A DNA stretch of 64,000 bases, from assembly GCF_003626635.1 (NCBI RefSeq), contig NZ_RAZT01000009.1, positions 248,001-312,000 of the forward strand. The letters are read 5' to 3'. The notes beneath the pieces were generated by a model that was given only the letters and a program-made list of their open reading frames with translations, was not told the DNA's origin and searched no databases. The position numbers were made by a program, and so were the translations under genes. Origin of the DNA: Micromonospora musae. Lineage in GTDB: Bacteria > Actinomycetota > Actinomycetes > Mycobacteriales > Micromonosporaceae. The stretch's first letter is position 1. Each line of letters opens with the position of its first letter. This document shows, in pieces, positions 1 to 64,000 of the stretch.

Positions 1-872
1 AGTACCCGCTCGACCCGGCCCGGACCGAGCCCGCGGAGGTGGCCGGCCACGTGCTCGCCGGGATCGACGCGGTGACCGGCGCCGCCGGGGTCCGCCCCGC
101 GGACGTGCTCGGCGTCGGCATCGGCGTCTCCGGCGTGGTCTCGCAGGGCGAGCACGCCGTGGTGCACGCCCAGGCGCTCGGCTGGGACCGGGTACCGCTC
201 GAGCAGCTGATCGCCGCCGGCACCGACCTGCCGTTGCACATCGACAACGGGGCGAAGACGCTCGGCCAGGCCGAGATGTGGTTCGGCGCCGGCAAGGGCG
301 CACGGCACGCCGTCTTCGCCCTGGTCGGCTCCGGTGTCGGCGCGGCCGTGGTGGCCGGCGGCGCGACCTACCGCGGCGCCTCCAGCAGCGCGGGGGAGTG
401 GGGTCACACCACGCTGGTGTACGGCGGGCGGCCCTGCCGCTGCGGCGCCCGCGGCTGTCTCGAGGCGTACGTCGGCGCGGAGGCGATCATCGACCGCTAC
501 CGCGAGGCGCGCGGTGGCCGCCCGGTGCCGGGTGAAGATGAGGAGTCCCAGCTCAACGCGCTGCTCGACGCGGCGGCCAGTGACGCGACAGCACGCCGGG
601 TGCTCGACGAGACGGCCGCCTACCTCGGCGCCGGCGTCGCCAACCTGATCAACCTGTTCAATCCGGAGCGGGTCGTGCTGGGCGGCTGGGCGGCGATGGC
701 GCTCGGCGATCTGCTGCCGGCCGTACGCGAGGCCGCCGGCCGTCAGGCGCTGCGCCAGCCGTACGAACAGGCCTCGATCGAGCTGTGCCGGCTGGGTGTG
801 GACGCGGTCGCTCTCGGCGCCGCGACGCTCCCGGTCGCCCGCTTCCTCGCCGACGGAGGCGTACGCCGCTGA
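1..872 (+). CDS. ROK-family protein (sugar kinase or ROK repressor), 5' end cut by window
   Basis: The reading frame is already open at base 3 and runs to a stop at 872, so the true start lies upstream. The visible ~290 residues carry the ROK zinc-binding signature CRCGARGCLE and the phosphate-binding glycine stretch VGSGVGAAVVAGG. ROK proteins are either cytoplasmic sugar kinases (glucose, fructose, N-acetylhexosamines) or NagC/XylR-type repressors with an added N-terminal helix-turn-helix. The part that would decide, the N-terminus, is outside the window. The stretch before the first GTG (base 39) still reads as coding, which supports truncation rather than a GTG start. The next gene downstream is more than 1 kb away, so no operon can be inferred. 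Confidence 0.85.
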   Translation, partial: YPLDPARTEPAEVAGHVLAGIDAVTGAAGVRPADVLGVGIGVSGVVSQGEHAVVHAQALGWDRVPLEQLIAAGTDLPLHIDNGAKTLGQAEMWFGAGKGARHAVFALVGSGVGAAVVAGGATYRGASSSAGEWGHTTLVYGGRPCRCGARGCLEAYVGAEAIIDRYREARGGRPVPGEDEESQLNALLDAAASDATARRVLDETAAYLGAGVANLINLFNPERVVLGGWAAMALGDLLPAVREAAGRQALRQPYEQASIELCRLGVDAVALGAATLPVARFLADGGVRR

Positions 873-1438
873 CGCCCCCGCCCGCGTCGCCCCCGACCCG
901 CGTCGCCCCCGACCCGCGTCGCCTCTGCCCGCGTCGTCGCCGCTCGCCGGTCGTCGGATGTCGGTCGTCGGCCGTCGCTCCTGCCAGGGTCGTCGCAGGT
1001 CGCAGGTTGGCGTGAGGTCGTGCCGACGCTGGTGACGTCGCTGCTTGCGTCTGCCGTCTGCCGTTTTCCGTCTGCTGTCTGCCATCTGCCGGTCGCTGGT
1101 TGACGCGAGGTCGTGCCGATGCCGGTGACGCTTTCGTCGGCGTCGTCGGGCGCGCCACTCACCAGTCTAGGTAAGGTCGCGCCGACGCTTTGGAGCTGAG
1201 TCAACAGCGACATCGGGCGCCGGAGCCCCGGGAAGCCGAGGCCGCGCCAAGGATGCGTGCCATGGGTGGTCGCCCCGATCGTCACGCCCGCCCGGGACGA
1301 AGCCCCGCGGTGACGCCCGGGCGCGTCGACCCGCCGCCACGCGACCTGCCGAACCGCCGACGATCACCGTGAAACGGTGCGGCCGAGCCCGGTCGACACC
1401 GACATGAACCGAACTCTCTGCCCACGCCTCAGCCCGTC

Positions 1439-1493
1439 GATCATGAGGTTAACGCGGATTTTGATCTTCCCGACCCCCGCTAACTTCATGATC
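1439..1493. repeat. Imperfect inverted repeat, GATCATGAGGTT family
   Basis: The left arm starts GATCATGAGGTTAACG at 1439 and the right arm ends CTAACTTCATGATC at 1493, with about 20 bases between. The arms carry a few mismatches. The same arm sequence forms a cleaner hairpin at 43792-43846, so this looks like a dispersed intergenic palindrome family rather than a gene-specific terminator. Confidence 0.7.
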
Positions 1494-1500
1494 ATCGCCG

Positions 1501-1644
1501 GAAGCCCGGAAGCCCGGAAGCCCGGAAGCCCGGAAGCCCGGAAGCCCGGAAGCCCGGAGGCCCGGAGGCCCGGAGGCCCGGAGGCCCGGAGGCCCGGAGG
1601 CCCGGAGGCCCGGAGGCCCGGAGGCCCGGAGGCCCGGAGGCCCG
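1501..1644. repeat. Octamer tandem array, 18 copies in two sequence blocks
   Basis: Seven perfect copies of GAAGCCCG (1501-1556) are followed directly by eleven perfect copies of GAGGCCCG (1557-1644). The single A/G difference splits the array into two homogeneous blocks, the pattern expected from slippage after one founding point mutation. An 8-base unit shifts reading frame with each copy. It lies about 430 bases upstream of the secreted discoidin gene and outside any convincing gene. Confidence 0.95.
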
Positions 1645-1889
1645 GAGTCGGAGCCGGAGGCGGGACGGGGCGGGTCGGGGCGGGGGGAGGTGGGGTAGTG
1701 GGGTTCCCCTGCTTGGTGCCGTGGCCTTCGTGCGTCGTTGGGTCGACTCGTTCGCGACATCAGCTCTAAAGCCACCGAAGGGCACTACCCGCTCCCGCCG
1801 GCCGGGGCGCCGTCTCCCGCCGGCCGCGCGCCATCCCCCGCCGGCCGCGTGCCGTCTCCCGGGGGTGGCGCATCGTCCATAAACGACCT

Positions 1890-1975
1890 TCGGGATAAAT
1901 AACAGTGTTATAGATCGATGTCTTGACGTCGTCGCGACGCCCCCGTAACACTCCATCGAGAGCGCTCTCTCGACC
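1890..1975 (+). promoter_or_regulatory. A/T-richer promoter region with LacI-type operator
   Basis: Around 1895-1925 the sequence is unusually A/T rich and contains the palindrome ATAACAGTGTTAT (1899-1911). Further down, CGAGAGCGCTCTCTCG (1957-1972) has the central CGCTC symmetry of LacI-family operators; actinobacterial CebR-type regulators bind GGGAGCGCTCCC sites. This fits sugar-responsive control of the secreted carbohydrate-related protein starting at 2075. Regulator identity is inferred. Confidence 0.5.
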
Positions 1976-2074
1976 CCCCGGCGCCGCCTCGGCGGCATCA
2001 CCCCGGCGCCGGCGGTCGTACCGGTCCCTTCCCGTCTGCCCGGCGTCCGCAGCCCTCTACCGACAGGGAACGTC

Positions 2075-4702
2075 ATGACATCTCGTGTTTTATCCGTGCC
2101 AGCTTCCCGCTGGCGGCGGCGCGCGCTCATCGGGCTCGCCGTGGCGCTGGTCGCGGCGCTCAGCCCGGCGGGCGTCGCACCACCCGCGCAGGCCGCCCCC
2201 ACCCTGCTGTCGCAGGGCCGCCCCGCCACCGCCTCGTCCACCGAGAACGCCGGCACCCCGGCGGCCGCGGCGGTCGACGGCAACACCGGCACCCGCTGGT
2301 CCAGCGCGTTCAGCGATCCGCAGTGGCTCCAGGTCGACCTCGGCACCCGGGCCACGATCAGCCAGGTGACCCTGGTCTGGGAGGGCGCCTACGCCCGCGC
2401 GTTCCAACTCCAGACCTCCGACGACGGCGGCACCTGGACCACCGTCCACAGCACCACCACCGGCGCCGGCGGCACCCAGAACATCACCGTGACCGGCGCC
2501 GGCCGCTACGTGCGGATGTACGGCACCGCCCGGGGCAGCGCCTACGGCTACTCGCTCTGGGAGTTCCAGGTCTACGGCGAGACCGGCGGCACCACACCGA
2601 CCTGCGGCAGCGCCAACGCCGCGCAGGGCCGACCGGCCACCGCCTCCTCCACCGAGAACGCCGCCCTGCCCGCCTCCGCGGCGGTCGACGGCGACGGCGG
2701 AACCCGGTGGGCCAGCGCCGCGAGCGACCCCCAGTGGCTGCGGGTGGACCTGGGCGGCACCCAGACGATCTGCAGGGTCGTGCTGACCTGGGAGGCCGCG
2801 TACGCCCGGTCCTTCCAGCTCCAGACCTCGGCCGACGGCAACGCCTGGACCACCGTCTACAGCACCACCACGGGCACCGGCGGCACGCAGAGCCTGACCG
2901 TCAACGGCAGCGGCCGCTACCTGCGGATGTACGGGACCGCCCGGGGCACCGCGTACGGCTACTCGCTCTGGGAGCTGCAGGTCAACACCACCGGCGGGGG
3001 CGGCGACCCGTCGATCCCGCCGACCGATCCGCGCAACCCGAACTTCGGGCCTAACACCTTCGTCTTCGACCCCAGCACCCCGACCGGCACCATCCAGAGT
3101 CGGTTGAACACCCTCTTCGACCAGCAGGAGGAGAACCAGTTCGGCCCGCAGCGGTACGCGGTGCTGTTCAAGCCGGGCACCTACACGGCCGACGTCAACC
3201 TCGGCTTCTTCACCCAGGTCGCCGGCCTGGGGATGAGCCCGGACGACGTGAACCTCAACGGCCACGTCCGGGTCGAGGCGTTCTGGATGAACGGAAACGC
3301 CACCCAGAACTTCTGGCGCGCCGCCGAGAACCTCTCGGTGACCCTGCCCGCCGGCGTGACGGTGGAGCGGTGGGCGGTCTCGCAGGCGGCCCCGTACCGC
3401 CGGATGCACCTGCGCGGCGGGCAGAACCAGATCCAGCTCTGGAACGGCGGTGACGGCTGGTCCAGCGGCGGCCTGATGGCCGACACCCGGATCGACGGCC
3501 TCGTCGTCTCCGGCTCCCAGCAGCAGTGGTACTCGCGCAACAGCGAGTTCGGAAACGGCTGGACCGGCTCGGTCTGGAACATGGTCTTCCAGGGCGTCGC
3601 CGGCGCACCGCCGCCGCACTTCCCGAACCCGTCGCACACCGTCATCCCGCAGACCCCGGTGGTGCGGGAGAAGCCCTTCCTCTACGTCGACGGCACCGGC
3701 GAGTACCGGGTCTTCGTACCGGCACTGCGCAGCAACACCACCGGCACCAGCTGGTACGGCAAGACCCCGGCCGGCTCGTCCATCTCGCTGTCGCAGTTCT
3801 TCGTCGTCCAGCCCGGCACCGGCGCGGCCACCATCAACGCGGCGCTCGCCCAGGGCAAACACCTGCTCTTCACCCCGGGCGTGCACCACGTCACCGAGCC
3901 GATCCAGGTCAACCGCGCCGACACGGTGATCCTCGGTCTCGGCCTCGCCACCATCCAGGCGGACAACGGCACCGTGGCCATGCGGGTGGCCGACGTGGAC
4001 GGTGTGAAGGTCGCCGGCATCATGTTCGAGGCGGGCACCACGAACTCGCCCGTGCTCATGGAGGTCGGCCCGGCCGGCTCGTCGGCCAGCCACGCGGCGA
4101 ACCCGACCTCGCTGCACGACGTGTTCTTCCGCATCGGCGGGCCGCACGTCGGCAAGGCCACCAACACGCTCACCGTCAACAGCGACAACGTGATCGGCGA
4201 CCACATGTGGTTGTGGCGGGCCGACCACGCGGCCTCCGGCGTACCGACCGGGTGGACGCTGAACACCGCCGACACCGGGCTGACCGTCAACGGCGACAAC
4301 GTCACCATGTACGGCCTCTTCGTCGAGCACTACCAGAGGTACCAGACCGTCTGGAACGGCAACGGCGGGCGGACGTACTTCTATCAGAACGAGATGCCGT
4401 ACGACCCGCCGAACCAGGCCGCCTTCATGAACGGCTCGACCCGGGGCTACGCCGCGTACAAGGTGGGCGACGGGGTGACCAGCCACCAGGGCTGGGGCAT
4501 GGGCAGCTACTGCTACTTCAACGTCAACCCCGCGGTCGTCGCCGAACGCGCCTTCGAGGCGCCGACCAATCCGAACGTACGGTTCACCAACCTGGTGACC
4601 GTCTCCCTCGGCGGGGTCGGCACCATCAACCGCGTGATCAACAACACCGGGGGCACCGCGAACACCGCCAACCAGCAGGTGTACCTGACCGCGTACCCGT
4701 AG
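2075..4702 (+). CDS. Secreted protein: two discoidin (F5/8 type C) domains plus C-terminal beta-helix
   Basis: The 875-residue product begins with a Sec signal peptide (twin arginines, hydrophobic core, likely cleavage after AQA near residue 40). Two similar F5/8-type-C/CBM32-like domains follow (about 43-170 and 180-308), each with the order SQGRPATASSTEN... or AQGRPATASSTEN..., TRW, SDPQW, and a closing YGYSLWE. The remaining ~550 residues (from PNTFVFDP) are rich in short beta-strand motifs, Asn and Gly, as in right-handed beta-helix glycan-active proteins (GH55/pectate-lyase-like folds). It probably acts outside the cell on a polysaccharide, with the discoidin domains binding glycan. The substrate cannot be read from sequence. 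The LacI-like operator just upstream fits sugar control, and a strong hairpin follows. Confidence 0.8.
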   Translation: MTSRVLSVPASRWRRRALIGLAVALVAALSPAGVAPPAQAAPTLLSQGRPATASSTENAGTPAAAAVDGNTGTRWSSAFSDPQWLQVDLGTRATISQVTLVWEGAYARAFQLQTSDDGGTWTTVHSTTTGAGGTQNITVTGAGRYVRMYGTARGSAYGYSLWEFQVYGETGGTTPTCGSANAAQGRPATASSTENAALPASAAVDGDGGTRWASAASDPQWLRVDLGGTQTICRVVLTWEAAYARSFQLQTSADGNAWTTVYSTTTGTGGTQSLTVNGSGRYLRMYGTARGTAYGYSLWELQVNTTGGGGDPSIPPTDPRNPNFGPNTFVFDPSTPTGTIQSRLNTLFDQQEENQFGPQRYAVLFKPGTYTADVNLGFFTQVAGLGMSPDDVNLNGHVRVEAFWMNGNATQNFWRAAENLSVTLPAGVTVERWAVSQAAPYRRMHLRGGQNQIQLWNGGDGWSSGGLMADTRIDGLVVSGSQQQWYSRNSEFGNGWTGSVWNMVFQGVAGAPPPHFPNPSHTVIPQTPVVREKPFLYVDGTGEYRVFVPALRSNTTGTSWYGKTPAGSSISLSQFFVVQPGTGAATINAALAQGKHLLFTPGVHHVTEPIQVNRADTVILGLGLATIQADNGTVAMRVADVDGVKVAGIMFEAGTTNSPVLMEVGPAGSSASHAANPTSLHDVFFRIGGPHVGKATNTLTVNSDNVIGDHMWLWRADHAASGVPTGWTLNTADTGLTVNGDNVTMYGLFVEHYQRYQTVWNGNGGRTYFYQNEMPYDPPNQAAFMNGSTRGYAAYKVGDGVTSHQGWGMGSYCYFNVNPAVVAERAFEAPTNPNVRFTNLVTVSLGGVGTINRVINNTGGTANTANQQVYLTAYP

Positions 4703-4710
4703 CACCGACT

Positions 4711-4756
4711 GCTCGCCCGACGGGCCCGGCCGGACTCCTCCGGCCGGGCCGCGAGC
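4711..4756 (+). terminator. Strong hairpin terminator after the discoidin gene
   Basis: Perfect 12-base arms GGCCCGGCCGGA (4723-4734) and TCCGGCCGGGCC (4739-4750) enclose a CTCC loop, flanked by outer arms GCTCGC/GCGAGC. There is no U-tract, which is usual for actinobacterial intrinsic terminators. Confidence 0.8.
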
Positions 4757-4841
4757 GTTTGCCGACCCCGGCGGCGGGAACGCGGAGGCGGCCGGTAGTG
4801 CGACGCCCGGCGCGTCGCCTGACGAAACGGACGCCGAACGC

Positions 4842-5975
4842 ATGACGTACCGTCCGACGATCGCCACCGCGGTGCCCGACCTCACCACGCTGACCATCGG
4901 GGTGGAGGAGGAGTTCCTGCTGCTGGACCCGCGGACCGGGGAGAACCTGCCGGTCGCCCAGCGGGTGCTGACCGGGCTGCGCGGGGCGGCCCGCGACCAG
5001 AGCCGGCAGGAGTTCCGGCACAGCATGGTGGAGATGGTCACCCCGGTCAGCGTCGACCTGACCGAGCTGCGGGCGCACCTGGTGGCACTGCGACGCTCCG
5101 CCGCTCAGGCGGCCGAGTCGGCGGGCGCCCGGCTGGTCGCAGTGGGCGCGACCCCGATGCACGAGCCACATCGGACGGTGCCGGACAAACCGCGCTACCA
5201 CGCCATGTCCCGCCGGTACGGGCCGGTGGCACACGACCCGGCGGTCTGCGGATGCCACGTGCACGTCGGGGTGCCGGACCGTGACCTGGCCATCCAGGTC
5301 TGCAACCACCTGCGCCCCTGGCTGCCCGTGGTGCACGCGATCGCCACCAACTCGCCGCTGCACGACGGCGCCGACACCGGGCACGCCAGCTGGCGTTCGA
5401 TGCAGCTGGAGCGCTGGCCGAGCCTCGGCCCCACCCCCTACTTCGACTCGGCTGCCGACTACGACCGCACGGTCGAGGAGTTGATCGCCGCGGGCGTCAT
5501 GCTCGACGCGGCGATGGTCTACTGGTACGCCCGGCCGTCGGCCGCGTACCCGACTGTGGAGATCCGGGTCGGGGACGTCTGCCCGACGGTCGACGACACC
5601 GTGCTCGTCGCCGCGTTGCTGCGCGCCCTCGTCGCGACGCTCGTCGACGAGGTGCGCGCCGGGGTGCCGGCGTCGCCCGTCCGCGACTGCCTGGTCTCCG
5701 CGGCGCACTGGCGGGCCGCCCACGAGGGGATGGACGGCACCCTCATCGACCTGCGACGCGGTGGCGCCCGGCCGGCGTGGGAGCTGGCCGACGAGCTCTT
5801 CGCCACGGTCTCCCCGGCGCTGCTGCGCCACGGCGACCTGGGGTACGTGCTGGATCAGCTGACCCGGCTGCGCGGGGAGGGCACCGGTGCGACCCGGCAG
5901 CGGCGGATCCTCGACGAGACCGGCGACCTGCGCGCCGTCCTCGCCGAGCTGGCCGCCTGGACCACCGCCGGCTGA
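4842..5975 (+). CDS. YbdK-type carboxylate-amine ligase (glutamate-cysteine ligase 2 family)
   Basis: 377 residues, normal for the GCS2/YbdK family. The N-terminus carries the family hallmark IGVEEEFLLLD, and later HSMVEMVTPVS and CGCHVHVGVPD supply conserved metal/ATP-site acidic and histidine residues. Family members ligate the gamma-carboxylate of glutamate, or a similar carboxylate, to an amine at the cost of ATP. True gamma-glutamylcysteine synthesis is proven for only some, so the substrate is open. The gene converges on the asparagine-synthase-like gene ending at 6003, with 27 bases between stops. Both enzymes make amide bonds on glutamate-like substrates, so a functional link is possible. 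Confidence 0.85.
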   Translation: MTYRPTIATAVPDLTTLTIGVEEEFLLLDPRTGENLPVAQRVLTGLRGAARDQSRQEFRHSMVEMVTPVSVDLTELRAHLVALRRSAAQAAESAGARLVAVGATPMHEPHRTVPDKPRYHAMSRRYGPVAHDPAVCGCHVHVGVPDRDLAIQVCNHLRPWLPVVHAIATNSPLHDGADTGHASWRSMQLERWPSLGPTPYFDSAADYDRTVEELIAAGVMLDAAMVYWYARPSAAYPTVEIRVGDVCPTVDDTVLVAALLRALVATLVDEVRAGVPASPVRDCLVSAAHWRAAHEGMDGTLIDLRRGGARPAWELADELFATVSPALLRHGDLGYVLDQLTRLRGEGTGATRQRRILDETGDLRAVLAELAAWTTAG

Positions 5976-6002
5976 CCCCGACCGGCCTCGCCCCGGCCAC
6001 GA

Positions 6003-7787
6003 TCAGGTGACGCCGTGGGACTGGAGCCAGAGCTCCAGCAGGCCGAGCTGCCAGAGCTTGTTGCTGCCCGCCGCCGCGGCCGCCCGGTCCGGCTCGGCGA
6101 GCAGGTGCGCCACGTACTCGGGCCGGAACAGGGCCCGCTCCCGGGCGACCGGCGACTGCAACGCCTCGACCACCAGCTCGCGTACGGCGCCGTCCACGTT
6201 GCGCAGGGCGGGCACCGGGAAGTAGCCCTTCGGCCGGTCGACCACCTCGGCCGGCAGCACCTCCCGGGCCACCTCCTTGAGCACCCCCTTGCCGCCCCCG
6301 GCCAGCTTCTGCTCCGGTGGGCAGTGCGCGGCGAGGGTGACCAGGTCCTGGTCGAGGAAGGGGGTACGCACCTCGAGGCCCCAGGCCATGCTCATGCTGT
6401 CGACCCGCTTGACCGGATCGTCGGGGAGCATCAGGTGGGTGTCCAGCCGCAGCACCGCGTCGACCGCCGTCTGCGCCCCGGGCGCCGCCAGGTGCGCGTC
6501 GAGCAGGTCCCGGCTGGCGTCCCGGTCCAGCGCGTACGCCGGCCCGACCACCTGGTTCAGCTCGGCGTGGTCCCGGTCGAAGAACGCCGCCGCGAACTCG
6601 TCGGCGGCGCCCTCCCGGGGCACCCGCGCCAGCGGCTGGTGGTAGGCGTAGCCGGCGAACACCTCGTCCGCGCCCTGCCCGGACTGGGCCACCTTCACGT
6701 GCTGGGCCACCTGTTCGGAGAGCAGGTGGAAGGCGACCACGTCGTGGCTGCCCATCGGCTCGGTCATGGCGAGCACGCTGCGGCGTACGGCGGGGACGAG
6801 GTCGTCGTCGGTGAGCCGGATGCGCTGGTGGTCGGTGTCGAAGTCGCGCGCCACCAGGTCGGAGTAGTGGAACTCGTCCCCGGACTCGTCGCCCCGGCTG
6901 TCGAAGCCGATGCTGAACGTCCGCAGGTGCCGCTGGCCTGCCTCGGCGAGCAGCGCCACGATCAGGCTGGAGTCCAGGCCGCCGGAGAGGAGCACACCGA
7001 CCGGGACGTCGGCGACGAGCCGTCGGCGGACGGCGGTGCGCAGCGCCTCCCCGACGGCGTCCTGCCAGTCCCGGGCCCCCATGGCCGCGTCGGCCGGTTC
7101 CCGCACGTAGTCCGGCTGCCAGTACACCTCGTCCCGGCTGCTCCCGTCAGCCTCCACGATCCGCAGGGTGGCCGGTGGCAGCTTGCGGACGCCACGCAGG
7201 ATGGTCCGGGGCGCGGGCACGATCGAGTGCCAGGAGAGGTAGTGGTGCAGCGCCACCGGGTCGATGCCGGTGTCCACGTCGCCGGCGGCGAGCAGCGCCG
7301 GCAGGCTGGAGGCGAACCGTAGCCGGCCGGGCGTCTCGGCGAGGTAGAGCGGTTTCACCCCGAGGCGGTCGCGGACCAGCACCAGTCGCCGCCGCGCCCG
7401 GTCCACCAGGCCGAAGGCGAACATGCCGACCAGGTGGTCGACGAAGCGTTCACCCCAGTGGGCGTACGCCACCAGGATCACCTCGGTGTCGCTGGTGGAG
7501 TGGAACGAGTAGCCGGCGTTGCTCAGCTCCTCGCGCAGCTCGGGGTAGTTGTAGACGCAGCCGTTGAAGACCAGCCCGAGCCCGAGGTCCTCGCGGACCA
7601 TCGGTTGGCCGCCGGCCTCGGAGAGGTCGATGATGGTGAGCCGCCGGTGCCCGAGGGCCACCCAACCGTCGGTCCAGAGCCCCTCGCCGTCCGGGCCCCG
7701 GGAGCGCATGAGCTCGGTCATCCGGGTCACCGCCGCGACGTCCGGCGTCGACCCGTCGAGCCGGGCCTCCCCGGCGATGCCGCACAT
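6003..7787 (-). CDS. Asparagine-synthase family amidotransferase, N-acetylglutaminylglutamine (NAGGN) type
   Basis: 594 residues from the ATG giving MCGIAGE, chosen because Cys2 must become the N-terminal nucleophile of the class II glutaminase domain; the upstream open frame lacks this. The glutaminase domain has RSRGPDGEG, GHRRLTIIDLS and FNGCVYN; the synthetase domain has the PP-loop LLSGGLDSSLIVAL. Several stretches match the branch that amidates N-acetylglutaminylglutamine, an osmolyte dipeptide, rather than plain AsnB: VPAPRTIL, KLPPATL, DEFHYSDLVA, SGQGADEVFAGY, LPDDPVKRVDSMSMAWG and RPKGYFPVPAL. In described systems (Pseudomonas, Sinorhizobium) this gene sits beside ngg, a GNAT/ATP-grasp synthetase; no such gene is in this window. 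Family call is firm, the NAGGN subfamily is recalled from memory. Confidence 0.8.
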   Translation of the reverse strand: MCGIAGEARLDGSTPDVAAVTRMTELMRSRGPDGEGLWTDGWVALGHRRLTIIDLSEAGGQPMVREDLGLGLVFNGCVYNYPELREELSNAGYSFHSTSDTEVILVAYAHWGERFVDHLVGMFAFGLVDRARRRLVLVRDRLGVKPLYLAETPGRLRFASSLPALLAAGDVDTGIDPVALHHYLSWHSIVPAPRTILRGVRKLPPATLRIVEADGSSRDEVYWQPDYVREPADAAMGARDWQDAVGEALRTAVRRRLVADVPVGVLLSGGLDSSLIVALLAEAGQRHLRTFSIGFDSRGDESGDEFHYSDLVARDFDTDHQRIRLTDDDLVPAVRRSVLAMTEPMGSHDVVAFHLLSEQVAQHVKVAQSGQGADEVFAGYAYHQPLARVPREGAADEFAAAFFDRDHAELNQVVGPAYALDRDASRDLLDAHLAAPGAQTAVDAVLRLDTHLMLPDDPVKRVDSMSMAWGLEVRTPFLDQDLVTLAAHCPPEQKLAGGGKGVLKEVAREVLPAEVVDRPKGYFPVPALRNVDGAVRELVVEALQSPVARERALFRPEYVAHLLAEPDRAAAAAGSNKLWQLGLLELWLQSHGVT

Positions 7788-7978
7788 CAGCGCCGGCCGC
7801 CGGTCGCACCGCTGAGCAGGCGTACCACGAGGCCCTCCCGTCACCCGCCGGTCCCGTCGATCGGACGGGCTCGGCTACCCGGCGTTCCGGTGGCCAAACC
7901 CGGGCGGGCCGGGCCGGGCCGTTCCGGGGGCACGGCGGGTCGGGCCGCGTGGTCCGGGGCCGGCTCCGCGCCGGCCGG

Positions 7979-8401
7979 TCAGCCGTGCAGCGTACGCAGG
8001 ATGCGGGCGAGCTCCGCACGGTCGCCGGGGGTGAGTTCGGCGAACAACCGCTCCGCCTCGGCCTGGCGGCTGGCCCGGATTCCGCTGCTCGTGCGTACCC
8101 CCTCGGGGGTGAGCGCGACCAGGGTCGCCCGCCGGTCGTTCGGGTCGGGGCGGCGCTCGACCAGCCCGCGTCGCTGGAGGTCGTCGACCACCTCGGTGGC
8201 GGAGCGGGCCGCGATGCGCAGGTGTTCGGCGAGCGCGCCGGGTCGCAGTACGCCGTGCCGGGCCAGGACGCCGAGCGCGCGCGCCTGGCTCGGGCTGACC
8301 TCCCACGGGGCGAGGGCGTCCCGGGTGCGGTGCCGCAGCAGCCGCGCCACCTTCCAGAACGCCTCGGCCAGGCTGTCGTCGTCGCCGTCGACCTCGATCA
8401 C
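7979..8401 (-). CDS. MarR-family transcriptional regulator
   Basis: 140 residues from the GTG at 8401; the open frame continues upstream but with no good start codon. It has the winged-helix layout: SPSQARALGVLARHG, then the recognition-helix stretch ALAEHLRIAARSATEVVDDL, the wing GLVERRPDPNDRRATLVALT and a C-terminal dimerisation helix. MarR proteins are cytoplasmic repressors usually relieved by small phenolic or drug-like ligands. It is divergent from the ABC exporter at 8483, and a palindrome in the shared region suggests it represses that exporter and itself. Confidence 0.85.
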   Translation of the reverse strand: MIEVDGDDDSLAEAFWKVARLLRHRTRDALAPWEVSPSQARALGVLARHGVLRPGALAEHLRIAARSATEVVDDLQRRGLVERRPDPNDRRATLVALTPEGVRTSSGIRASRQAEAERLFAELTPGDRAELARILRTLHG

Positions 8402-8427
8402 GCGGAATACGGTAGCAGGATGTACGG

Positions 8428-8475
8428 TTGTTCCCTCATGATGAGGCAACCTCAGTAAAATTCGATCGGAAGGTG
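8428..8475. promoter_or_regulatory. Shared MarR/ABC regulatory region with palindrome and -10-like box
   Basis: CCTCATGATGAGG (8434-8446) is a perfect palindrome about a central G, flanked by GGTTG and CAACC. TAAAAT (8456-8461) is an unusually A/T-rich -10-like hexamer towards the ABC gene, and GGAAGG (8468-8473) is its ribosome binding site. The palindrome is the most likely MarR operator. Confidence 0.55.
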
Positions 8476-8482
8476 CCCGCTT

Positions 8483-10276
8483 TTGGAGCCCAACCCCCTC
8501 GGCCGCGACCGCGGCCCCCGTACCGTCAGCCCGTCGGAGAAGGCGCAGGCCCGGCAGGTGTCGCTGCGGCGCATCGCCGGGCTCTTCCGCCCGCACCGGG
8601 CCGCCCTCGCCGTGGTCACCACGATCATCGTGGCCTCCTCGGTCCTCGCGATGGCCTCGCCGTTCCTGCTCCGGCACGTGATCGACCAGGCCCTGCCGGG
8701 GCGCGACCTGCCCCTGCTGGCCTGGCTGGTTCTCGGCATGGTCGGGGTCGCCGCCGTCACCGCCGTGCTCGGGGTGGTGCAGACCTGGATCTCCACCCGG
8801 GTCGGGCAGGAGGTCATGCACCGCCTGCGCACCGACGTCTTCACCCACCTGCAGCGCCAGTCGCTGAACTTCTTCACCCGCACCCGCACCGGCGAGGTGC
8901 AGTCGCGGATCACCAACGACATCGGCGGCATGCAGTCGGTGGTCACCTCCACCGCCACCTCGATCGCGTCGAACCTGACCACCGTGGTCGCCACGGTCGC
9001 CGCCATGGTCGCGCTCTCCTGGCGGCTGTCGCTCGTCTCGCTGCTCATCCTCCCGCCGGCCATCTGGCTCACCCGCCGGGTCGCCCGACTCCGCCGGGAG
9101 ATCACCGCCCGACGCCAGCGGGAACTCGCCGACCTCAACGTCACCGTCGAGGAGAGCCTCTCGGTCAGCGGGGTTCAGCTCGCCAAGACCCTCGGCACCG
9201 CCCCGGCACTGGTCGAGCGCTTCACCGCCTCCTCGGCCCGCCTGGTCGACCTGGAGCTGCGCAGCGAGCTGGCCGGACGCTGGCGGATGGCCTCGATGAG
9301 CATCGTCTTCGCCGCCGTTCCCGCGCTCATCTACCTCGGCGCCGGCCTGCCGGGCGCCGCCGGCACCCTGAGCATCGGCACCCTGGTCGCCTTCACCACG
9401 TTGCAGAACGGCCTGTTCCGACCGCTGATGATGCTGCTCAACGTGGGCGTCTCACTCACCTCGTCGCTGGCGCTCTTCGCCCGGATCTTCGAGTACCTGG
9501 ACCTCCCGGTCGAGGTGGCCGAGCCGGTCGAGCCGGCGCCGGTCGACCCGCGCCGGGTGCGCGGACACCTGCGCCTGGAGGACGTCACCTACAGCTACCC
9601 GGGCAGCGACACCGCGGCGGTCGCGGGGGTCACCCTCGACGTGCCCGCCGGCACCGGACTCGCCCTGGTCGGGGAGACCGGCTCGGGCAAGAGCACCCTC
9701 GCCGCCCTGGTCAGCCGGCTGCACGACCCGACGAGCGGACGGATCACCGTCGACGGGACCGACCTGCGTGACCTGCGCCTGGCCGACCTGGCCGCGGTCG
9801 TCGGCGTGGTGAGCCAGGAGACCTACCTGCTGCACACCACCGTGCGGGAGAACCTGCGCTACGCCCGGCCGGACGCCACCGACGCGGAGATCGAGGCGGC
9901 GGCCCGCGCCGCGCAGATCCACGACCTGATCGCGAACCTGCCCGACGGGTACGACACGGTCGTCGGCTCCCGGGGCCACCGCTTCTCCGGCGGCGAGAAG
10001 CAGCGGCTGGCGATCGCCCGCACCCTGCTGCGCGACCCCCGGGTGCTGATCCTCGACGAGGCCACCAGCGCACTGGACACCGAGACGGAACGGGCCGTGC
10101 AGCGGGCCTTCGACGAGCTGGCCAGGGGGCGTACCACGATCACGATCGCGCACCGGCTCTCCACCGTCCGCGGCGCCGACCAGATCGCGGTGCTCGACCA
10201 CGGCCGGATCGTCGAGTGCGGCACCCACGACGGCCTGATCGAACGCGACGGCCGCTACGCCGCGCTGGCCGCCTGA
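8483..10276 (+). CDS. ABC exporter, fused membrane and ATPase domains (ABCB/MDR type)
   Basis: 597 residues from a TTG start, supported by GGAAGG nine bases upstream. The N-terminal half holds an ABC type 1 exporter membrane domain of about six helices (residues ~30-320; NFFTRTRTGEVQSRITND is the usual coupling region). The C-terminal ATPase has Walker A GETGSGKST, Q-loop VSQETYLL, signature FSGGEKQRL, Walker B VLILDEATSALD and H-loop TIAHRLSTV. It would work as a homodimer or heterodimer exporting drugs, lipids or peptides. Divergence from the MarR gene suggests inducible efflux. The substrate is unknown. Confidence 0.9.
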   Translation: MEPNPLGRDRGPRTVSPSEKAQARQVSLRRIAGLFRPHRAALAVVTTIIVASSVLAMASPFLLRHVIDQALPGRDLPLLAWLVLGMVGVAAVTAVLGVVQTWISTRVGQEVMHRLRTDVFTHLQRQSLNFFTRTRTGEVQSRITNDIGGMQSVVTSTATSIASNLTTVVATVAAMVALSWRLSLVSLLILPPAIWLTRRVARLRREITARRQRELADLNVTVEESLSVSGVQLAKTLGTAPALVERFTASSARLVDLELRSELAGRWRMASMSIVFAAVPALIYLGAGLPGAAGTLSIGTLVAFTTLQNGLFRPLMMLLNVGVSLTSSLALFARIFEYLDLPVEVAEPVEPAPVDPRRVRGHLRLEDVTYSYPGSDTAAVAGVTLDVPAGTGLALVGETGSGKSTLAALVSRLHDPTSGRITVDGTDLRDLRLADLAAVVGVVSQETYLLHTTVRENLRYARPDATDAEIEAAARAAQIHDLIANLPDGYDTVVGSRGHRFSGGEKQRLAIARTLLRDPRVLILDEATSALDTETERAVQRAFDELARGRTTITIAHRLSTVRGADQIAVLDHGRIVECGTHDGLIERDGRYAALAA

Positions 10277-10286
10277 CCCCCTCCGG

Positions 10287-10338
10287 ACACGGCACGAGGA
10301 CGGCCGCGGAGGTTCCCGCGGCCGTCCTCGTGCCGTGT
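10287..10338. terminator. Bidirectional terminator, 23-bp perfect stem
   Basis: Arms at 10287-10309 and 10316-10338 (starting ACACGGCACGAGG) are perfectly complementary over 23 bases with a six-base loop. It sits between the convergent ABC exporter and FMN reductase genes and can serve both. Confidence 0.9.
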
Positions 10339-10344
10339 GTGAAT

Positions 10345-10905
10345 TCAGTTCCCGCGCAGGTGCGCCAGCGCGCTGCTCCAGGCGACGACCTGGTCGAGCA
10401 TGGTGTTCAGGGTGGGCTCGTGGGACGGGCTCGGCTTGAAGACGCTGTAGTTCTCGAAGTCGTTGACGAACGAGAGCGCCACCTGGGCCCGTACGTCGGC
10501 CATCATGAGCTCGCCGGCGATGAGACGCAGGTGCTCGACGGCCCGGGCGCCACCGGCGGAGCCGTAGCTGACGAAGCCGACGGCCTTGTTGTTCCACTCG
10601 GCGAAGAGGTAGTCGATCGCGTTCTTCAGCGCACCCGAGGTGGAGTGGTTGTACTCCGGGGTGACCATCACGAACCCGTCGTACGACCCGATGGTCTTGG
10701 CCCAGCTCTTGGTGTGCGGCTGCGTGTACTGGCCGAACGAGGGCAGGTTGGTCTCGTCGAGGTGTGGCAGCGGGTGGTCGAGCAGGTCGATCAGCTCGAA
10801 CTGCGCGTCCGTGCGCTGCTTGGCGTGCTCGAGGACCCAGTGGGCGACGGCCTCGCCGTTGCGGCCGGGGCGGGTGCTGCCGAGGATGATGCCGATCCTG
10901 GTCAT
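10345..10905 (-). CDS. NADPH-dependent FMN reductase / flavodoxin-like quinone reductase
   Basis: 186 residues, normal for the family. The FMN phosphate loop GSTRPGRNGEAV follows the first strand, and later TPEYNHSTSGALKNAIDYL is the conserved NADPH_dep_FMN_red stretch. The protein should be a soluble cytoplasmic flavoprotein reducing FMN, quinones or similar acceptors with NADPH. It is divergent from a MarR-type regulator at 11048, a common arrangement for reductases induced by electrophiles or quinones. A TTGATTGGTCAA palindrome lies between them. Confidence 0.9.
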   Translation of the reverse strand: MTRIGIILGSTRPGRNGEAVAHWVLEHAKQRTDAQFELIDLLDHPLPHLDETNLPSFGQYTQPHTKSWAKTIGSYDGFVMVTPEYNHSTSGALKNAIDYLFAEWNNKAVGFVSYGSAGGARAVEHLRLIAGELMMADVRAQVALSFVNDFENYSVFKPSPSHEPTLNTMLDQVVAWSSALAHLRGN

Positions 10906-10960
10906 GCGGGTGGTGCCTTCCCGAAGTCGTTGCCTGACGCCACCACACGCTAGACAGATG

Positions 10961-10972
10961 TTGATTGGTCAA
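10961..10972. promoter_or_regulatory. Candidate operator between FMN reductase and MarR genes
   Basis: TTGATTGGTCAA is an inverted repeat (TTGA-N4-TCAA) in an A/T-rich island upstream of the reductase gene. Size and position fit a MarR-dimer site. Confidence 0.45.
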
Positions 10973-11034
10973 GCAAACACCGGGGCCGTGGCCGCCGTCA
11001 CAGCGCCCCCGGCGGGGCGCTCCGCCGCCGGAAC

Positions 11035-11040
11035 TAGGAT
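11035..11040 (+). promoter_or_regulatory. -10 box of a probable leaderless promoter
   Basis: TAGGAT ends seven bases before the ATG at 11048, so transcription would start at or next to the start codon. No ribosome binding site is needed. Similar boxes precede other starts in the window. Confidence 0.5.
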
Positions 11041-11047
11041 GGGCGGC

Positions 11048-11566
11048 ATGTCCGGCGTCTCCGGCGAACCGCGCAAGCCCCTCGACCGCGACGAGGAGGC
11101 CCTGGTCCGCACCCTGTTCCGGGTGATGTACCTGCTGCCCCGGGCCATCGACGCCGACATGGTGTGCGACCGGCAGCTGCCGCTCACCGAGTACACGGCC
11201 CTGATGCGCCTCTCCGAGGCGCCCGAACGGCAGCTACGGATGAGCGAGCTCGCGTTCGCCTGCCACCTCTCGCTGAGCGGGATGACCCGCACCATCACCC
11301 GGCTGGAGACGCAGGGCCTGGTGCGCCGGGTCCGCAGCCTGGAGGACGCCCGCGGCTGGAACGCCGTGCTCACCGACGCCGGCTTCGCCCGGCTCACCGA
11401 GTCCTGGCCGAGCCACCTCGCCGCCGTGCGCCGACGGTTCCTCGACCACTTCGAGGGCGTCGACCTCGCCCGCCTGGCCGACGTCTTCGCGCACGTCGGC
11501 ACCGTGGTGGAGCCGCACGACGGTGACGGCCGCTCCGTCGCGGAACCGTCTCGAAACTGTCGCTAA
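11048..11566 (+). CDS. MarR-family transcriptional regulator
   Basis: 172 residues from the ATG at 11048; an in-frame ATG at 11039 is the alternative, but it overlaps the presumed -10 box. The winged helix is clear: LPLTEYTALMRLSEAP, recognition region LAFACHLSLSGMTRTITRL and wing GLVRRVRSLEDARGWNAVLT. It is divergent from the FMN reductase, its probable target. The last ~20 residues are polar and atypical. Its 3' end overlaps the TetR gene's 3' end by four bases (11563-11566). Confidence 0.85.
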   Translation: MSGVSGEPRKPLDRDEEALVRTLFRVMYLLPRAIDADMVCDRQLPLTEYTALMRLSEAPERQLRMSELAFACHLSLSGMTRTITRLETQGLVRRVRSLEDARGWNAVLTDAGFARLTESWPSHLAAVRRRFLDHFEGVDLARLADVFAHVGTVVEPHDGDGRSVAEPSRNCR

Positions 11567-12396
11567 ATCGTCTCGTTACTCTCGCCGGCCGGTGCCAGGT
11601 GGCGGTAGACGGTGGCCCGGGAGACGTTCAACGCGGCCGCTATCGCGTCCACCGAGTGGTCCCCGGCGGCGTACATCCGCCGCGCCGTCTCGACCTGCTC
11701 GCGATCGAGGGCGCGGGGTCGGCCCGGCCGCCGTCGCGGCCCGGCCCCGCCGTGGTCGACGCCCACCCGGGCCGCGCCGATCACCGACGGCGCGGCTCGC
11801 CCGCTCCGCTTCGGCTGCCCGGCCGTCACGCCGGCGGAGAGTCCGGTGTCCACTGTCGCCGTCAGCAGGTGACGCACCCCGTCGAGCATGTCGGCGCGGA
11901 GCACCTCGTCGGGAACGTCGGCGAAGAAGACGACCGGGTCGCTGCACATGGCGACCGCCTGCACCGCCCGCACCCGCTCCCGGCGTCCGGCCTGCGGACC
12001 GGCGATCAGGTCGTTGGCCCGCATGGCGATCCGCATCAGCCGGTGGTAGGTGTCACCCCGGGTGATCAGGGCGATGTCGTGGAAGAGCATGCCGAGGGGG
12101 CGGCGGTGGGCGAGCATCGTGTCCACCCAGCCCTCCAACACCACCGCACGGGCCCGCTCGGTCGGCAGCCCCTCCGCCGCGTCGAGCAGCCCCTCCAGGT
12201 CGCCGAGCAGCGGCTCGACCAGGGCGGCGAGCAGGTTCTCCTTGGCGGGGAAGTGGTAGAGGATGGCGGCCTTGGTCAGCCGCAGCCGCTCACCGATCTG
12301 CCGGAGCGAGGTGCGCTGGTAACCGTGCTCGGCGAAGAGGTCGAGCGCGGCGCGCAGGATCCGGGACCGGGTGTCGTCCACGGGCTCGGCGGTCAT
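11563..12396 (-). CDS. TetR-family regulator with an extra C-terminal resolvase-type HTH
   Basis: 277 residues, longer than the usual 190-220. Residues 1-60 form a normal TetR DNA-binding domain (RSRILRAALDLFAEHGY, LRQIGERLRLTKAAILYHF). The middle is a TetR ligand/dimer domain. After a Gly/Arg/Pro linker, residues ~222-268 form a second helix-turn-helix like the C-terminal DNA-binding domain of serine recombinases (GRPRALDREQVETARRMY, then DAIAAALNVSRATVYRHL). Two DNA-binding folds in one TetR chain is unusual. It is divergent from the DrrAB-type exporter, and a TetR-like palindrome overlaps that promoter, so it probably represses the exporter. The ligand is unknown. Confidence 0.85.
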   Translation of the reverse strand: MTAEPVDDTRSRILRAALDLFAEHGYQRTSLRQIGERLRLTKAAILYHFPAKENLLAALVEPLLGDLEGLLDAAEGLPTERARAVVLEGWVDTMLAHRRPLGMLFHDIALITRGDTYHRLMRIAMRANDLIAGPQAGRRERVRAVQAVAMCSDPVVFFADVPDEVLRADMLDGVRHLLTATVDTGLSAGVTAGQPKRSGRAAPSVIGAARVGVDHGGAGPRRRPGRPRALDREQVETARRMYAAGDHSVDAIAAALNVSRATVYRHLAPAGESNETI

Positions 12397-12439
12397 CCCG
12401 CCAGCGTAGTCGCCCTTCTGACCGACGGGCGGAAGCCCG

Positions 12440-12469
12440 TTGATCCGGCTGACCGTCGGTCAGTACAGT
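12440..12469 (+). promoter_or_regulatory. Exporter promoter overlapped by TetR-type operator
   Basis: TTGATC (12440-12445) and TACAGT (12464-12469) are spaced 18 bases apart as -35 and -10 boxes. The spacer contains CTGACCGTCGGTCAG (12449-12463), a near-perfect palindrome typical of TetR operators. A related half-site, CTGACCGACGG, lies just upstream at about 12419. Binding would block RNA polymerase directly. Confidence 0.7.
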
Positions 12470-12503
12470 GAGGACGTCGAGGTGTCATCCGCCGGGAGGG
12501 GCC

Positions 12504-13436
12504 ATGGCCGTCATCGCGATCGACAAACTGGTCAAGACGTTCGGCGCGGTTCGCGCGCTCGACGAACTCGACCTGCGGGTCGAGGCGGGGGAGGTGCACG
12601 GCTTCCTCGGCCCCAACGGCGCCGGCAAGTCCACCACCATCCGCATCCTGCTCGGTCTGCTCCGCCGCGATGCCGGCGAGGCGCGGGTGCTCGACGCCGA
12701 CCCGTGGCGCGACGCGGTACGCCTGCACCGCCGGCTGGCGTACGTGCCCGGCGACGTGAGCCTCTGGCCCAACCTCACCGGCGGAGAGGCCATCGACCTG
12801 CTCGGCAAGCTGCGCGGCGGGCTCGACCGGCACCGCCGCGACGAGCTGCTGGAGCGCTTCGACCTCGACCCGACCCGCACCTGCCGCACCTACTCCAAGG
12901 GCAACCGGCAGAAGGTCGCCATCGTCGCCGCCTTCGCCTCCGACGTGGAGCTCTACGTGCTCGACGAGCCGACCTCCGGCCTCGACCCCCTCATGGAGTC
13001 GGTCTTCCAGGACCAGGTCCGGCGCATCCGCAGCGTGGGCGGCACGGTGCTGCTCTCCAGCCACGTGCTCGCCGAGGTCGAGGCGCTCTGCGACCGGGTC
13101 AGCATCATCCGCGAGGGGCGCACCGTCGAATCCGGCACCCTCACCGAGCTGCGCCACCTCACCCGCACCGCGGTCACCGTGGAGACCGCCCGGCCGCTCA
13201 CCGGCCTCGCCGAGCTGCCCGGCGTGCACTCCGTACGGGAGGCCGACGGGCGCACCCACCTGGAGGTCGAGCCGGCCCACCTCGACGAGCTGCTCGGTCA
13301 CCTCGTCCGCTTCGGCGTGCGCGCGCTGAGCAGCGCCCCGCCCACCCTGGAGCAGCTCTTCCTGCGCCACTACGGCGCCGAGGGAAGCCGGGTCGCCGAA
13401 CAGCGCGCCACCGAGACCCCGGCGGCGCTGCGGTGA
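12504..13436 (+). CDS. ABC transporter ATPase, DrrA-like
   Basis: 310 residues from the ATG at 12504, preceded by GGGAGGGG; a GTG at 12468 is in frame but overlaps the promoter. Walker A is GPNGAGKST, the signature is the degenerate YSKGNRQKV typical of drug-export ATPases, and Walker B is YVLDEPTSGLD with H-loop SSHVLAEVEAL. A C-terminal ~90-residue extension follows, as in DrrA proteins. It energises the membrane partner encoded immediately downstream, whose GTG overlaps this stop by four bases. Control is probably by the divergent TetR protein. Confidence 0.92.
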   Translation: MAVIAIDKLVKTFGAVRALDELDLRVEAGEVHGFLGPNGAGKSTTIRILLGLLRRDAGEARVLDADPWRDAVRLHRRLAYVPGDVSLWPNLTGGEAIDLLGKLRGGLDRHRRDELLERFDLDPTRTCRTYSKGNRQKVAIVAAFASDVELYVLDEPTSGLDPLMESVFQDQVRRIRSVGGTVLLSSHVLAEVEALCDRVSIIREGRTVESGTLTELRHLTRTAVTVETARPLTGLAELPGVHSVREADGRTHLEVEPAHLDELLGHLVRFGVRALSSAPPTLEQLFLRHYGAEGSRVAEQRATETPAALR

Positions 13437-15058
13437 GCGCCTTCACCGGCACTGGGCGGCTCACCCGACTCGCGCTGCGCCGCGACCGGATCCGGCTCGG
13501 CATCTGGATCTTCGGCACCCCCCTGCTCGGCTACGCCCTCGCCGCCAGCGTCGCCGGTGTCTACCCCGACGAGGCGGCCCGGCACGGCTACGCCACCACC
13601 TCGGCGTCCAGCCTGGTCGCCCGCGCCTTCAACGGCCCCATCGCCGGCACCGACCTCGGCGCGGTGGTGGTCGCCGAGACGTACGCGACGCTGGCCGTCC
13701 TCGTCGCGCTGCTGAGCACCTTCGCGGTCGTCCGGCACACCCGGCAGAACGAGGAGACCGGCCGGGCCGAGCTGCTCGGCGCCTCCGTGGTCGGCCGGTA
13801 CGCGCTGCTCACCGCCGCCCTGCTGGTCGTCGTCGGGGTGAACCTGCTCGCCGCCGCTCTCCTCGCGGTCGTCTTCGCCGGCGCCGGGCTGCCGCTGGCC
13901 GGATCGGTCGCCGCGGCCGCCGCGATCGGCGGCGTGGGAGTGGCGTTCACCGGCGTCGCCGCCGTCACCGCCCAGCTCACCGTCACCTCCCGGGGCGCCA
14001 ACGCGCTCGCCGCCGCGGCCGTCGGCCTCTCCTTCCTGCTCCGCGCCGCCGGCGACGTCTTCGGTGAGCAGAGCGCCGACGGCACCCGGGTGGAGAGCGC
14101 CTGGCCGTCCTGGCTGAGTCCGATGGGGTGGGGCAACCAGGTACGGGCCTACACCGGCGAGCGGTGGTGGACGCTCGCCCTGCCGGTCGCGCTGCTGATC
14201 GCCGCCGTGGCGCTCGCGTACGCGCTGGCGCAGCGACGGGACCTCGGCGCCGGCCTGCTCGCCGCCCGCCGCGGACCGGGGCGCGCCGCGACGTGGCTGC
14301 TCAGCCCCGCCGGGCTGGCCTGGCGGCTGCAACGCGGCACGCTGCTCGGCTGGGCGATCGGTGTGGGCGTGCTCGGCATCTCGATGGGCGTCGCCGCCGA
14401 CGAGTTCAACGCCATGATCGCCGAGAACCCGGCCGCCGCCGAGGCGATCGCCGCGATGGGCGGCGGCGCCGAACTGGTCGACGCGTACCTCGCCGCCATG
14501 CTCGGGCTCTACGCGCTGGCGATCGGCGCGTACGTCGTGCAGGCCCTGCTCCGGGTACGCGCCGACGAGGCCGACGGGGTGCTGGAGGCCGTCCTCGCCA
14601 CCGCCGTGAGCCGCGGCCGCTGGCTCGGCACGCAGGTGGCCGCGGCGCTGCTCGGCGCGACCGCGCTGCTGCTCCTCGGCGGAATCACCACCGGGATCGG
14701 CTACGGCCTGGTCGACGGCGACCCGGTGGGGAAGGCGCTCGCGCTTTGCGGCGCCGCCGCGCTGCGCCTGCCGGCCCTGCTCGTCGTCGCCGGGGTGGTG
14801 ACCGCCCTCTTCGGACTGCTGCCCCGCTGGTCGGTGGCGCTCTCCTGGGCGGCGCTCATGGTCTTCCTGCTGCTCGGGCAGCTGGGCGCGGTGCTGGAGC
14901 TGCCGCAGGGCGCGCTCGACCTCTCGCCGTACACCCACGTGCCCGCCGCGCCAGCAGTCGACCCGACGGCGCTGCCGCTGCTGGTCCTCGTCGCCGTGGC
15001 GGCGGCCCTGCTGACGACCGGCGCAGCCGCCTTCCGCCGCCGTGACACCCCCCGCTGA
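13433..15058 (+). CDS. ABC exporter membrane subunit (polyketide-antibiotic exporter type)
   Basis: 541 residues from GTG, in a GTGA overlap with the ATPase stop, implying translational coupling. Around 12 hydrophobic segments fall in two similar halves, the second starting near GRAATWLLSPAGLAWRLQRG; this duplicated layout fits the COG3559 group, annotated as exporters of polyketide antibiotics. VRHTRQNEETGRAELLGAS and LRVRADEADGVLEAVLATAVSR are the two equivalent conserved cytoplasmic loops. With the ATPase it should expel a hydrophobic compound. No biosynthetic cluster is visible in this window. Confidence 0.85.
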   Translation: MSAFTGTGRLTRLALRRDRIRLGIWIFGTPLLGYALAASVAGVYPDEAARHGYATTSASSLVARAFNGPIAGTDLGAVVVAETYATLAVLVALLSTFAVVRHTRQNEETGRAELLGASVVGRYALLTAALLVVVGVNLLAAALLAVVFAGAGLPLAGSVAAAAAIGGVGVAFTGVAAVTAQLTVTSRGANALAAAAVGLSFLLRAAGDVFGEQSADGTRVESAWPSWLSPMGWGNQVRAYTGERWWTLALPVALLIAAVALAYALAQRRDLGAGLLAARRGPGRAATWLLSPAGLAWRLQRGTLLGWAIGVGVLGISMGVAADEFNAMIAENPAAAEAIAAMGGGAELVDAYLAAMLGLYALAIGAYVVQALLRVRADEADGVLEAVLATAVSRGRWLGTQVAAALLGATALLLLGGITTGIGYGLVDGDPVGKALALCGAAALRLPALLVVAGVVTALFGLLPRWSVALSWAALMVFLLLGQLGAVLELPQGALDLSPYTHVPAAPAVDPTALPLLVLVAVAAALLTTGAAAFRRRDTPR

Positions 15059-15100
15059 CCGCGCCGCCTCGGACCGGCCGTGCTCATGATCCGCACTACC

Positions 15101-15146
15101 TCAGGGAAGTTGTCCCCTCCACCGCCCTGGAGGCCGCAACTTCCCT
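15101..15146. terminator. Two-part hairpin after the exporter operon
   Basis: Outer arms CAGGGAAGTTG (15101-15111) and CAACTTCCCTG (15136-15146) pair perfectly; inner arms CCTCCA (15115-15120) and TGGAGG (15127-15132) continue the stem. It lies 43 bases after the exporter stop and upstream of the NACHT gene. Confidence 0.75.
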
Positions 15147-15204
15147 GAAGTTGCGCGCCGGGGCGGGGCTGTCCCGGCACGGCCGGTTCGATCACAATCG
15201 TTCG

Positions 15205-18200
15205 GTGCGGCGTCAGGTGTGGAAGTGGGGACTGCTGGGCGTCGTCGCCGGGCTTTCGGCGGCCGGCACGGCCTGGGTCTGGACGCGGTACGACTTCGAG
15301 AAGGTCAATTGGGCGTGGGGCGTCGTCGCCGGGGTCATCGCCGTCTACGTCGTACTCGACCAGATCTTCCTTACCCGACCGGCCACTCCGGTGGCCGTCG
15401 CCGCGCACCGGCAGGCCCTCGCCGACGAACTCGCCGAGCTGGTCCGCCGCGACCCGGCCGACGACGCGTTGCTGCGTACCGTCGACGAGCCCTACCCGCT
15501 GCCGGTGCGCTGGCGCAACGCCCCCGAACGGCTCCAGCCCTCCTGGCGATCCATCGGCCGGTCAAGCGACGCCGGGCTGCTGGACCTCGCCGGCCGGGAC
15601 GGGACGCTGTGGAGTCACTACCGTCGTGTCCCGTCGGGGCGGCTGCTGCTGCTCGGCCCCGCCGGCTCCGGAAAGTCGATCATCGCGCTGCGGATGGCCC
15701 GTGAGTCGCCCGTGCATCGCGAGCCGGACGCGCCGGTGCCCGTGGTGTTGTCGGCCGACTCGTGGGATCCCGATCGGCTGCCGTTCCACGACTGGCTCGT
15801 CGACCGCATCGGGCGGCGGTACCCGCAGCTAGCGGCGGACAGTCCCCGGCGGGACGCCGTGCTGCGCGACCTCGTCGAGACCGACCTGGTCGTTCCGGTG
15901 CTGGACGGCCTGGACGAGGTGCCCGAGGACCGGCTGATCGCCTGTCTGGAGGAGCTCAACGCGCTGCCGACGCAGCGCTTCGTCCTCACCTGCCGCACCT
16001 CCGTGTACGAGCGTTACCTGAGCCAGGGGGAGAAGCTGCGCGGCACCGCCGTCGTGATCCTCGAACCACCGGCGCCCGCCGAGGTGGCCGACTACCTCGT
16101 CGACGCGGCCCCCTACCACCAGGTCGACAACTGGTCCACGGTCGCGGGCACCCTCGACGACGACCCGGAGCTGGCCGGGGCGCTCTCCACCCCACTGATG
16201 GTCGCGATGGCCCGCAGCGCGTTCGACGCCCCCGGAACCGACCCGCAGGACCTCGTACCCCTCGCCCGTGAGCGTGGCCGACGCTCGGTCGAGGACCAGC
16301 TCCTGACCCGGGCGGTCGACGCGGCCCTCCGGTCCCGACGCGGCGGGCAGGGCCTGCGCCGGTGGGCGCCCGCGCGGGCCCGTGCCTACCTCTCCTACCT
16401 CGCCGCCCACCTCGAGTCGCTGGACCTGCGGGAGTTCCGCTGGTGGGAGCTGCCCGCCGCGCTGCCCCGACCCTTCTGGGGACTCGTCGACGGCCTCCGC
16501 GCCGGACTGGCGGTGTGGCTGGCCGTGGCGTTGGCCCGCGACGCGCTCACCGGCACCGCGGCGCTGGTCGACGAGCGGTGGGTCGCGGACCTGCTCGAAT
16601 GGACCGCACGCCGCCCAGACGTGCTCACCGCGGCGGCCGTCGTGCTGGTGGCGGCCTTCGCGCTGCTGCGCCGCGGCGGCGGCAGCGTCCCGCCGGTCCG
16701 GGTGGCGTTCACCGGTGGCCCGCGTGCGCTTGCGATGGGGATGCGGGACGGCCTGGCCCGCGGAGCGGCCTCGGGATCTCTGCTGACCTGGGCGCTGTTG
16801 TGGCCGCTCCCACCCACCCCGCAGCTGGTGGCGGTGCTGGAGCGGGTGCCCGGACTACCGCCGTGGTCCGTGCCTACCCAGGCCGGGGTGGTGCTGGCCG
16901 TCGTCGTCTGCGCCTACAACGCCGTTCGCTCGGCGCTGCGGGTCGACGTCGCGGCACCGGTCGACGATCTCGCCGCGGCCCGGCCGGACGAGACAGTCCG
17001 CGCCGACCGGGCGGCCACCATCGCCGCGACGGTGCCGGCGGTCGCCGGCTCCGTGCTACAGGTCCTCGTGCTGATGGCGGCGCTGCGGCTGACCGGTGTG
17101 CTCTCCGGGATGCCACCGTTGCCGACGCTCCTCTACGCCGGGGTGGGGCTCGGTCTGGGACGGTGGCTGCTCAGCCACGGCCGTGGGGCGTGGGTACGGT
17201 TCGCCGTAGCTCGCGGGGTGCTCGCCCTCCGTCGCCGTACGCCGTTGCAGCTGCTCTCCTTCCTGTCGTACGCGGAGGCGGTCGGGCTACTGCGCTACGG
17301 CGCTGGCGGATACCGCTTCCGGCACGGCCGGCTGCAGGGCCGACTCGCCGCCCGGTCGGCGATCGCGCAGCGGGGCACCCGGCTCTCCGAGGAGTTCGGG
17401 CTCGAACTGGCCCGCGCCGGCTACTGGACCGAGGCGCTGGCGGTCTTCGCCGACGTCACCCGTACCCGGGTCGCGAACATCGGGCCGGCCGACGACCTCA
17501 CGGCGGCGGCACTGCGCCGGGCCCTGCTCGCCGGGGCCGCGGCTCGGGAATGGGCGCTGCTGGCGGAGCTGCTGGCGCTGATGCCGCCACCCGCCGCCAA
17601 TGCGTCGACGGTGGAGATTCAAGCGCAGCGGGAGCTGGTCGCGCGGCTCGTCGCCGGCCGTGCGCCCCTGGTCGAGCTGGTGTCCGCTGCCGAGGAGCTG
17701 TGTCGCCGGGAGGAGGCGGCCGGAACGGCGGACCTAGTCGCCGAGGAGTTCCTGGCCGTCGTCTGCTACGCCGAGGGTGATGTCGACGCGGCGCGGGCGC
17801 GGTTGGCGCGGCTGTGGGACACCCGCAGCACGGGTAACGACCTGCCGATGCCGATCGTGGCGGGCTTGCTGGCGCGGCTGCTCCTGGACGGAGGCGATCC
17901 GATCGCGGCCTTGACGGTGTGCCACCAGGAGATGCTCTTCGCGGACCAGCCTCCGCACCGCAGCGACCTGTTCGTCCTCGTGCAGCGGTGGAGCTGGTCG
18001 GTCGAGGTGATGCGGCGGGTCACTGACGAGCGGGCCGAGCTGCACGGGCGCGTGCGGAGGGCGATGGTCGAGCGGCGCGGCCGTCCGATCGAGCTCGGCC
18101 GCCGGGAGCTGGCCGAGATCGGGCTCCAGGCCAGCCACGCCGTGCTCGGCCATCCGACGCTCGGTCCCCTCGCGGTGGCGGCGAGCCGCAGGTTCGCCAG

Positions 18201-18270
18201 CGCCCTCGCGGACCCGAACATCGTGGTCCGGACGGTCAACCGGAGCGCGCCGATGTGGCGCGCCGGGTGA
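15205..18270 (+). CDS. Membrane-anchored NACHT/STAND NTPase
   Basis: 1021 residues from the GTG at 15205; an upstream in-frame start would run into the hairpin. Two N-terminal transmembrane helices (~7-25 and ~36-55) precede a NACHT ATPase: Walker A GPAGSGKSII (~151) and Walker B VVPVLDGLDEVPE (~230), whose DGLDE form separates NACHT from ordinary AAA. Residues ~420-680 hold about six to eight further hydrophobic helices. The last ~330 residues are helical and TPR-like. STAND NTPases are signalling switches that oligomerise on ligand sensing; some bacterial NACHT proteins defend against phage. No effector nuclease or defence neighbour is visible, so defence is only one possibility. Confidence 0.8.
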   Translation: MRRQVWKWGLLGVVAGLSAAGTAWVWTRYDFEKVNWAWGVVAGVIAVYVVLDQIFLTRPATPVAVAAHRQALADELAELVRRDPADDALLRTVDEPYPLPVRWRNAPERLQPSWRSIGRSSDAGLLDLAGRDGTLWSHYRRVPSGRLLLLGPAGSGKSIIALRMARESPVHREPDAPVPVVLSADSWDPDRLPFHDWLVDRIGRRYPQLAADSPRRDAVLRDLVETDLVVPVLDGLDEVPEDRLIACLEELNALPTQRFVLTCRTSVYERYLSQGEKLRGTAVVILEPPAPAEVADYLVDAAPYHQVDNWSTVAGTLDDDPELAGALSTPLMVAMARSAFDAPGTDPQDLVPLARERGRRSVEDQLLTRAVDAALRSRRGGQGLRRWAPARARAYLSYLAAHLESLDLREFRWWELPAALPRPFWGLVDGLRAGLAVWLAVALARDALTGTAALVDERWVADLLEWTARRPDVLTAAAVVLVAAFALLRRGGGSVPPVRVAFTGGPRALAMGMRDGLARGAASGSLLTWALLWPLPPTPQLVAVLERVPGLPPWSVPTQAGVVLAVVVCAYNAVRSALRVDVAAPVDDLAAARPDETVRADRAATIAATVPAVAGSVLQVLVLMAALRLTGVLSGMPPLPTLLYAGVGLGLGRWLLSHGRGAWVRFAVARGVLALRRRTPLQLLSFLSYAEAVGLLRYGAGGYRFRHGRLQGRLAARSAIAQRGTRLSEEFGLELARAGYWTEALAVFADVTRTRVANIGPADDLTAAALRRALLAGAAAREWALLAELLALMPPPAANASTVEIQAQRELVARLVAGRAPLVELVSAAEELCRREEAAGTADLVAEEFLAVVCYAEGDVDAARARLARLWDTRSTGNDLPMPIVAGLLARLLLDGGDPIAALTVCHQEMLFADQPPHRSDLFVLVQRWSWSVEVMRRVTDERAELHGRVRRAMVERRGRPIELGRRELAEIGLQASHAVLGHPTLGPLAVAASRRFASALADPNIVVRTVNRSAPMWRAG

Positions 18271-18360
18271 CCGGAACCACCAGCCCGGCTCGCCGACAGT
18301 CAAGATGCCGAGGCCGTCCTCGCCGAGCCGGCCCGCATCTCCCACCTGCTCAATGACTGA
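18271..18360 (+). other. In-frame extension after the NACHT stop codon
   Basis: The NACHT stop is TGA followed by C. The same frame stays open for 29 codons and stops at 18358-18360. Its second part reads like protein (ADSQDAEAVLAEPARISHLL) with mostly G/C third bases. It may be a gene remnant, a readthrough extension, or chance. Confidence 0.3.
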
Positions 18361-18369
18361 ACCCCACCG

Positions 18370-19401
18370 TCACGCGCTCCGGTGGAGCAGGGCGGCACCC
18401 AGCGGCGTCCGGCGGTAACGGACCTCGTGGCGGTGCCGCTCACCGACCAGCAGACCCGCGTCGCGCAGCACGCCCAGGTGCTCGGAGACCGTGCCGGCCG
18501 CGAGCGCGTGCCGGTGTGCGAGCACCGTGGTCGTGGCGGGCTCGGTGAGCCCGGCGAGCAGTGTGGCGCGGGTACGGCCGACGAGCCGCGCCAGCGCCGC
18601 CAGCTCCGGTGTGCCGGTCGCCTGCCAGAGGGTGGCCAGCCCGCGCGCCGGATAGATCACGGTCGGCTGCCAGGGCTCGTCGAGGATGACCAGCACCTGG
18701 TCCCACTTGAAGGCGCTGGGCATCAGCAGCAGGCCCTCGCCGGTCAGCTCGCGGTGCTCGTCGTCGCCGCGCTCGCGGGTGAGTACGTTGTCGTGCCAGC
18801 GCAGCTGCGGGTGCAGTTCGGCGAAGAGCCGGGCCAGCCCGCCCTCGGCCATCCGGCGGCTCTGGTACGCCACGTCGGCGTCGAGCAGCGCACGAACCCT
18901 CGGCCACACCGGCTCGATCACCTGCTGCCAGACGTCCCGGATCACCCCGGAGAGTAGGTGCAGCGCCTCGGCGGGGTCGGCCAGCAGCCGCCGGCCGACG
19001 TCGGTGCGGGCGGCGCCGCGGGTGTCGCGCAGCGACCGGGCCACCTCCTGTCGTACCCGGTCGAGCGGGGTCGCCTCGATGCACGCCAGCTCGTCGGCGA
19101 AGCGCGGCAGTGGGACGGTCGGGGGCGGGGAGAGGAAGTCCGGGCTGTACCCGCGGCGGGGCTGCAGCAGCGTCACCGGCCGCAGGTCCAGCGCGGTGAG
19201 CTGACGCCGGACCGAGTGCAGGAAGCCCCGGTGGTGCCCGGGGACGTCCTCGGGCGTGGTCAGCCGGATCGCCTGGATCGTCTCCAGCACGGGGGAGAGG
19301 GCGAAGCGGCAGCGGATCAGGTCGGCGGGGCCGAACCGCAGGGTGATCGCGATGACCCGGCTCCTTCCCGCCCCGAGGTGGTTCGGCCCTCGCCGAATCA
19401 C
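18370..19401 (-). CDS. ArsR-type winged-helix regulator with long N-terminal domain (DUF5937-like)
   Basis: 343 residues if the GTG at 19401 is used. The C-terminus (~270-340) is an ArsR-like winged helix: LVGRTRATLLAGL, HALAAGTVSEHLGVLRDAGLL, RHEVRYRRTPLG. The ~250-residue N-terminal part begins with ITLRFGPADLIRCRFALSP and matches the conserved actinobacterial domain I recall as DUF5937, of unknown role. The start is uncertain: a strong GGAAGGAG (reverse strand, 19368-19361) sits four bases before GTC and seven before ATC, neither a normal start codon, just where homologues would begin. The gene is divergent from the TPR gene with only 37 bases between. Confidence 0.7.
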   Translation of the reverse strand: MIRRGPNHLGAGRSRVIAITLRFGPADLIRCRFALSPVLETIQAIRLTTPEDVPGHHRGFLHSVRRQLTALDLRPVTLLQPRRGYSPDFLSPPPTVPLPRFADELACIEATPLDRVRQEVARSLRDTRGAARTDVGRRLLADPAEALHLLSGVIRDVWQQVIEPVWPRVRALLDADVAYQSRRMAEGGLARLFAELHPQLRWHDNVLTRERGDDEHRELTGEGLLLMPSAFKWDQVLVILDEPWQPTVIYPARGLATLWQATGTPELAALARLVGRTRATLLAGLTEPATTTVLAHRHALAAGTVSEHLGVLRDAGLLVGERHRHEVRYRRTPLGAALLHRSA

Positions 19402-19438
19402 TGGCGGGCAAACCTACCCGGCCAGCAGGATCGCGTCC

Positions 19439-19933
19439 ATGACGACCACACCTGACTGGGAACGCCGCAGCGCCGAGTTGTGGGCGAGCATCGACGACCA
19501 CGAGCCCGAGGAGTTCCGTCGACAGGTCGACAAGCTCGCCGCCGAGCTGCCCGACGGGCACCCGGTCGCGGCCTTCGAGCGCGCCTGCGCCTTCGACTCG
19601 ACGGGGCACTCCGACCGTGCGGTCCCGCTCTACCGCGAGGCGCTGCGTTCCGGTGTCACCGGCCTCCGCCGCCGACGCTCCGTCATCCAGCTCTCCAGCT
19701 CCCTGCGGAACATCGGCCAGGCGCAGGAGGCGGTCGAGCTGCTGACGGCGGAGCGGCAGCAGCCCTCCGACGAGCTCGACGACGCGGTCGCCGCCACCCT
19801 CGCGCTCGCGCTGACCAGCGTCGGGCGGGAGCGGGAAGCGGTCTCGGTCGCCGTCGCCGCCCTCGCGCCCCACCTCCCCCGATACCAGCGCTCGATGGCG
19901 AACTACGCCCGCCTCCTGGTAGAGCCGGAGTAG
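19439..19933 (+). CDS. Small tetratricopeptide-repeat protein
   Basis: 164 residues from the ATG at 19439. The sequence consists of helical pairs with TPR character, e.g. AAFERACAFDSTGHSDRAVP, LRRRRSVIQLSSSLRNIGQA and AVAATLALALTSVGREREA. No signal peptide or membrane segment is seen, so it should be a soluble scaffold or binding protein. The partner is unknown. It is divergent from the ArsR-type gene and followed closely (seven bases between stops) by the convergent DeoR-type gene. Confidence 0.75.
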   Translation: MTTTPDWERRSAELWASIDDHEPEEFRRQVDKLAAELPDGHPVAAFERACAFDSTGHSDRAVPLYREALRSGVTGLRRRRSVIQLSSSLRNIGQAQEAVELLTAERQQPSDELDDAVAATLALALTSVGREREAVSVAVAALAPHLPRYQRSMANYARLLVEPE

Positions 19934-19940
19934 TCCGCCG

Positions 19941-20774
19941 TCAGGCCAGCAGGACCGTCACGCCGGCCGTCCGCAGGTCGGCCACGACCTGCGGGTCGGC
20001 GGCGTCGTCGGTGACCAGGGTGTGTACGGCGGACGCGTCGCAGATCTTCGCGAAGGAGTGCCGGCCCAGCTTCTCCGAGCCGGCCACCACGACCACCTGG
20101 CGGGCCCGGCTGACCATCAACGCGTCGATGCCGGCCTCGCTCTCGTCGTGGCACGACGTGCCGTCGGTGGAGAACCCGTCGACACCGAGGAAGAGCACGT
20201 CGAGCCAGAGGGACTGCATGACCATGCTGGTCAGCGGCCCGGTCAGCTCGTACGACTGGGGCAGCGCGACGCCGCCGAGGATGACGGTGCGCACCGACTG
20301 CCGCAGCACCATCTCGGTGGCGATGTTCAACGCGTTGGTCACCACCGTCAGGGCCGGGCGGTTGGTGACCTGCGTCAGGTCGGGGCGGGCCGCGAGGTGC
20401 CGGGCGGTGGCCGAGGTCGTGGTGCCCCCGTTCAGCCCGACGACGCTACCCGGCTCGACCAGCCCGGCGGCGGTCGTCGCGATGCGTTCCTTGGTGCTGC
20501 GGTCGCCCCGGTAGCGGTAGCGCACCGGCAGGTCGTACGCGACCGAGCTGGCCACGATGCCGCCGTGGGTGCGGGTGACCAGCTGCTGCTCGGCCAGGAC
20601 GGTGAAGTCACGGCGGACGGTCGCCTCGGAGACCTGCAACGCGGCCGCGCCCTCGGCGACGGAGAGCCGCCCACCCCGCGCGGCCAGGATCTCCAGCAGC
20701 GCCTGCATCCGGCGGGACCGGTCGGCCATCCCACCGGCGGTGGCGGAGCCCGTGCTGGTCCCGGTCGAGGTCAC
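19941..20774 (-). CDS. DeoR-family repressor of a sugar-phosphate operon (AgaR/GatR-like)
   Basis: 277 residues. After a short disordered Ser/Thr/Gly tail, the DeoR HTH reads MQALLEILAARGGRLSVAEGA, LQVSEATVRRDFTVL with the wing RTHGGIV. The C-terminal domain is the phosphosugar-sensing fold (GLNGGTTTSATARHL, LFLGVDGFSTDGTSCHDE). It is the last gene of the operon and its start overlaps the aldolase stop by four bases (20771-20774). DeoR proteins of this type are released from DNA by a phosphorylated sugar of the pathway they control, here probably tagatose 6-phosphate or a hexosamine phosphate. Confidence 0.88.
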   Translation of the reverse strand: MTSTGTSTGSATAGGMADRSRRMQALLEILAARGGRLSVAEGAAALQVSEATVRRDFTVLAEQQLVTRTHGGIVASSVAYDLPVRYRYRGDRSTKERIATTAAGLVEPGSVVGLNGGTTTSATARHLAARPDLTQVTNRPALTVVTNALNIATEMVLRQSVRTVILGGVALPQSYELTGPLTSMVMQSLWLDVLFLGVDGFSTDGTSCHDESEAGIDALMVSRARQVVVVAGSEKLGRHSFAKICDASAVHTLVTDDAADPQVVADLRTAGVTVLLA

Positions 20775-21655
20775 GGCGCGGCCCCGGTCGAGGCCAGGCC
20801 GCTGTCGGCTCCGGCGGGCCCGTCCGCGGAGACGACCCGGCAGAAGTGGGCCACCGTCTCCGCCATCGCCTCCCGGGCCGGTGCCAGCCAGCGGCGCGGG
20901 TCCACCAGCTCCGGCTGGGCGGCCAGGGTTCGGCGCACACTGCCGGTGAGGGCGGTGTTCAGCGCCGTACCGATGTTCACCTTGACGATCCCGCCGGAGA
21001 CGGCGCGGCGCAGCTCGGCGTCGGGCACCCCGGACGAGCCGTGCAGCACCAGCGGCACCGTGACCGCCGCCCGCAGCCGCCCGATCAGGTCGTGGTCCAG
21101 TACGGCGTCCCGGACGGTCATGGCGTGCGCGGAGCCGACCGCGACCGCGAGCGCGTCCACCCCGGTCTGCGCCACGTACGACGCGGCCTCGGCCGGATCG
21201 GTACGGGCGCCGGGGGCGTGCGGGTCGACGGGCGGCTCGCCCTCCTTCCCGCCGACCGTGCCCAGCTCGGCCTCGACCCAGAGCCCCCGGTCATGGGCGA
21301 ACTCGGCGGCCGCCCGGGTCGCCGCGACGTTCTCCCGGTACGGCAACCGGGACGCGTCGACCATCACCGAGCCGAAGCCGTGCTCCGGCGCCTGACGCCA
21401 CAGCTCCGGGGAGACGACGTGGTCGAGGTGCAGCGCCACGTCGACGGTGGCGGTCGCCGCGACGGCCCGGGCCGCGGCGGCGATCGGTGCGAGCCGGCGG
21501 TGGAACCGGACGGCGTTCTCGCTGACCTGCAGCACCACCGATCGACCCGCGGCCTCCGCCCCGGCGACGATCGCCTCGGCGTGCTCCAGGGTTATCACGT
21601 TGAACGCGCAGACCGGTTCCGCGGCGACGAGCTCTCCGGTCGGTACGAGCGGCAT
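20771..21655 (-). CDS. Class II ketose-bisphosphate aldolase (tagatose-/fructose-1,6-bisphosphate)
   Basis: 294 residues from the ATG at 21655, in a TGATG one-base overlap with the kinase stop. Class II zinc aldolase motifs are present: AFNVITLEHAEAI, HLDHVVSPELW (metal-site His), ASRLPYRENVAAT, VEAELGTVGGKEG, LVLHGSSGVPDAELRRAV and GIVKVNIGTAL. In the pathway it would split tagatose 1,6-bisphosphate to dihydroxyacetone phosphate and glyceraldehyde 3-phosphate (as GatY/KbaY); fructose bisphosphate is the alternative. Context with SIS isomerase and PfkB kinase favours tagatose. Confidence 0.88.
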   Translation of the reverse strand: MPLVPTGELVAAEPVCAFNVITLEHAEAIVAGAEAAGRSVVLQVSENAVRFHRRLAPIAAAARAVAATATVDVALHLDHVVSPELWRQAPEHGFGSVMVDASRLPYRENVAATRAAAEFAHDRGLWVEAELGTVGGKEGEPPVDPHAPGARTDPAEAASYVAQTGVDALAVAVGSAHAMTVRDAVLDHDLIGRLRAAVTVPLVLHGSSGVPDAELRRAVSGGIVKVNIGTALNTALTGSVRRTLAAQPELVDPRRWLAPAREAMAETVAHFCRVVSADGPAGADSGLASTGAAP

Positions 21656-22596
21656 CACAACTCCTTGACGATCACGTCCCGGCGCAGCCGCCGGTAGTCG
21701 GACAGGTCCACACTCCCGGCCACCGGCGCCCGGACCGCCGCCGCCGACAGCGCCACCGCCTCGGCGAGCCGCTCGGGCCAGGGGCGCTGCCGGATCAGGC
21801 CGCTGGTCAGCGCGGCGACGCAGGCGTCGCCGGCCCCGGTCGGGTTGCCGGCGACCGGTTGCGGCACGTACGCGCGCCAGGCGCCCTCGCCGGTCACCGC
21901 GAGCAGCCCGTCCGGGCCGAACGAGGCGACGACGGTGGGCGCGTCGAGGCCGCGTACCGCCTCGAGCGCCGCGGCCGGTCGCGGCGGCGCGCAGCCGAGG
22001 AGGTCGGCGAGCTCGTCGGCGTTCGGCTTGACCAGGTCCGGGACGGCGCGCAGGCCGTGGCGCAGCGCCTGCCCGCTGCTGTCCAGCACGGTCCACGTGC
22101 CCGCGCGGCGGGCCGCCTCGATCAGCACGCGGTAGGCGTCGGCCGGTACCCCGAGCGGCAGGGAGCCGGAGAGCACGACCGCCGCCGCGTCGCGTACGAG
22201 GTCGGTGAAGCGGGTGCGGAAGGCGTCCCACTCGTCCGGGGTGATCGTCGGCCCAGGCTCCCAGAACCCGGTCGTCGAGTCGGGGGCCGCGACGACCACG
22301 GTGCGCCGGGACTCGGCCTCGATCGGCGCGAACGTCTCCGGCACCCCCTCCTGCGCCAGCAGGGATCGGATCCGCGTGCCGCAGGCGCCGCCCGCGAGGC
22401 CGGTGGCGACGACCGGGACGCCGAGGGTGTGCAGCAGGCGGGCGACGTTGACGCCCTTCCCGCCGGCCCGTTCGTCCACCCGGGACACCCGGTGCGCGGC
22501 GCCCGGCGTCAGGGCCGGAACGTGGTACGTCACGTCCAGCGCTGCGTTGAGGGTGACGGTGAGGATCCCGCCGCGCACCGCCTCCCCGGGGTTCAC
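21655..22596 (-). CDS. PfkB-family kinase (1-phosphofructokinase / tagatose-6-phosphate kinase type)
   Basis: 313 residues from the GTG at 22596, in a four-base GTGA overlap with the SIS gene stop. It begins ILTVTLNAALDVTYHV, the usual FruK/LacC start. PfkB signature 1 is ERAGGKGVNVARLL and signature 2 is NPTGAGDACVAAL, containing the catalytic Asp. It should phosphorylate a ketohexose phosphate at C1 (tagatose 6-phosphate or fructose) in the cytoplasm. Its place between a SIS isomerase and a class II aldolase favours tagatose 6-phosphate. Confidence 0.88.
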   Translation of the reverse strand: MNPGEAVRGGILTVTLNAALDVTYHVPALTPGAAHRVSRVDERAGGKGVNVARLLHTLGVPVVATGLAGGACGTRIRSLLAQEGVPETFAPIEAESRRTVVVAAPDSTTGFWEPGPTITPDEWDAFRTRFTDLVRDAAAVVLSGSLPLGVPADAYRVLIEAARRAGTWTVLDSSGQALRHGLRAVPDLVKPNADELADLLGCAPPRPAAALEAVRGLDAPTVVASFGPDGLLAVTGEGAWRAYVPQPVAGNPTGAGDACVAALTSGLIRQRPWPERLAEAVALSAAAVRAPVAGSVDLSDYRRLRRDVIVKEL

Positions 22597-23468
22597 GTCA
22601 GGATCACCGAGCGGGTCAGGTGACGTGGCGCGTCCGGGTCGAGGCCCCGCCGGACGGCCAGGTCGACGGCGAGTCGCTGCGCGAGGATCAGCTCCGCCAT
22701 CGGGTCGCGTGCGTTGTGCACGAAGGTGGCGCCGGTGGCGGTCACCTGCTCGGGCAGCCCCGCCGGCACGGCCCCGAACGCCCACACCGCCCTCCCGGGG
22801 CCCGCGACGGCGATCGGGCCGTGCCGGTAGTCCATGGCCGGGTACGCCTCGGCCCAGAAGCCGGCGGCCTCGCGGCACTTGAGCGCCGCCTCGTGGGCGA
22901 GGCCGACCGTCCAGCCCCGACCGAGGAACGTGACCTGTTCGAGCGCTGCCGGGTCCAGCGGCAGCGGGACGGTCAGCGCCGCGGTCGCGTCGCGTACCGC
23001 CGGGTCGAGGTGCTCGCCGAGGTGCGCCCGCAGCACCGCGAGCGCGGTGGTCGCGAAGCGGGTCTGCACGACCGACCTCTCGTCGGCGAACGGCAGCTCG
23101 ACCGGCTCGTCCACCAGGTTCGCCGCCGGCGACCGGGGATCACCGAACACCCCGGAGCTCGGCGTACGCCCCCGGACGGCGGCGAGGACGTCCAGCACCT
23201 CGGTGGTCGTGCCGGAGCGGCTGATCACCAGAACCCGGTCGTAGCGGCGTCGGGTGGGGAACTCCGACGCCGCGAAGGCGTCGGTCTCGCCGAGGCCGGC
23301 CTCTTCGCGCAGCCGGGCGTACGCCATGGCGACGAACCAGGACGTGCCGCAGCCGACCACCGCGACCCGTTCGCCCGGTCGTGGCAGCCGTTCGGCGAGA
23401 CCGGGCTGCGCGACGCCGCGTCGCCAGCACTGCGGCTGGGTGGCGATCTCCTGCTCGACGTGTGTCAT
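22593..23468 (-). CDS. SIS-domain phosphosugar isomerase/deaminase, AgaS-like
   Basis: 291 residues from the ATG at 23468 (GGAGC just upstream); the longer open frame beyond looks non-coding. It has two SIS domains: VGCGTSWFVAMAYARL with ISRSGTTTEVL in the first, and LGRGWTVGLAHEAALKCREA with MDYRHGPIAV in the second. The arrangement matches the GlmS isomerase half and AgaS. AgaS converts galactosamine 6-phosphate to tagatose 6-phosphate and ammonia. It is the first gene of the operon, divergent from the GH109-like gene. The usual deacetylase (AgaA/NagA) is not in this window. Confidence 0.82.
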   Translation of the reverse strand: MTHVEQEIATQPQCWRRGVAQPGLAERLPRPGERVAVVGCGTSWFVAMAYARLREEAGLGETDAFAASEFPTRRRYDRVLVISRSGTTTEVLDVLAAVRGRTPSSGVFGDPRSPAANLVDEPVELPFADERSVVQTRFATTALAVLRAHLGEHLDPAVRDATAALTVPLPLDPAALEQVTFLGRGWTVGLAHEAALKCREAAGFWAEAYPAMDYRHGPIAVAGPGRAVWAFGAVPAGLPEQVTATGATFVHNARDPMAELILAQRLAVDLAVRRGLDPDAPRHLTRSVILT

Positions 23469-23696
23469 GCCGCTCCGACCCGCCGCCAACGAGGCAACTC
23501 GCCCGGCGTGAAATCGCGCGATCCGGCGGCCAGCCGAGCGTAAACGGTCAGTCTGCCCTTCGGCAATCCGTACCTCTCGATCTCGCGAAGGTGCGGGACC
23601 ACCCCTTGCCATCGATGTCTGTCTGATCGACACTGCTCACTGGATGACGTAAGCAGGCAAGTTCGATCAGGTCCCCTTCAGCTAGGGAGTGATCAC

Positions 23697-25145
23697 GTGA
23701 CCCCGCCACCTCAGTTCAATCCGTCCCGCCGTGACCTGCTCCGCTCCGGTGCCGTGCTCGGCGCCGCAGCCGGCCTCACCGGCGCCGTGGGCGCCTCCGC
23801 CGCCGCCGACGAGGGAGGCTTCGAACCCGCCCGCGGCCGCGGCGAGAAGAGCATGGTCGACGTGCCGTTCGAGGGCTTCGAACAGGTCCGCGTCGGGCTC
23901 ATCGGCGTCGGCAACCGCGGCGGCGACCAGGACCGGCGGTGGGGTGCCGTGGCCACGGTCACCGCCGTCTGCGACATCCGCCCCGACCGGGTCGAGCGGA
24001 CCATCAGCCGGATCATGGAGCAGGGCTTCCAGGACACCCCGCCCGTCGGCTACGCCGACGGCGAGGAGGACTTCCTCAACCTCGTCCGACGCGACGACAT
24101 CGACCTCGTCTACATCGCCACCCCCTGGGAGTGGCACCACCCGATGGCCAAGGCGGCCATGGAGCACGGCAAGCACGTCGCCGTCGAGCTGCCGATCGCC
24201 CCGTACCTCGACGACATCTGGGACCTGGTCCGGACCTCGGAGCGGACCCGCAAGCACTGCATGCTGCTGGAGAACGTCAACTACTTCCGGCCCGAGATGG
24301 CGATGTTCAACATGGCCCGGCAGGGGATCTTCGGCGACCTCCAGCACGCCTCCGGCGGGTACGTCCACGACCTGCGCTGGCCCTACCTCTTCGGCGGCGC
24401 CTACCACCCAGAGCAGTGGCGGCGTCGCTGGCAGACGCGGATGAACGCCCTGCACTACCCGATGCACGGCCTGGGGCCGGTCTCGGCCGCCCTCGGCGTC
24501 AACCGCGGCGACCGGTTCGAGGAGCTGGTGGCCGTGGCCTCCGTACCCAAGGCGCTGGCCCTGTTCCGCTCCGAGGACCCGCGGGTCGGCGAGGACCACT
24601 CGTCGTGGGACGACCGGCCCTACATCTCCGGCGACCGGCACACCTGCTTCGTGACCACCACCAACGGCCGGTTCATTCGGGTCGAGCACGACGTGAACTC
24701 CCCGCACCCCTACAGCCGGGAGACCACCCTCACCGGCACCCGGGGCTCGATCGAGCTGGACAACTCCCGGGTCTACCTCGAGTCGCTCGGCCACCAGAAC
24801 CACACCTGGCGGACCGGCAACGACTACAACACGATCCTGCGGCAGCACGACCACTGGCTCTGGCCCACGCTGGAGGAGCTGGCCGATCAGTACGGCGGCC
24901 ACGGCGGCGGTGACTTCATCTCCATCTGGCGGCTCGTCCAGCTGATGCGGCTCGGCATGACCCCCGACATCGACGTGTATGACTCGGCCGCCTGGTGCTC
25001 CGTCATCCCGCTCAGCCACGAATCGTTGAAGAGCGGCCGGATGCGCCCGGTCAAGGTGCCCGACTTCACCCGCGGGCACTGGCAGCGGGCCCGACCCACG
25101 TTCGACCGGCCGAAGCCCGAGGACCCCTGGTTGAAGAAGAGCTGA
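23697..25145 (+). CDS. Tat-exported Gfo/Idh/MocA protein of GH109 type (alpha-N-acetylgalactosaminidase-like)
   Basis: 482 residues from GTG, with GGGAG eight bases upstream. The N-terminus is a twin-arginine signal (SRRDLLRSG plus hydrophobic stretch ending ASAAA). A Rossmann NAD fold follows (VGLIGVGNRGGDQ). Beyond the generic Gfo/Idh/MocA fold, several stretches recall GH109: ATPWEWHHPMAKAAMEHGKH, LLENVNYFRPEMAM, GGYVHDLR, YPMHGLGPVSAALGVNRGDR and DVYDSAAWCSVIPLS. GH109 enzymes keep NAD bound and cleave alpha-linked GalNAc by an oxidation-elimination mechanism; Tat export fits a folded, cofactor-loaded enzyme. Divergence from the AgaS-like operon supports a GalNAc role. Exact substrate is unproven. 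Confidence 0.8.
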   Translation: MTPPPQFNPSRRDLLRSGAVLGAAAGLTGAVGASAAADEGGFEPARGRGEKSMVDVPFEGFEQVRVGLIGVGNRGGDQDRRWGAVATVTAVCDIRPDRVERTISRIMEQGFQDTPPVGYADGEEDFLNLVRRDDIDLVYIATPWEWHHPMAKAAMEHGKHVAVELPIAPYLDDIWDLVRTSERTRKHCMLLENVNYFRPEMAMFNMARQGIFGDLQHASGGYVHDLRWPYLFGGAYHPEQWRRRWQTRMNALHYPMHGLGPVSAALGVNRGDRFEELVAVASVPKALALFRSEDPRVGEDHSSWDDRPYISGDRHTCFVTTTNGRFIRVEHDVNSPHPYSRETTLTGTRGSIELDNSRVYLESLGHQNHTWRTGNDYNTILRQHDHWLWPTLEELADQYGGHGGGDFISIWRLVQLMRLGMTPDIDVYDSAAWCSVIPLSHESLKSGRMRPVKVPDFTRGHWQRARPTFDRPKPEDPWLKKS

Positions 25146-25200
25146 ACCGGCCCGGGGTGCTGCGCCGGCACGCGCGGCGCGGCGCCCCGCCGCCGGTTCA
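25143..25200. terminator. Bidirectional terminator spanning both convergent stop codons
   Basis: Arms TGAACCGGC (25143-25151) and GCCGGTTCA (25192-25200) include the TGA of the GH109-like gene and the stop of the opposite gene. Inner pairing (CGGGGTGC with GCGCCCCG) extends the hairpin. Confidence 0.75.
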
Positions 25201-26097
25201 AGCCTGGGTGGACGGATCGCCGTCGGCAGGGGCCTCGTTCGCCGCCGACTCGGGTCCGGGCTGCCGGGGAAGATCGGGGGAGCGCCGCGCGTCCGGCGGC
25301 GGTTGGTCGAACCAGTTGTCGGTACGGGGGCGCTCGGCGAGCAGGTCCTCGATCCACTGTCCGGCGATCTTCTGCAGGCCGAGCATCCGGCGGGCCGCGT
25401 CGACCAGGCCCTCCTGGGTCTGCGGGCCGACCTCGGCGGCGGTGTCGGCGTACTCGCGCAGGATGGTCGACCAGCGCTGGGCCAGCTGCTGCGCGCTGTG
25501 TGCCCGCAGGAGGTGCAGCTCGTACTCGGACTCCAGGGTGACCCGGCGCTCCGAGTAGGGCAACAGCGCCTGCTGGACCCGCTCGTCGAGCCGTACCCAG
25601 GCGTCCGGTCTGCCGGTGACCGTCCCCTCGGCACGGGAAAAATTCCAGTCCGCCTCGCCGATCGCCCGCGGGAGCTCCACCTCCAGCTCGCCGGCGTGCT
25701 GCGGGGCGGTGCTGCGGGCGAGGTCCGCGGCGAGCCGGGTGAGCTGCGCGACGGCGAGCGGCTGAAGGTGCTGCGCGTACCAGCTGAGCAGCTCGGGGCG
25801 GAGCCCCTCGGCGGACCAGCTGAAGCTGACCCGGATCACGAACACGTAGATGTAGCCGTGGGCGGGCACCACGATCTCCGCGTCCCGCCGCTGGGTGAGC
25901 CGGCCGGGGGCGGCCGGAGGCGGAGCGTACGCCCGGCTCGGCTCCATGCCCCGCAGCAGGGCCACCGTCTGCTGCCAGCGCTGCGCCAGCCACGTCCCGG
26001 CGCGCAGACCCGTCCGGCGGCTCCGGTCGAACGCGCGCGTGCGGGCCTGCCGCCACCGGTCGGCGCGCGCCGGCTTCGGGTCGGGGGCGTCCGTCAT
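25198..26097 (-). CDS. Hypothetical protein, no recognised domain
   Basis: 299 residues from the ATG at 26097, preceded by GGGGTGAC. The first ~70 residues are Arg-rich and the last ~45 are Pro/Asp-rich, both probably disordered. The middle contains IVVPAHGYIYVFVIRVSFSW, a likely beta-hairpin or short hydrophobic segment, followed by long charged helices (SERRVTLESEYELHLLRAHS, QQLAQRWSTILREYADTA) with coiled-coil character. No signal peptide is seen. I do not recognise the family; it converges on the GH109-like gene with a shared terminator. Confidence 0.65.
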   Translation of the reverse strand: MTDAPDPKPARADRWRQARTRAFDRSRRTGLRAGTWLAQRWQQTVALLRGMEPSRAYAPPPAAPGRLTQRRDAEIVVPAHGYIYVFVIRVSFSWSAEGLRPELLSWYAQHLQPLAVAQLTRLAADLARSTAPQHAGELEVELPRAIGEADWNFSRAEGTVTGRPDAWVRLDERVQQALLPYSERRVTLESEYELHLLRAHSAQQLAQRWSTILREYADTAAEVGPQTQEGLVDAARRMLGLQKIAGQWIEDLLAERPRTDNWFDQPPPDARRSPDLPRQPGPESAANEAPADGDPSTQA

Positions 26098-26244
26098 GTC
26101 ACCCCTTCTCGATCGGGGTTCCGTCCTCACCGTGAACAACGGTCGGTCGACCCCACGAAGTGACGGGCTCACGACGGGACGCCCGAAGCTCGCGCCGTGC
26201 GGTGCCCCGACCGCCGTGGCGCGCGGTTGATCCGCTCGGGATCG

Positions 26245-26287
26245 TTGATGTCGGGGTGTCCCGCCGCTTCGGACACCCCGACATCAA
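26245..26287. terminator. Hairpin, 17-bp perfect arms
   Basis: TTGATGTCGGGGTGTCC (26245-26261) and its exact complement (26271-26287) flank a nine-base loop. It lies about 70 bases past the end of the HD-domain gene on the reverse strand and probably terminates it. Confidence 0.75.
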
Positions 26288-26357
26288 GGAAGGCGAGTCG
26301 ATCACGCGGCCGGGAGCGGATCGGGGCGGCAGCCGCCCGGCCGGGCGGAGCGGGTGC

Positions 26358-27086
26358 TCAGTGGTGGTGGGCGGGCTGGTCCAGGATGGCGCTGAACCGC
26401 TCCTCGGCCAGGTCGAGCTGGCCCAGGATGTGCCGCTTCACCTCGGCTGACAGGGGCGTGTCGGGCCGGGTGACCAACTCCCGGTAGACCGGGACCAGTG
26501 GACGGTACTTGCGGGCGGAGGACTCCACCTTTGGCCCCACCGTGTGGATCACACCCACCCCGTTGTCGGTGAAGTCCGACACCTTGATCACCCGTGCCCA
26601 GGGTTCCCGGTCGAGGCTCGCGGCGACGTGCTCGCGGTACTGCTCGTTGCGGTCGCGGCTCGGGTCGTACCGCGGATTGGTGACCGCGGCCACCAGGCGC
26701 GCGACCCGTGGCCCGAAGCGGGCGGCGAGCGTGGCCAGCGCCGCCGGAGTCGGATCCTCGCCGCCGGCGTCGCCGGCCAGCTCGGCCGGATGGTCCTCGA
26801 CCGCGTCGTGCAGCAGCCCGGCGACGATCACGTCCACGTCCCGCACCTGGTAGTGGTGCATCAGCCGGATCGCCACCCGCAGCAGGTGGTTCAGGTACGG
26901 CTCGCGGACCCGGCGGTCATCGCGGTGCAGCTCGGCGGCGAGATCGAGCGCGGCGGTCAACCGTTCCCGGGCGGTCTCGTCGAACGACTGGATCTCCAAC
27001 CGGAAGCGCTCCAGCAGCCCCGGTTCGCCGTGGATCTCGGTGATCGCGTGCATCGGCATGCTGGCCAGGTACGGCGGGAAATCCAT
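26358..27086 (-). CDS. Stand-alone HD-domain hydrolase (RelA/SpoT-type HD)
   Basis: 242 residues. The HD metal site is visible: H in YLNHLLRVAIRL, the GLLHDAVEDHP pair (His-Asp plus ED of the SpoT type) and a later Asp in VIKVSDFTDNGVG. The pattern follows the (p)ppGpp hydrolase half of SpoT and of small alarmone hydrolases. No synthetase, TGS or ACT domain is present. It may hydrolyse alarmones or another nucleotide. No partner is adjacent, and the upstream 315 bases contain only GC-rich degenerate repeats. Confidence 0.75.
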   Translation of the reverse strand: MDFPPYLASMPMHAITEIHGEPGLLERFRLEIQSFDETARERLTAALDLAAELHRDDRRVREPYLNHLLRVAIRLMHHYQVRDVDVIVAGLLHDAVEDHPAELAGDAGGEDPTPAALATLAARFGPRVARLVAAVTNPRYDPSRDRNEQYREHVAASLDREPWARVIKVSDFTDNGVGVIHTVGPKVESSARKYRPLVPVYRELVTRPDTPLSAEVKRHILGQLDLAEERFSAILDQPAHHH

Positions 27087-27401
27087 GCGTCACTTATAGC
27101 CGATCATCACGCCGCGGTCCGCCCCGCACCGCCGGGGCGGGTGGTCGCCGCGACACGGTCGCCGGCAGCCGTGGCTGGAGACGGACGGCCCCGGTACGGC
27201 GTCACCACCCGCGGCGCGCCCGCCGTACGGCGTCGCTGCCCACGACGTGGCCGCCCACGACGCCACCGCGCACGGCGCGCCCGCCCACGGCGCGCCCGCT
27301 CGGCGACCCGGGCGCGGCACGTCGTCGACGCCCCGGATGCCCAGGAGCCGCTGCGGCCCGACGCCGGTGAACGTTTCCGGACGCCGCACTAGGCTCGCCA
27401 G
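27087..27401. other. Divergent intergenic region with degenerate GCGCGCCCGCC repeats
   Basis: This gap separates the HD gene and the NUDIX gene. Bases ~27215-27305 hold imperfect repeats built on CACGGCGCGCCCGCC and CCCACGACG. The right end carries a TAGGCT promoter box (27390-27395). I see no gene. Confidence 0.6.
27390..27395 (+). promoter_or_regulatory. -10 box, probable leaderless promoter for NUDIX gene
   Basis: TAGGCT lies six bases before the ATG at 27402, with no ribosome binding site between, so the transcript probably starts at the ATG. Confidence 0.55.
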
Positions 27402-27830
27402 ATGATCACGATTTCCTGCGTGCTGCTCGTCGACCGAGACGGGCGGCTGCTGATGCAGCTGCGCGACGGCAACGCCGCGTACCACCCGAACGTGTGGGGC
27501 CTGCCCGGCGGGCACGCCGAGGCGGGCGAGACCCCGGAAGAGACCGCCGAGCGGGAGCTGTGGGAGGAGACGGGGCTCCGCGCCGAGCAGGGGCTGCACC
27601 ACTTCGCCCAGCAGGAGCTGCCCGAGGTCGACCGGGTCAAGCACTACTTCTGCGCCGCCACCCGGGCCCGGCAGGAGGACGTCGTGCTCGGCGAGGGCGC
27701 CGCGATCGTCTTCGTGCCCGCCGCAGAACTGCTCGACGGACGGCCGTACACCCCCGGCACCGTCGAGGTGCTGACCCGGTTTCTCGCCTCGCCGGAGCAC
27801 GCCCGCCTGACGGCCGTCGCCGCCGGCTGA
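27402..27830 (+). CDS. NUDIX hydrolase
   Basis: 142 residues. The Nudix box reads [20 protein letters not shown] followed by ETGL, matching GX5EX7REUXEEXGU with all catalytic glutamates. The rest is a single Nudix fold: [19 protein letters not shown] before the box and a C-terminal helix. These enzymes hydrolyse nucleoside diphosphates linked to another group, e.g. oxidised dNTPs or nucleotide sugars; the substrate is not readable. The ATG is supported by the -10 box six bases upstream. Confidence 0.92.
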
Positions 27831-28200
27831 GCTGGCGCCCGCGCTCTTCGGCCACGTCGCCGTGGACGCGCAGGACGAGGCCCTGCCGCCACCGGTCGCC
27901 CGCCTGCGTCGGGCCCCGCGTCGGCTGGGTCTCGCGTCGGCTGGGCTACGCGTCGGTCGGGCTCCGGGTCGGCTGGGCTACGCGTCGGTCGGGCTCCGGG
28001 GTCGGCTGGCCTACGCGTCGGTCGGGCTCCGGGGTCGGCTGGCCTCCGCGTCGGTCGGGTCCCGTCGGTCGGGTCCCGCGTCGGCCGGGCCGGGCCTCGC
28101 ATGCCATGGGCCGGGCGCCGGGGCCCGCCGGGCCGGTGGGCAATCGCCGCCCGGTTGGTGGACGATCGGGTGTCGGCGTTCGAGGAGGGTGATGATCCGG
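27831..28200. repeat. Intergenic tandem repeats, ~33-base unit
   Basis: Bases 27909-28090 hold a GTCGG-rich array. The clearest part is three copies of a 32-33 base unit beginning TACGCGTCGGTCGGGCTCCG (27947-27978, 27979-28011, 28012-28044), flanked by shorter degenerate copies. The forward frame stays open through it, but the low-complexity product argues against coding. The stretch ends with a GAGGAGGG ribosome binding site for the FUSC-type gene. Confidence 0.8.
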
Positions 28201-29316
28201 ATGGGCTGGTTGCGGGTGGCCGCCGGGCGGCTGCGCCACGGCTGGCGCCCGGTGCTGGAGGCGACGCTGGCCGCCACGGTCGCCTGGATTCTCGCCACCC
28301 GGCTGCTCGGGCACCCGGAGCCGTTCTTCGCCCCCGCGGCCGCGCTGATCGTTCTCGGTCAGGCCCGGGGGCAGCGACTTCGCCGGGCCGTCGAGGTGGT
28401 GCTCGGGGTGGCCGGCGGGGTGCTCGTCGCCGACGTGGTGATCCAGGGGCTGGGCCGGGGCAGCACCGGGACCGTCTTCACCGTCATCCTGCTGACCGTC
28501 GTGCTCGCCGCGGCGGTCGGTGCGACCGGGGTGAGCCTGGTGCAGGCCGCCGTCTCCGCCCTCTACCTGGTCGTCGTCGCTCCGCCGACCGAGGGGCTCG
28601 TTCCGTTCCGGTTCGTCGACGCGCTGGTCGGCGGCGGGATCGCGCTCGCCGCCAGCCAGCTGATCGACGCCCGCCGCCCGCTGGCCCCGCTGGTCGCCGA
28701 GGTCCGTGGCACGTTCGACGAGCTGGCCGCGCTGCTCACCGACATCGCCGACGCGCTGGACCGGCACGACGAGCCGGCGGCGCGGGGCGCGCTGGGCCAC
28801 GCCCGCGAGATGGACGCCCGGGTGGACCGGCTGCGCGAAGGGGTGCTCGCCGCCGGCGAGGCGCTCTGGCTGAACCTGCGCCGGCGTCGGCACCTCGGCC
28901 GGTTGCGTTCGGTGGACAGCTCGATCCGGCAGATCGACTACGCGGTACGCAACGTCCGGGTGCTCGCCCGGGCCGGGGTCACGCTCAGCCGCCAGCCCAC
29001 GCCGGTACCCGCCGAGCTGGGCGTGGCGCTGCGCTCGCTGGCGGACGCGGTCCGCGCTGCCGGGGAGGCGCTCGCCGCCGACCTGGAGGGGCGCGACGAG
29101 GTCGCTGACGGGCACGCGGCGCGGGCCGACCTGGCGGCGCTCGCCGCCGTTCGCACCGCCGGCGCCCTCTTCACCCCGGGCCGGTCCCTGCCCATCGTCA
29201 TGATCATCGGTCAGATTCGGGCGACCGCCATCGACCTGCTTCGTGGCGTCAGCGCCGACGACGAGCGGACCGTCCTCGGCCGCGTCGACCAGGCCACCGG
29301 CCTCCCCCCGCTCTAA
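28201..29316 (+). CDS. FUSC-type (aromatic-acid-exporter-like) inner membrane protein
   Basis: 371 residues from the ATG at 28201; ATG 28192 is an in-frame alternative, but it is only two bases from the GGAGGG. Residues ~15-160 form about six membrane helices (LEATLAATVAWILATRLLG, IVLGQARGQRLRRAVEVVLG, VILLTVVLAAAVGATGVSLV). The remaining ~200 residues form a cytoplasmic helical bundle (FDELAALLTDIADALDRHD). This matches FUSC/DUF939-like proteins, which resemble half of the AaeB aromatic acid exporter. Substrate is unknown. It ends just before a strong bidirectional hairpin. Confidence 0.75.
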   Translation: MGWLRVAAGRLRHGWRPVLEATLAATVAWILATRLLGHPEPFFAPAAALIVLGQARGQRLRRAVEVVLGVAGGVLVADVVIQGLGRGSTGTVFTVILLTVVLAAAVGATGVSLVQAAVSALYLVVVAPPTEGLVPFRFVDALVGGGIALAASQLIDARRPLAPLVAEVRGTFDELAALLTDIADALDRHDEPAARGALGHAREMDARVDRLREGVLAAGEALWLNLRRRRHLGRLRSVDSSIRQIDYAVRNVRVLARAGVTLSRQPTPVPAELGVALRSLADAVRAAGEALAADLEGRDEVADGHAARADLAALAAVRTAGALFTPGRSLPIVMIIGQIRATAIDLLRGVSADDERTVLGRVDQATGLPPL

Positions 29317-29389
29317 CCCCACCCCACCCCACCCCCCGCCTGCGCCGTCCCGCCGGCCCCCGACCCGCCGGCCCCCGCCGCCTCGTTCA

Positions 29390-29431
29390 CGGAAAGAGTG
29401 GTCATTCCTTCGGGAATGACCACTCTTTCCG
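29390..29431. terminator. 19-bp perfect stem with TTCG tetraloop
   Basis: Arms starting CGGAAAGAGTGG (29390-29408) and ending CACTCTTTCCG (29413-29431) pair perfectly around TTCG, the very stable C(UUCG)G tetraloop. It lies between convergent genes and serves both. Confidence 0.9.
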
Positions 29432-29509
29432 GGTATTTGTGGGCGTGGGCGAGAGCGGGGGCGAGGGCGGGGGCGGGGTGCGCCGACGAGGTGGGCGGGA
29501 GCCTCTTGG

Positions 29510-30223
29510 TCAACTCTTCTGGCGGCGGGTGGTGAGCCAGTCGGCGGCGGCGGCGCGGATCTCCTCGGGGACCTCGTGGCCGCCGGGAAACTCCTGGTAC
29601 ATCACGTCGTAGCCGAGTTCGTGCAGGCGGGGGACGAGCCGGCGGCTGCACACGTCCACCGGCAGCACCCGGTCGTCGACACCGTGCGAGACGAAGACCT
29701 GCGGATGGCCATGCGTCATCAGCGGCGCGGAGAAGCCGGGGGAGAAGGCCACCACGCCGTCGACCAGGTCGCCGTTGGTCAGCCCGAGCGAGAGGGCGTA
29801 CGACGCGCCGTCGGAGAAGCCGCCGAGCACCACTTCCCGGACCGGGTAACCGGCGAAGGTCGACTTCAGCAGGCCGTCGATGCGGCGTACGTCGGTCCCG
29901 AACCCCTCGACGATGAGGTCCCAGCTGGTCGCCGCCGCCTGCGGGGCCAGTAGCAGCAGGTGGTGCGTGTCCGCGACGGGGAGCAGCAGGTCCAGTCCCT
30001 GGCGTGCCGACCCGCCCGCCCCGTGCAGCAGCACCACCAGCCGGTACGGCCGATCCTCGGACGGCGCCGGGGCGTACAGCAGGGCGAGCAGCCCGCCGTC
30101 GGCGTCGGTCATCGGCACCAGGCCGGCGGTGGCCGGACCGACCGGCAGGCCGGGGCGGGCGGTGAGCCGCCCGTGCCGGTGGTTCTCCTCCGGCTGCCGG
30201 TGCGGCGGCGCGGGTTCGGACAC
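29510..30223 (-). CDS. Alpha/beta-hydrolase, phospholipase/carboxylesterase type
   Basis: 237 residues. The fold is clear: oxyanion stretch LVVLLHGAGGSARQGL, nucleophile elbow GGFSDGASYAL (Ser), acid in GVDDRVLPV (Asp) and catalytic His in FPGGHEVPEEI. It resembles the small esterase/phospholipase family (YpfH-like). No signal peptide: the N-terminal ~30 residues are polar and His/Pro-rich, so it should be cytoplasmic. Substrate is unknown. It converges on the FUSC-type gene. Confidence 0.85.
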   Translation of the reverse strand: MSEPAPPHRQPEENHRHGRLTARPGLPVGPATAGLVPMTDADGGLLALLYAPAPSEDRPYRLVVLLHGAGGSARQGLDLLLPVADTHHLLLLAPQAAATSWDLIVEGFGTDVRRIDGLLKSTFAGYPVREVVLGGFSDGASYALSLGLTNGDLVDGVVAFSPGFSAPLMTHGHPQVFVSHGVDDRVLPVDVCSRRLVPRLHELGYDVMYQEFPGGHEVPEEIRAAAADWLTTRRQKS

Positions 30224-30395
30224 GGGTCACTGCTCCTCGCTGTCGGCCGATGTGCGCGGCGGTTACCCGTCGAGCCACCGGTTAACCGTTCGCCGCGGCG
30301 CTCCCCGCCTCGTCGCCCGCGCGGCCGCCGGGTCGCGGCGATCATGGGGATTCCCGCGGAGTGTGACGGGCGATACGGTCGGAACCGGCTTGTGG

Positions 30396-30409
30396 TGAGA
30401 ACGCTCTCA
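30396..30409 (+). promoter_or_regulatory. LacI-like palindrome upstream of MFS gene
   Basis: TGAGAACGCTCTCA is a near-palindrome with the central CG-CTC pattern of LacI-family operators, similar to the one at 1957-1972. It lies 50 bases before the preferred MFS start. Confidence 0.4.
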
Positions 30410-30458
30410 GGTGTCCGATCGAGCCACCGCCGTCTTGAGGGAAGGAAACAGAGACCCC

Positions 30459-31742
30459 GTGAGTGCCACCACCGCGTCCCCCGCCGACCCGGCGACCACG
30501 CCGGCCGTGCCCCGGGCGGTGCGGGTCGCCCGCAACGGCGTGGCCGTCGTGTTCACCCTCAACGGACTCGCCGTGGCCACCTGGTTCTCCCGGGTGCCGG
30601 CCGCCCGCGAGGCACTGGAGCTCAGCGCCGGGCGGCTCGGTCTGCTGCTGCTCGCCATGTCGGCCGGCGCGCTGGTCGCCATGCCCACCGCCGGCCTGGT
30701 GACGCAGCGGCTCGGCACCGCCCGATCGGTACGGCTGGCCACCCTCGTGGTGGCGCTCGGCCTGGCCTGGGCGGGGCTGGCCGCCGGCCTGACCGGTTCG
30801 GCGATCGCCGTGGCGGTCGGCCTCTTCGCCTTCGGCTACGGCTCCGGCAGCTGCGACGTCGCCATGAACGTCGAGGGCGCGGCGGTCGAGCGGCGGCTGG
30901 GTCGCACGATCATGCCCCGCTTCCACGCCGCCTGGAGCCTCGGTTCGGTGACCGGGGCGGGCCTGGGCGCCGGCGCGGCGCGGCTCGACGTTCCGGTCGG
31001 CGCGCACCTCGCCGTGATCGCCGCGCTGGTGCTGGCCGGCACGCTCTACGGCGCGAAGCTCTTCCTGTCGGCGGCGGAGACCGGGGTCGGCACCGCGACG
31101 CAGGCCGGCTCGGCGTCGCGGCGGGGCGCCCTGCTCGCCGTGTGGCGGGAGCCGCGAACCCTGCTGATCGGCCTGCTGGTGCTGGTCATGGCGTTCACCG
31201 AGGGCAGCGCCAACGACTGGCTCGCGGTCGCCTTCGTGGACGGTCACGACCTCAGCGAGGCGGCCGGCGCGGCGGTCTTCGGCGTCTTCGTGGCGGGCAT
31301 GACGCTCGGGCGTACCGCCGGCACGATCGCCCTCGACCGGTGGGGCCGCGTCCGGGTTCTCGTCGCGACGATCCTGCTCGCGGCGGGCGGCGCCACCCTG
31401 GCGATCCTGGCCGGCTCGGGTCCGGTCGCCATCGTCGGGGTCGCGCTCTGGGGGATCGGCGCGTCGCTCGGCTTCCCGGTCGGCATGAGCGCCGCCGCGG
31501 ACGAGGAGGAGAAGGCGGCCGTACGGGTCAGCGTGGTCGCGGTGATCGGCTACACGGCGTTCCTCGCCGGCCCGCCGCTGCTCGGCATGCTCGGCGACCG
31601 GGTCGGCATCCTGCACGCCCTGCTCGTGGTGCCGCTGCTGCTGGTGCCGGCGCTGGCGCTGGTGCCGGTGATGCGCCCGCCCCACCCCGCCGACACCGGT
31701 CCCACCGGCCAGGGGCACGGGCCTTCAGGAGATCAAACCTAG
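30459..31742 (+). CDS. Major facilitator superfamily transporter
   Basis: 427 residues from the GTG at 30459; GAGGGAAGG is a little far (13 bases) and a GTG at 30411 is an in-frame alternative. About 12 hydrophobic helices follow a Pro/Ala-rich N-terminus, with VARNGVAVVFTLNGLAVATW as the first, GSCDVAMNVEGAAVER in the first half and DWLAVAFVDGH in the second. This layout is that of YbjJ-like MFS members. Substrate is unknown. A LacI-like palindrome upstream suggests sugar-linked or effector control, which I cannot confirm. Confidence 0.82.
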   Translation: MSATTASPADPATTPAVPRAVRVARNGVAVVFTLNGLAVATWFSRVPAAREALELSAGRLGLLLLAMSAGALVAMPTAGLVTQRLGTARSVRLATLVVALGLAWAGLAAGLTGSAIAVAVGLFAFGYGSGSCDVAMNVEGAAVERRLGRTIMPRFHAAWSLGSVTGAGLGAGAARLDVPVGAHLAVIAALVLAGTLYGAKLFLSAAETGVGTATQAGSASRRGALLAVWREPRTLLIGLLVLVMAFTEGSANDWLAVAFVDGHDLSEAAGAAVFGVFVAGMTLGRTAGTIALDRWGRVRVLVATILLAAGGATLAILAGSGPVAIVGVALWGIGASLGFPVGMSAAADEEEKAAVRVSVVAVIGYTAFLAGPPLLGMLGDRVGILHALLVVPLLLVPALALVPVMRPPHPADTGPTGQGHGPSGDQT

Positions 31743-31803
31743 CCGCAATCGCCCCCGGGCGGTATCGGGCACGCGGCCGACTGCGCCGGGTGCCCGAGCT
31801 GGC

Positions 31804-31809
31804 TACCGT
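31804..31809 (+). promoter_or_regulatory. -10 box, probable leaderless promoter for AKR gene
   Basis: TACCGT lies six bases before the ATG at 31816, with no ribosome binding site between. Confidence 0.4.
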
Positions 31810-31815
31810 CGCCGG

Positions 31816-32712
31816 ATGCCTATCGACGAGATCACCGCCACCGCCGCGGGCACCTGGACGCTGGGAAATCAGACCGTCAACCGGATGGGCTTCGGCTCCA
31901 TGCGGTTGACCGCCGACCCGGACCCGGCGCGGGCGCTCGCCGTCCTGCGCCGGGCGGTGGAGCTGGGCGTCAACCACATCGACACCGCCGCCTTCTACGT
32001 CTCGCCCGGCGGCACGCTGGGCGTCGGCACGGGAGCGGCCCGCTACGCCACCGAGCTGATCCGCGCGGCGCTCGCCCCGTACCCCGAGGAGCTGCTGATC
32101 GCCACCAAGGTCGGCCCGGGGTACGACCCGGAGAGCGGCTTCACCGAGGCGCTCACCCCGGCCCAGCTGCGCGCCCAGGTCGAGGAGAACCTGCGCCGGC
32201 TCGGTCGCGATCACCTCGACCTGGTGAACCTGCGGCTCTATCGCCGACCGAGCCCGGTCCCGCTGGCCGACCGCTTCGGCACCCTCGCCGAGCTGCGCGC
32301 CGCCGGGCTGATCCGGCACCTGGGGCTCTCCAACGCCCGCCCGGAGCAGCTCGACGAGGCACGGGACATCGCGCCGGTCGTCTGCGTGCAGAACTCGTAC
32401 GGTGTGGACGCGTACCGGGAGGACGACGAGTTCGTCCGGCTCTGCGGCGAGCAGGGCATACCGTACGTGCCGTTCTTCGCGCTCGCCGGCACGCGCCGGG
32501 AGGCGGGGGCGGCGGCCGAGGAGAACCCGGCGGTGGACGCCGTGGCCCGCGCCCACGGCGTCACCTCGCATCAGGTGCGGCTGGCCTGGACCCTGCACCG
32601 GGGCCCGCACGTGCTCGCCATCCCCGGCACCGGCGACCCGGGGCACCTGGTGGCGAACGTCGCCGCGGCCGGGCTGCGGCTCAGCGCGGAGGACCTGGCC
32701 CGGCTCGGCTGA
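31816..32712 (+). CDS. Aldo/keto reductase
   Basis: 298 residues with the AKR barrel motifs in order: GFGSMRLT, VNHIDTAAFYVSP (catalytic Asp and Tyr), LLIATKVGPG (catalytic Lys), LGRDHLDLVNLRLYRR, IRHLGLSNARPEQL and the NADP-binding LAIPGTGDPGHL. It should be a cytoplasmic NADPH-dependent carbonyl reductase; the substrate is not readable. It follows the MFS gene by 73 bases and probably has its own leaderless promoter. Confidence 0.9.
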   Translation: MPIDEITATAAGTWTLGNQTVNRMGFGSMRLTADPDPARALAVLRRAVELGVNHIDTAAFYVSPGGTLGVGTGAARYATELIRAALAPYPEELLIATKVGPGYDPESGFTEALTPAQLRAQVEENLRRLGRDHLDLVNLRLYRRPSPVPLADRFGTLAELRAAGLIRHLGLSNARPEQLDEARDIAPVVCVQNSYGVDAYREDDEFVRLCGEQGIPYVPFFALAGTRREAGAAAEENPAVDAVARAHGVTSHQVRLAWTLHRGPHVLAIPGTGDPGHLVANVAAAGLRLSAEDLARLG

Positions 32713-33154
32713 TCACGGCGGCCCGGCCGAGCGCGACGGCCCGGCTGAGCCCGACGGCCCGGCCGAGCACGACCACTCGACTGAGCCCGGCGGCCTGCTT
32801 CGGTTCGGCGCACCGGAGGTCCGGCCCGCTTCGGCTCGGGCGCACCGGAGGCCCGGAACGTCCGCGAGTGCCGGCGCTGCGATGTGGGACGCCGGCGAGG
32901 TCGACCGTGTTCGGACCGAGGATGCCCGCGAGCGTGATGCCTGAGAGGCATATTGATACCTCTCAGGCATCACAGTCGTGCGGATCAGCGTCGACCGCGC
33001 CAAGCTCGTCGAACCGGGGGTGTCGGCGGCGCGGCGATCGTCGAACCGGGGGTTTCTGCAGCGCCGGGTTCGTCGGCCGGTGTGTCGGCCGTGCCGGGCT
33101 CGTCGGGCCGGGGTGTCGGCGGCGTCGGGTTCGTCGGGCCGCGGCCGGCGCGGG
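32713..33154. repeat. Intergenic repeats around a long hairpin
   Basis: No gene is visible between the convergent AKR and GNAT-like genes. Bases 32716-32787 hold four imperfect 18-base units based on CGACGGCCCGGCTGAGCC. Bases ~32799-32857 hold two copies of a ~30-base TTCGGCTCGGGCGCACCGGA unit. After the hairpin, 33004-33150 repeats CGGGTTCGTCGGGCC and GAACCGGGGGT in degenerate form. Confidence 0.75.
32934..32973. terminator. Hairpin, 15-bp perfect arms with A/T-rich loop
   Basis: GTGATGCCTGAGAGG (32934-32948) pairs exactly with 32959-32973 around a 10-base A/T-rich loop. It lies between convergent genes and probably acts in both directions. Confidence 0.75.
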
Positions 33155-33838
33155 TCAGTCGCGTACCCAGATCCGCAACGGCCCGGCGGTGGTGAAGCCG
33201 GCCCGCAACGCGGGGGCGAGGTCGACTCCGGATTCGTACCCCACCAGGGCGGCTCCGGCCGCGGCGGCGGGGATCCCGGCCCAGATCGGTGTCGCGTCAC
33301 CGTCGACGGCGAAGACGTTGGAGACGCCGGTCAGTGGGCCGCCGCGGTTGAGCACCGCGCCGCCGGTCAGCGCGCCGTCGGCCGCGTACCGGGCGAGCAC
33401 CGTCACCCGCGGATCGGCCAGCAGCGCGGGGCGGAACAGCTCCCCTCCGCCGTGGACCGCCGCCCAGGCGGCCAACCCGTCCGGCGTGCGCACCGGAGTC
33501 AGTGGCCGCTCCACCTCACCCGCCGGATCGGTCGCCCGGTTCGTGGCCGGTTGGTGGATCCAGTCGGCGGTGAAGAGCACCCGGAAGCCGTACGGCCGCA
33601 GGTCCAGGTCGGCGAAGCTGTCCTTGACCGAGGCTCCCGGACCCGGGTCGATCCGGGCCAGCAGCGCGTCCGCGGAGACCCCGGGGCGAAGCGTGACGGC
33701 CTCCGGGTACCAGGGCGGGGAGCGGCGCGGCACCGACCAGGCGTCGGCGTCGGTAGCGCCGGGGAGGTCGTGGCACGCGCAGACGAGATCGCACCACTCG
33801 GCGTTGTTCCGCGCGGCCGACGCGCGCTCCCCGGACAC
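33155..33838 (-). CDS. Hypothetical protein, possible GNAT-like fold
   Basis: 227 residues with no signal peptide or membrane helix. The C-terminal half (VTVLARYAADGALTGGAVLN, PIWAGIPAAAAGAALVGYES) resembles the strand-turn layout of GNAT acetyltransferases, but the acetyl-CoA loop (Q/RxxGxG/A) is not obvious. The N-terminus includes AEWCDLVCACHDLPG and a Trp-rich stretch. Residues like LRPYGFRVLFTADWIH suggest a small-molecule binding fold. I do not recognise the exact family. It is divergent from the small gene at 33944. Confidence 0.65.
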   Translation of the reverse strand: MSGERASAARNNAEWCDLVCACHDLPGATDADAWSVPRRSPPWYPEAVTLRPGVSADALLARIDPGPGASVKDSFADLDLRPYGFRVLFTADWIHQPATNRATDPAGEVERPLTPVRTPDGLAAWAAVHGGGELFRPALLADPRVTVLARYAADGALTGGAVLNRGGPLTGVSNVFAVDGDATPIWAGIPAAAAGAALVGYESGVDLAPALRAGFTTAGPLRIWVRD

Positions 33839-33943
33839 CGCCCGACCCTAGCCCGTCGGTCCAGCGTGCTCCCATCGGGCTCGCAGGATATTGCCAGGTG
33901 ACGGTGGTGAACTGGACGGAACGCGCACGGAGAGGAGCCGGGC

Positions 33944-34279
33944 ATGGGCTGGTTCAACCGGCGGTCCCGATCCGCCGACGGGACCCCGACGAAGCTGGAC
34001 CGGGAGGCGACCCGGGACGACCTCGCCGCGCTGGAGGCCTTCGTCACCAGCCGCCGGGGCGTCGAGTTCTACCTGGAGCCGGAGACCACCGCGACCGACA
34101 CCACTGTGGTGGCGATCGCTTACGACGGGGAGTGGATCCGCCGCCGCACCGGTTCGCCCCGCGCCGCGGCGACCATCGCACGGCGGCACGCCGTTCCGCT
34201 CTACGAGGCCGGCCGCACCGGCTACCCGGAGCGGATGCGCGCCTGGAACCGGGCCCACCCCGAGCGTCGGGCCCGCTGA
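33944..34279 (+). CDS. Small hypothetical protein (111 aa)
   Basis: The ATG at 33944 has an excellent GGAGAGGAG nearby. The basic N-terminus (MGWFNRRSRSA) precedes an alternating helix/strand core: DLAALEAFVTSRRGVEFYLE, then TTVVAIAYDGEWIRRRTGSP and a basic C-terminus. There is no membrane segment. I recognise no named domain. Codon usage matches neighbouring real genes, so I believe it is expressed. Confidence 0.65.
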   Translation: MGWFNRRSRSADGTPTKLDREATRDDLAALEAFVTSRRGVEFYLEPETTATDTTVVAIAYDGEWIRRRTGSPRAAATIARRHAVPLYEAGRTGYPERMRAWNRAHPERRAR

Positions 34280-34307
34280 CGCGCGAGCAGGCGCGCGTCG
34301 ACGTCCC

Positions 34308-35042
34308 TCAGCCGGCCTCGGCCCGGGCCTGCGCGCGGGTCATCGGCGCGGAGTGGCTGGCGACGTACCAGTCGTAGTCGTCGTCGAGCAGCCGGCGGAC
34401 CAGCCCGAGGTCGGGGCCGTCGTCCGGCTCGCGAAGGTGCGCCGGGGGCGGGTAGAAGGAGTCGCCGAGCAGCATGACGCCCGAGTCCGGCACCAGCACC
34501 ACCGTCGAGTCCGGCGCGTGCCGGCCGCCGACATGGCGCAGCAGCACTCCGACCGGCAGCTCGTCGGCGTCGGTGAAGGTACGGGTCGGCGGCAACACCG
34601 CGAAGTCGTCCCACGAGTCCACCGCGAACGCGCGCGCCCGGAAACTCGGCGCGAGCCGAGGGTTCGCGCGGACCTGTTCGCGCAGGTAGCGGTGGCTCCA
34701 CGGCCGGGCCGCCTCGGCCCGCAGCAGCTCCTGGCCGGTCACCTGCCCGACGATCTCCACGCCGGGCCAGGCGCAGGCGCCCCACACGTGGTCCCAGTGG
34801 TGATGCGTGTAGACGAGCCAGCGCGGTTCCGGCAGCCCCGCCGCGTGCAGCGCGGCCCGGATCTCTCGGGCGTGCGCCGGGCTCTGCCCCGCGTCGATGA
34901 TCACACTGCCGCGCTCGTCGGCCACCACGGCGACGCCGGCCTGGACGGCCGCCGGGTCGGGATCGCCGGGGCAGAGCCAGACCCGTCCGGCGAGCTGATG
35001 GAACTGCATGCCGATGATGGCGACCTCCCCGGGATCGACCAC
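34308..35042 (-). CDS. Metallo-beta-lactamase-fold hydrolase
   Basis: 244 residues from GTG at 35042; an ATG at 35009 is the alternative. The metal motif is THHHWDHVWGA (HxHxDH), preceded by IIDAGQSPAH and followed by GGRHAPDSTVVL, VMLLGDSFYPPP and VASHSAPMT, giving all expected His/Asp ligands. This family includes glyoxalase II, lactonases and other hydrolases; the specific substrate is unknown. No signal peptide is seen. Upstream lies the cobalamin-riboswitch region, transcribed in the opposite direction. Confidence 0.85.
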   Translation of the reverse strand: MVDPGEVAIIGMQFHQLAGRVWLCPGDPDPAAVQAGVAVVADERGSVIIDAGQSPAHAREIRAALHAAGLPEPRWLVYTHHHWDHVWGACAWPGVEIVGQVTGQELLRAEAARPWSHRYLREQVRANPRLAPSFRARAFAVDSWDDFAVLPPTRTFTDADELPVGVLLRHVGGRHAPDSTVVLVPDSGVMLLGDSFYPPPAHLREPDDGPDLGLVRRLLDDDYDWYVASHSAPMTRAQARAEAG

Positions 35043-35309
35043 GGGCGCTCGCCGAGGCCCGGTCGATCCTAGTTGTCGGGGCTCGTCATCCGTGTGCCGG
35101 CCAGCGGTTCAGCGCGATCGCGGGCGCCGGACGGCGGCCGTGGGCGTCGGCCGGGCAGGCCGGCGAGCGTAGCGCCGGGCGCGCCGATCGGATGGCCGCC
35201 GCGCACCAGGTCGGCGGGGCCCCGGACGATGCCCGGAATCGATCTGACTCGATGACATCGACGCTGATCAGCCGCCCGGGGCGGCGTTGACCGGCCGGGA
35301 CGGGTGTGG

Positions 35310-35470
35310 CAGCATTCGCGGCCTGACGGCAGTGAAGGAAGCCGGTGCGATTCCGGCGCGGTCCCGCCACTGTCATCGGGGAGTGAGCCCTCCTTGCGAG
35401 TCACGACCGCGTGCGGTTGGAAGGCCGGGGGTGAGCGTCGATCCGGGAGCCAGGATACTTCGGCCGTCGG
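35310..35470 (+). ncRNA. Cobalamin (adenosylcobalamin) riboswitch
   Basis: The conserved core is readable: GGAAGCCGGTGCGATTCCGG (35338-35357), then CGGTCCCGCCACTGTCATCG containing the B12 box GCCACTGT, followed by the GAGTGAGCCC arm and the closing GGGAGCCAGGATAC (35446-35459). Order and spacing match cobalamin riboswitches upstream of actinobacterial cob and B12-transport genes. It should shut down the downstream cob operon when the coenzyme is abundant, probably at translation, because a strong Shine-Dalgarno (35497-35503) comes right after it. Ends are approximate. Confidence 0.88.
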
Positions 35471-35508
35471 GATGTGACCCCAGGGCGTGGAGACCCGAGG
35501 AGGACCCG

Positions 35509-35670
35509 ATGACGCACCGCGTCCACCGTGCCGGCGGCGATCGCCGTGACCGGCCCAATACCATCGGCGCGCCCGCGCCGCAGCGCGCCCGCCGCGCCAC
35601 CCGACCCCGTACTGCCGCGCCGACCGGCCACACCGGAGCGCCGCCGGGCGGGCTCGACCCCGCCGGCTGA
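35509..35670 (+). CDS. Short leader ORF between riboswitch and cobN (53 aa)
   Basis: ATG at 35509 follows a near-perfect GAGGAGG by five bases, the best ribosome binding site in this region. The 53-residue product is Arg/Pro/Gly-rich (starting MTHRVHRAGGDRRDRP) with no hydrophobic segment or known domain. It ends 128 bases before cobN. Either it is a real small protein, or a leader whose translation couples riboswitch state to the operon. The Shine-Dalgarno is well placed to be sequestered by the riboswitch. Confidence 0.5.
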   Translation: MTHRVHRAGGDRRDRPNTIGAPAPQRARRATRPRTAAPTGHTGAPPGGLDPAG

Positions 35671-35798
35671 CCCGTACGCCGACCGCCGCGCCAACCGCCG
35701 GCTCTGGCCGGCCGACCGCGCCCGCTGAACCCCGCGCCATCCACCCCTCAGCCCGACCGCCCCGACGGCGAGCCGGGCGTCACTCTCCGGAGCCATCC

Positions 35799-38700
35799 GT
35801 GCGTACCCTGCTGCTGTCCACCTCCGACACCGATCTGCTCGCCGCCCGGGCCAGCGGCGCGGACTACCGGCTGGCCAATCCGGTCCGCGTCGACGCCGAG
35901 GCCGTACCCGCGCTGCTCGACGGCGTGGACGTCGCCGTCGTACGGCTGCTCGGTGGCCGGCCGGCGTGGCCGGACGGACTGGCCGCGGTGCTCGCCTCCG
36001 GCGTGCCGACGGTCGTGCTCAGCGGCGAGTCGGCGCCCGACGCGGAGCTGATGGCGGCCTCCACGCTGCCCGCCGGGGTCGTCACGCAGGCCCTGGCGTA
36101 CCTGGTCGAGGGCGGTCCGGAGAACCTCGCCCAGCTGACCCGGTTCCTCTCCGACACGGTGCTGCTCACCGGCGAGGGCTTCGCGCCGCCGGCGCCCACC
36201 CCCGCGTACGGCGTCCACGGTGACCGGGCGACCGATCCGGGTCGGCCGACCGTCGGCATCGTCTTCTACCGGGCGCACGCGCTCGCCGGCAACACCGCCT
36301 TCGTGGACACGCTCGCCAACGCGGTGGAGGCGGCCGGGGGCAACGCCCTGCCCGTCTACTGCGGATCGCTGCGCGGGCTGACCGCGGGCGCCGGTCCGCT
36401 GGAGCTGCTCGCCCGCTGCGACACGCTGCTGGTGACCGTGCTGGCGGCCGGCGGCGCGGTTGCCGCGGACGCCTCCGCGGGCGGCGACGAGGACACCTGG
36501 GACGTGGGGGCGCTCGCCGCGCTCGACGTGCCGGTGGTCCAGGCGCTGCTGCTGACCAGCACCCGCGAGCAGTGGGCCGACTCCGACGCCGGCCTCACCC
36601 CGCTGGACGCCGCCATGCAGGTGGCCGTCCCGGAGTTCGACGGCCGGATCATCACCGTGCCCTTCTCGTTCAAGAAGATCGACGCCGACGGTCTCTCCGT
36701 CTACGCCGCCGACCCGGAACGCGCCGCCCGGGTCGCCGGCATCGCGGTGCGGCAGGCCCGGCTGCGTGGGCTCCCCAACGCCGACAAGCGCCTCGCGATC
36801 GTGCTCAGCTCGTACCCGACGAAGCACTCCCGGGTCGGCAACGCCGTCGGCCTGGACACCCCCGCCTCGGCGGTGCGGCTCTTCGCCGCGCTGGCCGAGG
36901 CCGGGTACGACCTCGGCTCCACGCCGCCGCCCGACGACGGGGACGCCCTGATCCACGCCCTGATCGCCGCCGGTGGCCACGACGTCGAGTGGCTCACCCC
37001 CGAGCAGCTCGCCGCCGCCGAGGCTCGGGTGCCCGGCGAGGTCTACCGACGCTGGTTCGACGAGGTGCCGGCCGCGCTGCGCGAGCGGATGCGCGCGCAC
37101 TGGGGCGAGCCGCCCGGTGAGCTGTACACCGACGGCGGTGACGTCGTGCTGGCCGGGCTGCGCTTCGGCAACGTGGCGCTGCTCATCCAGCCGCCGCGCG
37201 GCTTCGGCGAGAACCCCATCGCCATCTACCACGACCCGGACCTGCCGCCCAGCCACCACTACCTGGCCGCGTACCGGTGGCTCGCCGCCCGGCCCGAGGA
37301 CGGCGGCTTCGGCGCCGACGCGGTGGTGCACCTCGGCAAGCACGGCACCCTCGAATGGCTGCCCGGCAAGGGCCTCGGGCTCGCCGCCGACTGCGCCCCC
37401 GACGCCGTCCTCGGCGACCTGCCGCTGGTCTACCCGTTCATCGTCAACGACCCCGGGGAGGGCACGCAGGCCAAGCGCCGCGCCCACGCGGTCGTCGTCG
37501 ACCACCTGGTGCCGCCGATGGCGCGCGCCGAGACGTACGGCGACCTGGCGAAGCTGGAACAGCTGCTCGACGAGTACGCGACAGTGCAGGCCCTCGACCC
37601 GGCGAAGGTGCCGACCGTGCAGGCGCAGATCTGGGCGCTGGTGCGCTCCGCCGAGCTGCACCACGACCTGCACACCGAGCAGATGCCCGACGCCGAGGAC
37701 TTCGACGACTTCGTGCTGCACCTCGACGGGTACCTCTGCGAGGTCAAGGACGTGCAGATCCGCGACGGCCTGCACGTGCTGGCCGCCGCGCCGGTCGGCG
37801 ACGCCCGCGTCAACCTGGTCCTCGCCGTGCTGCGCGCCCCGCAGGTGTGGGGCGGCAGCCGGGCCCTGCCGGGGCTGCGGCAGGCGCTGGCCGCCGCGCA
37901 CGGGCTGGACGAGGCGGCGTTGCTCGCCGCGCCGGGCGAGCGGCTCGCCGTTCCGGCCGAGCTGACCGAGGTCGTGGACGGGCCGGCGGTCACCGCCGCC
38001 GACGCGGTCGACCTCATCGAGGCCCTCGCGCGCCGGCTCGTCGTCGGCATGGAGACGCTCGGCTGGGACGCCGGGAAGGTCGACGCGGTGGTCGCCGAGG
38101 TCACCGGCCGGGAGCTGCCGGACGCGTCCGCGCTGCTGCGCTTCGCCGCCACCGAGCTGGTGCCCCGTCTCGACCGGACCACCGACGAGCTGGCGCACAC
38201 CCTGGCCGCTCTGGACGGTCGGTTCGTGCCGCCCGGGCCGTCCGGCTCGCCGACCCGGGGGCTGGTCAACGTGCTGCCCACCGGCCGCAACTTCTACTCC
38301 GTCGACCCGAAGGCCATCCCCAGCCGCAACGCCTGGGACGTCGGGACGGCGCTCGCGGAGTCCCTGCTGGCGCGCCACCTCGCCGACACCGGCGAGTATC
38401 CGCGCTCGGTCGGGCTCACCGTCTGGGGCACCAGCGCCATGCGTACCCAGGGTGACGACATCGCCGAGGTCCTCGCGTTGATCGGCTGCCGCCCCACCTG
38501 GGACGACCGCTCCCGCCGGGTCACCGGCGTCGAGGTGGTGCCGCCGGCCGAACTGGGCCGCCCCCGGGTGGACGTCACCGTGCGGATCTCCGGCTTCTTC
38601 CGGGACGCCTTCCCGCACGTGGTCGCCCTGCTCGACGACGCGTTCCGGCAGGTCGCCGCCCTCGACGAGCCGCACGAGGAGAACTTCGTCCGGGCCCACG

Positions 38701-39467
38701 TCGCCGCCGACCTGGCCGAGCACGGCGACGAACGCCGGGCCACCGCGCGCATCTTCGGATCGAAGCCCGGGGCGTACGGGGCGGGGCTGCTGCCGCTCAT
38801 CGACGCCCGGAACTGGCGCAGCGACGCCGACCTGGCCGAGGTGTACGCGGTCTGGGGCGGCTACGCGTACGGCCGGGGGCTGGACGGCCGGGAGGCGCGT
38901 GCCGACATGGAACGCTCCTTCGCCCGCATCGCGGTCGCCGTGAAGAACCAGGACACCCGCGAGCACGACATCGTCGACTCCGACGACTACTTCCAGTACC
39001 ACGGCGGGATGGTCGCGATGGTGCGTCACCTCACCGGTGACGCGCCGGCCGCGTACGTCGGTGACTCGGCGATGCCGCACGACGTGCGCACCCGGACGTT
39101 GGGCGAGGAGACCCGCCGGGTGTTCCGCGCCCGCGTGGTGAACCCGAGGTGGATCGCCGCGATGCGCCGGCACGGCTACAAGGGCGCGTTCGAGCTGGCC
39201 GCCACGGTGGACTACCTCTTCGGCTACGACGCCACCGCCGGGGTGGTCGACGACTGGATGTACGAGAAGCTCGCGGCCGAGTACGTCTTCGACCCGACCA
39301 CGCGGGACTTCCTCGCCGAGTCGAATCCGTGGGCGCTGCGGGGCATCACCGAGCGGCTGCTGGAGGCCGCCGACCGGGGTCTCTGGGCGGAGCCGGATCC
39401 GACGACCCTGGAGCGGCTGCGGGAGACGTACCTGATCAGCGAGGGTGACCTGGAGGACCGGGCGTGA
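35799..39467 (+). CDS. cobN: Cobaltochelatase large subunit CobN
   Basis: 1222 residues from GTG (CGGAG upstream), normal for CobN. Conserved family stretches include [110 protein letters not shown] and [20 protein letters not shown]. CobN binds hydrogenobyrinic acid a,c-diamide and, with an ATPase complex, inserts cobalt in the aerobic pathway. It is the first large gene after the cobalamin riboswitch. The next gene, a ChlI/ChlD-type ATPase, overlaps it by four bases and is probably its partner. Confidence 0.95.
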
Positions 39468-41695
39468 CCATCTTCCCGTTCAGCGCGGTGCTCGGCATGG
39501 ACGACATGCGGCTCGCCCTGCTGCTCAACGCGGTCAGCCCGGCCATCGGCGGGGTGCTGGTGCGCGGCGAGAAGGGCACCGCCAAGTCGACGGCGGTACG
39601 GGCGCTCGCCGCCCTGCTGCCCCCGGTCGACCAGGTGGCCGGCTGCCGGTTCGGCTGTGACCCGGCGAACCCGGATCCGGCCTGCCCGGACGGCCCGCAC
39701 CCGGCGCGCGCCGTGGCCGAGCGGCGCCCGGCGCGGCTGGTCGAGCTGCCCGTCGGCGCGGCTGAGGACCGGGTGGTCGGGTCACTGGACCTGGAGAAGG
39801 CGCTCGGCGAGGGCGTACGCGCCTTCGAGCCGGGTCTGCTCGCCGCCGCGCACCGCGGGGTGCTCTACGTCGACGAGGTCAACCTGCTCCACGACCACCT
39901 GGTCGACCTGCTGCTCGACGCCGCCGCGATGGGCCGCAGCCACGTGGAGCGGGAGGGCGTCTCGGTCAGTCACGCCGCCCGGTTCCTGCTGGTCGGCACG
40001 ATGAACCCGGAGGAGGGGGAGCTGCGTCCGCAGCTGCTCGACCGGTTCGGGCTCACCGTCGAGGTCGGCGCGAGCCGGGAGCCGGCGGTCCGCGCCGAGG
40101 TCGTCCGCCGCCGGTTGGCCGCCGACGCCGACCCGGCCGGCTTCGCCGCCCGCTGGGCCGACGCGGACGCCGAGGTCGCCCGCCGGGTGGCCGGGGCGCG
40201 GCAGCGGGTCGCCGGGGTGCGCCTTCCGGACGCCGCGCTGCGGCAGATCGCCGAGGTCTGCGCCGCGTTCGACGTGGACGGCATGCGGGCCGACATCGTC
40301 ACCGCGCGCACCGCCATCGCCCACGCCGCCTGGCACGGCCGGGACCAGGTCGGTGTCGAGGACGTACGGGTGGCCGCGCGGCTGGCGCTGCCGCACCGGC
40401 GACGCCGGGATCCGTTCGACACGCCGGGCCTGGATGAGAAGCGGCTCGACGAGGCGCTCGACCGCGCCGGTGCGGACGATCCCGACGACGACCCGCCGGG
40501 CGGTCCGTCCGACGGCGGCCCGGACGGCTCCGGCCCGAACGACGGCGGCCCGAACGGCGATGGTCCGAACGGCGGTGGCCCGAACGGCGGTGGCTCCGAC
40601 GGGGGGCCGGACAGCGGCCCGTCGGGCGACGCGAACGGCCCGACCGGCAGGGACGTGCCCGGCCCGTCCGACGCGGCGCCGGAGACCGATGCCCGCCCCG
40701 ACGGCGGGAACGACCCGTCGGCGCCGCAGCGGGCCCCGGCGGCGGGCCCCGGCCCGGCCGACGGCGGCGAGGGCGGCGGAGCCGACGAGTTCGTGGAACC
40801 CTCGGGGGGCGGCCCGGCTGCCGGCGGCCAGCCGGTGGCCGTACCCGTTCCGGGGCTCAAGGCCCGGCTGCTCACCGCGCCCGGTGTCGGCGACGGTGTT
40901 CCCGGCCGGCGCTCGCGGGCCCGCACCGGACGCGGGCGCACCACCGGGGCGCGGCTGCCGGCCGGTCGACCGGGCGCCCTGCACCTGCCGGCGACCCTGC
41001 GCGCCGCCGCCCCGCACCAGGTCGAGCGGGGCCGCCGGGACGGACCGCTCCGGCTGCGCCCGGCCGACCTGCGGGAGGCCGTCCGCGAGGGGCGTGAGGG
41101 CAACCTGGTGCTCTTCGTCGTCGACGCCAGCGGGTCGATGGGGGCCCGGCAGCGGATGTCCGCCGTCAAGGGGGCGGTGCTCGCGCTGCTGACCGACGCC
41201 TACCAGCGGCGCGACAAGGTCGCCGTGGTCACGTTCCGGGGCGCCGGCGCGCAGACCCTGCTGCCCGCCACCTCGTCGGTGCTCGCCGCCTCGGCGCGCC
41301 TCGCCGACCTGCCCACCGGCGGGCGTACGCCGCTCGCCGAGGGGCTGCTCTCCGCCGCCGAGCTGCTGCGGGTGGAGCGGCTGCGTGACCCGCGTCGCCG
41401 CCCGCTGGTGCTGGTGCTCACCGACGGACGGGCGACCAGCGGTACGCGCCCGCTGGAGCGGTCGGCCCGGGCGGCGGCGGTGCTCGCGGCGACCGGCGCG
41501 CCCTGCGTCGTCGTGGACTGTGAGTCCGGTTCCGTGCGCCTCGGCCTCGCCCAGCGCCTCGCCGCCCAGCTGGGCGCCGACCACCATCCGCTGGACCGGG
41601 TGGCCACCGACCCGCTCGTCGGCCTCGCCGCCACCCGTCCCGCCGCGCCGTACGCCCACACGTCGAACACCAGCCGTGCAAGGAGCGTCGCCTGA
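39464..41695 (+). CDS. Magnesium-chelatase-like ChlI/ChlD fusion, probable cobaltochelatase ATPase subunit
   Basis: 743 residues from GTG in a GTGA overlap with cobN. The N-terminal AAA+ module (~1-330) has Walker [10 protein letters not shown] (~35), Walker [14 protein letters not shown] and [20 protein letters not shown], as in BchI/CobS. Residues ~340-460 form an acidic Gly/Pro/Asn linker with repeats such as [15 protein letters not shown]. The C-terminal von Willebrand A domain (~550-740) has the MIDAS DASGSMG and LTDGRATSG, as in BchD/CobT. Operon position makes it the likely motor for CobN, replacing separate CobS and CobT. Confidence 0.88.
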
Positions 41696-42306
41696 TGCCG
41701 CAGGGAAAGCCGACCCACGTGCCCGCCGACGGGCTCACCACCCGGCAGCGCCGTAACCGTCCGCTGCTGCTCGTCCACACCGGACAGATGAAGGGCAAGT
41801 CGACGGCCGCGTTCGGCCTGGCGCTGCGGGCGTGGACCGCCGGTATGCCGATCGGGGTGTTCCAGTTCGTCAAGAGCGCCAAGTGGCGGGTGGGGGAGGA
41901 GAACGCCCTGCGCGCACTCGGCGAGCTGCACGAGCGTACCGGCCAGGGAGCGCCGGTGACCTGGCACAAGATGGGCGAGGGCTGGTCCTGGATCCAGCGC
42001 GGCGACCAGGCCGACCACGCCGCCGACGCCCTGGAGGGCTGGCGGCAGATCCAGCGCGACCTCGCCGAGGAGCGGTACAAGTTCTACGTGCTCGACGAGT
42101 TCACCTACCCGATGAAGTGGGGCTGGGTGGACGTCGACGAGGTGGTCGACACGCTCGCCGGCCGCCCGGGCTTCCAGCACGTCGTGATCACCGGCCGGGA
42201 CGCCCACCCGCGGCTCGTCGAGGCGGCCGACCTGGTCGCCGAGCTGACCAAGATCAAGCACCCGATGGACGCCGGCCAGAAGGGCCAGAAGGGCATCGAG
42301 TGGTGA
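41695..42306 (+). CDS. cobO: Cob(I)yrinic acid a,c-diamide adenosyltransferase
   Basis: 203 residues, normal for CobO/BtuR. The start overlaps the previous stop by one base (TGATG). Motifs: LLLVHTGQMKGKSTAAFGLA (P-loop), VFQFVKSAKWRVGEENAL, MGEGWSWI, and LDEFTYPMKWGWVDVDEV. It transfers the 5'-deoxyadenosyl group from ATP to cob(I)yrinate diamide after cobalt insertion. Position between the chelatase genes and cobB follows pathway logic. Product feedback through the riboswitch would sense this coenzyme form. Confidence 0.95.
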   Translation: MPQGKPTHVPADGLTTRQRRNRPLLLVHTGQMKGKSTAAFGLALRAWTAGMPIGVFQFVKSAKWRVGEENALRALGELHERTGQGAPVTWHKMGEGWSWIQRGDQADHAADALEGWRQIQRDLAEERYKFYVLDEFTYPMKWGWVDVDEVVDTLAGRPGFQHVVITGRDAHPRLVEAADLVAELTKIKHPMDAGQKGQKGIEW

Positions 42307-43718
42307 TGCCCGACCCGGCCGCCCCGAAGCCGGGACCGGGCCGACCGGGCAGCCCGACGGGGCAGCCTGCGACGCCGTGGGCGCTGCCCCGGGTGGTGGT
42401 CGCCGCACCGGGCAGCGGGCACGGCAAGACCACCGTCGCCACCGGGCTGCTCGCCGCGCTGCGCCGCCGCGGCCTGGTGGTGAGCCCGCACAAGGTCGGT
42501 CCGGACTACATCGACCCCGGTTACCACGCGCTCGCGGCCGGCCGGCCGGGCCGCAACCTCGACCCCTGGCTGGTCGGCGAGGAGCGGATCGCGCCGCTGC
42601 TACGGCACGGGGCGAGCACGCCGACGCCGGCCGACGTCGCCGTGGTGGAGGGCGTTATGGGGCTGCACGACGGCGCGGTCGGCCGGCGCGGTTTCGCCTC
42701 CACCGCGCACGTCGCCCGGCTGATCGAGGCCCCGGTGCTGCTGGTGCTGGACACCACCGCCCAGGGCCGCTCGGCCGCCGCGCTGACGCTGGGCATGGCC
42801 GCCTTCGACCCGGCCGTGCGCATCGGCGGGGTGATCCTCAACCGGGTCGGCTCGCCCCGGCACGAGCGGCTGCTGCGCGACGCGCTCGCCGAGGTGGGCG
42901 TACCGGTGCTCGGGGCGGTCGCCCGGGCCACCGAGGTCGCCGCCCCGTCGCGGCACCTCGGGCTGGTGCCGGTCGCCGAGCGGGCACCGGAGTCCGTGGC
43001 CGTCGTCGACGCGTTGGCCGAGCTGGTGGCGGCCACAGTCGACCTCGACGCGGTACTGGAGCTGGCCGGTACCGCCCCGCCGCTGACCGCACCCGCCTGG
43101 GATCCGGCCGTCGCCGTCGGTGGCCCGACCGGGCTGCGTCCGGTGGTCGCGGTCGCCGGTGGTCCCGCCTTCACCTTCTCGTACGCCGAGACCACCGAGC
43201 TGCTCGTCGCGGCGGGGGCTCGCGTCGCCGTCTTCGATCCGCTGCACGACCCGGCGCTGCCCGCCGGTACCCGCGCGGTGGTGATCGGCGGCGGCTTCCC
43301 CGAGGCGTACGCGGAGCGTCTCGCCGCGAACACGTCGCTCCGCGCCGAGCTGGCCGACTTCTCCGGCCCGGTGGTCGCCGAGTGCGCCGGGCTGCTCTAC
43401 CTCGGGCGCGCCCTGGACAGGGTGCCGATGTGCGGGCGGCTCGACCTCACCGCGCGGATGACCGGCCGGCTCACCCTCGGCTACCGCGCGGCGGTGGCCG
43501 CCACCGACTCGCCGCTCGCCGCGGCCGGCGAAGCGGTGCACGGGCACGAGTTCCACCGCACGGTCACCGACCCGGGGCACGGCGACCGGCCGGCGTGGCG
43601 CTGGGACGGCGCGGCGCACGGCTTCGTCGACGACCGTGTGCACGCCTCCTACCTGCACACCCACTGGGCAGGCCACCCCGAGACCGCCCGCCGCCTGATC
43701 CAAGCCGCAACCCCCTGA
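42306..43718 (+). CDS. cobB: Cobyrinate/hydrogenobyrinate a,c-diamide synthase
   Basis: 470 residues from the ATG at 42306 (one-base overlap with cobO; GTG 42303 also possible). The N-terminal ATPase domain has VVVAAPGSGHGKTTVATGLL, SPHKVGPDYIDPGYH and VEGVMGLHDGAVG. The C-terminal class I-type glutaminase domain has GGGFPEAYAERLAAN, the nucleophile VVAECAGLLYLG (Cys) and HGHEFHRT with a final SYLHTHWAGHP. It amidates the a and c carboxylates of the corrin ring using glutamine and ATP. It ends the riboswitch-controlled operon; a palindrome follows. Confidence 0.95.
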   Translation: MPDPAAPKPGPGRPGSPTGQPATPWALPRVVVAAPGSGHGKTTVATGLLAALRRRGLVVSPHKVGPDYIDPGYHALAAGRPGRNLDPWLVGEERIAPLLRHGASTPTPADVAVVEGVMGLHDGAVGRRGFASTAHVARLIEAPVLLVLDTTAQGRSAAALTLGMAAFDPAVRIGGVILNRVGSPRHERLLRDALAEVGVPVLGAVARATEVAAPSRHLGLVPVAERAPESVAVVDALAELVAATVDLDAVLELAGTAPPLTAPAWDPAVAVGGPTGLRPVVAVAGGPAFTFSYAETTELLVAAGARVAVFDPLHDPALPAGTRAVVIGGGFPEAYAERLAANTSLRAELADFSGPVVAECAGLLYLGRALDRVPMCGRLDLTARMTGRLTLGYRAAVAATDSPLAAAGEAVHGHEFHRTVTDPGHGDRPAWRWDGAAHGFVDDRVHASYLHTHWAGHPETARRLIQAATP

Positions 43719-43791
43719 CCCACCCTCACCCCACCCGACCCCCACCCGACGCCCACCCACCCGGCCCCCGCGCGCCTGCCTCGCCCGCGTC

Positions 43792-43846
43792 GATCATGAG
43801 GTTGACGGCGGAATCGGAGATCGAAGACTCCGTCAACCTCATGATC
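43792..43846. repeat. Inverted repeat, GATCATGAGGTT family, 17-bp perfect arms
   Basis: GATCATGAGGTTGACGG (43792-43808) pairs exactly with 43830-43846 around a 21-base loop. It sits between the convergent cobB and crcB genes and could terminate both. It is related to the imperfect copy at 1439-1493. Confidence 0.85.
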
Positions 43847-43905
43847 ACCGGGGCGGACCGGGGGCGGGGGGCCGGGGGGCGGTGGGAGGGAGGGAGTGGG
43901 TGGGG

Positions 43906-44268
43906 TTAGGGGGTCAGGGCTTGGGTGAGGGCGTAGCCGGCGCTGGCGGCGGCCAGGCCTGCGGCGACGCTGCCCAGCGTGTTGGTCAGGGCGGGCAGTC
44001 GGCGGCCGGCCTGGGCCAGCCGCAGCGTCTCGTAGCTCAGCGTGGACCAGGTGGTGAACGCGCCGCAGAAGCCGGTGCCCAGCAGCGCGTTGATCGCGGG
44101 CGTGACCGGAAGCGCGACCAGGACGCCGAGCACCAGCGAACCCACCACGTTGACGGTCAGGGTGCCCCACGGAAAGGCCGAGCCGAACCGGGCCTGCACG
44201 GCCCGGTCGGCGAGGTAACGCAGCGGGGCGCCGACGGCCGCGCCGAGCGCGACGAGGAGCACGCTCAC
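43906..44268 (-). CDS. crcB: CrcB/Fluc fluoride channel subunit, second of pair
   Basis: 120 residues from the GTG at 44268, which makes a GTGA overlap with the upstream crcB stop and lies just after GGAGGGG; an ATG at 44280 is in frame. Four membrane helices are visible. Family marks include GAPLRYLADRAV, WGTLTVNVVGSLVLGVL (the conserved Asn helix) and CGAFTTWSTLSYET (the phenylalanine-box/Na+ region). Fluc proteins form dual-topology dimers exporting fluoride; tandem pairs usually form heterodimers. Confidence 0.9.
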   Translation of the reverse strand: MSVLLVALGAAVGAPLRYLADRAVQARFGSAFPWGTLTVNVVGSLVLGVLVALPVTPAINALLGTGFCGAFTTWSTLSYETLRLAQAGRRLPALTNTLGSVAAGLAAASAGYALTQALTP

Positions 44269-44738
44269 CGGCCCCTCCATTGCAGCAGCCGGCCGGTGAG
44301 GGTGTCACCGGTCCAGACCGCGAGCAGCGCCCCGACGACGGTGCCCACCAGGTAGGCGAGGGCGGTGCCCGGCGCCCCCACGACGAGCGCCTGGTGCACG
44401 TCCACCACGTAGGTGGAGAAGGTGGTGAAGCCGCCCAGCACGCCGACGCCGAGGAACGGCCGGGCCAGTGGTGGACCGCCGCCGGCCGCTCGCAGCACCG
44501 CCATCAGCACGCCGATGAGCAGGCAGCCGCCGAGGTTGATTCCGAAGGTCGCCCACGCGAAGGCGGCCGGGCCGTGCGGGAAGGCCGCCTGGAGGCCGGC
44601 GCGGGCCAGCGAGCCGAGCACCCCACCGGCGGCGACCGCGCCGAGCACCGCCGCGGGGTGCCGGATCACCTCCCGCCGGTCGCGCGGTGAGCGCAGGTCG
44701 ACGTCGGGGTCGATCCGCTGCCGCGGCCGCTGCGTCAC
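44265..44738 (-). CDS. crcB: CrcB/Fluc fluoride channel subunit, first of pair
   Basis: 157 residues from the GTG at 44738, preceded by GAGGGG. A charged N-terminal ~30 residues precedes four membrane helices. Family marks: GGVLGSLARAGLQAAF, WATFGINLGGCLLIGVLMAV and VGVLGGFTTFSTYVVD. It is translationally coupled to the second crcB. I looked for the fluoride riboswitch upstream (44739-45013) and found no convincing match, so control of the pair is unclear. Confidence 0.9.
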   Translation of the reverse strand: MTQRPRQRIDPDVDLRSPRDRREVIRHPAAVLGAVAAGGVLGSLARAGLQAAFPHGPAAFAWATFGINLGGCLLIGVLMAVLRAAGGGPPLARPFLGVGVLGGFTTFSTYVVDVHQALVVGAPGTALAYLVGTVVGALLAVWTGDTLTGRLLQWRGR

Positions 44739-45013
44739 CCGCCACCCCTCCCGTTGCCGGACGTGTCCACCTCGCTCGCCGGCACGCCGATGTGCGCCGA
44801 CGCCGACAGGCGATGCCCCGGCGAGGCCGACCCGCCCCCCCCCCGGCGCACGTCGCTGCTCGGCAGGGCGCCGGCCGTGCCCACCGCAGGTGTCGAGTGG
44901 CTCCCCTGAAGGGCCGAGGGCGGCGACAGGGGGCCATCCTGCCGAGACCGCGGCGGCGGGAGCCGCGCGCAAGATCACCGAGCCTCAGGATACGCCCGCA
45001 GGGGCGGGGCGCG
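44739..45013. other. Intergenic region upstream of crcB pair
   Basis: No gene is visible. It contains a run of ten C at 44835-44844 in a C-rich context and several short GC hairpins. No fluoride-riboswitch core could be matched. Confidence 0.5.
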
Positions 45014-45772
45014 TCAGCGGAGGCCGACGACGGCGGCGTCCGCACCGCCGCGCCAGAGGGTGCCCACCTCGCTGTAGCCGGCGTCCGTCAGCGCCGCCAG
45101 ATGCCACGAGACGGGCGGCGTCCACTCGGGGCTGTGACCGGTCGGGTAGATGGCGTGTCGGCGCTCGACCAGTGGCGCGAGGACCGGGTCATCACCCGCC
45201 CGCTCCCACCACTGGGACCAGGGGAGCGCGGCGCCGGCGGCGTACCGGGCGGCGCGATGGGTGTGGGCCCGGGCGGCGAGCCGCTTGGTGAGCTGCGGCA
45301 GGGCGTCGTCGGGCATGTGGTCGGCGTTGACGAGGATCCCGTCCGGCCGCAGCACCTCGCGGATCTCGGCGTAGAGCCGGGTGAGCCGCTCGGCCGGCAG
45401 CCAGTGCAGGGCGGTGGCGGTGAGCACCGCGTCGTACGCCCGGTGGGGGAGCGCGGCCACCCAGTCGGCGCGGCCCAGGTCGGCGCTGATCACGGTGGCC
45501 CGGCCGGCCAGCGAGGACTCGGCGATGGCCAGCAGCGCCGGGTCGAGGTCGAGGACGGTGATCTCGGCGTCGGGGAAGCGGGCCAGCGCCCGCAGCGAGA
45601 TGGTGCCGGTGCCGCCGGCGAGGTCGAGCAGTCGTGGCGGTACGCCGTCGGTGACCGCGTCGACCGCGTCGAGCATCGCGGCGAACCGGTGCTCGCGGTC
45701 CGGCAGGTACGCCTCCTGCTGCCGGTCCCAGCTCTCCTGCCAGGCCGCGACGTCACTGATGTAAGGGCTCAT
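45014..45772 (-). CDS. Class I SAM-dependent methyltransferase
   Basis: 252 residues. Motif I is LLDLAGGTGTISLRAL, followed by the acidic strand end EITVLDLDPALLAIA, then AVLTATALHWLPAERLTRLY and LRPDGILVNADHMP (motifs of the ubiquinone/menaquinone and small-molecule methyltransferase group). It is cytoplasmic; the substrate is unknown. An A/T-rich inverted repeat lies about 40 bases upstream of its start. Confidence 0.88.
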   Translation of the reverse strand: MSPYISDVAAWQESWDRQQEAYLPDREHRFAAMLDAVDAVTDGVPPRLLDLAGGTGTISLRALARFPDAEITVLDLDPALLAIAESSLAGRATVISADLGRADWVAALPHRAYDAVLTATALHWLPAERLTRLYAEIREVLRPDGILVNADHMPDDALPQLTKRLAARAHTHRAARYAAGAALPWSQWWERAGDDPVLAPLVERRHAIYPTGHSPEWTPPVSWHLAALTDAGYSEVGTLWRGGADAAVVGLR

Positions 45773-45812
45773 GTCCCATGAGGCTAGTTACATCATGGGT
45801 CGCCTGTCCAGA

Positions 45813-45839
45813 CCTTGTTGCCAACAATATGCAACAAGG
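45813..45839. promoter_or_regulatory. A/T-rich inverted repeat upstream of methyltransferase
   Basis: CCTTGTTGC (45813-45821) and GCAACAAGG (45831-45839) pair perfectly with CAACAATAT between. In a genome this GC-rich an A/T-rich palindrome beside a start is likely an operator. It lies in the 174-base gap between the methyltransferase start and the MFS stop. Confidence 0.45.
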
Positions 45840-45946
45840 GGATGATGATCGGGCGATGATCCCTCGCCGGGTCGTTCCGTCCTTGCCCGGCGGGTCGGAC
45901 CCACCGGCGGCGGGGCGTCGAACACGCCTCGCCGCCGGCTGGGCCC

Positions 45947-47173
45947 TCAGGCCACGCCGGCCGGTTCCCGCAGCTCCTGCGCGGTCGGCTGCTCCGGCCG
46001 CCGGGCGGCCAGTCGCAGCGAGAGGAGCAGCACGGCCAGGCCGGCCAGGGTGAGCGCGGCGCCCGCCCAGATCGGCGAGGTGTACCCGAGCCCGGCGGCG
46101 ATGGTCAGCCCGCCGACCCAGGCGCCGAGCGCGTTGCCGACGTTGAACGCCGCGATGTTCGCGCCCGAGGCCAGCGTCGGCGCCTCTTGGGCGTAGTGCA
46201 TGATCCGCATCTGCAGTGGTGGCACGGTCGCGAAGCCGAAGCCGCCCATCAGCACCAGCGCGGCGATGGTCGACGCCTTGTTCCCGGCGGTCAGCGCGAA
46301 GGCCGCGAGCACCACGGTGAGCGCGGTCAGCACGACGACCAGCGTCCGCGACAGTGAGGTGTCCGCGGCCCGGCCGGCGAGCAGGTTGCCGGCGAAGAGG
46401 CCCACCCCGAAGAGCACCAGCAGCCACGGCACCGAGCTGGATGCGAAGCCGCTCACCTCGGTGAGGGTGTAGGCGATGTAGGTGAAGGCGCCGAACATCC
46501 CGCCGAAGCCCAGGATGGTGATCGCCAGCGAGAGCCAGACCTGTGGGTGGGTGAAGGCCCGCAGCTCGCCGCGGAGCCCTCCGGTCGGGGCGTCCGCCGC
46601 CCCCGCGGGACGACCGGGGACGAGCAGGACCAGGCCGATCAGCGCGACGACGCCGATGGCGGTGATTGCCCAGAACGTCGAGCGCCAGCCCAGGTGCTGA
46701 CCGAGCAGGGTGCCGAACGGTACGCCGAGCACGTTGGCGATGGTCAGCCCGGCGAACATCATCGCGATGGCGCCGGCCCGGCGGGCCGGGGCGACGAGCC
46801 CGGCGGCGACCACCGCGCCGATGCCGAAGAAGGCGCCGTGGCAGAGCGCGGCGACGACCCGGCCGACCATCATCATCGAGTAGCTGTCGGCGACGGCCGA
46901 GAGCAGGTTGCCGACGATGAAGAGCACCATCAGGCCGAGCAGCACCTGCTTGCGGGGCAGCCGGGTGACAGCGGCGGTCAGGGCGACCCCGCCGATGGCG
47001 ACGCTCAACGCGTAACCGGAGATCAGCCAGCCGGCGACCGGCTCGGTGACCGCGAAGTCCGCGGCCACCTCGGGCAGCAAGCCCATGATCACGAACTCGG
47101 TGAGCCCGATGCCGAACGCGCCGATGGCCAGCGCGATCAGGCCGGCGGGCAGGGACTGGGAACGTGCGGACAT
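45947..47173 (-). CDS. MFS drug/sugar efflux transporter (AraJ/DHA1 type)
   Basis: 408 residues from the ATG at 47173 (GGAAGG upstream). Twelve helices; family marks include ALAIGAFGIGLTEFVIMGLL, ISGYALSVAIGGVALTAAV, the A-loop TRLPRKQVLLGLM and GRVVAALCHGAFFGIGAVVA. This matches the AraJ/YdhP/Cmx group of proton-driven exporters, including chloramphenicol-resistance members. It is divergent from a MarR-type gene, with an inverted repeat between them, so it is probably induced by its own substrate. Confidence 0.88.
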   Translation of the reverse strand: MSARSQSLPAGLIALAIGAFGIGLTEFVIMGLLPEVAADFAVTEPVAGWLISGYALSVAIGGVALTAAVTRLPRKQVLLGLMVLFIVGNLLSAVADSYSMMMVGRVVAALCHGAFFGIGAVVAAGLVAPARRAGAIAMMFAGLTIANVLGVPFGTLLGQHLGWRSTFWAITAIGVVALIGLVLLVPGRPAGAADAPTGGLRGELRAFTHPQVWLSLAITILGFGGMFGAFTYIAYTLTEVSGFASSSVPWLLVLFGVGLFAGNLLAGRAADTSLSRTLVVVLTALTVVLAAFALTAGNKASTIAALVLMGGFGFATVPPLQMRIMHYAQEAPTLASGANIAAFNVGNALGAWVGGLTIAAGLGYTSPIWAGAALTLAGLAVLLLSLRLAARRPEQPTAQELREPAGVA

Positions 47174-47213
47174 GAGACCTTCCGGTCGGGCTGGAGGAGT
47201 GATTGCGCGCGTA

Positions 47214-47247
47214 TGCAACTACACGCGCCGACAACCAGATAGTTGCA
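47214..47247. promoter_or_regulatory. Candidate MarR operator between MFS and MarR genes
   Basis: TGCAACTA (47214-47221) and TAGTTGCA (47240-47247) form an inverted repeat with GCGCG flanks on both sides. It sits 41 bases from the MFS start and 65 from the MarR start. Confidence 0.6.
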
Positions 47248-47311
47248 CGCGCGCTATACCGGCGCAAGCGTGATAGCCTCTCAGTGGTCCGCACCACTGG
47301 AGGGAAGCGGC

Positions 47312-47761
47312 ATGGGCATCGGCGACGACGCGGTCGAGGTCCGCGCGCAGGGCTGGCGAATCCTCGCCGCGCTGCACGGACAGATCGAGACCGCCCTGGA
47401 GCGGGCACTGCAGGCCGACCACGAGCTGTCGGTCGTCGAGTACACGGTGCTCGACGCCCTCTCCCGGCAGGACGGCTGGCACATGCGGATGCGTCAACTG
47501 GCCCGCGCCGCCGCCCTCTCCGGCAGCGCCACGACTCGGCTGGTCACCCGCCTGGAGGAGCGCGGCCTGCTGGCCCGGATCCTCTGCGCCGACGACCGGC
47601 GCGGCATCTACACCGAACTCACCCCGGCCGGCTCCGACCTGCTCGCCCAGGCCCGGCCCACCCACGACCGGGTGCTCGCGAGCGCACTGGCCGAGGCCGA
47701 GCAGACCCCGGAACTGGCCCCGCTGGTCGACGCCCTGCACCGCCTGCCGGCGCTCCGCTGA
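47312..47761 (+). CDS. MarR-family transcriptional regulator
   Basis: 149 residues from the ATG at 47312, with GGAGGGAA upstream. The winged-helix order is visible: LSVVEYTVLDALSRQDGWHM, LARAAALSGSATTRLVTRLE, wing RGLLARILCADDRRGIYTEL, then a dimer helix. It is divergent from the MFS exporter, its most likely target, and sits 92 bases before a quinone-oxidoreductase-like gene on the same strand that it may also control. Confidence 0.88.
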   Translation: MGIGDDAVEVRAQGWRILAALHGQIETALERALQADHELSVVEYTVLDALSRQDGWHMRMRQLARAAALSGSATTRLVTRLEERGLLARILCADDRRGIYTELTPAGSDLLAQARPTHDRVLASALAEAEQTPELAPLVDALHRLPALR

Positions 47762-47853
47762 CCTGCCCGGGAGCGTCACACCGCCGGCCGCTTGACCTCA
47801 ACCCCACTTCACCGTCGAGGCTGGTCGTACCGACGAGCCAGGCGGAGGACGCT

Positions 47854-48819
47854 GTGCGGGTGATCGAGGTGGCCGCGTTCGGCGGCCCGGAGGTGCTGAC
47901 GGTGACCGAGGTGCCGGAGCCCGCGCCCCGGCCCGGCGAGGTGCGGGTCGAGGTGGCCGCCGCCGACGTGCTCTGGGTCGAGACGGCGATTCGCCGCGGC
48001 GCGGGCGGCACGCACTTCCCGGTCCGGGCGCCGTACCGGCCGGGAGTCGGGGTGGCCGGCATCGTGAGCGCGGTGGGCGAGGGCGTCGACCCCGCCTGGA
48101 CCGGGCGGCGGGTCGTCACCCGCACCGACGAGCGCGGTGGCTACCTGGAACGGGCGGTGGTGCCGGCCGACAACCTGCTGCCGGTCCCCGACGGAGTCTC
48201 CCTGCCCGACGCCGCCGCGCTGCTGCACGACGGGGTGACCGCCATGGGCCTGCTCGACCAGGTGCCGCTGCGCCCCGGCGACCGGGTGCTGGTCACCGCC
48301 GCCACCGGCGGGCTGGGCGCGCTGCTGGTGCAGGAGGCGCGGGCGGCCGGCGGATACGTCGTCGCGGCCTGCCGGGGTTCGGCCAAACGCGCCGCCGCGT
48401 ACGAGCTCGGGGCGGACCTCGCGGTGGACTACACCGAGCCGGGCTGGACGGGCCTCGTCCGAGCGGCGACCGGCGGGCTGGACGTGGTCCTCGACGGCGC
48501 CGGCGGCGGATACGGACGGGCCGCCTTCGACCTGCTGCGGGCCGGCGGCTGGTTCTCCGCCCACGGCACCCCGGCGGGGGAGTTCGCGGTGCCCGACGCG
48601 GACGCCGCCGCGGCCCAGGGCATCACCGTCCTGAGCATCGCCGACGTGCAGTTCGACGTTGAGCGGCGACGCCGCCACCTGCGGGCCGCGCTCGACGCCG
48701 CCGCGGCCGGGCGGATCAAGCCGCTGATCGGCCAGACGTTCCCGCTGCACCGGGCCGCCGATGCGCACCGCGCCATCGAGGACCGGTCGGCGATCGGCAA
48801 GACCCTGCTGACCGTCTGA
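47854..48819 (+). CDS. MDR-family NADPH:quinone oxidoreductase-like dehydrogenase
   Basis: 321 residues from the GTG at 47854, which follows GGAGG by five bases. It has the MDR layout: substrate domain (FGGPEVLTVTEVPEPAPRPG, YRPGVGVAGIVSAVGEGV) and Rossmann nucleotide domain (VLVTAATGGLGALLVQEARA, LDVVLDGAGGGYGRAAFDLL), ending HRAADAHRAIEDRSAIGKTL. No zinc-ligand cluster is seen, as expected for the quinone reductase branch. It would reduce a quinone or enone with NADPH. Its place beside a MarR/MFS pair suggests a detoxification module. Confidence 0.88.
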   Translation: MRVIEVAAFGGPEVLTVTEVPEPAPRPGEVRVEVAAADVLWVETAIRRGAGGTHFPVRAPYRPGVGVAGIVSAVGEGVDPAWTGRRVVTRTDERGGYLERAVVPADNLLPVPDGVSLPDAAALLHDGVTAMGLLDQVPLRPGDRVLVTAATGGLGALLVQEARAAGGYVVAACRGSAKRAAAYELGADLAVDYTEPGWTGLVRAATGGLDVVLDGAGGGYGRAAFDLLRAGGWFSAHGTPAGEFAVPDADAAAAQGITVLSIADVQFDVERRRRHLRAALDAAAAGRIKPLIGQTFPLHRAADAHRAIEDRSAIGKTLLTV

Positions 48820-49067
48820 CCCGGACGACACCGGTCCGCCCGGTTCGCGAGGCGCTGCTGTGGCGGCACCGGCCGGTCCGGCCGGCGGCGGGTCGGCTGC
48901 CGCGGGTACCCCGAGTCGGCGGACGGCCCGAGTCGGCGTACGGTTTCCGCCATCGGCGGGCCCGGGAACCACCGGGCGCCGGTGCGAACGCCCCGTGCGG
49001 CGACGTGCCGGCGCGAGGGCGGCGACGCGGACGTCGATGGCGCCGCCGTCGTCGCGCAGGAGGAACG

Positions 49068-50375
49068 ATGCAGGACCGCACCCCTCGCCCCGAGGACCTG
49101 GAGCCGATCGAACGGGCCGGCGTGGACGAGCTGCGGGCGGTGCAGCTGGAGCGGCTGCGCTGGTCGCTGCGGCACGCGTACGACAACGTCCCGCACTACC
49201 GGCGGGCCTTCGAGGCCGCCGACGTGCACCCCGACGACTGCCGTGAGCTGGCCGACCTGGCCCGGTTCCCGTTCACCGGCAAGGCGGAGCTGCGGGAGAA
49301 CTACCCGTTCGGCATGTTCGCGGTGCCCCGCGAGCGGATCGCCCGGCTGCACGCCTCGTCCGGCACGACCGGCCGACCCACCGTGGTCGGCTACACGCGT
49401 GAGGACCTGCGCACCTGGGCCCGCCTCATGGCCCGGTCGATCCGGGCCTCCGGCGGTCGTCCGGGCGACCGGGTGCACGTCGCGTACGGCTACGGCCTCT
49501 TCACCGGCGGCCTGGGCGCGCACTACGGGGCCGAGGAGCTGGGCTGCACCGTCATCCCGGTCTCCGGTGGGATGACCGAGCGTCAGGTGATGCTGATCCG
49601 CGACTTCGAACCCGAGATCATCATGGTCACCCCCAGCTACCTGCTGGCCATCGTGGACGAGATGCAGCGGCAGGGGATCGACCCGCGTACCACCTCGTTG
49701 CAGGTCGGCATCTTCGGCGCGGAGCCGTGGACCGAGGACATGCGCCGGGAGATGGAGCAACGGCTCGACCTGCACGCCGTGGACATCTACGGGCTCTCCG
49801 AGGTGATGGGTCCCGGCGTGGCCAACGAGTGTGTGGAGACCAAGGACGGGCTGCACCTCTGGGAGGACCACTTCTACCCGGAGATCATCGATCCGGTCAC
49901 CGGTGCGGTGCTGCCCGACGGGGAGCGCGGCGAGCTCGTGCTCACCTCGCTCACCAAGGAGGCGATGCCGGTCGTCCGGTACCGCACCCGGGACCTGACC
50001 CGGCTGCTGCCGGGCACCGCCCGCCCGATGCGCCGGATCGAGAAGATCGCCGGACGCACCGACGACATGATGATCGTGCGCGGGGTGAACATCTTCCCGA
50101 CCCAGATCGAGGAGCTGATCCTGCGTACGCCCGAGCTGTCCCCGCACTTCCAGTGCGTACTGGGTCGGCAGGGGCGGATGGACACGCTGACCGTGAAGGT
50201 GGAACGCCGGCCCGGCGTGGCCGTCGACGCCGCCGAGCGGGCCGGCGAGGCCCTGGTGGGCCTGGTCAAGAACACGATCGGGGTGAGCGTGTCGGTCGAG
50301 GTGATCGCACCGGACGGGGTGGAGCGTTCGATGGGCAAGATGCGGCGCATCGTCGACCAGCGCCCGGCGGTCTGA
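49068..50375 (+). CDS. paaK: Phenylacetate-CoA ligase
   Basis: 435 residues, normal for PaaK, from an ATG with AGGAGGAA. Adenylate-forming motifs: ASSGTTGRPTVVGYT (P-loop), FGAEPWTEDMR, VDIYGLSEVMGPGVA, RYRTRDLTRLLPG and the C-terminal GRTDDMMIVRGVNIFPTQIE. It activates phenylacetate to phenylacetyl-CoA with ATP. A PaaI-type thioesterase follows one base after its stop. The ring epoxidase paaABCDE genes are not nearby, so the substrate could be another aryl acid. Confidence 0.92.
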   Translation: MQDRTPRPEDLEPIERAGVDELRAVQLERLRWSLRHAYDNVPHYRRAFEAADVHPDDCRELADLARFPFTGKAELRENYPFGMFAVPRERIARLHASSGTTGRPTVVGYTREDLRTWARLMARSIRASGGRPGDRVHVAYGYGLFTGGLGAHYGAEELGCTVIPVSGGMTERQVMLIRDFEPEIIMVTPSYLLAIVDEMQRQGIDPRTTSLQVGIFGAEPWTEDMRREMEQRLDLHAVDIYGLSEVMGPGVANECVETKDGLHLWEDHFYPEIIDPVTGAVLPDGERGELVLTSLTKEAMPVVRYRTRDLTRLLPGTARPMRRIEKIAGRTDDMMIVRGVNIFPTQIEELILRTPELSPHFQCVLGRQGRMDTLTVKVERRPGVAVDAAERAGEALVGLVKNTIGVSVSVEVIAPDGVERSMGKMRRIVDQRPAV

Positions 50376-50376
50376 C

Positions 50377-50814
50377 GTGGGGGGCGAGCGCAACGCCGCG
50401 TACGACATGTTCGACGCCGATCCGGCCTCCCGGGGGCTCGGGGTCGAGCTGGTCGAGGCGGCCGACGGCGCGGCGGTGGCCCGGATGCGGGTGACCGACA
50501 CGATGATCAACGGGCACGCCATCGCCCACGGCGGCTTCGTCTTCCTGCTGGCCGACACCGCGTTCGCGCTGGCCTGCAACAGCTGGGGTCCGGCCACCGT
50601 GGCGGCCGGAGGGGAGATCACCTTCGTCCGGCCGGCGCGCCTGGGTGACCTGCTGACCGCGACCGCCACCGAACGCACCCGCTACGGCCGTAGCGGCATC
50701 TACGACGTCACCGTCACGCGGGAGGACGGCGCGGTGGTCGCCGAGTTCCGCGGGCGTAGCCGCACCATCGTCGATCGGCCCGCGCCCGCCGACGCCAGGG
50801 CGCCCGAGGTCTGA
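50377..50814 (+). CDS. paaI: PaaI-type hotdog thioesterase
   Basis: 145 residues from the GTG one base after paaK. The hotdog core reads MINGHAIAHGGFVFLLADTA (HGG with the catalytic Asp helix), then ITFVRPARLGDLLTATAT and YDVTVTREDGAVVAEFRGRS. PaaI hydrolyses stalled aryl-CoA esters to free CoA, so pairing with a PaaK ligase is functionally sensible. The two almost certainly form one transcript. Confidence 0.9.
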   Translation: MGGERNAAYDMFDADPASRGLGVELVEAADGAAVARMRVTDTMINGHAIAHGGFVFLLADTAFALACNSWGPATVAAGGEITFVRPARLGDLLTATATERTRYGRSGIYDVTVTREDGAVVAEFRGRSRTIVDRPAPADARAPEV

Positions 50815-50933
50815 TCCGCAAAGCTGGCGCGCGAGCGCCGATTCGTACCGCCGGTGCCCGCGTGCTGATCCGCACGTCGCCGCCGGGCCGGGAAGGCCGG
50901 CGCGGGCTGCCCGGCGCGCCGCTCGGGATGCGG

Positions 50934-50939
50934 CAGGAT
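50934..50939 (+). promoter_or_regulatory. -10-like box before DLH gene
   Basis: CAGGAT lies six bases before the ATG at 50946. It deviates from TANNNT at the first base but has the same spacing as other presumed leaderless starts here. Confidence 0.35.
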
Positions 50940-50945
50940 GGCCCG

Positions 50946-51512
50946 ATGGGACACGTCGTGCTCTTCCACTCCGTCTACGGACTGCGCCCGGCGGTCCTGG
51001 CGGCGGCCGAGCGCCTGCGTGCCGCCGGGCATCAGGTGTCCACACCCGACCTCTACGGCGTACCGGCGGCGGAGACCGTCGAGGCGGGCTTCGCCCTGCT
51101 GGAGAAGATCGGCCAGGACGTCGTGCTCGGCCGGGCCGCCGAGGCCGTCGCGCAGCTGCCGCCGGACACGGTGCTGGCCGGCTTCTCGATGGGTGCCGGG
51201 GTGGCCGGGGCCCTGCTCGCCGAGCGGCCCGCCACGGCTGGGCTGCTGCTTCTGCACGGCACCGGCGGCTCGCCGGCGGCGGTCCGGCCGGGGCTGCCGG
51301 TGCAGCTGCACCTCGCCGACCCCGACTCGTACGAGCCGCCCGAGGAGGTCGACGAGTGGGGCACGGCGATGACCGTCGCCGGGGCGCAGCTCGAGGTGTT
51401 CCGCTATCCCGGCGTCGGGCACCTCTTCACCGATCCGGACGTGTCCGACCACGACGCCGCCGCCACGGAGACCACCTGGAGCCGGGTCGAGGCCTTCCTC
51501 GACGGCCGTTGA
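50946..51512 (+). CDS. Dienelactone-hydrolase-like alpha/beta hydrolase
   Basis: 188 residues. The N-terminus VVLFHSVYGLRPAVLAAAER is typical of DLH-family proteins. The nucleophile elbow is LAGFSMGAGVAG, with Ser instead of the Cys of classical dienelactone hydrolase. Later HLADPDSYEPP and YPGVGHLFTDPDV supply Asp and His. Small cytoplasmic hydrolase; the substrate is unknown. It follows paaI by 131 bases with its own -10-like box. Confidence 0.82.
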   Translation: MGHVVLFHSVYGLRPAVLAAAERLRAAGHQVSTPDLYGVPAAETVEAGFALLEKIGQDVVLGRAAEAVAQLPPDTVLAGFSMGAGVAGALLAERPATAGLLLLHGTGGSPAAVRPGLPVQLHLADPDSYEPPEEVDEWGTAMTVAGAQLEVFRYPGVGHLFTDPDVSDHDAAATETTWSRVEAFLDGR

Positions 51513-51539
51513 CCCTCGGCACTCGACCCTCGACGGGGC

Positions 51540-52070
51540 TCAGCCGACCCCGCGTCGCATGCACACCCGGGTGGCTGGATCGAGCCCGAACGCGATCTCC
51601 GACTCCAGCACCCTGCTCAGGCCGGGTGTGACCTCCGCCGGTGTCAGTTCGACGAATCCGCAACGCGCGTAGTAGGGCGCGTTCCACGGCACGTGCCGGA
51701 AGGTCGTGAGCGTCAACGCGGGCAAGCCGAGCTCGACGGCCCAGGCGCCGACGTGATCGAGCAGGACCCGGCCGACGCCCCGGCGGGAGTGGTCCGGGTG
51801 GACGCTTATCTGCTCGACGTGGGCGCTGCCGTCGATCACCTCGACCACTACGAAGGCGATCGGAGGACCGCTGTCATCCACGGCCACCCACGCCTGCCCG
51901 TCCTGCTGGTACCCGGTCAGAGCATCGATGGAGAGCGGGGGATTGTCTGCGACGTCGGCCATGCCGACCTCGCGGAACAGCGCCCCCGTGCTCACCTGGA
52001 TCCGCTGAAGACCGGCCAGGTCGCCCGGCAGGGCGCGTCTGACCCGTACCGCGGTTCGCTCTGGTGTCAC
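51540..52070 (-). CDS. GNAT-family N-acetyltransferase
   Basis: 176 residues from GTG. The GNAT core is [20 protein letters not shown] (acetyl-CoA loop RRGVGR) followed by [20 protein letters not shown]. The ligand half is [18 protein letters not shown]. It acetylates an amine on an unknown substrate. It lies 74 bases downstream of the cyclase/AAA gene on the same strand and may share its transcript. Confidence 0.88.
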
Positions 52071-52144
52071 GCCGGCTCACGCAATCAGATCGTGGACGTG
52101 AGGTCCATCGAATATCGCCCCGGAGCGGCACGGTCCTGGAGCGC

Positions 52145-54304
52145 TCAGACGGCGGCGGTCTCGGCCGTGACGGTGGAGGAATCACCGGCGGCGGCCGTGT
52201 CGGAACGGGCGGGCGGCGCCACCGCCTCCGCCGCCGGGTCGCTGCGATCCGGCCAGATGCCCGCCCGGCCCTCCCGTGACGTAGGGATCGGCTGCCACCA
52301 GGCGGGCCGGTCGGGGCTGACCGGGCGCTCGGCCGGGAACCGACGATCGCCGGCGGGTTCGCTCGGCCGCGCGTCCGCCGCCGAACGGGAGTTGGATCGC
52401 CGGGTCGTAGCGTCCAGTCGTGGTGCCGGCGGGGCCGGGTTGACCGGGAACGACCCGGTCGACGACGGGTTGCTCCGGCCCGAGCGGGCGGGCTGCGTCT
52501 CGGGCCGGGTGCCGACCCGGCACGGTGCCGGCCCGACCGCGTCCCGGACGACGTGACCCGGGTGTGCCGATTCCGGTTGGCCGGTGGCGCGCGAGGCGAA
52601 GACGGCCCGCAGCCGTCGAGGCAGTCGGTCGGCGGCCACCCGGCGCAGCGCCGGCGTCGCCAGGGCGTACCGGCCCTCCGGGCGGGCGACCAGCAGGTCG
52701 GCGGCGCGCAGGGCGGCCAGTGCGGGCCGGGCCTGCCCGGGCGCCCAGTCGAGCAGCCGCTCCACGGCGCCGGCGGTGAACCCGTCGGGCAGGGTCGCGC
52801 CGGCCATCAGCGCGGCCCGCCGGGTGCCGTCCAGCCGGTCCACCTCGGCGCCGACCGCACGCCCCAGCGCCTCCGGCAACGGCGGTTCGGCCGGGTCCGC
52901 GCCGTCGGCCAGCGAGTGGACGTACGCGACGGCGTGACCGGGCGTGTCCCCGACCAGCGGCAGCAGCCCGGCGACCCGGTCCACCGGCTGGCCCGCGCGG
53001 ACCAGCAGCTGCCGCAGCAGGCGGCCGGTCTGCACCGCGGCCAGCGGGCGCAGCGGCACGTGGCAGCGTCGCCCCCGCGCCACGGGCAGCACGTCGGCCC
53101 GATCCGTTCCGTGCAGGGTCACCACGGCGAGCGGCAGCTTCCGGGCGCTGGCCGCGGTGAACAAGGCGTGCAGGAAGCGGTCGACCGCCGGGGCGGCCCG
53201 GTCCAGGTCGTCCACCCCCAGCACCAGCGGCCGGCGAGCGGCCAGGCGTAGCAGCACCTCGTGGAGCCAGGCCGCCGACGCGGCGGCGGTGGCGTCCGGC
53301 ACGGCGAGCAGCCGCTCCAGCGCGGGCAGCGCCGTCGCCAGCCGGGCCGGTGGGAGCAGCCCGGTCAGCGCGGCGGAAAGCCGCCCGCGGAGCACCGACG
53401 GCGGATCCGTCGGGCGCAGACCGACCAGATCGCGCAGCAGGTTGGCCACCGGGGCCAGCGACTCGTGCGGGTGCGGCGGGCAGGACGCGACACACCAGCG
53501 CACCGGCACGCCGTCGACCACGTCGAGCGCCCGGGTCAGCTCGTGCAGCAGTCGGCTGCGGCCGCTGCCGGACGGACCCGTCACCGACACCCACCCCGGA
53601 CTGCGCTCGCGTACCGCCTGGACGATCCGCTCCCGGGCGGTGGCCAGTTCCCGCCGCCGACCCACGAGCGGGCCGTCGTGCCGCGCGGTCGGCTGCCCGA
53701 GCGGCGCGGCCACCCGCCAGATACCCATCCCGGGCGTCCGGCCCGGCACCGCGATCGGGGCCAGCTGCCGCTGCGACAGCAGGCCGGCGGTGGCCCGCTG
53801 GGTGGTCGGGCAGCAGACGACCGCGCCTGGCGGGGCGTACTCCTGCAACCGGGCCGCGGTGGTGATGACCGCGCCGCTGGCCACACCATGTGCGCCGTCA
53901 CGGGCGGCGGGCAGCTCCACCACGGCTTCGCCGGTGGCCACGCCGACCCGGACCCGCAGCACGACGCCGTCGGTCAGCGGCCGCCGGTCCAGCGCCGGCT
54001 GGATCTCCAGCCCCGCCCGCAGCGCCCGGTACGCGTCGAACCCGTCCGACTCGCGGGCACCGAACAACGCCATGACCGCGTCACCGACGTACTTCTCCAC
54101 CACCCCGTTCCAGCGGCGCAGCACTCCCGCCACGGTGTCGAAGTACGCCCGCTGCACCGCCCGGACGTCCTCCGGGTCGAGCCGGTCCACCAGCGCTGTC
54201 GAGCCGACGATGTCGACGAAGAGCACCGTCACCGTGCGCCGTTCCTCCGGCACCGGCCAGCACGCAGACGGGACCCGAGGCGCGCCAGCGGCGGACGTCG
54301 ACAT
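52145..54304 (-). CDS. Class III cyclase-homology domain fused to AAA/STAND-type ATPase (possibly degenerate)
   Basis: 719 residues from the ATG at 54304 (GGGAGG upstream). Residues ~24-200 form a class III adenylyl/guanylyl cyclase domain: metal Asp in FVDIVGST (D31), purine-Lys region EKYVGDAVMALFG (K71, D75). The expected transition-state Asn, four residues before the conserved Arg in NxxxR, is Thr148 here (VITTAARLQ). An ATPase module follows with Walker A GPSGSGRS: Arg249 replaces the invariant Lys. Walker B is LVLGVDDLDRA. The last ~170 residues are Pro/Arg-rich and disordered. Both nucleotide sites look compromised, so it may be a regulatory pseudo-enzyme. It is divergent from the LuxR-type ATPase gene. 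Confidence 0.8.
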   Translation of the reverse strand: MSTSAAGAPRVPSACWPVPEERRTVTVLFVDIVGSTALVDRLDPEDVRAVQRAYFDTVAGVLRRWNGVVEKYVGDAVMALFGARESDGFDAYRALRAGLEIQPALDRRPLTDGVVLRVRVGVATGEAVVELPAARDGAHGVASGAVITTAARLQEYAPPGAVVCCPTTQRATAGLLSQRQLAPIAVPGRTPGMGIWRVAAPLGQPTARHDGPLVGRRRELATARERIVQAVRERSPGWVSVTGPSGSGRSRLLHELTRALDVVDGVPVRWCVASCPPHPHESLAPVANLLRDLVGLRPTDPPSVLRGRLSAALTGLLPPARLATALPALERLLAVPDATAAASAAWLHEVLLRLAARRPLVLGVDDLDRAAPAVDRFLHALFTAASARKLPLAVVTLHGTDRADVLPVARGRRCHVPLRPLAAVQTGRLLRQLLVRAGQPVDRVAGLLPLVGDTPGHAVAYVHSLADGADPAEPPLPEALGRAVGAEVDRLDGTRRAALMAGATLPDGFTAGAVERLLDWAPGQARPALAALRAADLLVARPEGRYALATPALRRVAADRLPRRLRAVFASRATGQPESAHPGHVVRDAVGPAPCRVGTRPETQPARSGRSNPSSTGSFPVNPAPPAPRLDATTRRSNSRSAADARPSEPAGDRRFPAERPVSPDRPAWWQPIPTSREGRAGIWPDRSDPAAEAVAPPARSDTAAAGDSSTVTAETAAV

Positions 54305-54483
54305 GGCCTCCCACCTGCCTTCCTCCCGTAGACGGCGGATGATCCCAGGAGACTCGCACCCGCGCCCCTGCGGCGGATCCGTAGGACGACGTATGTCGGC
54401 CGCCCGCAAGGGTTGGTCGCATTGGCGACGCGAGGAGCACCACATGGGGCAAACGGCCGTAGAACGGTGCGGGGGCCTGTGAC

Positions 54484-54489
54484 TAGGCT
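54484..54489 (+). promoter_or_regulatory. -10 box, probable leaderless promoter for LAL regulator
   Basis: TAGGCT lies seven bases before the ATG at 54497, supporting that start over the upstream in-frame GTG. Confidence 0.55.
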
Positions 54490-54496
54490 GCGTGCC

Positions 54497-57397
54497 ATGG
54501 CCAGCGATGTGGACACTGCACCGCTCGTCGGCCGGGCCGACCTGCTGAAGTCGGTCCGGTCGGCCCTGCTCGACGATGTGGCGCAGGGGCACACCGCAGC
54601 CGTCTTCCTCACCGGTGAGAGCGGCGTGGGCAAGACGCGGCTGCTGCGCGAGGCCGGCGCGCAGCTGCGCGACGCCGGCGCGCTGGTGCTCACCGGCTCG
54701 TGCCTGGACATCGGCGACGCCTCGCCGCTGCATCCGCTGCTCCAGGCGCTGCGCCGCTTCGACGCTGAGCTGTCCAGCTCGCACACTCGCACCTCGTCCG
54801 CCGTCCGGGCGCTGCTGCAGATGTTCGCCGACGAGACCGCCGGACCCGACGGTGCGGGCGCCCTGCTGGAGCGGGTCTCCCGCGGGCTGCACCTGATCGC
54901 CGAGGGCCGGCCGCTGGTGCTGGTCCTGGACGACCTCCAGTGGGTCGACCGGAGCACCCGGCAGCTCCTGCTCTACCTGCTCGCCGGCCTCGGCGACCTC
55001 CAGCTGTCGGTCCTCGCGGCCATCCGGGCCGAGTCGTTGCAGGGCGCGCACCCGCTGCGCCGGGTTCTCACCGAGCTGCGCCGGCTGCGCTCCGTCCGGG
55101 TACTGGACCTCGCCCCGCTCGATCGGGGCGCCACCGAGCAGCTCGCCGCCGCGGTGGTCGGCCGTCCGCTGGCCGCGGAGTCGGCCGACCAGGTCTGGCA
55201 GCGCAGCGGCGGCAACCCCTTCGTCATCGAGGAGCTCGCCCGGGACCTGCGCGACGGACGCGCCGGCCTCTCGGAGACCCTGCGGGAGATCTTCCTGGCC
55301 CGGGTCGACGCGCTGCCCCAGCACGCGCACGCCGTGGTGCACGCCGTCGCCGCCGGAGTGGAGCCGGTGGAGCACTGGCTGCTGGCGCAGGTGGTACGGC
55401 TGCCGGAGCAGGAGCTCATCGACGCCATCCGGGCGACCGTCGCCCATCGACTGCTGGTCAGCGCGGACGACGGTTACCGGCTGCGGCACCGACTGGTCGC
55501 CGAGGTGCTGGCCGACGAACTCCTGCCGGCCGAACGTTCGGCCCTGCACCGCCGCTACGCCGAGGCGCTGACGTCGGTGGAGGCCGAGCTGCACCAGGCC
55601 CGGCTGGCACACCACTGGCGGTTGGCCGGGGAGCCCGCCCGTGCCCTGCCGGCGACCGTGGCCGCCGCACGGGAGGCGGAACGGCTGCACGGCTACGCGG
55701 AGGCGCACCGGCACTGGTCGGTCGCGCTGCAACTGGCCGACGCGCCGACCGTCGGCGCGCGTACGGTCGACCGGGCGGACCTGCTGGGGCACGCCGCCGA
55801 GGCGGCGCACCACTGCGGCGAGCACGCCCGGGCGTTGGCGCTGCTGGAGGAGCTGGCCGGCGCGGGCGGCATGTCCACCTGCGCGCTGCACATCCGCCGG
55901 GCCCGCTACCTCGCGGCGGCCGGACGCTCCGCGCTCGCCGAGGCGGAGTACCGGCGGGCGTTGGAGGCCGACGACTGCACGCCCCGGGAGCGGGCCACCG
56001 CCGCCGCCTACCTGGCCGAGCTGCTGCTGCACCTCGGTCGGTACGCCGACGCGGGGCGGCGGGCCCGGGAGGCGTTGGAGCTGACCGCGGTGGTGGACGG
56101 CGCCACCTCCGAGGTGGTGCTCGCCAGCGCCGCCCTCGGCTTCAGCGAGGCGTACCTGGAGGACCCGGACGCCGGTCTCGCGGTGGTGCGCCGAGCGTTG
56201 GAGATCGCCGAGCAGGCGGGCCGTCCGGACGACGTGGCCTGCGCGTACCTGCACCTGGCCGAGCTGCTCACCGGCCCGCTGAACATCCTCGAAGAGGGGG
56301 TGGTGGTGGCCCGGCGGGGCGCCGAGCGGGTCGCCGAGCTGGGGCTCGGCCGCACCTACGAGACCCGGCTGCTCGCCATCGCCACGAACGGTCTGTTCCG
56401 GGTGGGGCAGTGGGCCGAGGCGGAGAAGGTCGTCGCCGCCGCGCTGCGGCACCGCCCGTCCGGCGCCGACGCCGTGGAGCTGCTGCTGGCCCGGTGCCGG
56501 CTTTCGGTCGGCTACGGCGACATCGAGGCGGCCGACCGGGACCTCGACGCGGTGGCCACGGTGCTCGCCGGTGGCGGCGCCCGGCACGTGATCCCGCTGC
56601 TGACCCTGCGCGCCGGGCTGGCCATGTGGCAGGGGCGGCACGACCTCGCCCGCCAGGCGGTGCAGCGGGGCCTGACCGAGAGCCGCTCCGACGACGTGGC
56701 GATCCTCGCCGCGCTCGTCTGGCACGGGCTGCGGGCCGAGGCGGAGGCGCATGCCGGGCGTACCGTCCCGGTCGACCGGACGGCGGTACGGCGGCTGCGC
56801 GACGTCGCCGACCGGGTGGCCCGCAAGAGCGAGAAGGCCGCCCGCCCGGTACGTGACGTCGTCGACGGTTTCCTGGCGCTCTGCGCCGCGGAGGTGAGCC
56901 GGCTCGACGAGAACGAGCCGGAGCTGTGGGCCCGGTCGGTGGCCGAGTGGGATCGCCGCAACCACCCCTACCCGGCGGCCTACTCCCGGCTGCGGCAGGC
57001 GGAGGCGCTGCTGGCCCGGCGCAGCCGGGTGGCGACCGCCGGCAAGCTGCTGCGCGAGGCGTACCGGACGGCCCAGGGGCTCGGCGCGGTACCGATGACC
57101 TCGGAGATCAGGACGCTGGCCAGCCGCGCCCGGGTGACGCTGGAGGAGCGCGAACCGTCCCGCGGGCGGGACACGGCGGTCGACCCGGCGGGCGACGACG
57201 AACTGGCCACGCTCACCGCCCGCGAGCGGGAGGTGCTCGCGGCCGTGGCCGAGGGGCTGACCAACCGGGAGATCGGGCAGCGGCTCTTCATCAGCGAACG
57301 GACCATCGGCGTGCACGTGTCGCACATCTTCGACAAGCTCCAGGTCCGTACCCGGGTCCAGGCCAGCGCCATCTACCTACGTACCGGCCGGGGCTGA
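54497..57397 (+). CDS. LAL-type (large ATP-binding LuxR) transcriptional regulator
   Basis: 966 residues from the ATG at 54497. An N-terminal AAA module has Walker A LTGESGVGKTRLL (Lys46) and Walker B LVLVLDDLQWVD. A long TPR-like helical middle follows (e.g. RRARYLAAAGRSALAEAEYR, VACAYLHLAELLTGPL). The C-terminal LuxR HTH is LTAREREVLAAVAEGLTNRE then IGQRLFISERTIGVHVSHIF. LAL proteins activate degradative or antibiotic pathways after effector and ATP binding. It is divergent from the cyclase/AAA gene, which has a similar ATPase module, suggesting a paired system. Confidence 0.9.
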   Translation: MASDVDTAPLVGRADLLKSVRSALLDDVAQGHTAAVFLTGESGVGKTRLLREAGAQLRDAGALVLTGSCLDIGDASPLHPLLQALRRFDAELSSSHTRTSSAVRALLQMFADETAGPDGAGALLERVSRGLHLIAEGRPLVLVLDDLQWVDRSTRQLLLYLLAGLGDLQLSVLAAIRAESLQGAHPLRRVLTELRRLRSVRVLDLAPLDRGATEQLAAAVVGRPLAAESADQVWQRSGGNPFVIEELARDLRDGRAGLSETLREIFLARVDALPQHAHAVVHAVAAGVEPVEHWLLAQVVRLPEQELIDAIRATVAHRLLVSADDGYRLRHRLVAEVLADELLPAERSALHRRYAEALTSVEAELHQARLAHHWRLAGEPARALPATVAAAREAERLHGYAEAHRHWSVALQLADAPTVGARTVDRADLLGHAAEAAHHCGEHARALALLEELAGAGGMSTCALHIRRARYLAAAGRSALAEAEYRRALEADDCTPRERATAAAYLAELLLHLGRYADAGRRAREALELTAVVDGATSEVVLASAALGFSEAYLEDPDAGLAVVRRALEIAEQAGRPDDVACAYLHLAELLTGPLNILEEGVVVARRGAERVAELGLGRTYETRLLAIATNGLFRVGQWAEAEKVVAAALRHRPSGADAVELLLARCRLSVGYGDIEAADRDLDAVATVLAGGGARHVIPLLTLRAGLAMWQGRHDLARQAVQRGLTESRSDDVAILAALVWHGLRAEAEAHAGRTVPVDRTAVRRLRDVADRVARKSEKAARPVRDVVDGFLALCAAEVSRLDENEPELWARSVAEWDRRNHPYPAAYSRLRQAEALLARRSRVATAGKLLREAYRTAQGLGAVPMTSEIRTLASRARVTLEEREPSRGRDTAVDPAGDDELATLTAREREVLAAVAEGLTNREIGQRLFISERTIGVHVSHIFDKLQVRTRVQASAIYLRTGRG

Positions 57398-57518
57398 CCG
57401 GCGGCGCGCGCGGCGCTTCGGATACGTCGTTCTACTGATCCGGCGGACAGCGCCGGGCTGAAAGGCTGTGCCCTGTCGCGAGCGGCGCGCAGGTGCCGTG
57501 CACCACTGTGGAGGAGAG

Positions 57519-58289
57519 ATGTCGGAACCGGTCTGGGGGCCCGTGCACCGGGACATCGTCGACCTGCTCGCCGACCACCCGGCCGACGTGCCGGCGGTGG
57601 TCGACCACCTCACCAAGCTGCAGGACCTGCTGGTCCGGATGCCTCCGCTGCTGGACAGCTGCCCGCTGGCCGACTTCAACGGGCTCTACCTGACCATCAC
57701 CACGACGGTGCTCGACGGCCTCTACGACGACCGGTTCGTGGACCCGGTCTTCCTGTCCCGGCTCGACGTGGAGTTCGCGGCCCGCTACTTCGACGCGATG
57801 CGGCTCTGGACCGACTCCAGCGCGGGCACGCCGAAGGCGTGGAGCTGCCTCTTCGAGCGCATGCACGGCCCGGACGCCCGCCCGTTGCCCTCGGCGGCGG
57901 CGGGGGTGAACGCGCACATCAACTTCGACCTGCCGTTCGCCCTGGTCACGACGTTCGACCACCTGGAGTCCGAGCCGGTCGACGGGAGCGACCAGCACCG
58001 CGACTACCTCGAGATCAACAACATCTTCGCGGAGAAGATCCCGGGGCTGCGTCGCGGCTACCTGGAGCACTGGCAGCTGCTCATCGACATGCTCAACGGC
58101 GACATCGACGACTGGTACCAGGGGGAGCTGGTCGAGTACACCCGCGATGTCGCCTGGCGCAACGCACAGAAGATCTGGCGCTGCCGGCACGACCCGGCAG
58201 CCCACGAGTGTGAGCGCAACCGGCTGGATTCGACGGCCGCGGCGCTCGGTCGGCTGCTGTTGTCGCCCCTCGGGGCGTTCCTGCAGTAG
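57519..58289 (+). CDS. DUF5995-family protein
   Basis: 256 residues from an ATG with GGAGGAGAG directly upstream. The sequence is rich in conserved acidic and aromatic residues (LADFNGLYLTITTTVLDGLY, LDVEFAARYFDAMRLW, GVNAHINFDLPFAL, DYLEINNIFAEKIPGLRRGY, DIDDWYQGELVEYTRDVAWR), which I recall as the actinobacterial DUF5995 family. It appears soluble and helical. The conserved His and Asp residues (NAHIN, DWYQGE) could form a metal site. Function is unknown. A 12-bp-stem terminator follows. Confidence 0.8.
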   Translation: MSEPVWGPVHRDIVDLLADHPADVPAVVDHLTKLQDLLVRMPPLLDSCPLADFNGLYLTITTTVLDGLYDDRFVDPVFLSRLDVEFAARYFDAMRLWTDSSAGTPKAWSCLFERMHGPDARPLPSAAAGVNAHINFDLPFALVTTFDHLESEPVDGSDQHRDYLEINNIFAEKIPGLRRGYLEHWQLLIDMLNGDIDDWYQGELVEYTRDVAWRNAQKIWRCRHDPAAHECERNRLDSTAAALGRLLLSPLGAFLQ

Positions 58290-58304
58290 CCGGGACGGGG
58301 GGTC

Positions 58305-58337
58305 CCCGCGTTCCGTCCGGGGGGCGGAACGCGGGGG
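58305..58337 (+). terminator. Hairpin terminator after the DUF5995 gene
   Basis: CCCCGCGTTCCG (58305-58316) pairs with CGGAACGCGGGG (58326-58337) around a nine-base G-rich loop, 15 bases after the stop. Confidence 0.8.
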
Positions 58338-58412
58338 CGCGTACGGCAAGACGCGGGGGGAGGCGCCGTCGGTTCGGGGGGACCGGCGGCGCCGTGCCGT
58401 CTGCGGCTCGGG

Positions 58413-58418
58413 CAGGAT
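58413..58418 (+). promoter_or_regulatory. -10-like box before phosphotransferase gene
   Basis: CAGGAT lies six bases before the GTG at 58425, the same arrangement as at 50934. Confidence 0.35.
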
Positions 58419-58424
58419 GGCCCG

Positions 58425-59177
58425 GTGACCGCGTACGAGCAGCCGCTGGCCGGCAACGTCACCGGTGGGTTGGTGCGCGTCGGTGACACCGTCCGCCGCC
58501 CGGCCGGCCCGTGGACCGACGCCGTGGACGCGCTGCTGCGGCACCTGCACGACGTCGGTTTCACCGGTGCCCCGCGCCCGCTCGGGCGCGACGAGCAGGG
58601 CCGGCAGGTGTTGGAGTACGTTCCGGGCGAGTGCGGCCCGGTCGACGGCAGCTACCCGCTCGGGGAGTTGGCCAGCATCGGCGCGCTCCTGAGCGACCTG
58701 CACCGCGCCACCGAGGCCTTCGTGCCGCCGCCGAAGGCGTGCTGGCAGCCCGCCATCGCGCCCGATCGGGAGCAACTGCTCTGCCACCACGACGCCGCGC
58801 CGTGGAACCTGGTCCGCTCGCCCCGGGGTTGGGTGTTGATCGACTGGGACGGGGCAGGTCCGGGCTCCCGGCTCTGGGAGTTGGCGTACACGGCGCAGAG
58901 CGTCGCCGGTCTGCGCGCCGATCGGCCGGCCGGCGAGTCGGCGCGGCGACTGCGCGCCCTGGTCGACGGGTACGGCCTGGCGGAGGCCGACCGGCCGGCG
59001 CTGGCCGCGATGCTGCCGCGGCGGGCCGCGGCGATGGTCGAGTTGCTCCGGCGGGGTGCCCGCGACCAGATCCAGCCCTGGGCCCGGATCTGGTCCGAGG
59101 ACGGGGTGTACTGGCAGGAGACCACCCGCTACCTGGCCACGCACGTGCCGCTCTGGGAGCGGGCTCTGTCGGACTGA
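58425..59177 (+). CDS. Aminoglycoside-phosphotransferase/choline-kinase-like protein
   Basis: 250 residues from GTG. The kinase catalytic loop is LLCHHDAAPWNLVRS (HxDxxxxN) and the metal motif is LIDWDGAGPG. The N-terminal lobe includes VRRPAGPWTDAVDALLRHLH and VLEYVPGECGPV. The fold is that of APH/CHK small-molecule kinases. Many such actinobacterial genes are not resistance determinants; the substrate is unknown. Confidence 0.85.
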   Translation: MTAYEQPLAGNVTGGLVRVGDTVRRPAGPWTDAVDALLRHLHDVGFTGAPRPLGRDEQGRQVLEYVPGECGPVDGSYPLGELASIGALLSDLHRATEAFVPPPKACWQPAIAPDREQLLCHHDAAPWNLVRSPRGWVLIDWDGAGPGSRLWELAYTAQSVAGLRADRPAGESARRLRALVDGYGLAEADRPALAAMLPRRAAAMVELLRRGARDQIQPWARIWSEDGVYWQETTRYLATHVPLWERALSD

Positions 59178-59337
59178 TCCCCGCGCCCCGGGGTTCGGGG
59201 TGTCGGTCGCGCGGCAGGGGGTACGCCCGCGACATGACCCGGCCGACTCGGCGGCGTCCCGCCGCCAGACCTCGCCCCGCCCGCCCGGCGCCGTCGCGCC
59301 CGGGTGGCCCCACGCCGTGTCCCAACGGCGGTACGCG

Positions 59338-59727
59338 ATGAGCCGGCGCTTCCCGTTCCGCTTCGACCCGGCGTTCCGTCCGCTGCTGGCGCTGGTCGGC
59401 GTCCGGCCGGGGACCGCCTGGGCGGAGGTGGACGACAGGCAGCTGGTCGTCCGCTTCGGGCCCTGGCGGTTGGCCACCGCCCGGGAGAACGTGACCGGGG
59501 TGGAGCGGGGTGGGCCGTACCGCTGGTGGCGGGCGATCGGTGTGCACCTGTCGCTGGCCGACGGCGGGGTCACCTTCGGCAGCAGCGCCGCGGCGGGGCT
59601 CTGCGTCCGGTTCCGTACGCCGGTCCCCGCGCTGGCACCGGGGCGGTGGCTGCGTCACCGGGCGATGACGATCACCGTCGCCGACCCGGACGACCTGGCC
59701 CGCGTGCTGGGTGGCCCGGGAGGCTGA
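59338..59727 (+). CDS. Small conserved hypothetical protein (129 aa)
   Basis: The product starts [20 protein letters not shown] and is rich in Trp, Arg and beta-strand-forming residues ([52 protein letters not shown]). The strand pattern suggests a compact PH-like barrel, but this is a guess. There is no signal peptide or membrane helix. It precedes the APC permease by 83 bases. Confidence 0.7.
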
Positions 59728-59810
59728 GCGGCTTCCCCGGTTCCGCCGGGCGGGGGCCGGCGTACCCCCTACGGTCGGGTCAGGAGCCGGCGAGCTGCGG
59801 GACGGGGCAC

Positions 59811-61901
59811 ATGGCTGAGGAGCACGGGGGGAAGCCGGGTCGGGCGCACGGGCGCCGGCAGCGGTCCGGACCCGGTTCTGAGCTGCGGGCCGCCCGCGAC
59901 CCGAAACGGGCCGAGCCCGCCGGCCGTCGGGTGACGGTTCCCGAGCGGGTGTCCAGCCCGTCACGCCCCGCGCCGCCCGCCGGTCGGCTGCACCGGTGGC
60001 TCTTCCGGCACCGGGTTCAGCCGGTAGGCCCGGAGGCGGCGGAGGGTCAGGCCCGCACCCACCCCTGGTGGCAGGTGATGTGTCTGACCGGGGTGGACTA
60101 CTTCTCGACCTTGTCGTACCTGCCGGCCATCGCGGCGGTGGCGGCGGGCGCCCTGTCCCCGCTCGCGACGCTGCTGATCGTCGCGCTGACCCTCTTCGGG
60201 ATGCTGCCGATGTATCGGCGGGTGGCCCGGGAGAGCCCGCACGGGCAGGGTTCGGTGGCGATGCTGGAGCGGCTGCTGCCGTTCTGGCGCGGCAAGATCT
60301 TCGTCCTGGTCCTGCTCGGCTTCGTGGCGACGTCGTGGATCATCACGATCACGCTCTCCGCGGCCGACGCGACCGTGCACCTGGTGGAGAACCCGTACCT
60401 GCCGGAGGGCTTCCGCAGCACCGGGGTGGCGGTCGCGGTCACCGTGGTGATGCTGCTCGTGCTCGGTGGGGTGTTCCTGCTCGGGTTCCGGGAGGCGGTG
60501 GTGGTGGCCATCCCGCTGGTCGCCGTCTTCCTGGGGCTCAATGCGGTGATCGTGGCGGACGCGATGGCCCGGATCGTCAGCGAGCCGGGGGTCCTCGCGG
60601 ACTGGGGTGACGCGCTGACCTCCAGCGTCGCCGGTCCGGGGGACATGCTGGTGACCACCGTGCTCGCCTTCCCCCTGCTGGTGCTGGGGCTCTCCGGCTT
60701 CGAGACCGGGGTGAGCATGATGCCGCTGGTCGCCGGGCGGGGGGCCGACCGCGAGGCCCGGCTGGCCGCCCGGATCCGCAACACGAAACGGCTGCTCACC
60801 ACCGCCGCGTTGATCATGTCGGTCTACCTGCTGCTGACCACGTTCGTCACCACGGTGCTCATCCCGGCGGAGGCGTTCCGGGCGGGCGGCCCGGCCAGCG
60901 GGCGGGCGCTGGCCTACCTGGCCCACGCCCACCTGGGCGAGGTCTTCGGCACGCTGTACGACATCAGCAGCGTGCTCATCCTCTGGTTCGCCGGCGCCTC
61001 GGCGATGGCTGGCCTGATCAACATCGTGCCGCGCTACCTGCCGTCCTACGGCATGGCGCCGGACTGGGCGCGGGCGATCCGCCCCGTGGTGCTCGTCTAC
61101 ACCCTGGTCAGCGTCGCGATCACGCTCGCCTTCCGGGCGGACGTCAACGCGCAGGCCGGCGCGTACGCCACGGGGATCCTGGCGATGATGGTCTCCGGCG
61201 CGACAGCGGTGAGCATCGCCGCGCTGCGCCGGCAGCGGCGGAGAGCCGCTGCCGGCTTCACGGTGCTCACCCTCGTGCTGCTGTACGCCCTCGGCGACAA
61301 CATCGTCGAGCACCCGGACGGGATCGCCATCTCCAGCCTCTTCATCCTCGCCATCATCGTGGTCTCCCTGATCTCCCGGGTGACCCGGACCACCGAGCTG
61401 CGGGCGGAGCGCATCGAGTTCGACGAGGCGGCCCGACGGTTCGTCGCCGAGTCGGTGGCGCACGACGGGCGGCTGCACCTGATCGCCAACAAGCGCGACA
61501 GCGGCGCGTTGAAGGAGTACACGCTCAAGGAGCGGGCGCAGCGGGCGATGAACCCGGTGCCCGGTGCGGCGGACGTGCTCTTCCTCGAGATCGACGTCAT
61601 CGACCCGTCGGGGTTCAGCCATGTACTGCGGGTGCACGGGGTGGAGGTGGGCGGGTTCCGGGTGCTGCGGGCCAGCAGCCCGGCGGCCCCGAACGCGATC
61701 GCCGCGATCCTGCTGGCGCTGCGGGACGTCACCGGCGTCCGGCCGCACGCCCACTTCGAGTGGTCGGAGGGGAGTCCGATCGGGCACCTGCTGCGGTACC
61801 TGATCCTCGGGCGTGGCGACACCCCGCCGGTGGTCCGGGAGATCATCCGCCGCTGCGAGCCAGACCCCGCCCGCCGCCCCGGGATCCACGTCGGCGGCTG
61901 A
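59811..61901 (+). CDS. APC-superfamily permease with C-terminal cytoplasmic domain
   Basis: 696 residues from the ATG at 59811. The first ~85 residues are basic and polar. Twelve hydrophobic helices then run from [20 protein letters not shown] to [31 protein letters not shown] and the helix-breaking glycines ([14 protein letters not shown]) mark the APC fold. After the last helix, ~160 residues form a soluble domain ([34 protein letters not shown]). Substrate is likely an amino acid or related cation, uncertain. It ends before an A/T-rich divergent-looking gap. Confidence 0.82.
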
Positions 61902-61967
61902 GCGTCCGGCGTGCCGCCGTCACAGTGGCCAGGTCGTCTGCCTCCTTTTCGGGTCAACCGCGACCAG

Positions 61968-61996
61968 GAACACGAATAGTACGATTATTCATGTTC
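61968..61996. promoter_or_regulatory. A/T-rich palindrome upstream of secreted beta-helix gene
   Basis: GAACACGAATA (61968-61978) and TATTCATGTTC (61986-61996) are inverted with one mismatch, in the most A/T-rich stretch of this gap. Likely an operator or promoter element for the gene starting at 62111. Confidence 0.45.
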
Positions 61997-62110
61997 GGGC
62001 GGAGCTGTCCGTATTGCGTCCGTAACGTGGCTTTCGGTGGTTGACGGGACGTCGCTCACCCCGCGCCCGGTTTGGCGCGGCCAGGTCAGGCAGCCAGGAA
62101 GGCGGAAGAG

Positions 62111-63883
62111 ATGTCGACGTACGAAGGGAGCCGGCGGGCAGCACGACCCGGCCGGCCCCGTTGGTTAGTGACCGGAGGGCTGCTCGCGGGCAGCCTGGTC
62201 GTGGGCGCGGTGGGGGTCAGTGGCGTCGCGGCGGCGGCCGGTGACCCAGATCGGCCCATCATCGACGCGGCGAGTGACCGTGTCGGTCGGCCGGACGCCC
62301 GGATTGCCGGTGGCCCCGGGACAGGGCGTCATCCGGTGGTGCAGGTGCCCTGCGACGCGGAGAAGCTCGTGGCGGCGCTCGTGAAGGCCAACGCGGAGGG
62401 TGGCGGATCGCTGCGGCTCGCGCCGAAGTGCAGGTACACGCTGACCCAGGCGTTCGCGCAGCCCGACGACTACGACGGCGGAATCCGAGACGCACGGGAG
62501 GCGGCCGACGCCGCCGAGAATGCGGGCGGCGCGGCCGCGACCCCGGGTGCTGCGGCTGAGAGTCCGGCCACTGTGGCTGAGAGTCCGGCTGCTGCGGCCG
62601 CGACCCCGGCTGCTGTGGCTGAGAGTCCGGCTGCTGCGGCCGCGACCCCGGCTGCTGTGGCTGAGAGTCCGGCTGCTGTGGCTGAGAGCCCGGGTCCTGT
62701 GGTGGAGAGCCCGAGCGGTGTGGCGGAGAGCCCGGGTCCTGTGGTGCAGAGCCCGGGTCCTGGGGTGGAGACCCCGGGTCCTGGGGCCGAGACCCCGGGT
62801 GCTGGGGCCGAGACTCCCGGCGACGTGGCCGAGACTCCTGGCGACGAGGAGGCTCCCCCGCGCAACCTGGCGGACGACAAGGCCGGCCTCCCGGTGATCT
62901 ACCAACCGATCATCATCGACGGGGCCGGAGCGATCATCGAGCGTGACAAGCAGGCCGAGGAGTTCCGCTTCTTCACCGTCCGCGACGGCGGCGAGTTGTT
63001 CCTCCGCGATGTCGAGCTGCGCAACGGGCGCTCCAAGATCGAGGGTGGCGCCATCCACATCGTGCACGGCGCGACCGCCGTCGTCGAGCGCGTCACCGTC
63101 ACCAGCAACACCTCGCTCTCCAAGGACGGCGGAGGCGGCGGCATCTTCAACGACGGCAACCTCGTGGCCTCTGACATCCGGTTCGTCGGAAACAGCGCGG
63201 CCGGCGCCGAGGGCAAGGGCGGGGGCCTGCTCAACGGCGGCGTGCTGACGCTGCGCAACTCGGAGTTCCACCGCAACAGCGCCAACGCGTACGGCGGCGG
63301 CCTGGGCAACTTCCGTGGCGCGGCGGACGTCGAGGGCACCACGTTCACCCAGAACAGCGCGGTGCAGGGTGGCGGCATCGCCAGCTTCTCGGCCCGTACC
63401 AAGGTCCTCGACACCGAGGTGCTCGGCAACACGGCCCAGATCGGCGGCGGCGTCGCCAACTCCGACGCGGTGATCGTGCTGCGTGGAATGACGATCCGGG
63501 ACAACACCTCCACCGTCAAGGGCGGCGGCATCTCGACGACCCAGGGCCTGCTCCCACTGGACGACAGTGTGGTGGCCGGCAACACGACCCACGGCCACGG
63601 CGGTGGCATCTACGCCGAGAAGTCCAACCTGCTCGTGCGTGGCAGCGACGTCGCCGACAACGAGGCGGCCGGTGACGCCTCGAAGGGTGGCGGAATCTAC
63701 GCGACCGCTGGTCAGTTGTCCGTTTACACCACCAACGTCGTCAGCAACAACGCGACCGGGCAGCCGGGCGGTCTCTTCGTCGAGCGGGCGCAGGTCCGCA
63801 TCGACGACGAGAGCGTCCTCACCGGCAATGAGCAGACCAACTGCGTGGGCAGCACCACGCCGGTGGCCAACTGCTTCCGCTGA
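62111..63883 (+). CDS. Secreted beta-helix protein with heptad-repeat linker
   Basis: 590 residues from the ATG at 62111 (GGCGGAAGAG upstream). A basic N-terminus and hydrophobic segment (WLVTGGLLAGSLVVGAVGVS) form a signal or membrane anchor. Residues ~75-138 are globular. Residues ~139-250 are sixteen Ala/Pro heptads, mostly xxVAESP. The C-terminal ~330 residues (from PVIYQPIIIDGAGAIIERD) form a right-handed beta-helix with repeated GGGIxxxxG and N-rich turns (EGGAIHIVHGATAVVERVTV, GGGLLNGGVLTLRNSEFHRN). Two Cys near the end (NCVGST, NCFR) may be disulfide bonded. It is probably a surface adhesin or polysaccharide-binding protein; no lyase residues were recognised. Confidence 0.75.
   Translation: MSTYEGSRRAARPGRPRWLVTGGLLAGSLVVGAVGVSGVAAAAGDPDRPIIDAASDRVGRPDARIAGGPGTGRHPVVQVPCDAEKLVAALVKANAEGGGSLRLAPKCRYTLTQAFAQPDDYDGGIRDAREAADAAENAGGAAATPGAAAESPATVAESPAAAAATPAAVAESPAAAAATPAAVAESPAAVAESPGPVVESPSGVAESPGPVVQSPGPGVETPGPGAETPGAGAETPGDVAETPGDEEAPPRNLADDKAGLPVIYQPIIIDGAGAIIERDKQAEEFRFFTVRDGGELFLRDVELRNGRSKIEGGAIHIVHGATAVVERVTVTSNTSLSKDGGGGGIFNDGNLVASDIRFVGNSAAGAEGKGGGLLNGGVLTLRNSEFHRNSANAYGGGLGNFRGAADVEGTTFTQNSAVQGGGIASFSARTKVLDTEVLGNTAQIGGGVANSDAVIVLRGMTIRDNTSTVKGGGISTTQGLLPLDDSVVAGNTTHGHGGGIYAEKSNLLVRGSDVADNEAAGDASKGGGIYATAGQLSVYTTNVVSNNATGQPGGLFVERAQVRIDDESVLTGNEQTNCVGSTTPVANCFR
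62525..62860 (+). repeat. Sixteen 21-base units encoding (xxVAESP) heptads
   Basis: Inside the secreted gene, 21-base units such as GCTGCTGTGGCTGAGAGTCC repeat with drift. Early copies are nearly identical (AAVAESP, AAAAATP), later ones diverge (GPVVESP, GPGAETP). The unit is three-codon-compatible, so length can change without frameshift. The peptide should be an extended, Pro-stiffened stalk. Confidence 0.9.
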
Positions 63884-63903
63884 CGGCGATCGGCGTACGA
63901 CAC

Positions 63904-63960
63904 GGCGCACCCGGACGCGCGCGACGGTCCCGACGACCGTCCCGGGCGGACGGGTGCGCC
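63904..63960 (+). terminator. Hairpin terminator after secreted beta-helix gene
   Basis: GGCGCACCCG (63904-63913) pairs with CGGGTGCGCC (63951-63960); an inner GACGGTC/GACCGTC stem (63923-63941) and outer CACGG/CCGTG bases extend it. The window ends 40 bases later with nothing further visible. Confidence 0.75.
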
Positions 63961-64000
63961 CTGCCGTGCTCAACCGAGGGCGCGCAGCCGGCCGGCGTTG

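What the first reader, a model, noticed from the sequence alone, without database searches (positions are those of the whole stretch)
20771..25145. GH109-like Tat-exported protein divergent from an AgaS/PfkB/aldolase/DeoR operon: a GalNAc utilisation island
The Gfo/Idh/MocA protein at 23697 matches recalled GH109 motifs and is exported folded by Tat. The opposite operon supplies the exact steps from galactosamine 6-phosphate to triose phosphates (isomerase/deaminase, kinase, class II aldolase) plus a DeoR repressor. Deacetylase, GalNAc kinase and transporter are missing from the window, so the pathway is split or uses other enzymes. The upstream truncated ROK gene could be a hexosamine kinase but is 20 kb away.
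Basis: partly seen in the sequence, partly recalled or inferred. Interest (0 to 1): 0.65.

Follow-up and report, generated by a model that had tools for sequence, protein, structure and literature searches.

The report
Split GalNAc-use gene cluster in Micromonospora
A soil actinobacterium carries an exported enzyme that probably clips the sugar GalNAc off glycans, next to genes that probably break that sugar down; the key deaminating enzyme is not the textbook one, and candidates for the steps that seemed missing sit elsewhere in the genome.

Summary
The window lies in a Micromonospora genome. 23697-25145 is a GH109-type protein: it has the Pfam GH109 C-terminal domain, aligns along its length with two solved GH109 enzymes, keeps the three published catalytic residues (Y222, H257, H402 in the GGHGG loop) and has a twin-arginine signal. 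It is divergent from a tight SIS-PfkB-aldolase-DeoR operon. The SIS protein is not AgaS: profiles and fold place it with GlmS/GlmD/NagB-II. GH109 occurs in 16 of 151 Micromonospora genomes; a SIS gene lies within 0.5 kb in 15 of these. Two cluster types share GH109 (about 81%) and an ABC transporter (about 76%) but carry different SIS, PfkB and aldolase lineages; one clade for both SIS sets is rejected (p-AU 9e-5). The transporter is gone from this strain. Candidates for the missing steps lie elsewhere: a NagA-ROK-SIS operon, and an AgaS/AgaZ/kinase/permease cluster. Best reading: exported GH109 frees GalNAc; a kinase and NagA encoded elsewhere give GalN6P; the operon takes it through tagatose phosphates to trioses. 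Specificities are inferred, not shown, and the separate AgaS-family gene is a serious rival. New variant of a known kind; moderate interest.

The parts
23697..25145 (+). GH109-type NAD-dependent alpha-N-acetylgalactosaminidase (predicted), Tat-exported (predicted), 482 aa; predicted catalytic Y222, H257, H402
   Evidence: PF21252 147.1 bits; PDB 6t2b/2ixa; residue alignment with residues taken from PMC10755693 passages; twin-arginine segment
23469..23696 (.). divergent promoter region with blocks conserved among type A relatives: TTCGATCAG (8 of 9 regions) 26 nt before the GH109 start in the window, CGAGCNTAA (9 of 9) on the SIS side
   Evidence: alignment of 9 intergenic regions, one of them (L080) bounded by PfkB instead of SIS; motif counts; function not tested
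22593..23468 (-). SIS-domain phosphosugar deaminase/isomerase of the GlmS/GlmD/NagB-II branch (predicted galactosamine-6-P deaminase); not AgaS family
   Evidence: Pfam and NCBIfam, PDB sequence search, tree, predicted fold and PDB fold search
21655..22578 (-). PfkB-family kinase of the hexose/1-phosphofructokinase subfamily (predicted tagatose-6-P kinase)
   Evidence: PF00294 140.9 bits; TIGR03168 285.5 bits, over its cut-off 216.4; 1-phosphofructokinase TIGR03828 257.7 (cut-off 292); lacC 164.8 (cut-off 409.55)
20771..21655 (-). class II ketose-bisphosphate aldolase (predicted tagatose-1,6-bisphosphate aldolase)
   Evidence: PF01116 272.7 bits; TIGR00167 215.1 bits, just under its cut-off 215.6; the one other match in the genome is 34% identical, E 7e-7
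19941..20774 (-). DeoR-family regulator; best NCBIfam match AgaR (159 bits, cut-off 260)

Best explanation
This is a GalNAc-acquisition cluster. The Tat-exported, NAD-loaded GH109 enzyme removes terminal alpha-GalNAc from extracellular glycans. GalNAc enters by a transporter encoded elsewhere (in relatives, an ABC system in the same cluster), is phosphorylated by a HexNAc kinase (the C8 ROK or the C24 BadF-type kinase) and deacetylated by the single NagA on C8. The operon's SIS protein, of the GlmD/NagB-II branch rather than AgaS, turns galactosamine-6-P into tagatose-6-P; PfkB makes tagatose-1,6-bisphosphate; the class II aldolase cleaves it to triose phosphates; the DeoR protein represses the divergent promoters until substrate is present. 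Shown here: families, catalytic residues, export signal, operon anatomy, conserved linkage, location of the other genes. Inferred: every substrate specificity, the direction of flow, and the regulation.
For: GH109 family and catalytic residues. A SIS gene lies within 0.5 kb of GH109 in 15 of 16 GH109-positive Micromonospora genomes. Module swap: type A and type B clusters share GH109 (81-83% over the query) and the ABC transporter (binding protein 74-77%), yet SIS is 56-57%, PfkB 41% and aldolase 60% identical (type B kinase and aldolase read only in G047); one clade for both SIS sets is rejected, p-AU 9e-5 (the sets are defined by layout, but I had already seen a quick tree). The same sugar source joined to two lineages of the same enzyme trio argues for one pathway. 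GH109 also lies with SIS and varying sets of aldolase, PfkB, ROK and DeoR in two Nocardiopsis records (L105, L106) and Crossiella (L107), and with SIS and DeoR in Saccharopolyspora shandongensis (L121). GH27 and GH31 genes with NPCBM domains flank the cluster in G057 and G048, a GH31 in G131. A kinase and aldolase dedicated to the deaminase product make little sense for fructose-6-P but are what tagatose-6-P needs (pathway: PMC12118421 passages). Type B clusters carry, in 5 of 7 stretches read, a ROK 76-79% identical to the ROK of this genome's NagA operon. NagA can serve GalNAc-6-P: S. coelicolor NagA kcat/Km 1.03e4 per M per s (PMC12680351 passages); E. coli nagA replaces agaA (PMC3668189 passages). 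Of 16 GH109-positive genomes 12 have no full-length AgaS-family match; 11 of these 12 have the linked SIS.
Against: The genome also holds an AgaS-family gene in a separate AgaZ-AgaS-kinase-permease cluster, so this SIS is not the only candidate for GalN6P. Sequence does not tell GalN6P from GlcN6P or tagatose from fructose: PfkB fits the 1-phosphofructokinase models better than lacC, and the best aldolase models are named for fructose-1,6-bisphosphate. The SIS proteins of Crossiella and Saccharopolyspora match the Nag-operon SIS of this genome better (61%, 58%) than the window SIS. G027 has GH109, PfkB and DeoR but neither SIS nor aldolase beside them (L080). Of 14 printed GH109 records outside Micromonospora, 10 (L100-L104, L108-L112) show no SIS gene within the stretch (the scan kept the best 80 of 401 relatives). 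No close counterpart of the relatives' sugar-binding protein was found here.
Confidence: 0.66

Rival explanations
1. The AgaS-AgaZ-kinase-permease cluster on C24 is the real GalNAc/GalN route; the window operon is a second system, for another aminosugar or for glucosamine-type input, and GH109 feeds both or neither.
For: AgaS-family match 471 bits over the full model (under its cut-off 529), AgaZ/GatZ 651 bits (over cut-off), NagK-like BadF kinase, EamA permease in a row. Full-length AgaS matches occur in 4 of 16 GH109-positive genomes against 1 of 54 GH109-negative ones, Fisher p 0.008, not corrected for ancestry. The window SIS is 70% identical to the SIS of the NagA operon.
Against: Full-length AgaS matches are missing in 12 of 16 GH109-positive genomes, 11 of which keep the linked SIS. 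The 30 kb read around the C24 cluster gives no match to the window PfkB or aldolase or to NagA or the C8 ROK, and the window aldolase is the only close member of its kind in this genome: the two clusters may complete each other.
Confidence: 0.2
2. Sulfoquinovose route: the Gfo/Idh/MocA protein is an NAD-dependent sulfoquinovosidase (GH188) and PfkB/aldolase/DeoR are sulfoglycolysis enzymes.
For: GH188 enzymes share the fold type and an analogous oxidoreductive mechanism and sit in sulfoglycolysis gene clusters (PMC10755693 passages).
Against: The window protein aligns with GH109 references over about 400 residues (40% and 35% identity) and has the GH109 catalytic Tyr and GGHGG histidine; the paper reports Glu163 at the Tyr position in ArSqgA and 15% identity between ArSqgA and AmGH109. 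The SIS partner is of aminosugar-6-phosphate type. The sulfonate-binding residues were not aligned here.
Confidence: 0.04
3. The cluster is decaying: an island that has lost its transporter and no longer forms a working pathway in this strain.
For: The binding-protein gene is in the type A clusters of G057, G131 and G179 but not in those of this strain, G016, G020, G048 or G107; G048 keeps a 38-residue piece matching the second permease (92% identity) between aldolase and DeoR, a sign of loss; G027 has no SIS or aldolase beside GH109 (L080).
Against: The window genes are full length and match their families; promoter blocks are conserved.
Confidence: 0.1

Closest known systems
GH109 alpha-N-acetylgalactosaminidases (Akkermansia 6t2b, Elizabethkingia 2ixa)
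   Same: Alignment over about 400 residues (40% and 35% identity), three catalytic residues, Rossmann domain, PF21252 domain
   Different: Actinobacterial form with a twin-arginine signal beside an aminosugar operon; no activity data. Organism of 2ixa recalled
Bacteroides thetaiotaomicron BT4240-4250 (GH109 with a GalNAc kinase)
   Same: GH109 genetically linked to GalNAc metabolism; a GH31 as a second alpha-GalNAcase of that organism (PMC11992087 passages)
   Different: That locus uses a GalNAc 1-kinase and a mucin-degrading set; here GH109 is linked to a deaminase, a PfkB kinase and an aldolase
E. coli / Shewanella Aga (GalNAc) pathway
   Same: Same predicted chemistry: kinase or PTS, deacetylase, deaminase, tagatose-6-P kinase, tagatose-bisphosphate aldolase (PMC12118421, PMC3668189, PMC2996990 passages); AgaR-like DeoR regulator
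   Different: Deaminase is of the GlmD/NagB-II branch, not AgaS; deacetylase and kinase are not in the operon
NagB-II / GlmD SIS-type glucosamine-6-P deaminases
   Same: Best fold matches (2cb0, 1j5x, 2df8; NagB-II 8eym 15th; 3c3j, E. coli AgaS by my recall, 48th)
   Different: Linked to PfkB, aldolase and GH109; lacks a 17-residue insert of the Nag-operon paralogues (present in 12 of 12, missing in the 28 other rows)

Membership tests
GH109 | GH109 C-terminal domain and Gfo/Idh/MocA Rossmann domain | tested here: met
   PF21252 147.1 bits (cut-off 27), PF01408 53.2 bits (cut-off 24)
GH109 | Catalytic Tyr226, His259 and His404 (GGHGG loop) of AmGH109 | tested here: met
   Y222, H257, H402 aligned; kept in 16 of 16; residue roles from PMC10755693 passages. 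The numbering offset of 25 is my inference from the chain numbering; all three residues fit it
GH109 | Placement among GH109 proteins in a tree | tested here: inconclusive
   Actinobacterial clade in a tree with 6t2b and 2ixa, but no non-GH109 outgroup was included, the search was quick, and the two references are the longest branches
GH109 | NAD-dependent alpha-GalNAc hydrolysis | not testable with these tools
   needs an assay
AgaS (TIGR02815) | Family model score over 529.2 bits | tested here: not met
   31.1 bits
NagB-II / GlmD SIS deaminase | Curated equivalog score (430 / 580 bits) | tested here: not met
   45.4 and 67.1 bits: same branch, not the curated families
NagB-II / GlmD SIS deaminase | Fold of this branch and GlmS-like catalytic Glu and His | tested here: met
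   Top fold hits 2cb0, 1j5x, 2df8; E207 and H216 invariant in 20 of 20; the catalytic roles are recalled from GlmS, not tested
Tagatose-6-P kinase (lacC) | Curated score over 409.55 bits | tested here: not met
   164.8 bits; the wider 1-PFK subfamily model TIGR03168 is met with 285.5 bits, cut-off 216.4
Class II ketose-bisphosphate aldolase | PF01116 | tested here: met
   272.7 bits; TIGR00167 missed by 0.5 bit
AgaR | NF040755 score over 260 bits | tested here: not met
   159 bits, its best NCBIfam match
GH188 sulfoquinovosidase | Glu at the position of GH109 Tyr226 (as in ArSqgA) | tested here: not met
   Tyr is kept
GH188 sulfoquinovosidase | Sulfonate-binding residues | not tested
   no GH188 sequence was aligned here

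The most novel reading that the evidence does not exclude
Actinobacteria have a GalNAc pathway in which galactosamine-6-P deamination is done by a GlmD/NagB-II-type SIS enzyme (non-orthologous replacement of AgaS), and the GH109 gene with its transporter has been joined to different lineages of the SIS-PfkB-aldolase trio several times; in this strain the pathway is spread over three loci, and the window aldolase is the catalytic partner of the AgaZ subunit encoded elsewhere.
Probability: 0.45. Interest if true: 0.5.

Novelty: new variant of a known kind. Interest (0 to 1): 0.36.

Why it matters
A published survey of gut genomes used AgaS as the signature gene of GalNAc use (PMC5583593 passages). 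If actinobacteria use a NagB-II-branch enzyme for this step, such surveys miss them, and SIS genes annotated as glucosamine-6-P deaminases beside PfkB and aldolase would be read wrongly. The GH109 clade with a Tat signal is also a source of alpha-GalNAcases to test. In the listings of my searches no title or abstract start described GH109 linked to an aminosugar operon in Micromonospora or Actinobacteria; I did not open the five papers, and the library holds only part of the literature.

Tried and rejected
AgaS label for the SIS gene: rejected. The idea that the type A SIS is a recent re-use of the Nag-operon deaminase: not supported in that direction, because the 12 Nag-type rows carry an insert that the 28 other rows lack, so the Nag form looks derived. 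GH188 sulfoquinovosidase: disfavoured. Streptomyces NagS (a GlcNAc-6-P dehydratase of the SIS superfamily): set aside, since the paper relates it to MurQ and finds it only in Streptomycetaceae (PMC12680351 passages); not aligned here. Shared operator for the DeoR protein: blocks are conserved in the 9 type A regions and one exact TTCGATCAG recurs in a type B promoter, but I found no shared palindrome and ran no chance control on the motif; sigma-70 and terminator scans gave nothing. The GlmS lysine that forms the Schiff base (K603, recalled) reads Arg by eye in the 27 SIS proteins, so it does not separate Gal-type from Nag-type. Ten neighbour proteins of L101, L102 and L103 gave no GalNAc pathway family.

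In one search my gene caller, trained on this high-GC window, left many GH109 genes unlabelled in L113-L175, so missing labels there mean nothing and those loci were not counted. Six of seven type B stretches end before PfkB and aldolase could be seen.

It added the 38-residue permease remnant in G048 and the identities between type A and type B, and corrected a motif statement (8 of 9 for TTCGATCAG); the recount gave ten, not nine, records without SIS.
Full report
OBSERVATION. ORF calling gives DeoR 19941-20774(-), aldolase 20771-21655(-), PfkB 21655-22578(-), SIS 22593-23468(-) and, divergent, 23697-25145(+). The four minus-strand genes overlap by 4 nt and 1 nt or are 14 nt apart. The window is contig C9 248001-312000 of a 7.07-Mb, 33-contig genome. 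The closest named record in the GH109 scan is Micromonospora sp. 15K316 (97%).

GH109. The protein has PF21252 (147.1 bits, cut-off 27) and PF01408. Its best solved relatives are 6t2b, a 'Glycosyl hydrolase family 109 protein 2' (E 6.4e-90), and 2ixa, an alpha-N-acetylgalactosaminidase (E 3.5e-61). PMC10755693 (passages) names the AmGH109 catalytic residues Tyr226, His259 and His404; these align with Y222, H257 and H402 and are kept in 16 of 16 Micromonospora homologues. The numbering offset (25) is my inference from the chain numbering. A twin-arginine segment is present in 16 of 16 (12 as called; 4 just upstream of the called start), although the Pfam Tat score (20.3) is under its cut-off. 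PF21252 occurs once in the genome.

THE SIS GENE IS NOT AgaS. It scores 31.1 bits on the AgaS model (cut-off 529.2), against GlmS 85, GlmD 67.1, NagB-II 45.4, all under their cut-offs. A confident model (mean pLDDT 90.5, 20 aligned sequences) matches 2cb0 and 1j5x, both titled glucosamine-6-phosphate deaminase, best; 3c3j (E. coli AgaS by my recall) ranks 48th. Of 101 genomes searched, 99 have some SIS match, many of them weak.

CONSERVED LINKAGE. GH109 occurs in 16 of 151 Micromonospora genomes (E below 1e-250; the next best match in another genome is 9e-14). In 15 of the 16 a SIS gene lies 136-420 bp from GH109; the exception is G027. Type A (window, G016, G020, G048, G057, G107, G131, G179; G027 reduced) is divergent. 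Type B (G047, G106, G118, G127, G130, G148, G164) is co-directional, with ABC transporter genes on the other side of SIS in 7 of 7 and a ROK kinase in 5 of 7 stretches read. Between the types GH109 is 81-83% and the binding protein 74-77% identical, but PfkB 41% and aldolase 60% (type B read only in G047) and SIS 56-57%. Forcing the type A and type B SIS into one clade costs 67 log units, p-AU 9e-5; I had seen a quick tree before, and several rows are long branches. Type A GH109 groups with Kribbella, Nonomuraea and Isoptericola (SH-aLRT 89, not starred, quick tree). So GH109 with its transporter seems to have been joined to different SIS-PfkB-aldolase lineages. Outside Micromonospora I printed gene maps of 14 GH109 records: 4 have a SIS gene in the stretch (two Nocardiopsis, Crossiella, Saccharopolyspora shandongensis), 10 do not (one search kept the best 80 of 401). 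Sugar-type MFS genes are in the Nocardiopsis L106 and Saccharopolyspora stretches. In 61 genus genomes the type A SIS is seen in 5, all among the 7 with GH109 (not corrected for ancestry). GH27 and GH31 genes flank type A in G057 and G048 and a GH31 in G131; the two tested carry NPCBM domains. The SIS-PfkB-aldolase locus L042 is flanked by two GH20 genes.

THE TRANSPORTER WAS PROBABLY LOST. Type A clusters of G057, G131 and G179 have the binding-protein gene after the aldolase; those of the window, G016, G020, G048 and G107 do not. G048 keeps a 38-residue piece matching the second permease at 92% between aldolase and DeoR. In the window's genome the binding protein has 16 matches, the best 27% identical.

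WHERE THE REST IS. C8 holds NagA (TIGR00221 274.7 bits, over cut-off), ROK, a SIS paralogue and a DeoR gene. NagA has one match in the genome; the canonical NagB model has none. Type B ROKs are 76-79% identical to the C8 ROK. C24 holds GntR, AgaZ/GatZ (650.8 bits, over cut-off 568.8), AgaS family (471.2 bits, under cut-off 529.2), a NagK-like BadF kinase and an EamA permease; no match to PfkB, aldolase, NagA or the C8 ROK was found in 30 kb there. Full-length AgaS matches occur in 4 of 16 GH109-positive genomes and 1 of 54 GH109-negative ones (Fisher p 0.008). The window aldolase's only other match in the genome is 34% identical. A Glyco_hydro_114 gene (endo-polygalactosaminidase family by recall) exists on C13.

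MECHANISM. Exported GH109 releases GalNAc; uptake and phosphorylation use genes elsewhere; NagA deacetylates (S. coelicolor NagA acts on GalNAc-6-P at about a tenth of its GlcNAc-6-P efficiency, PMC12680351 passages; E. coli nagA and agaA replace each other, PMC3668189 passages); SIS, PfkB and aldolase finish. The argument for tagatose rather than fructose is that a dedicated kinase and aldolase follow the deaminase; sequence alone cannot decide it.

VERDICT. A real, conserved GalNAc-type cluster with a non-AgaS deaminase: a new variant of a known kind. Interest is moderate; enzyme assays are decisive.

Noticed in passing
L183:9102-13609 (own genome C24): AgaZ-AgaS-BadF kinase-EamA permease cluster with a GntR gene; full-length AgaS-family matches were seen in 5 of the 70 Micromonospora genomes searched.
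   Followed up: partly
L183:4946-7020 (own genome C24): Twin-arginine, melibiase-like gene (PF02065, 21 bits, under cut-off) that reads as two overlapping ORFs in different frames: a broken gene or an assembly error.
   Followed up: no
L176 (own genome C13:1202-1858): Glyco_hydro_114 family match, 182.8 bits; could supply galactosamine oligomers from fungal galactosaminogalactan (role recalled).
   Followed up: no
L036:12916-13029 (G048): 38-residue piece matching the ABC permease at 92% between aldolase and DeoR: remnant of a lost transporter.
   Followed up: partly
L080 (G027): Reduced type A cluster: GH109, PfkB and DeoR present, SIS and aldolase missing.
   Followed up: no
Nag-operon SIS paralogues, e.g. 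L032:9111-10040: 17-residue insert in the C-terminal part in 12 of 12 Nag-type SIS rows, missing in the 28 other rows; a possible marker of GlcN6P-type function.
   Followed up: partly
L107:661-2604 and L039:7497-9494: DUF5107 proteins near SIS genes in Crossiella and in another family of the order; role unknown.
   Followed up: no
window 2141-4702: Predicted 853-aa protein with two F5/8 type C domain matches, next to the ROK gene at the window edge.
   Followed up: no
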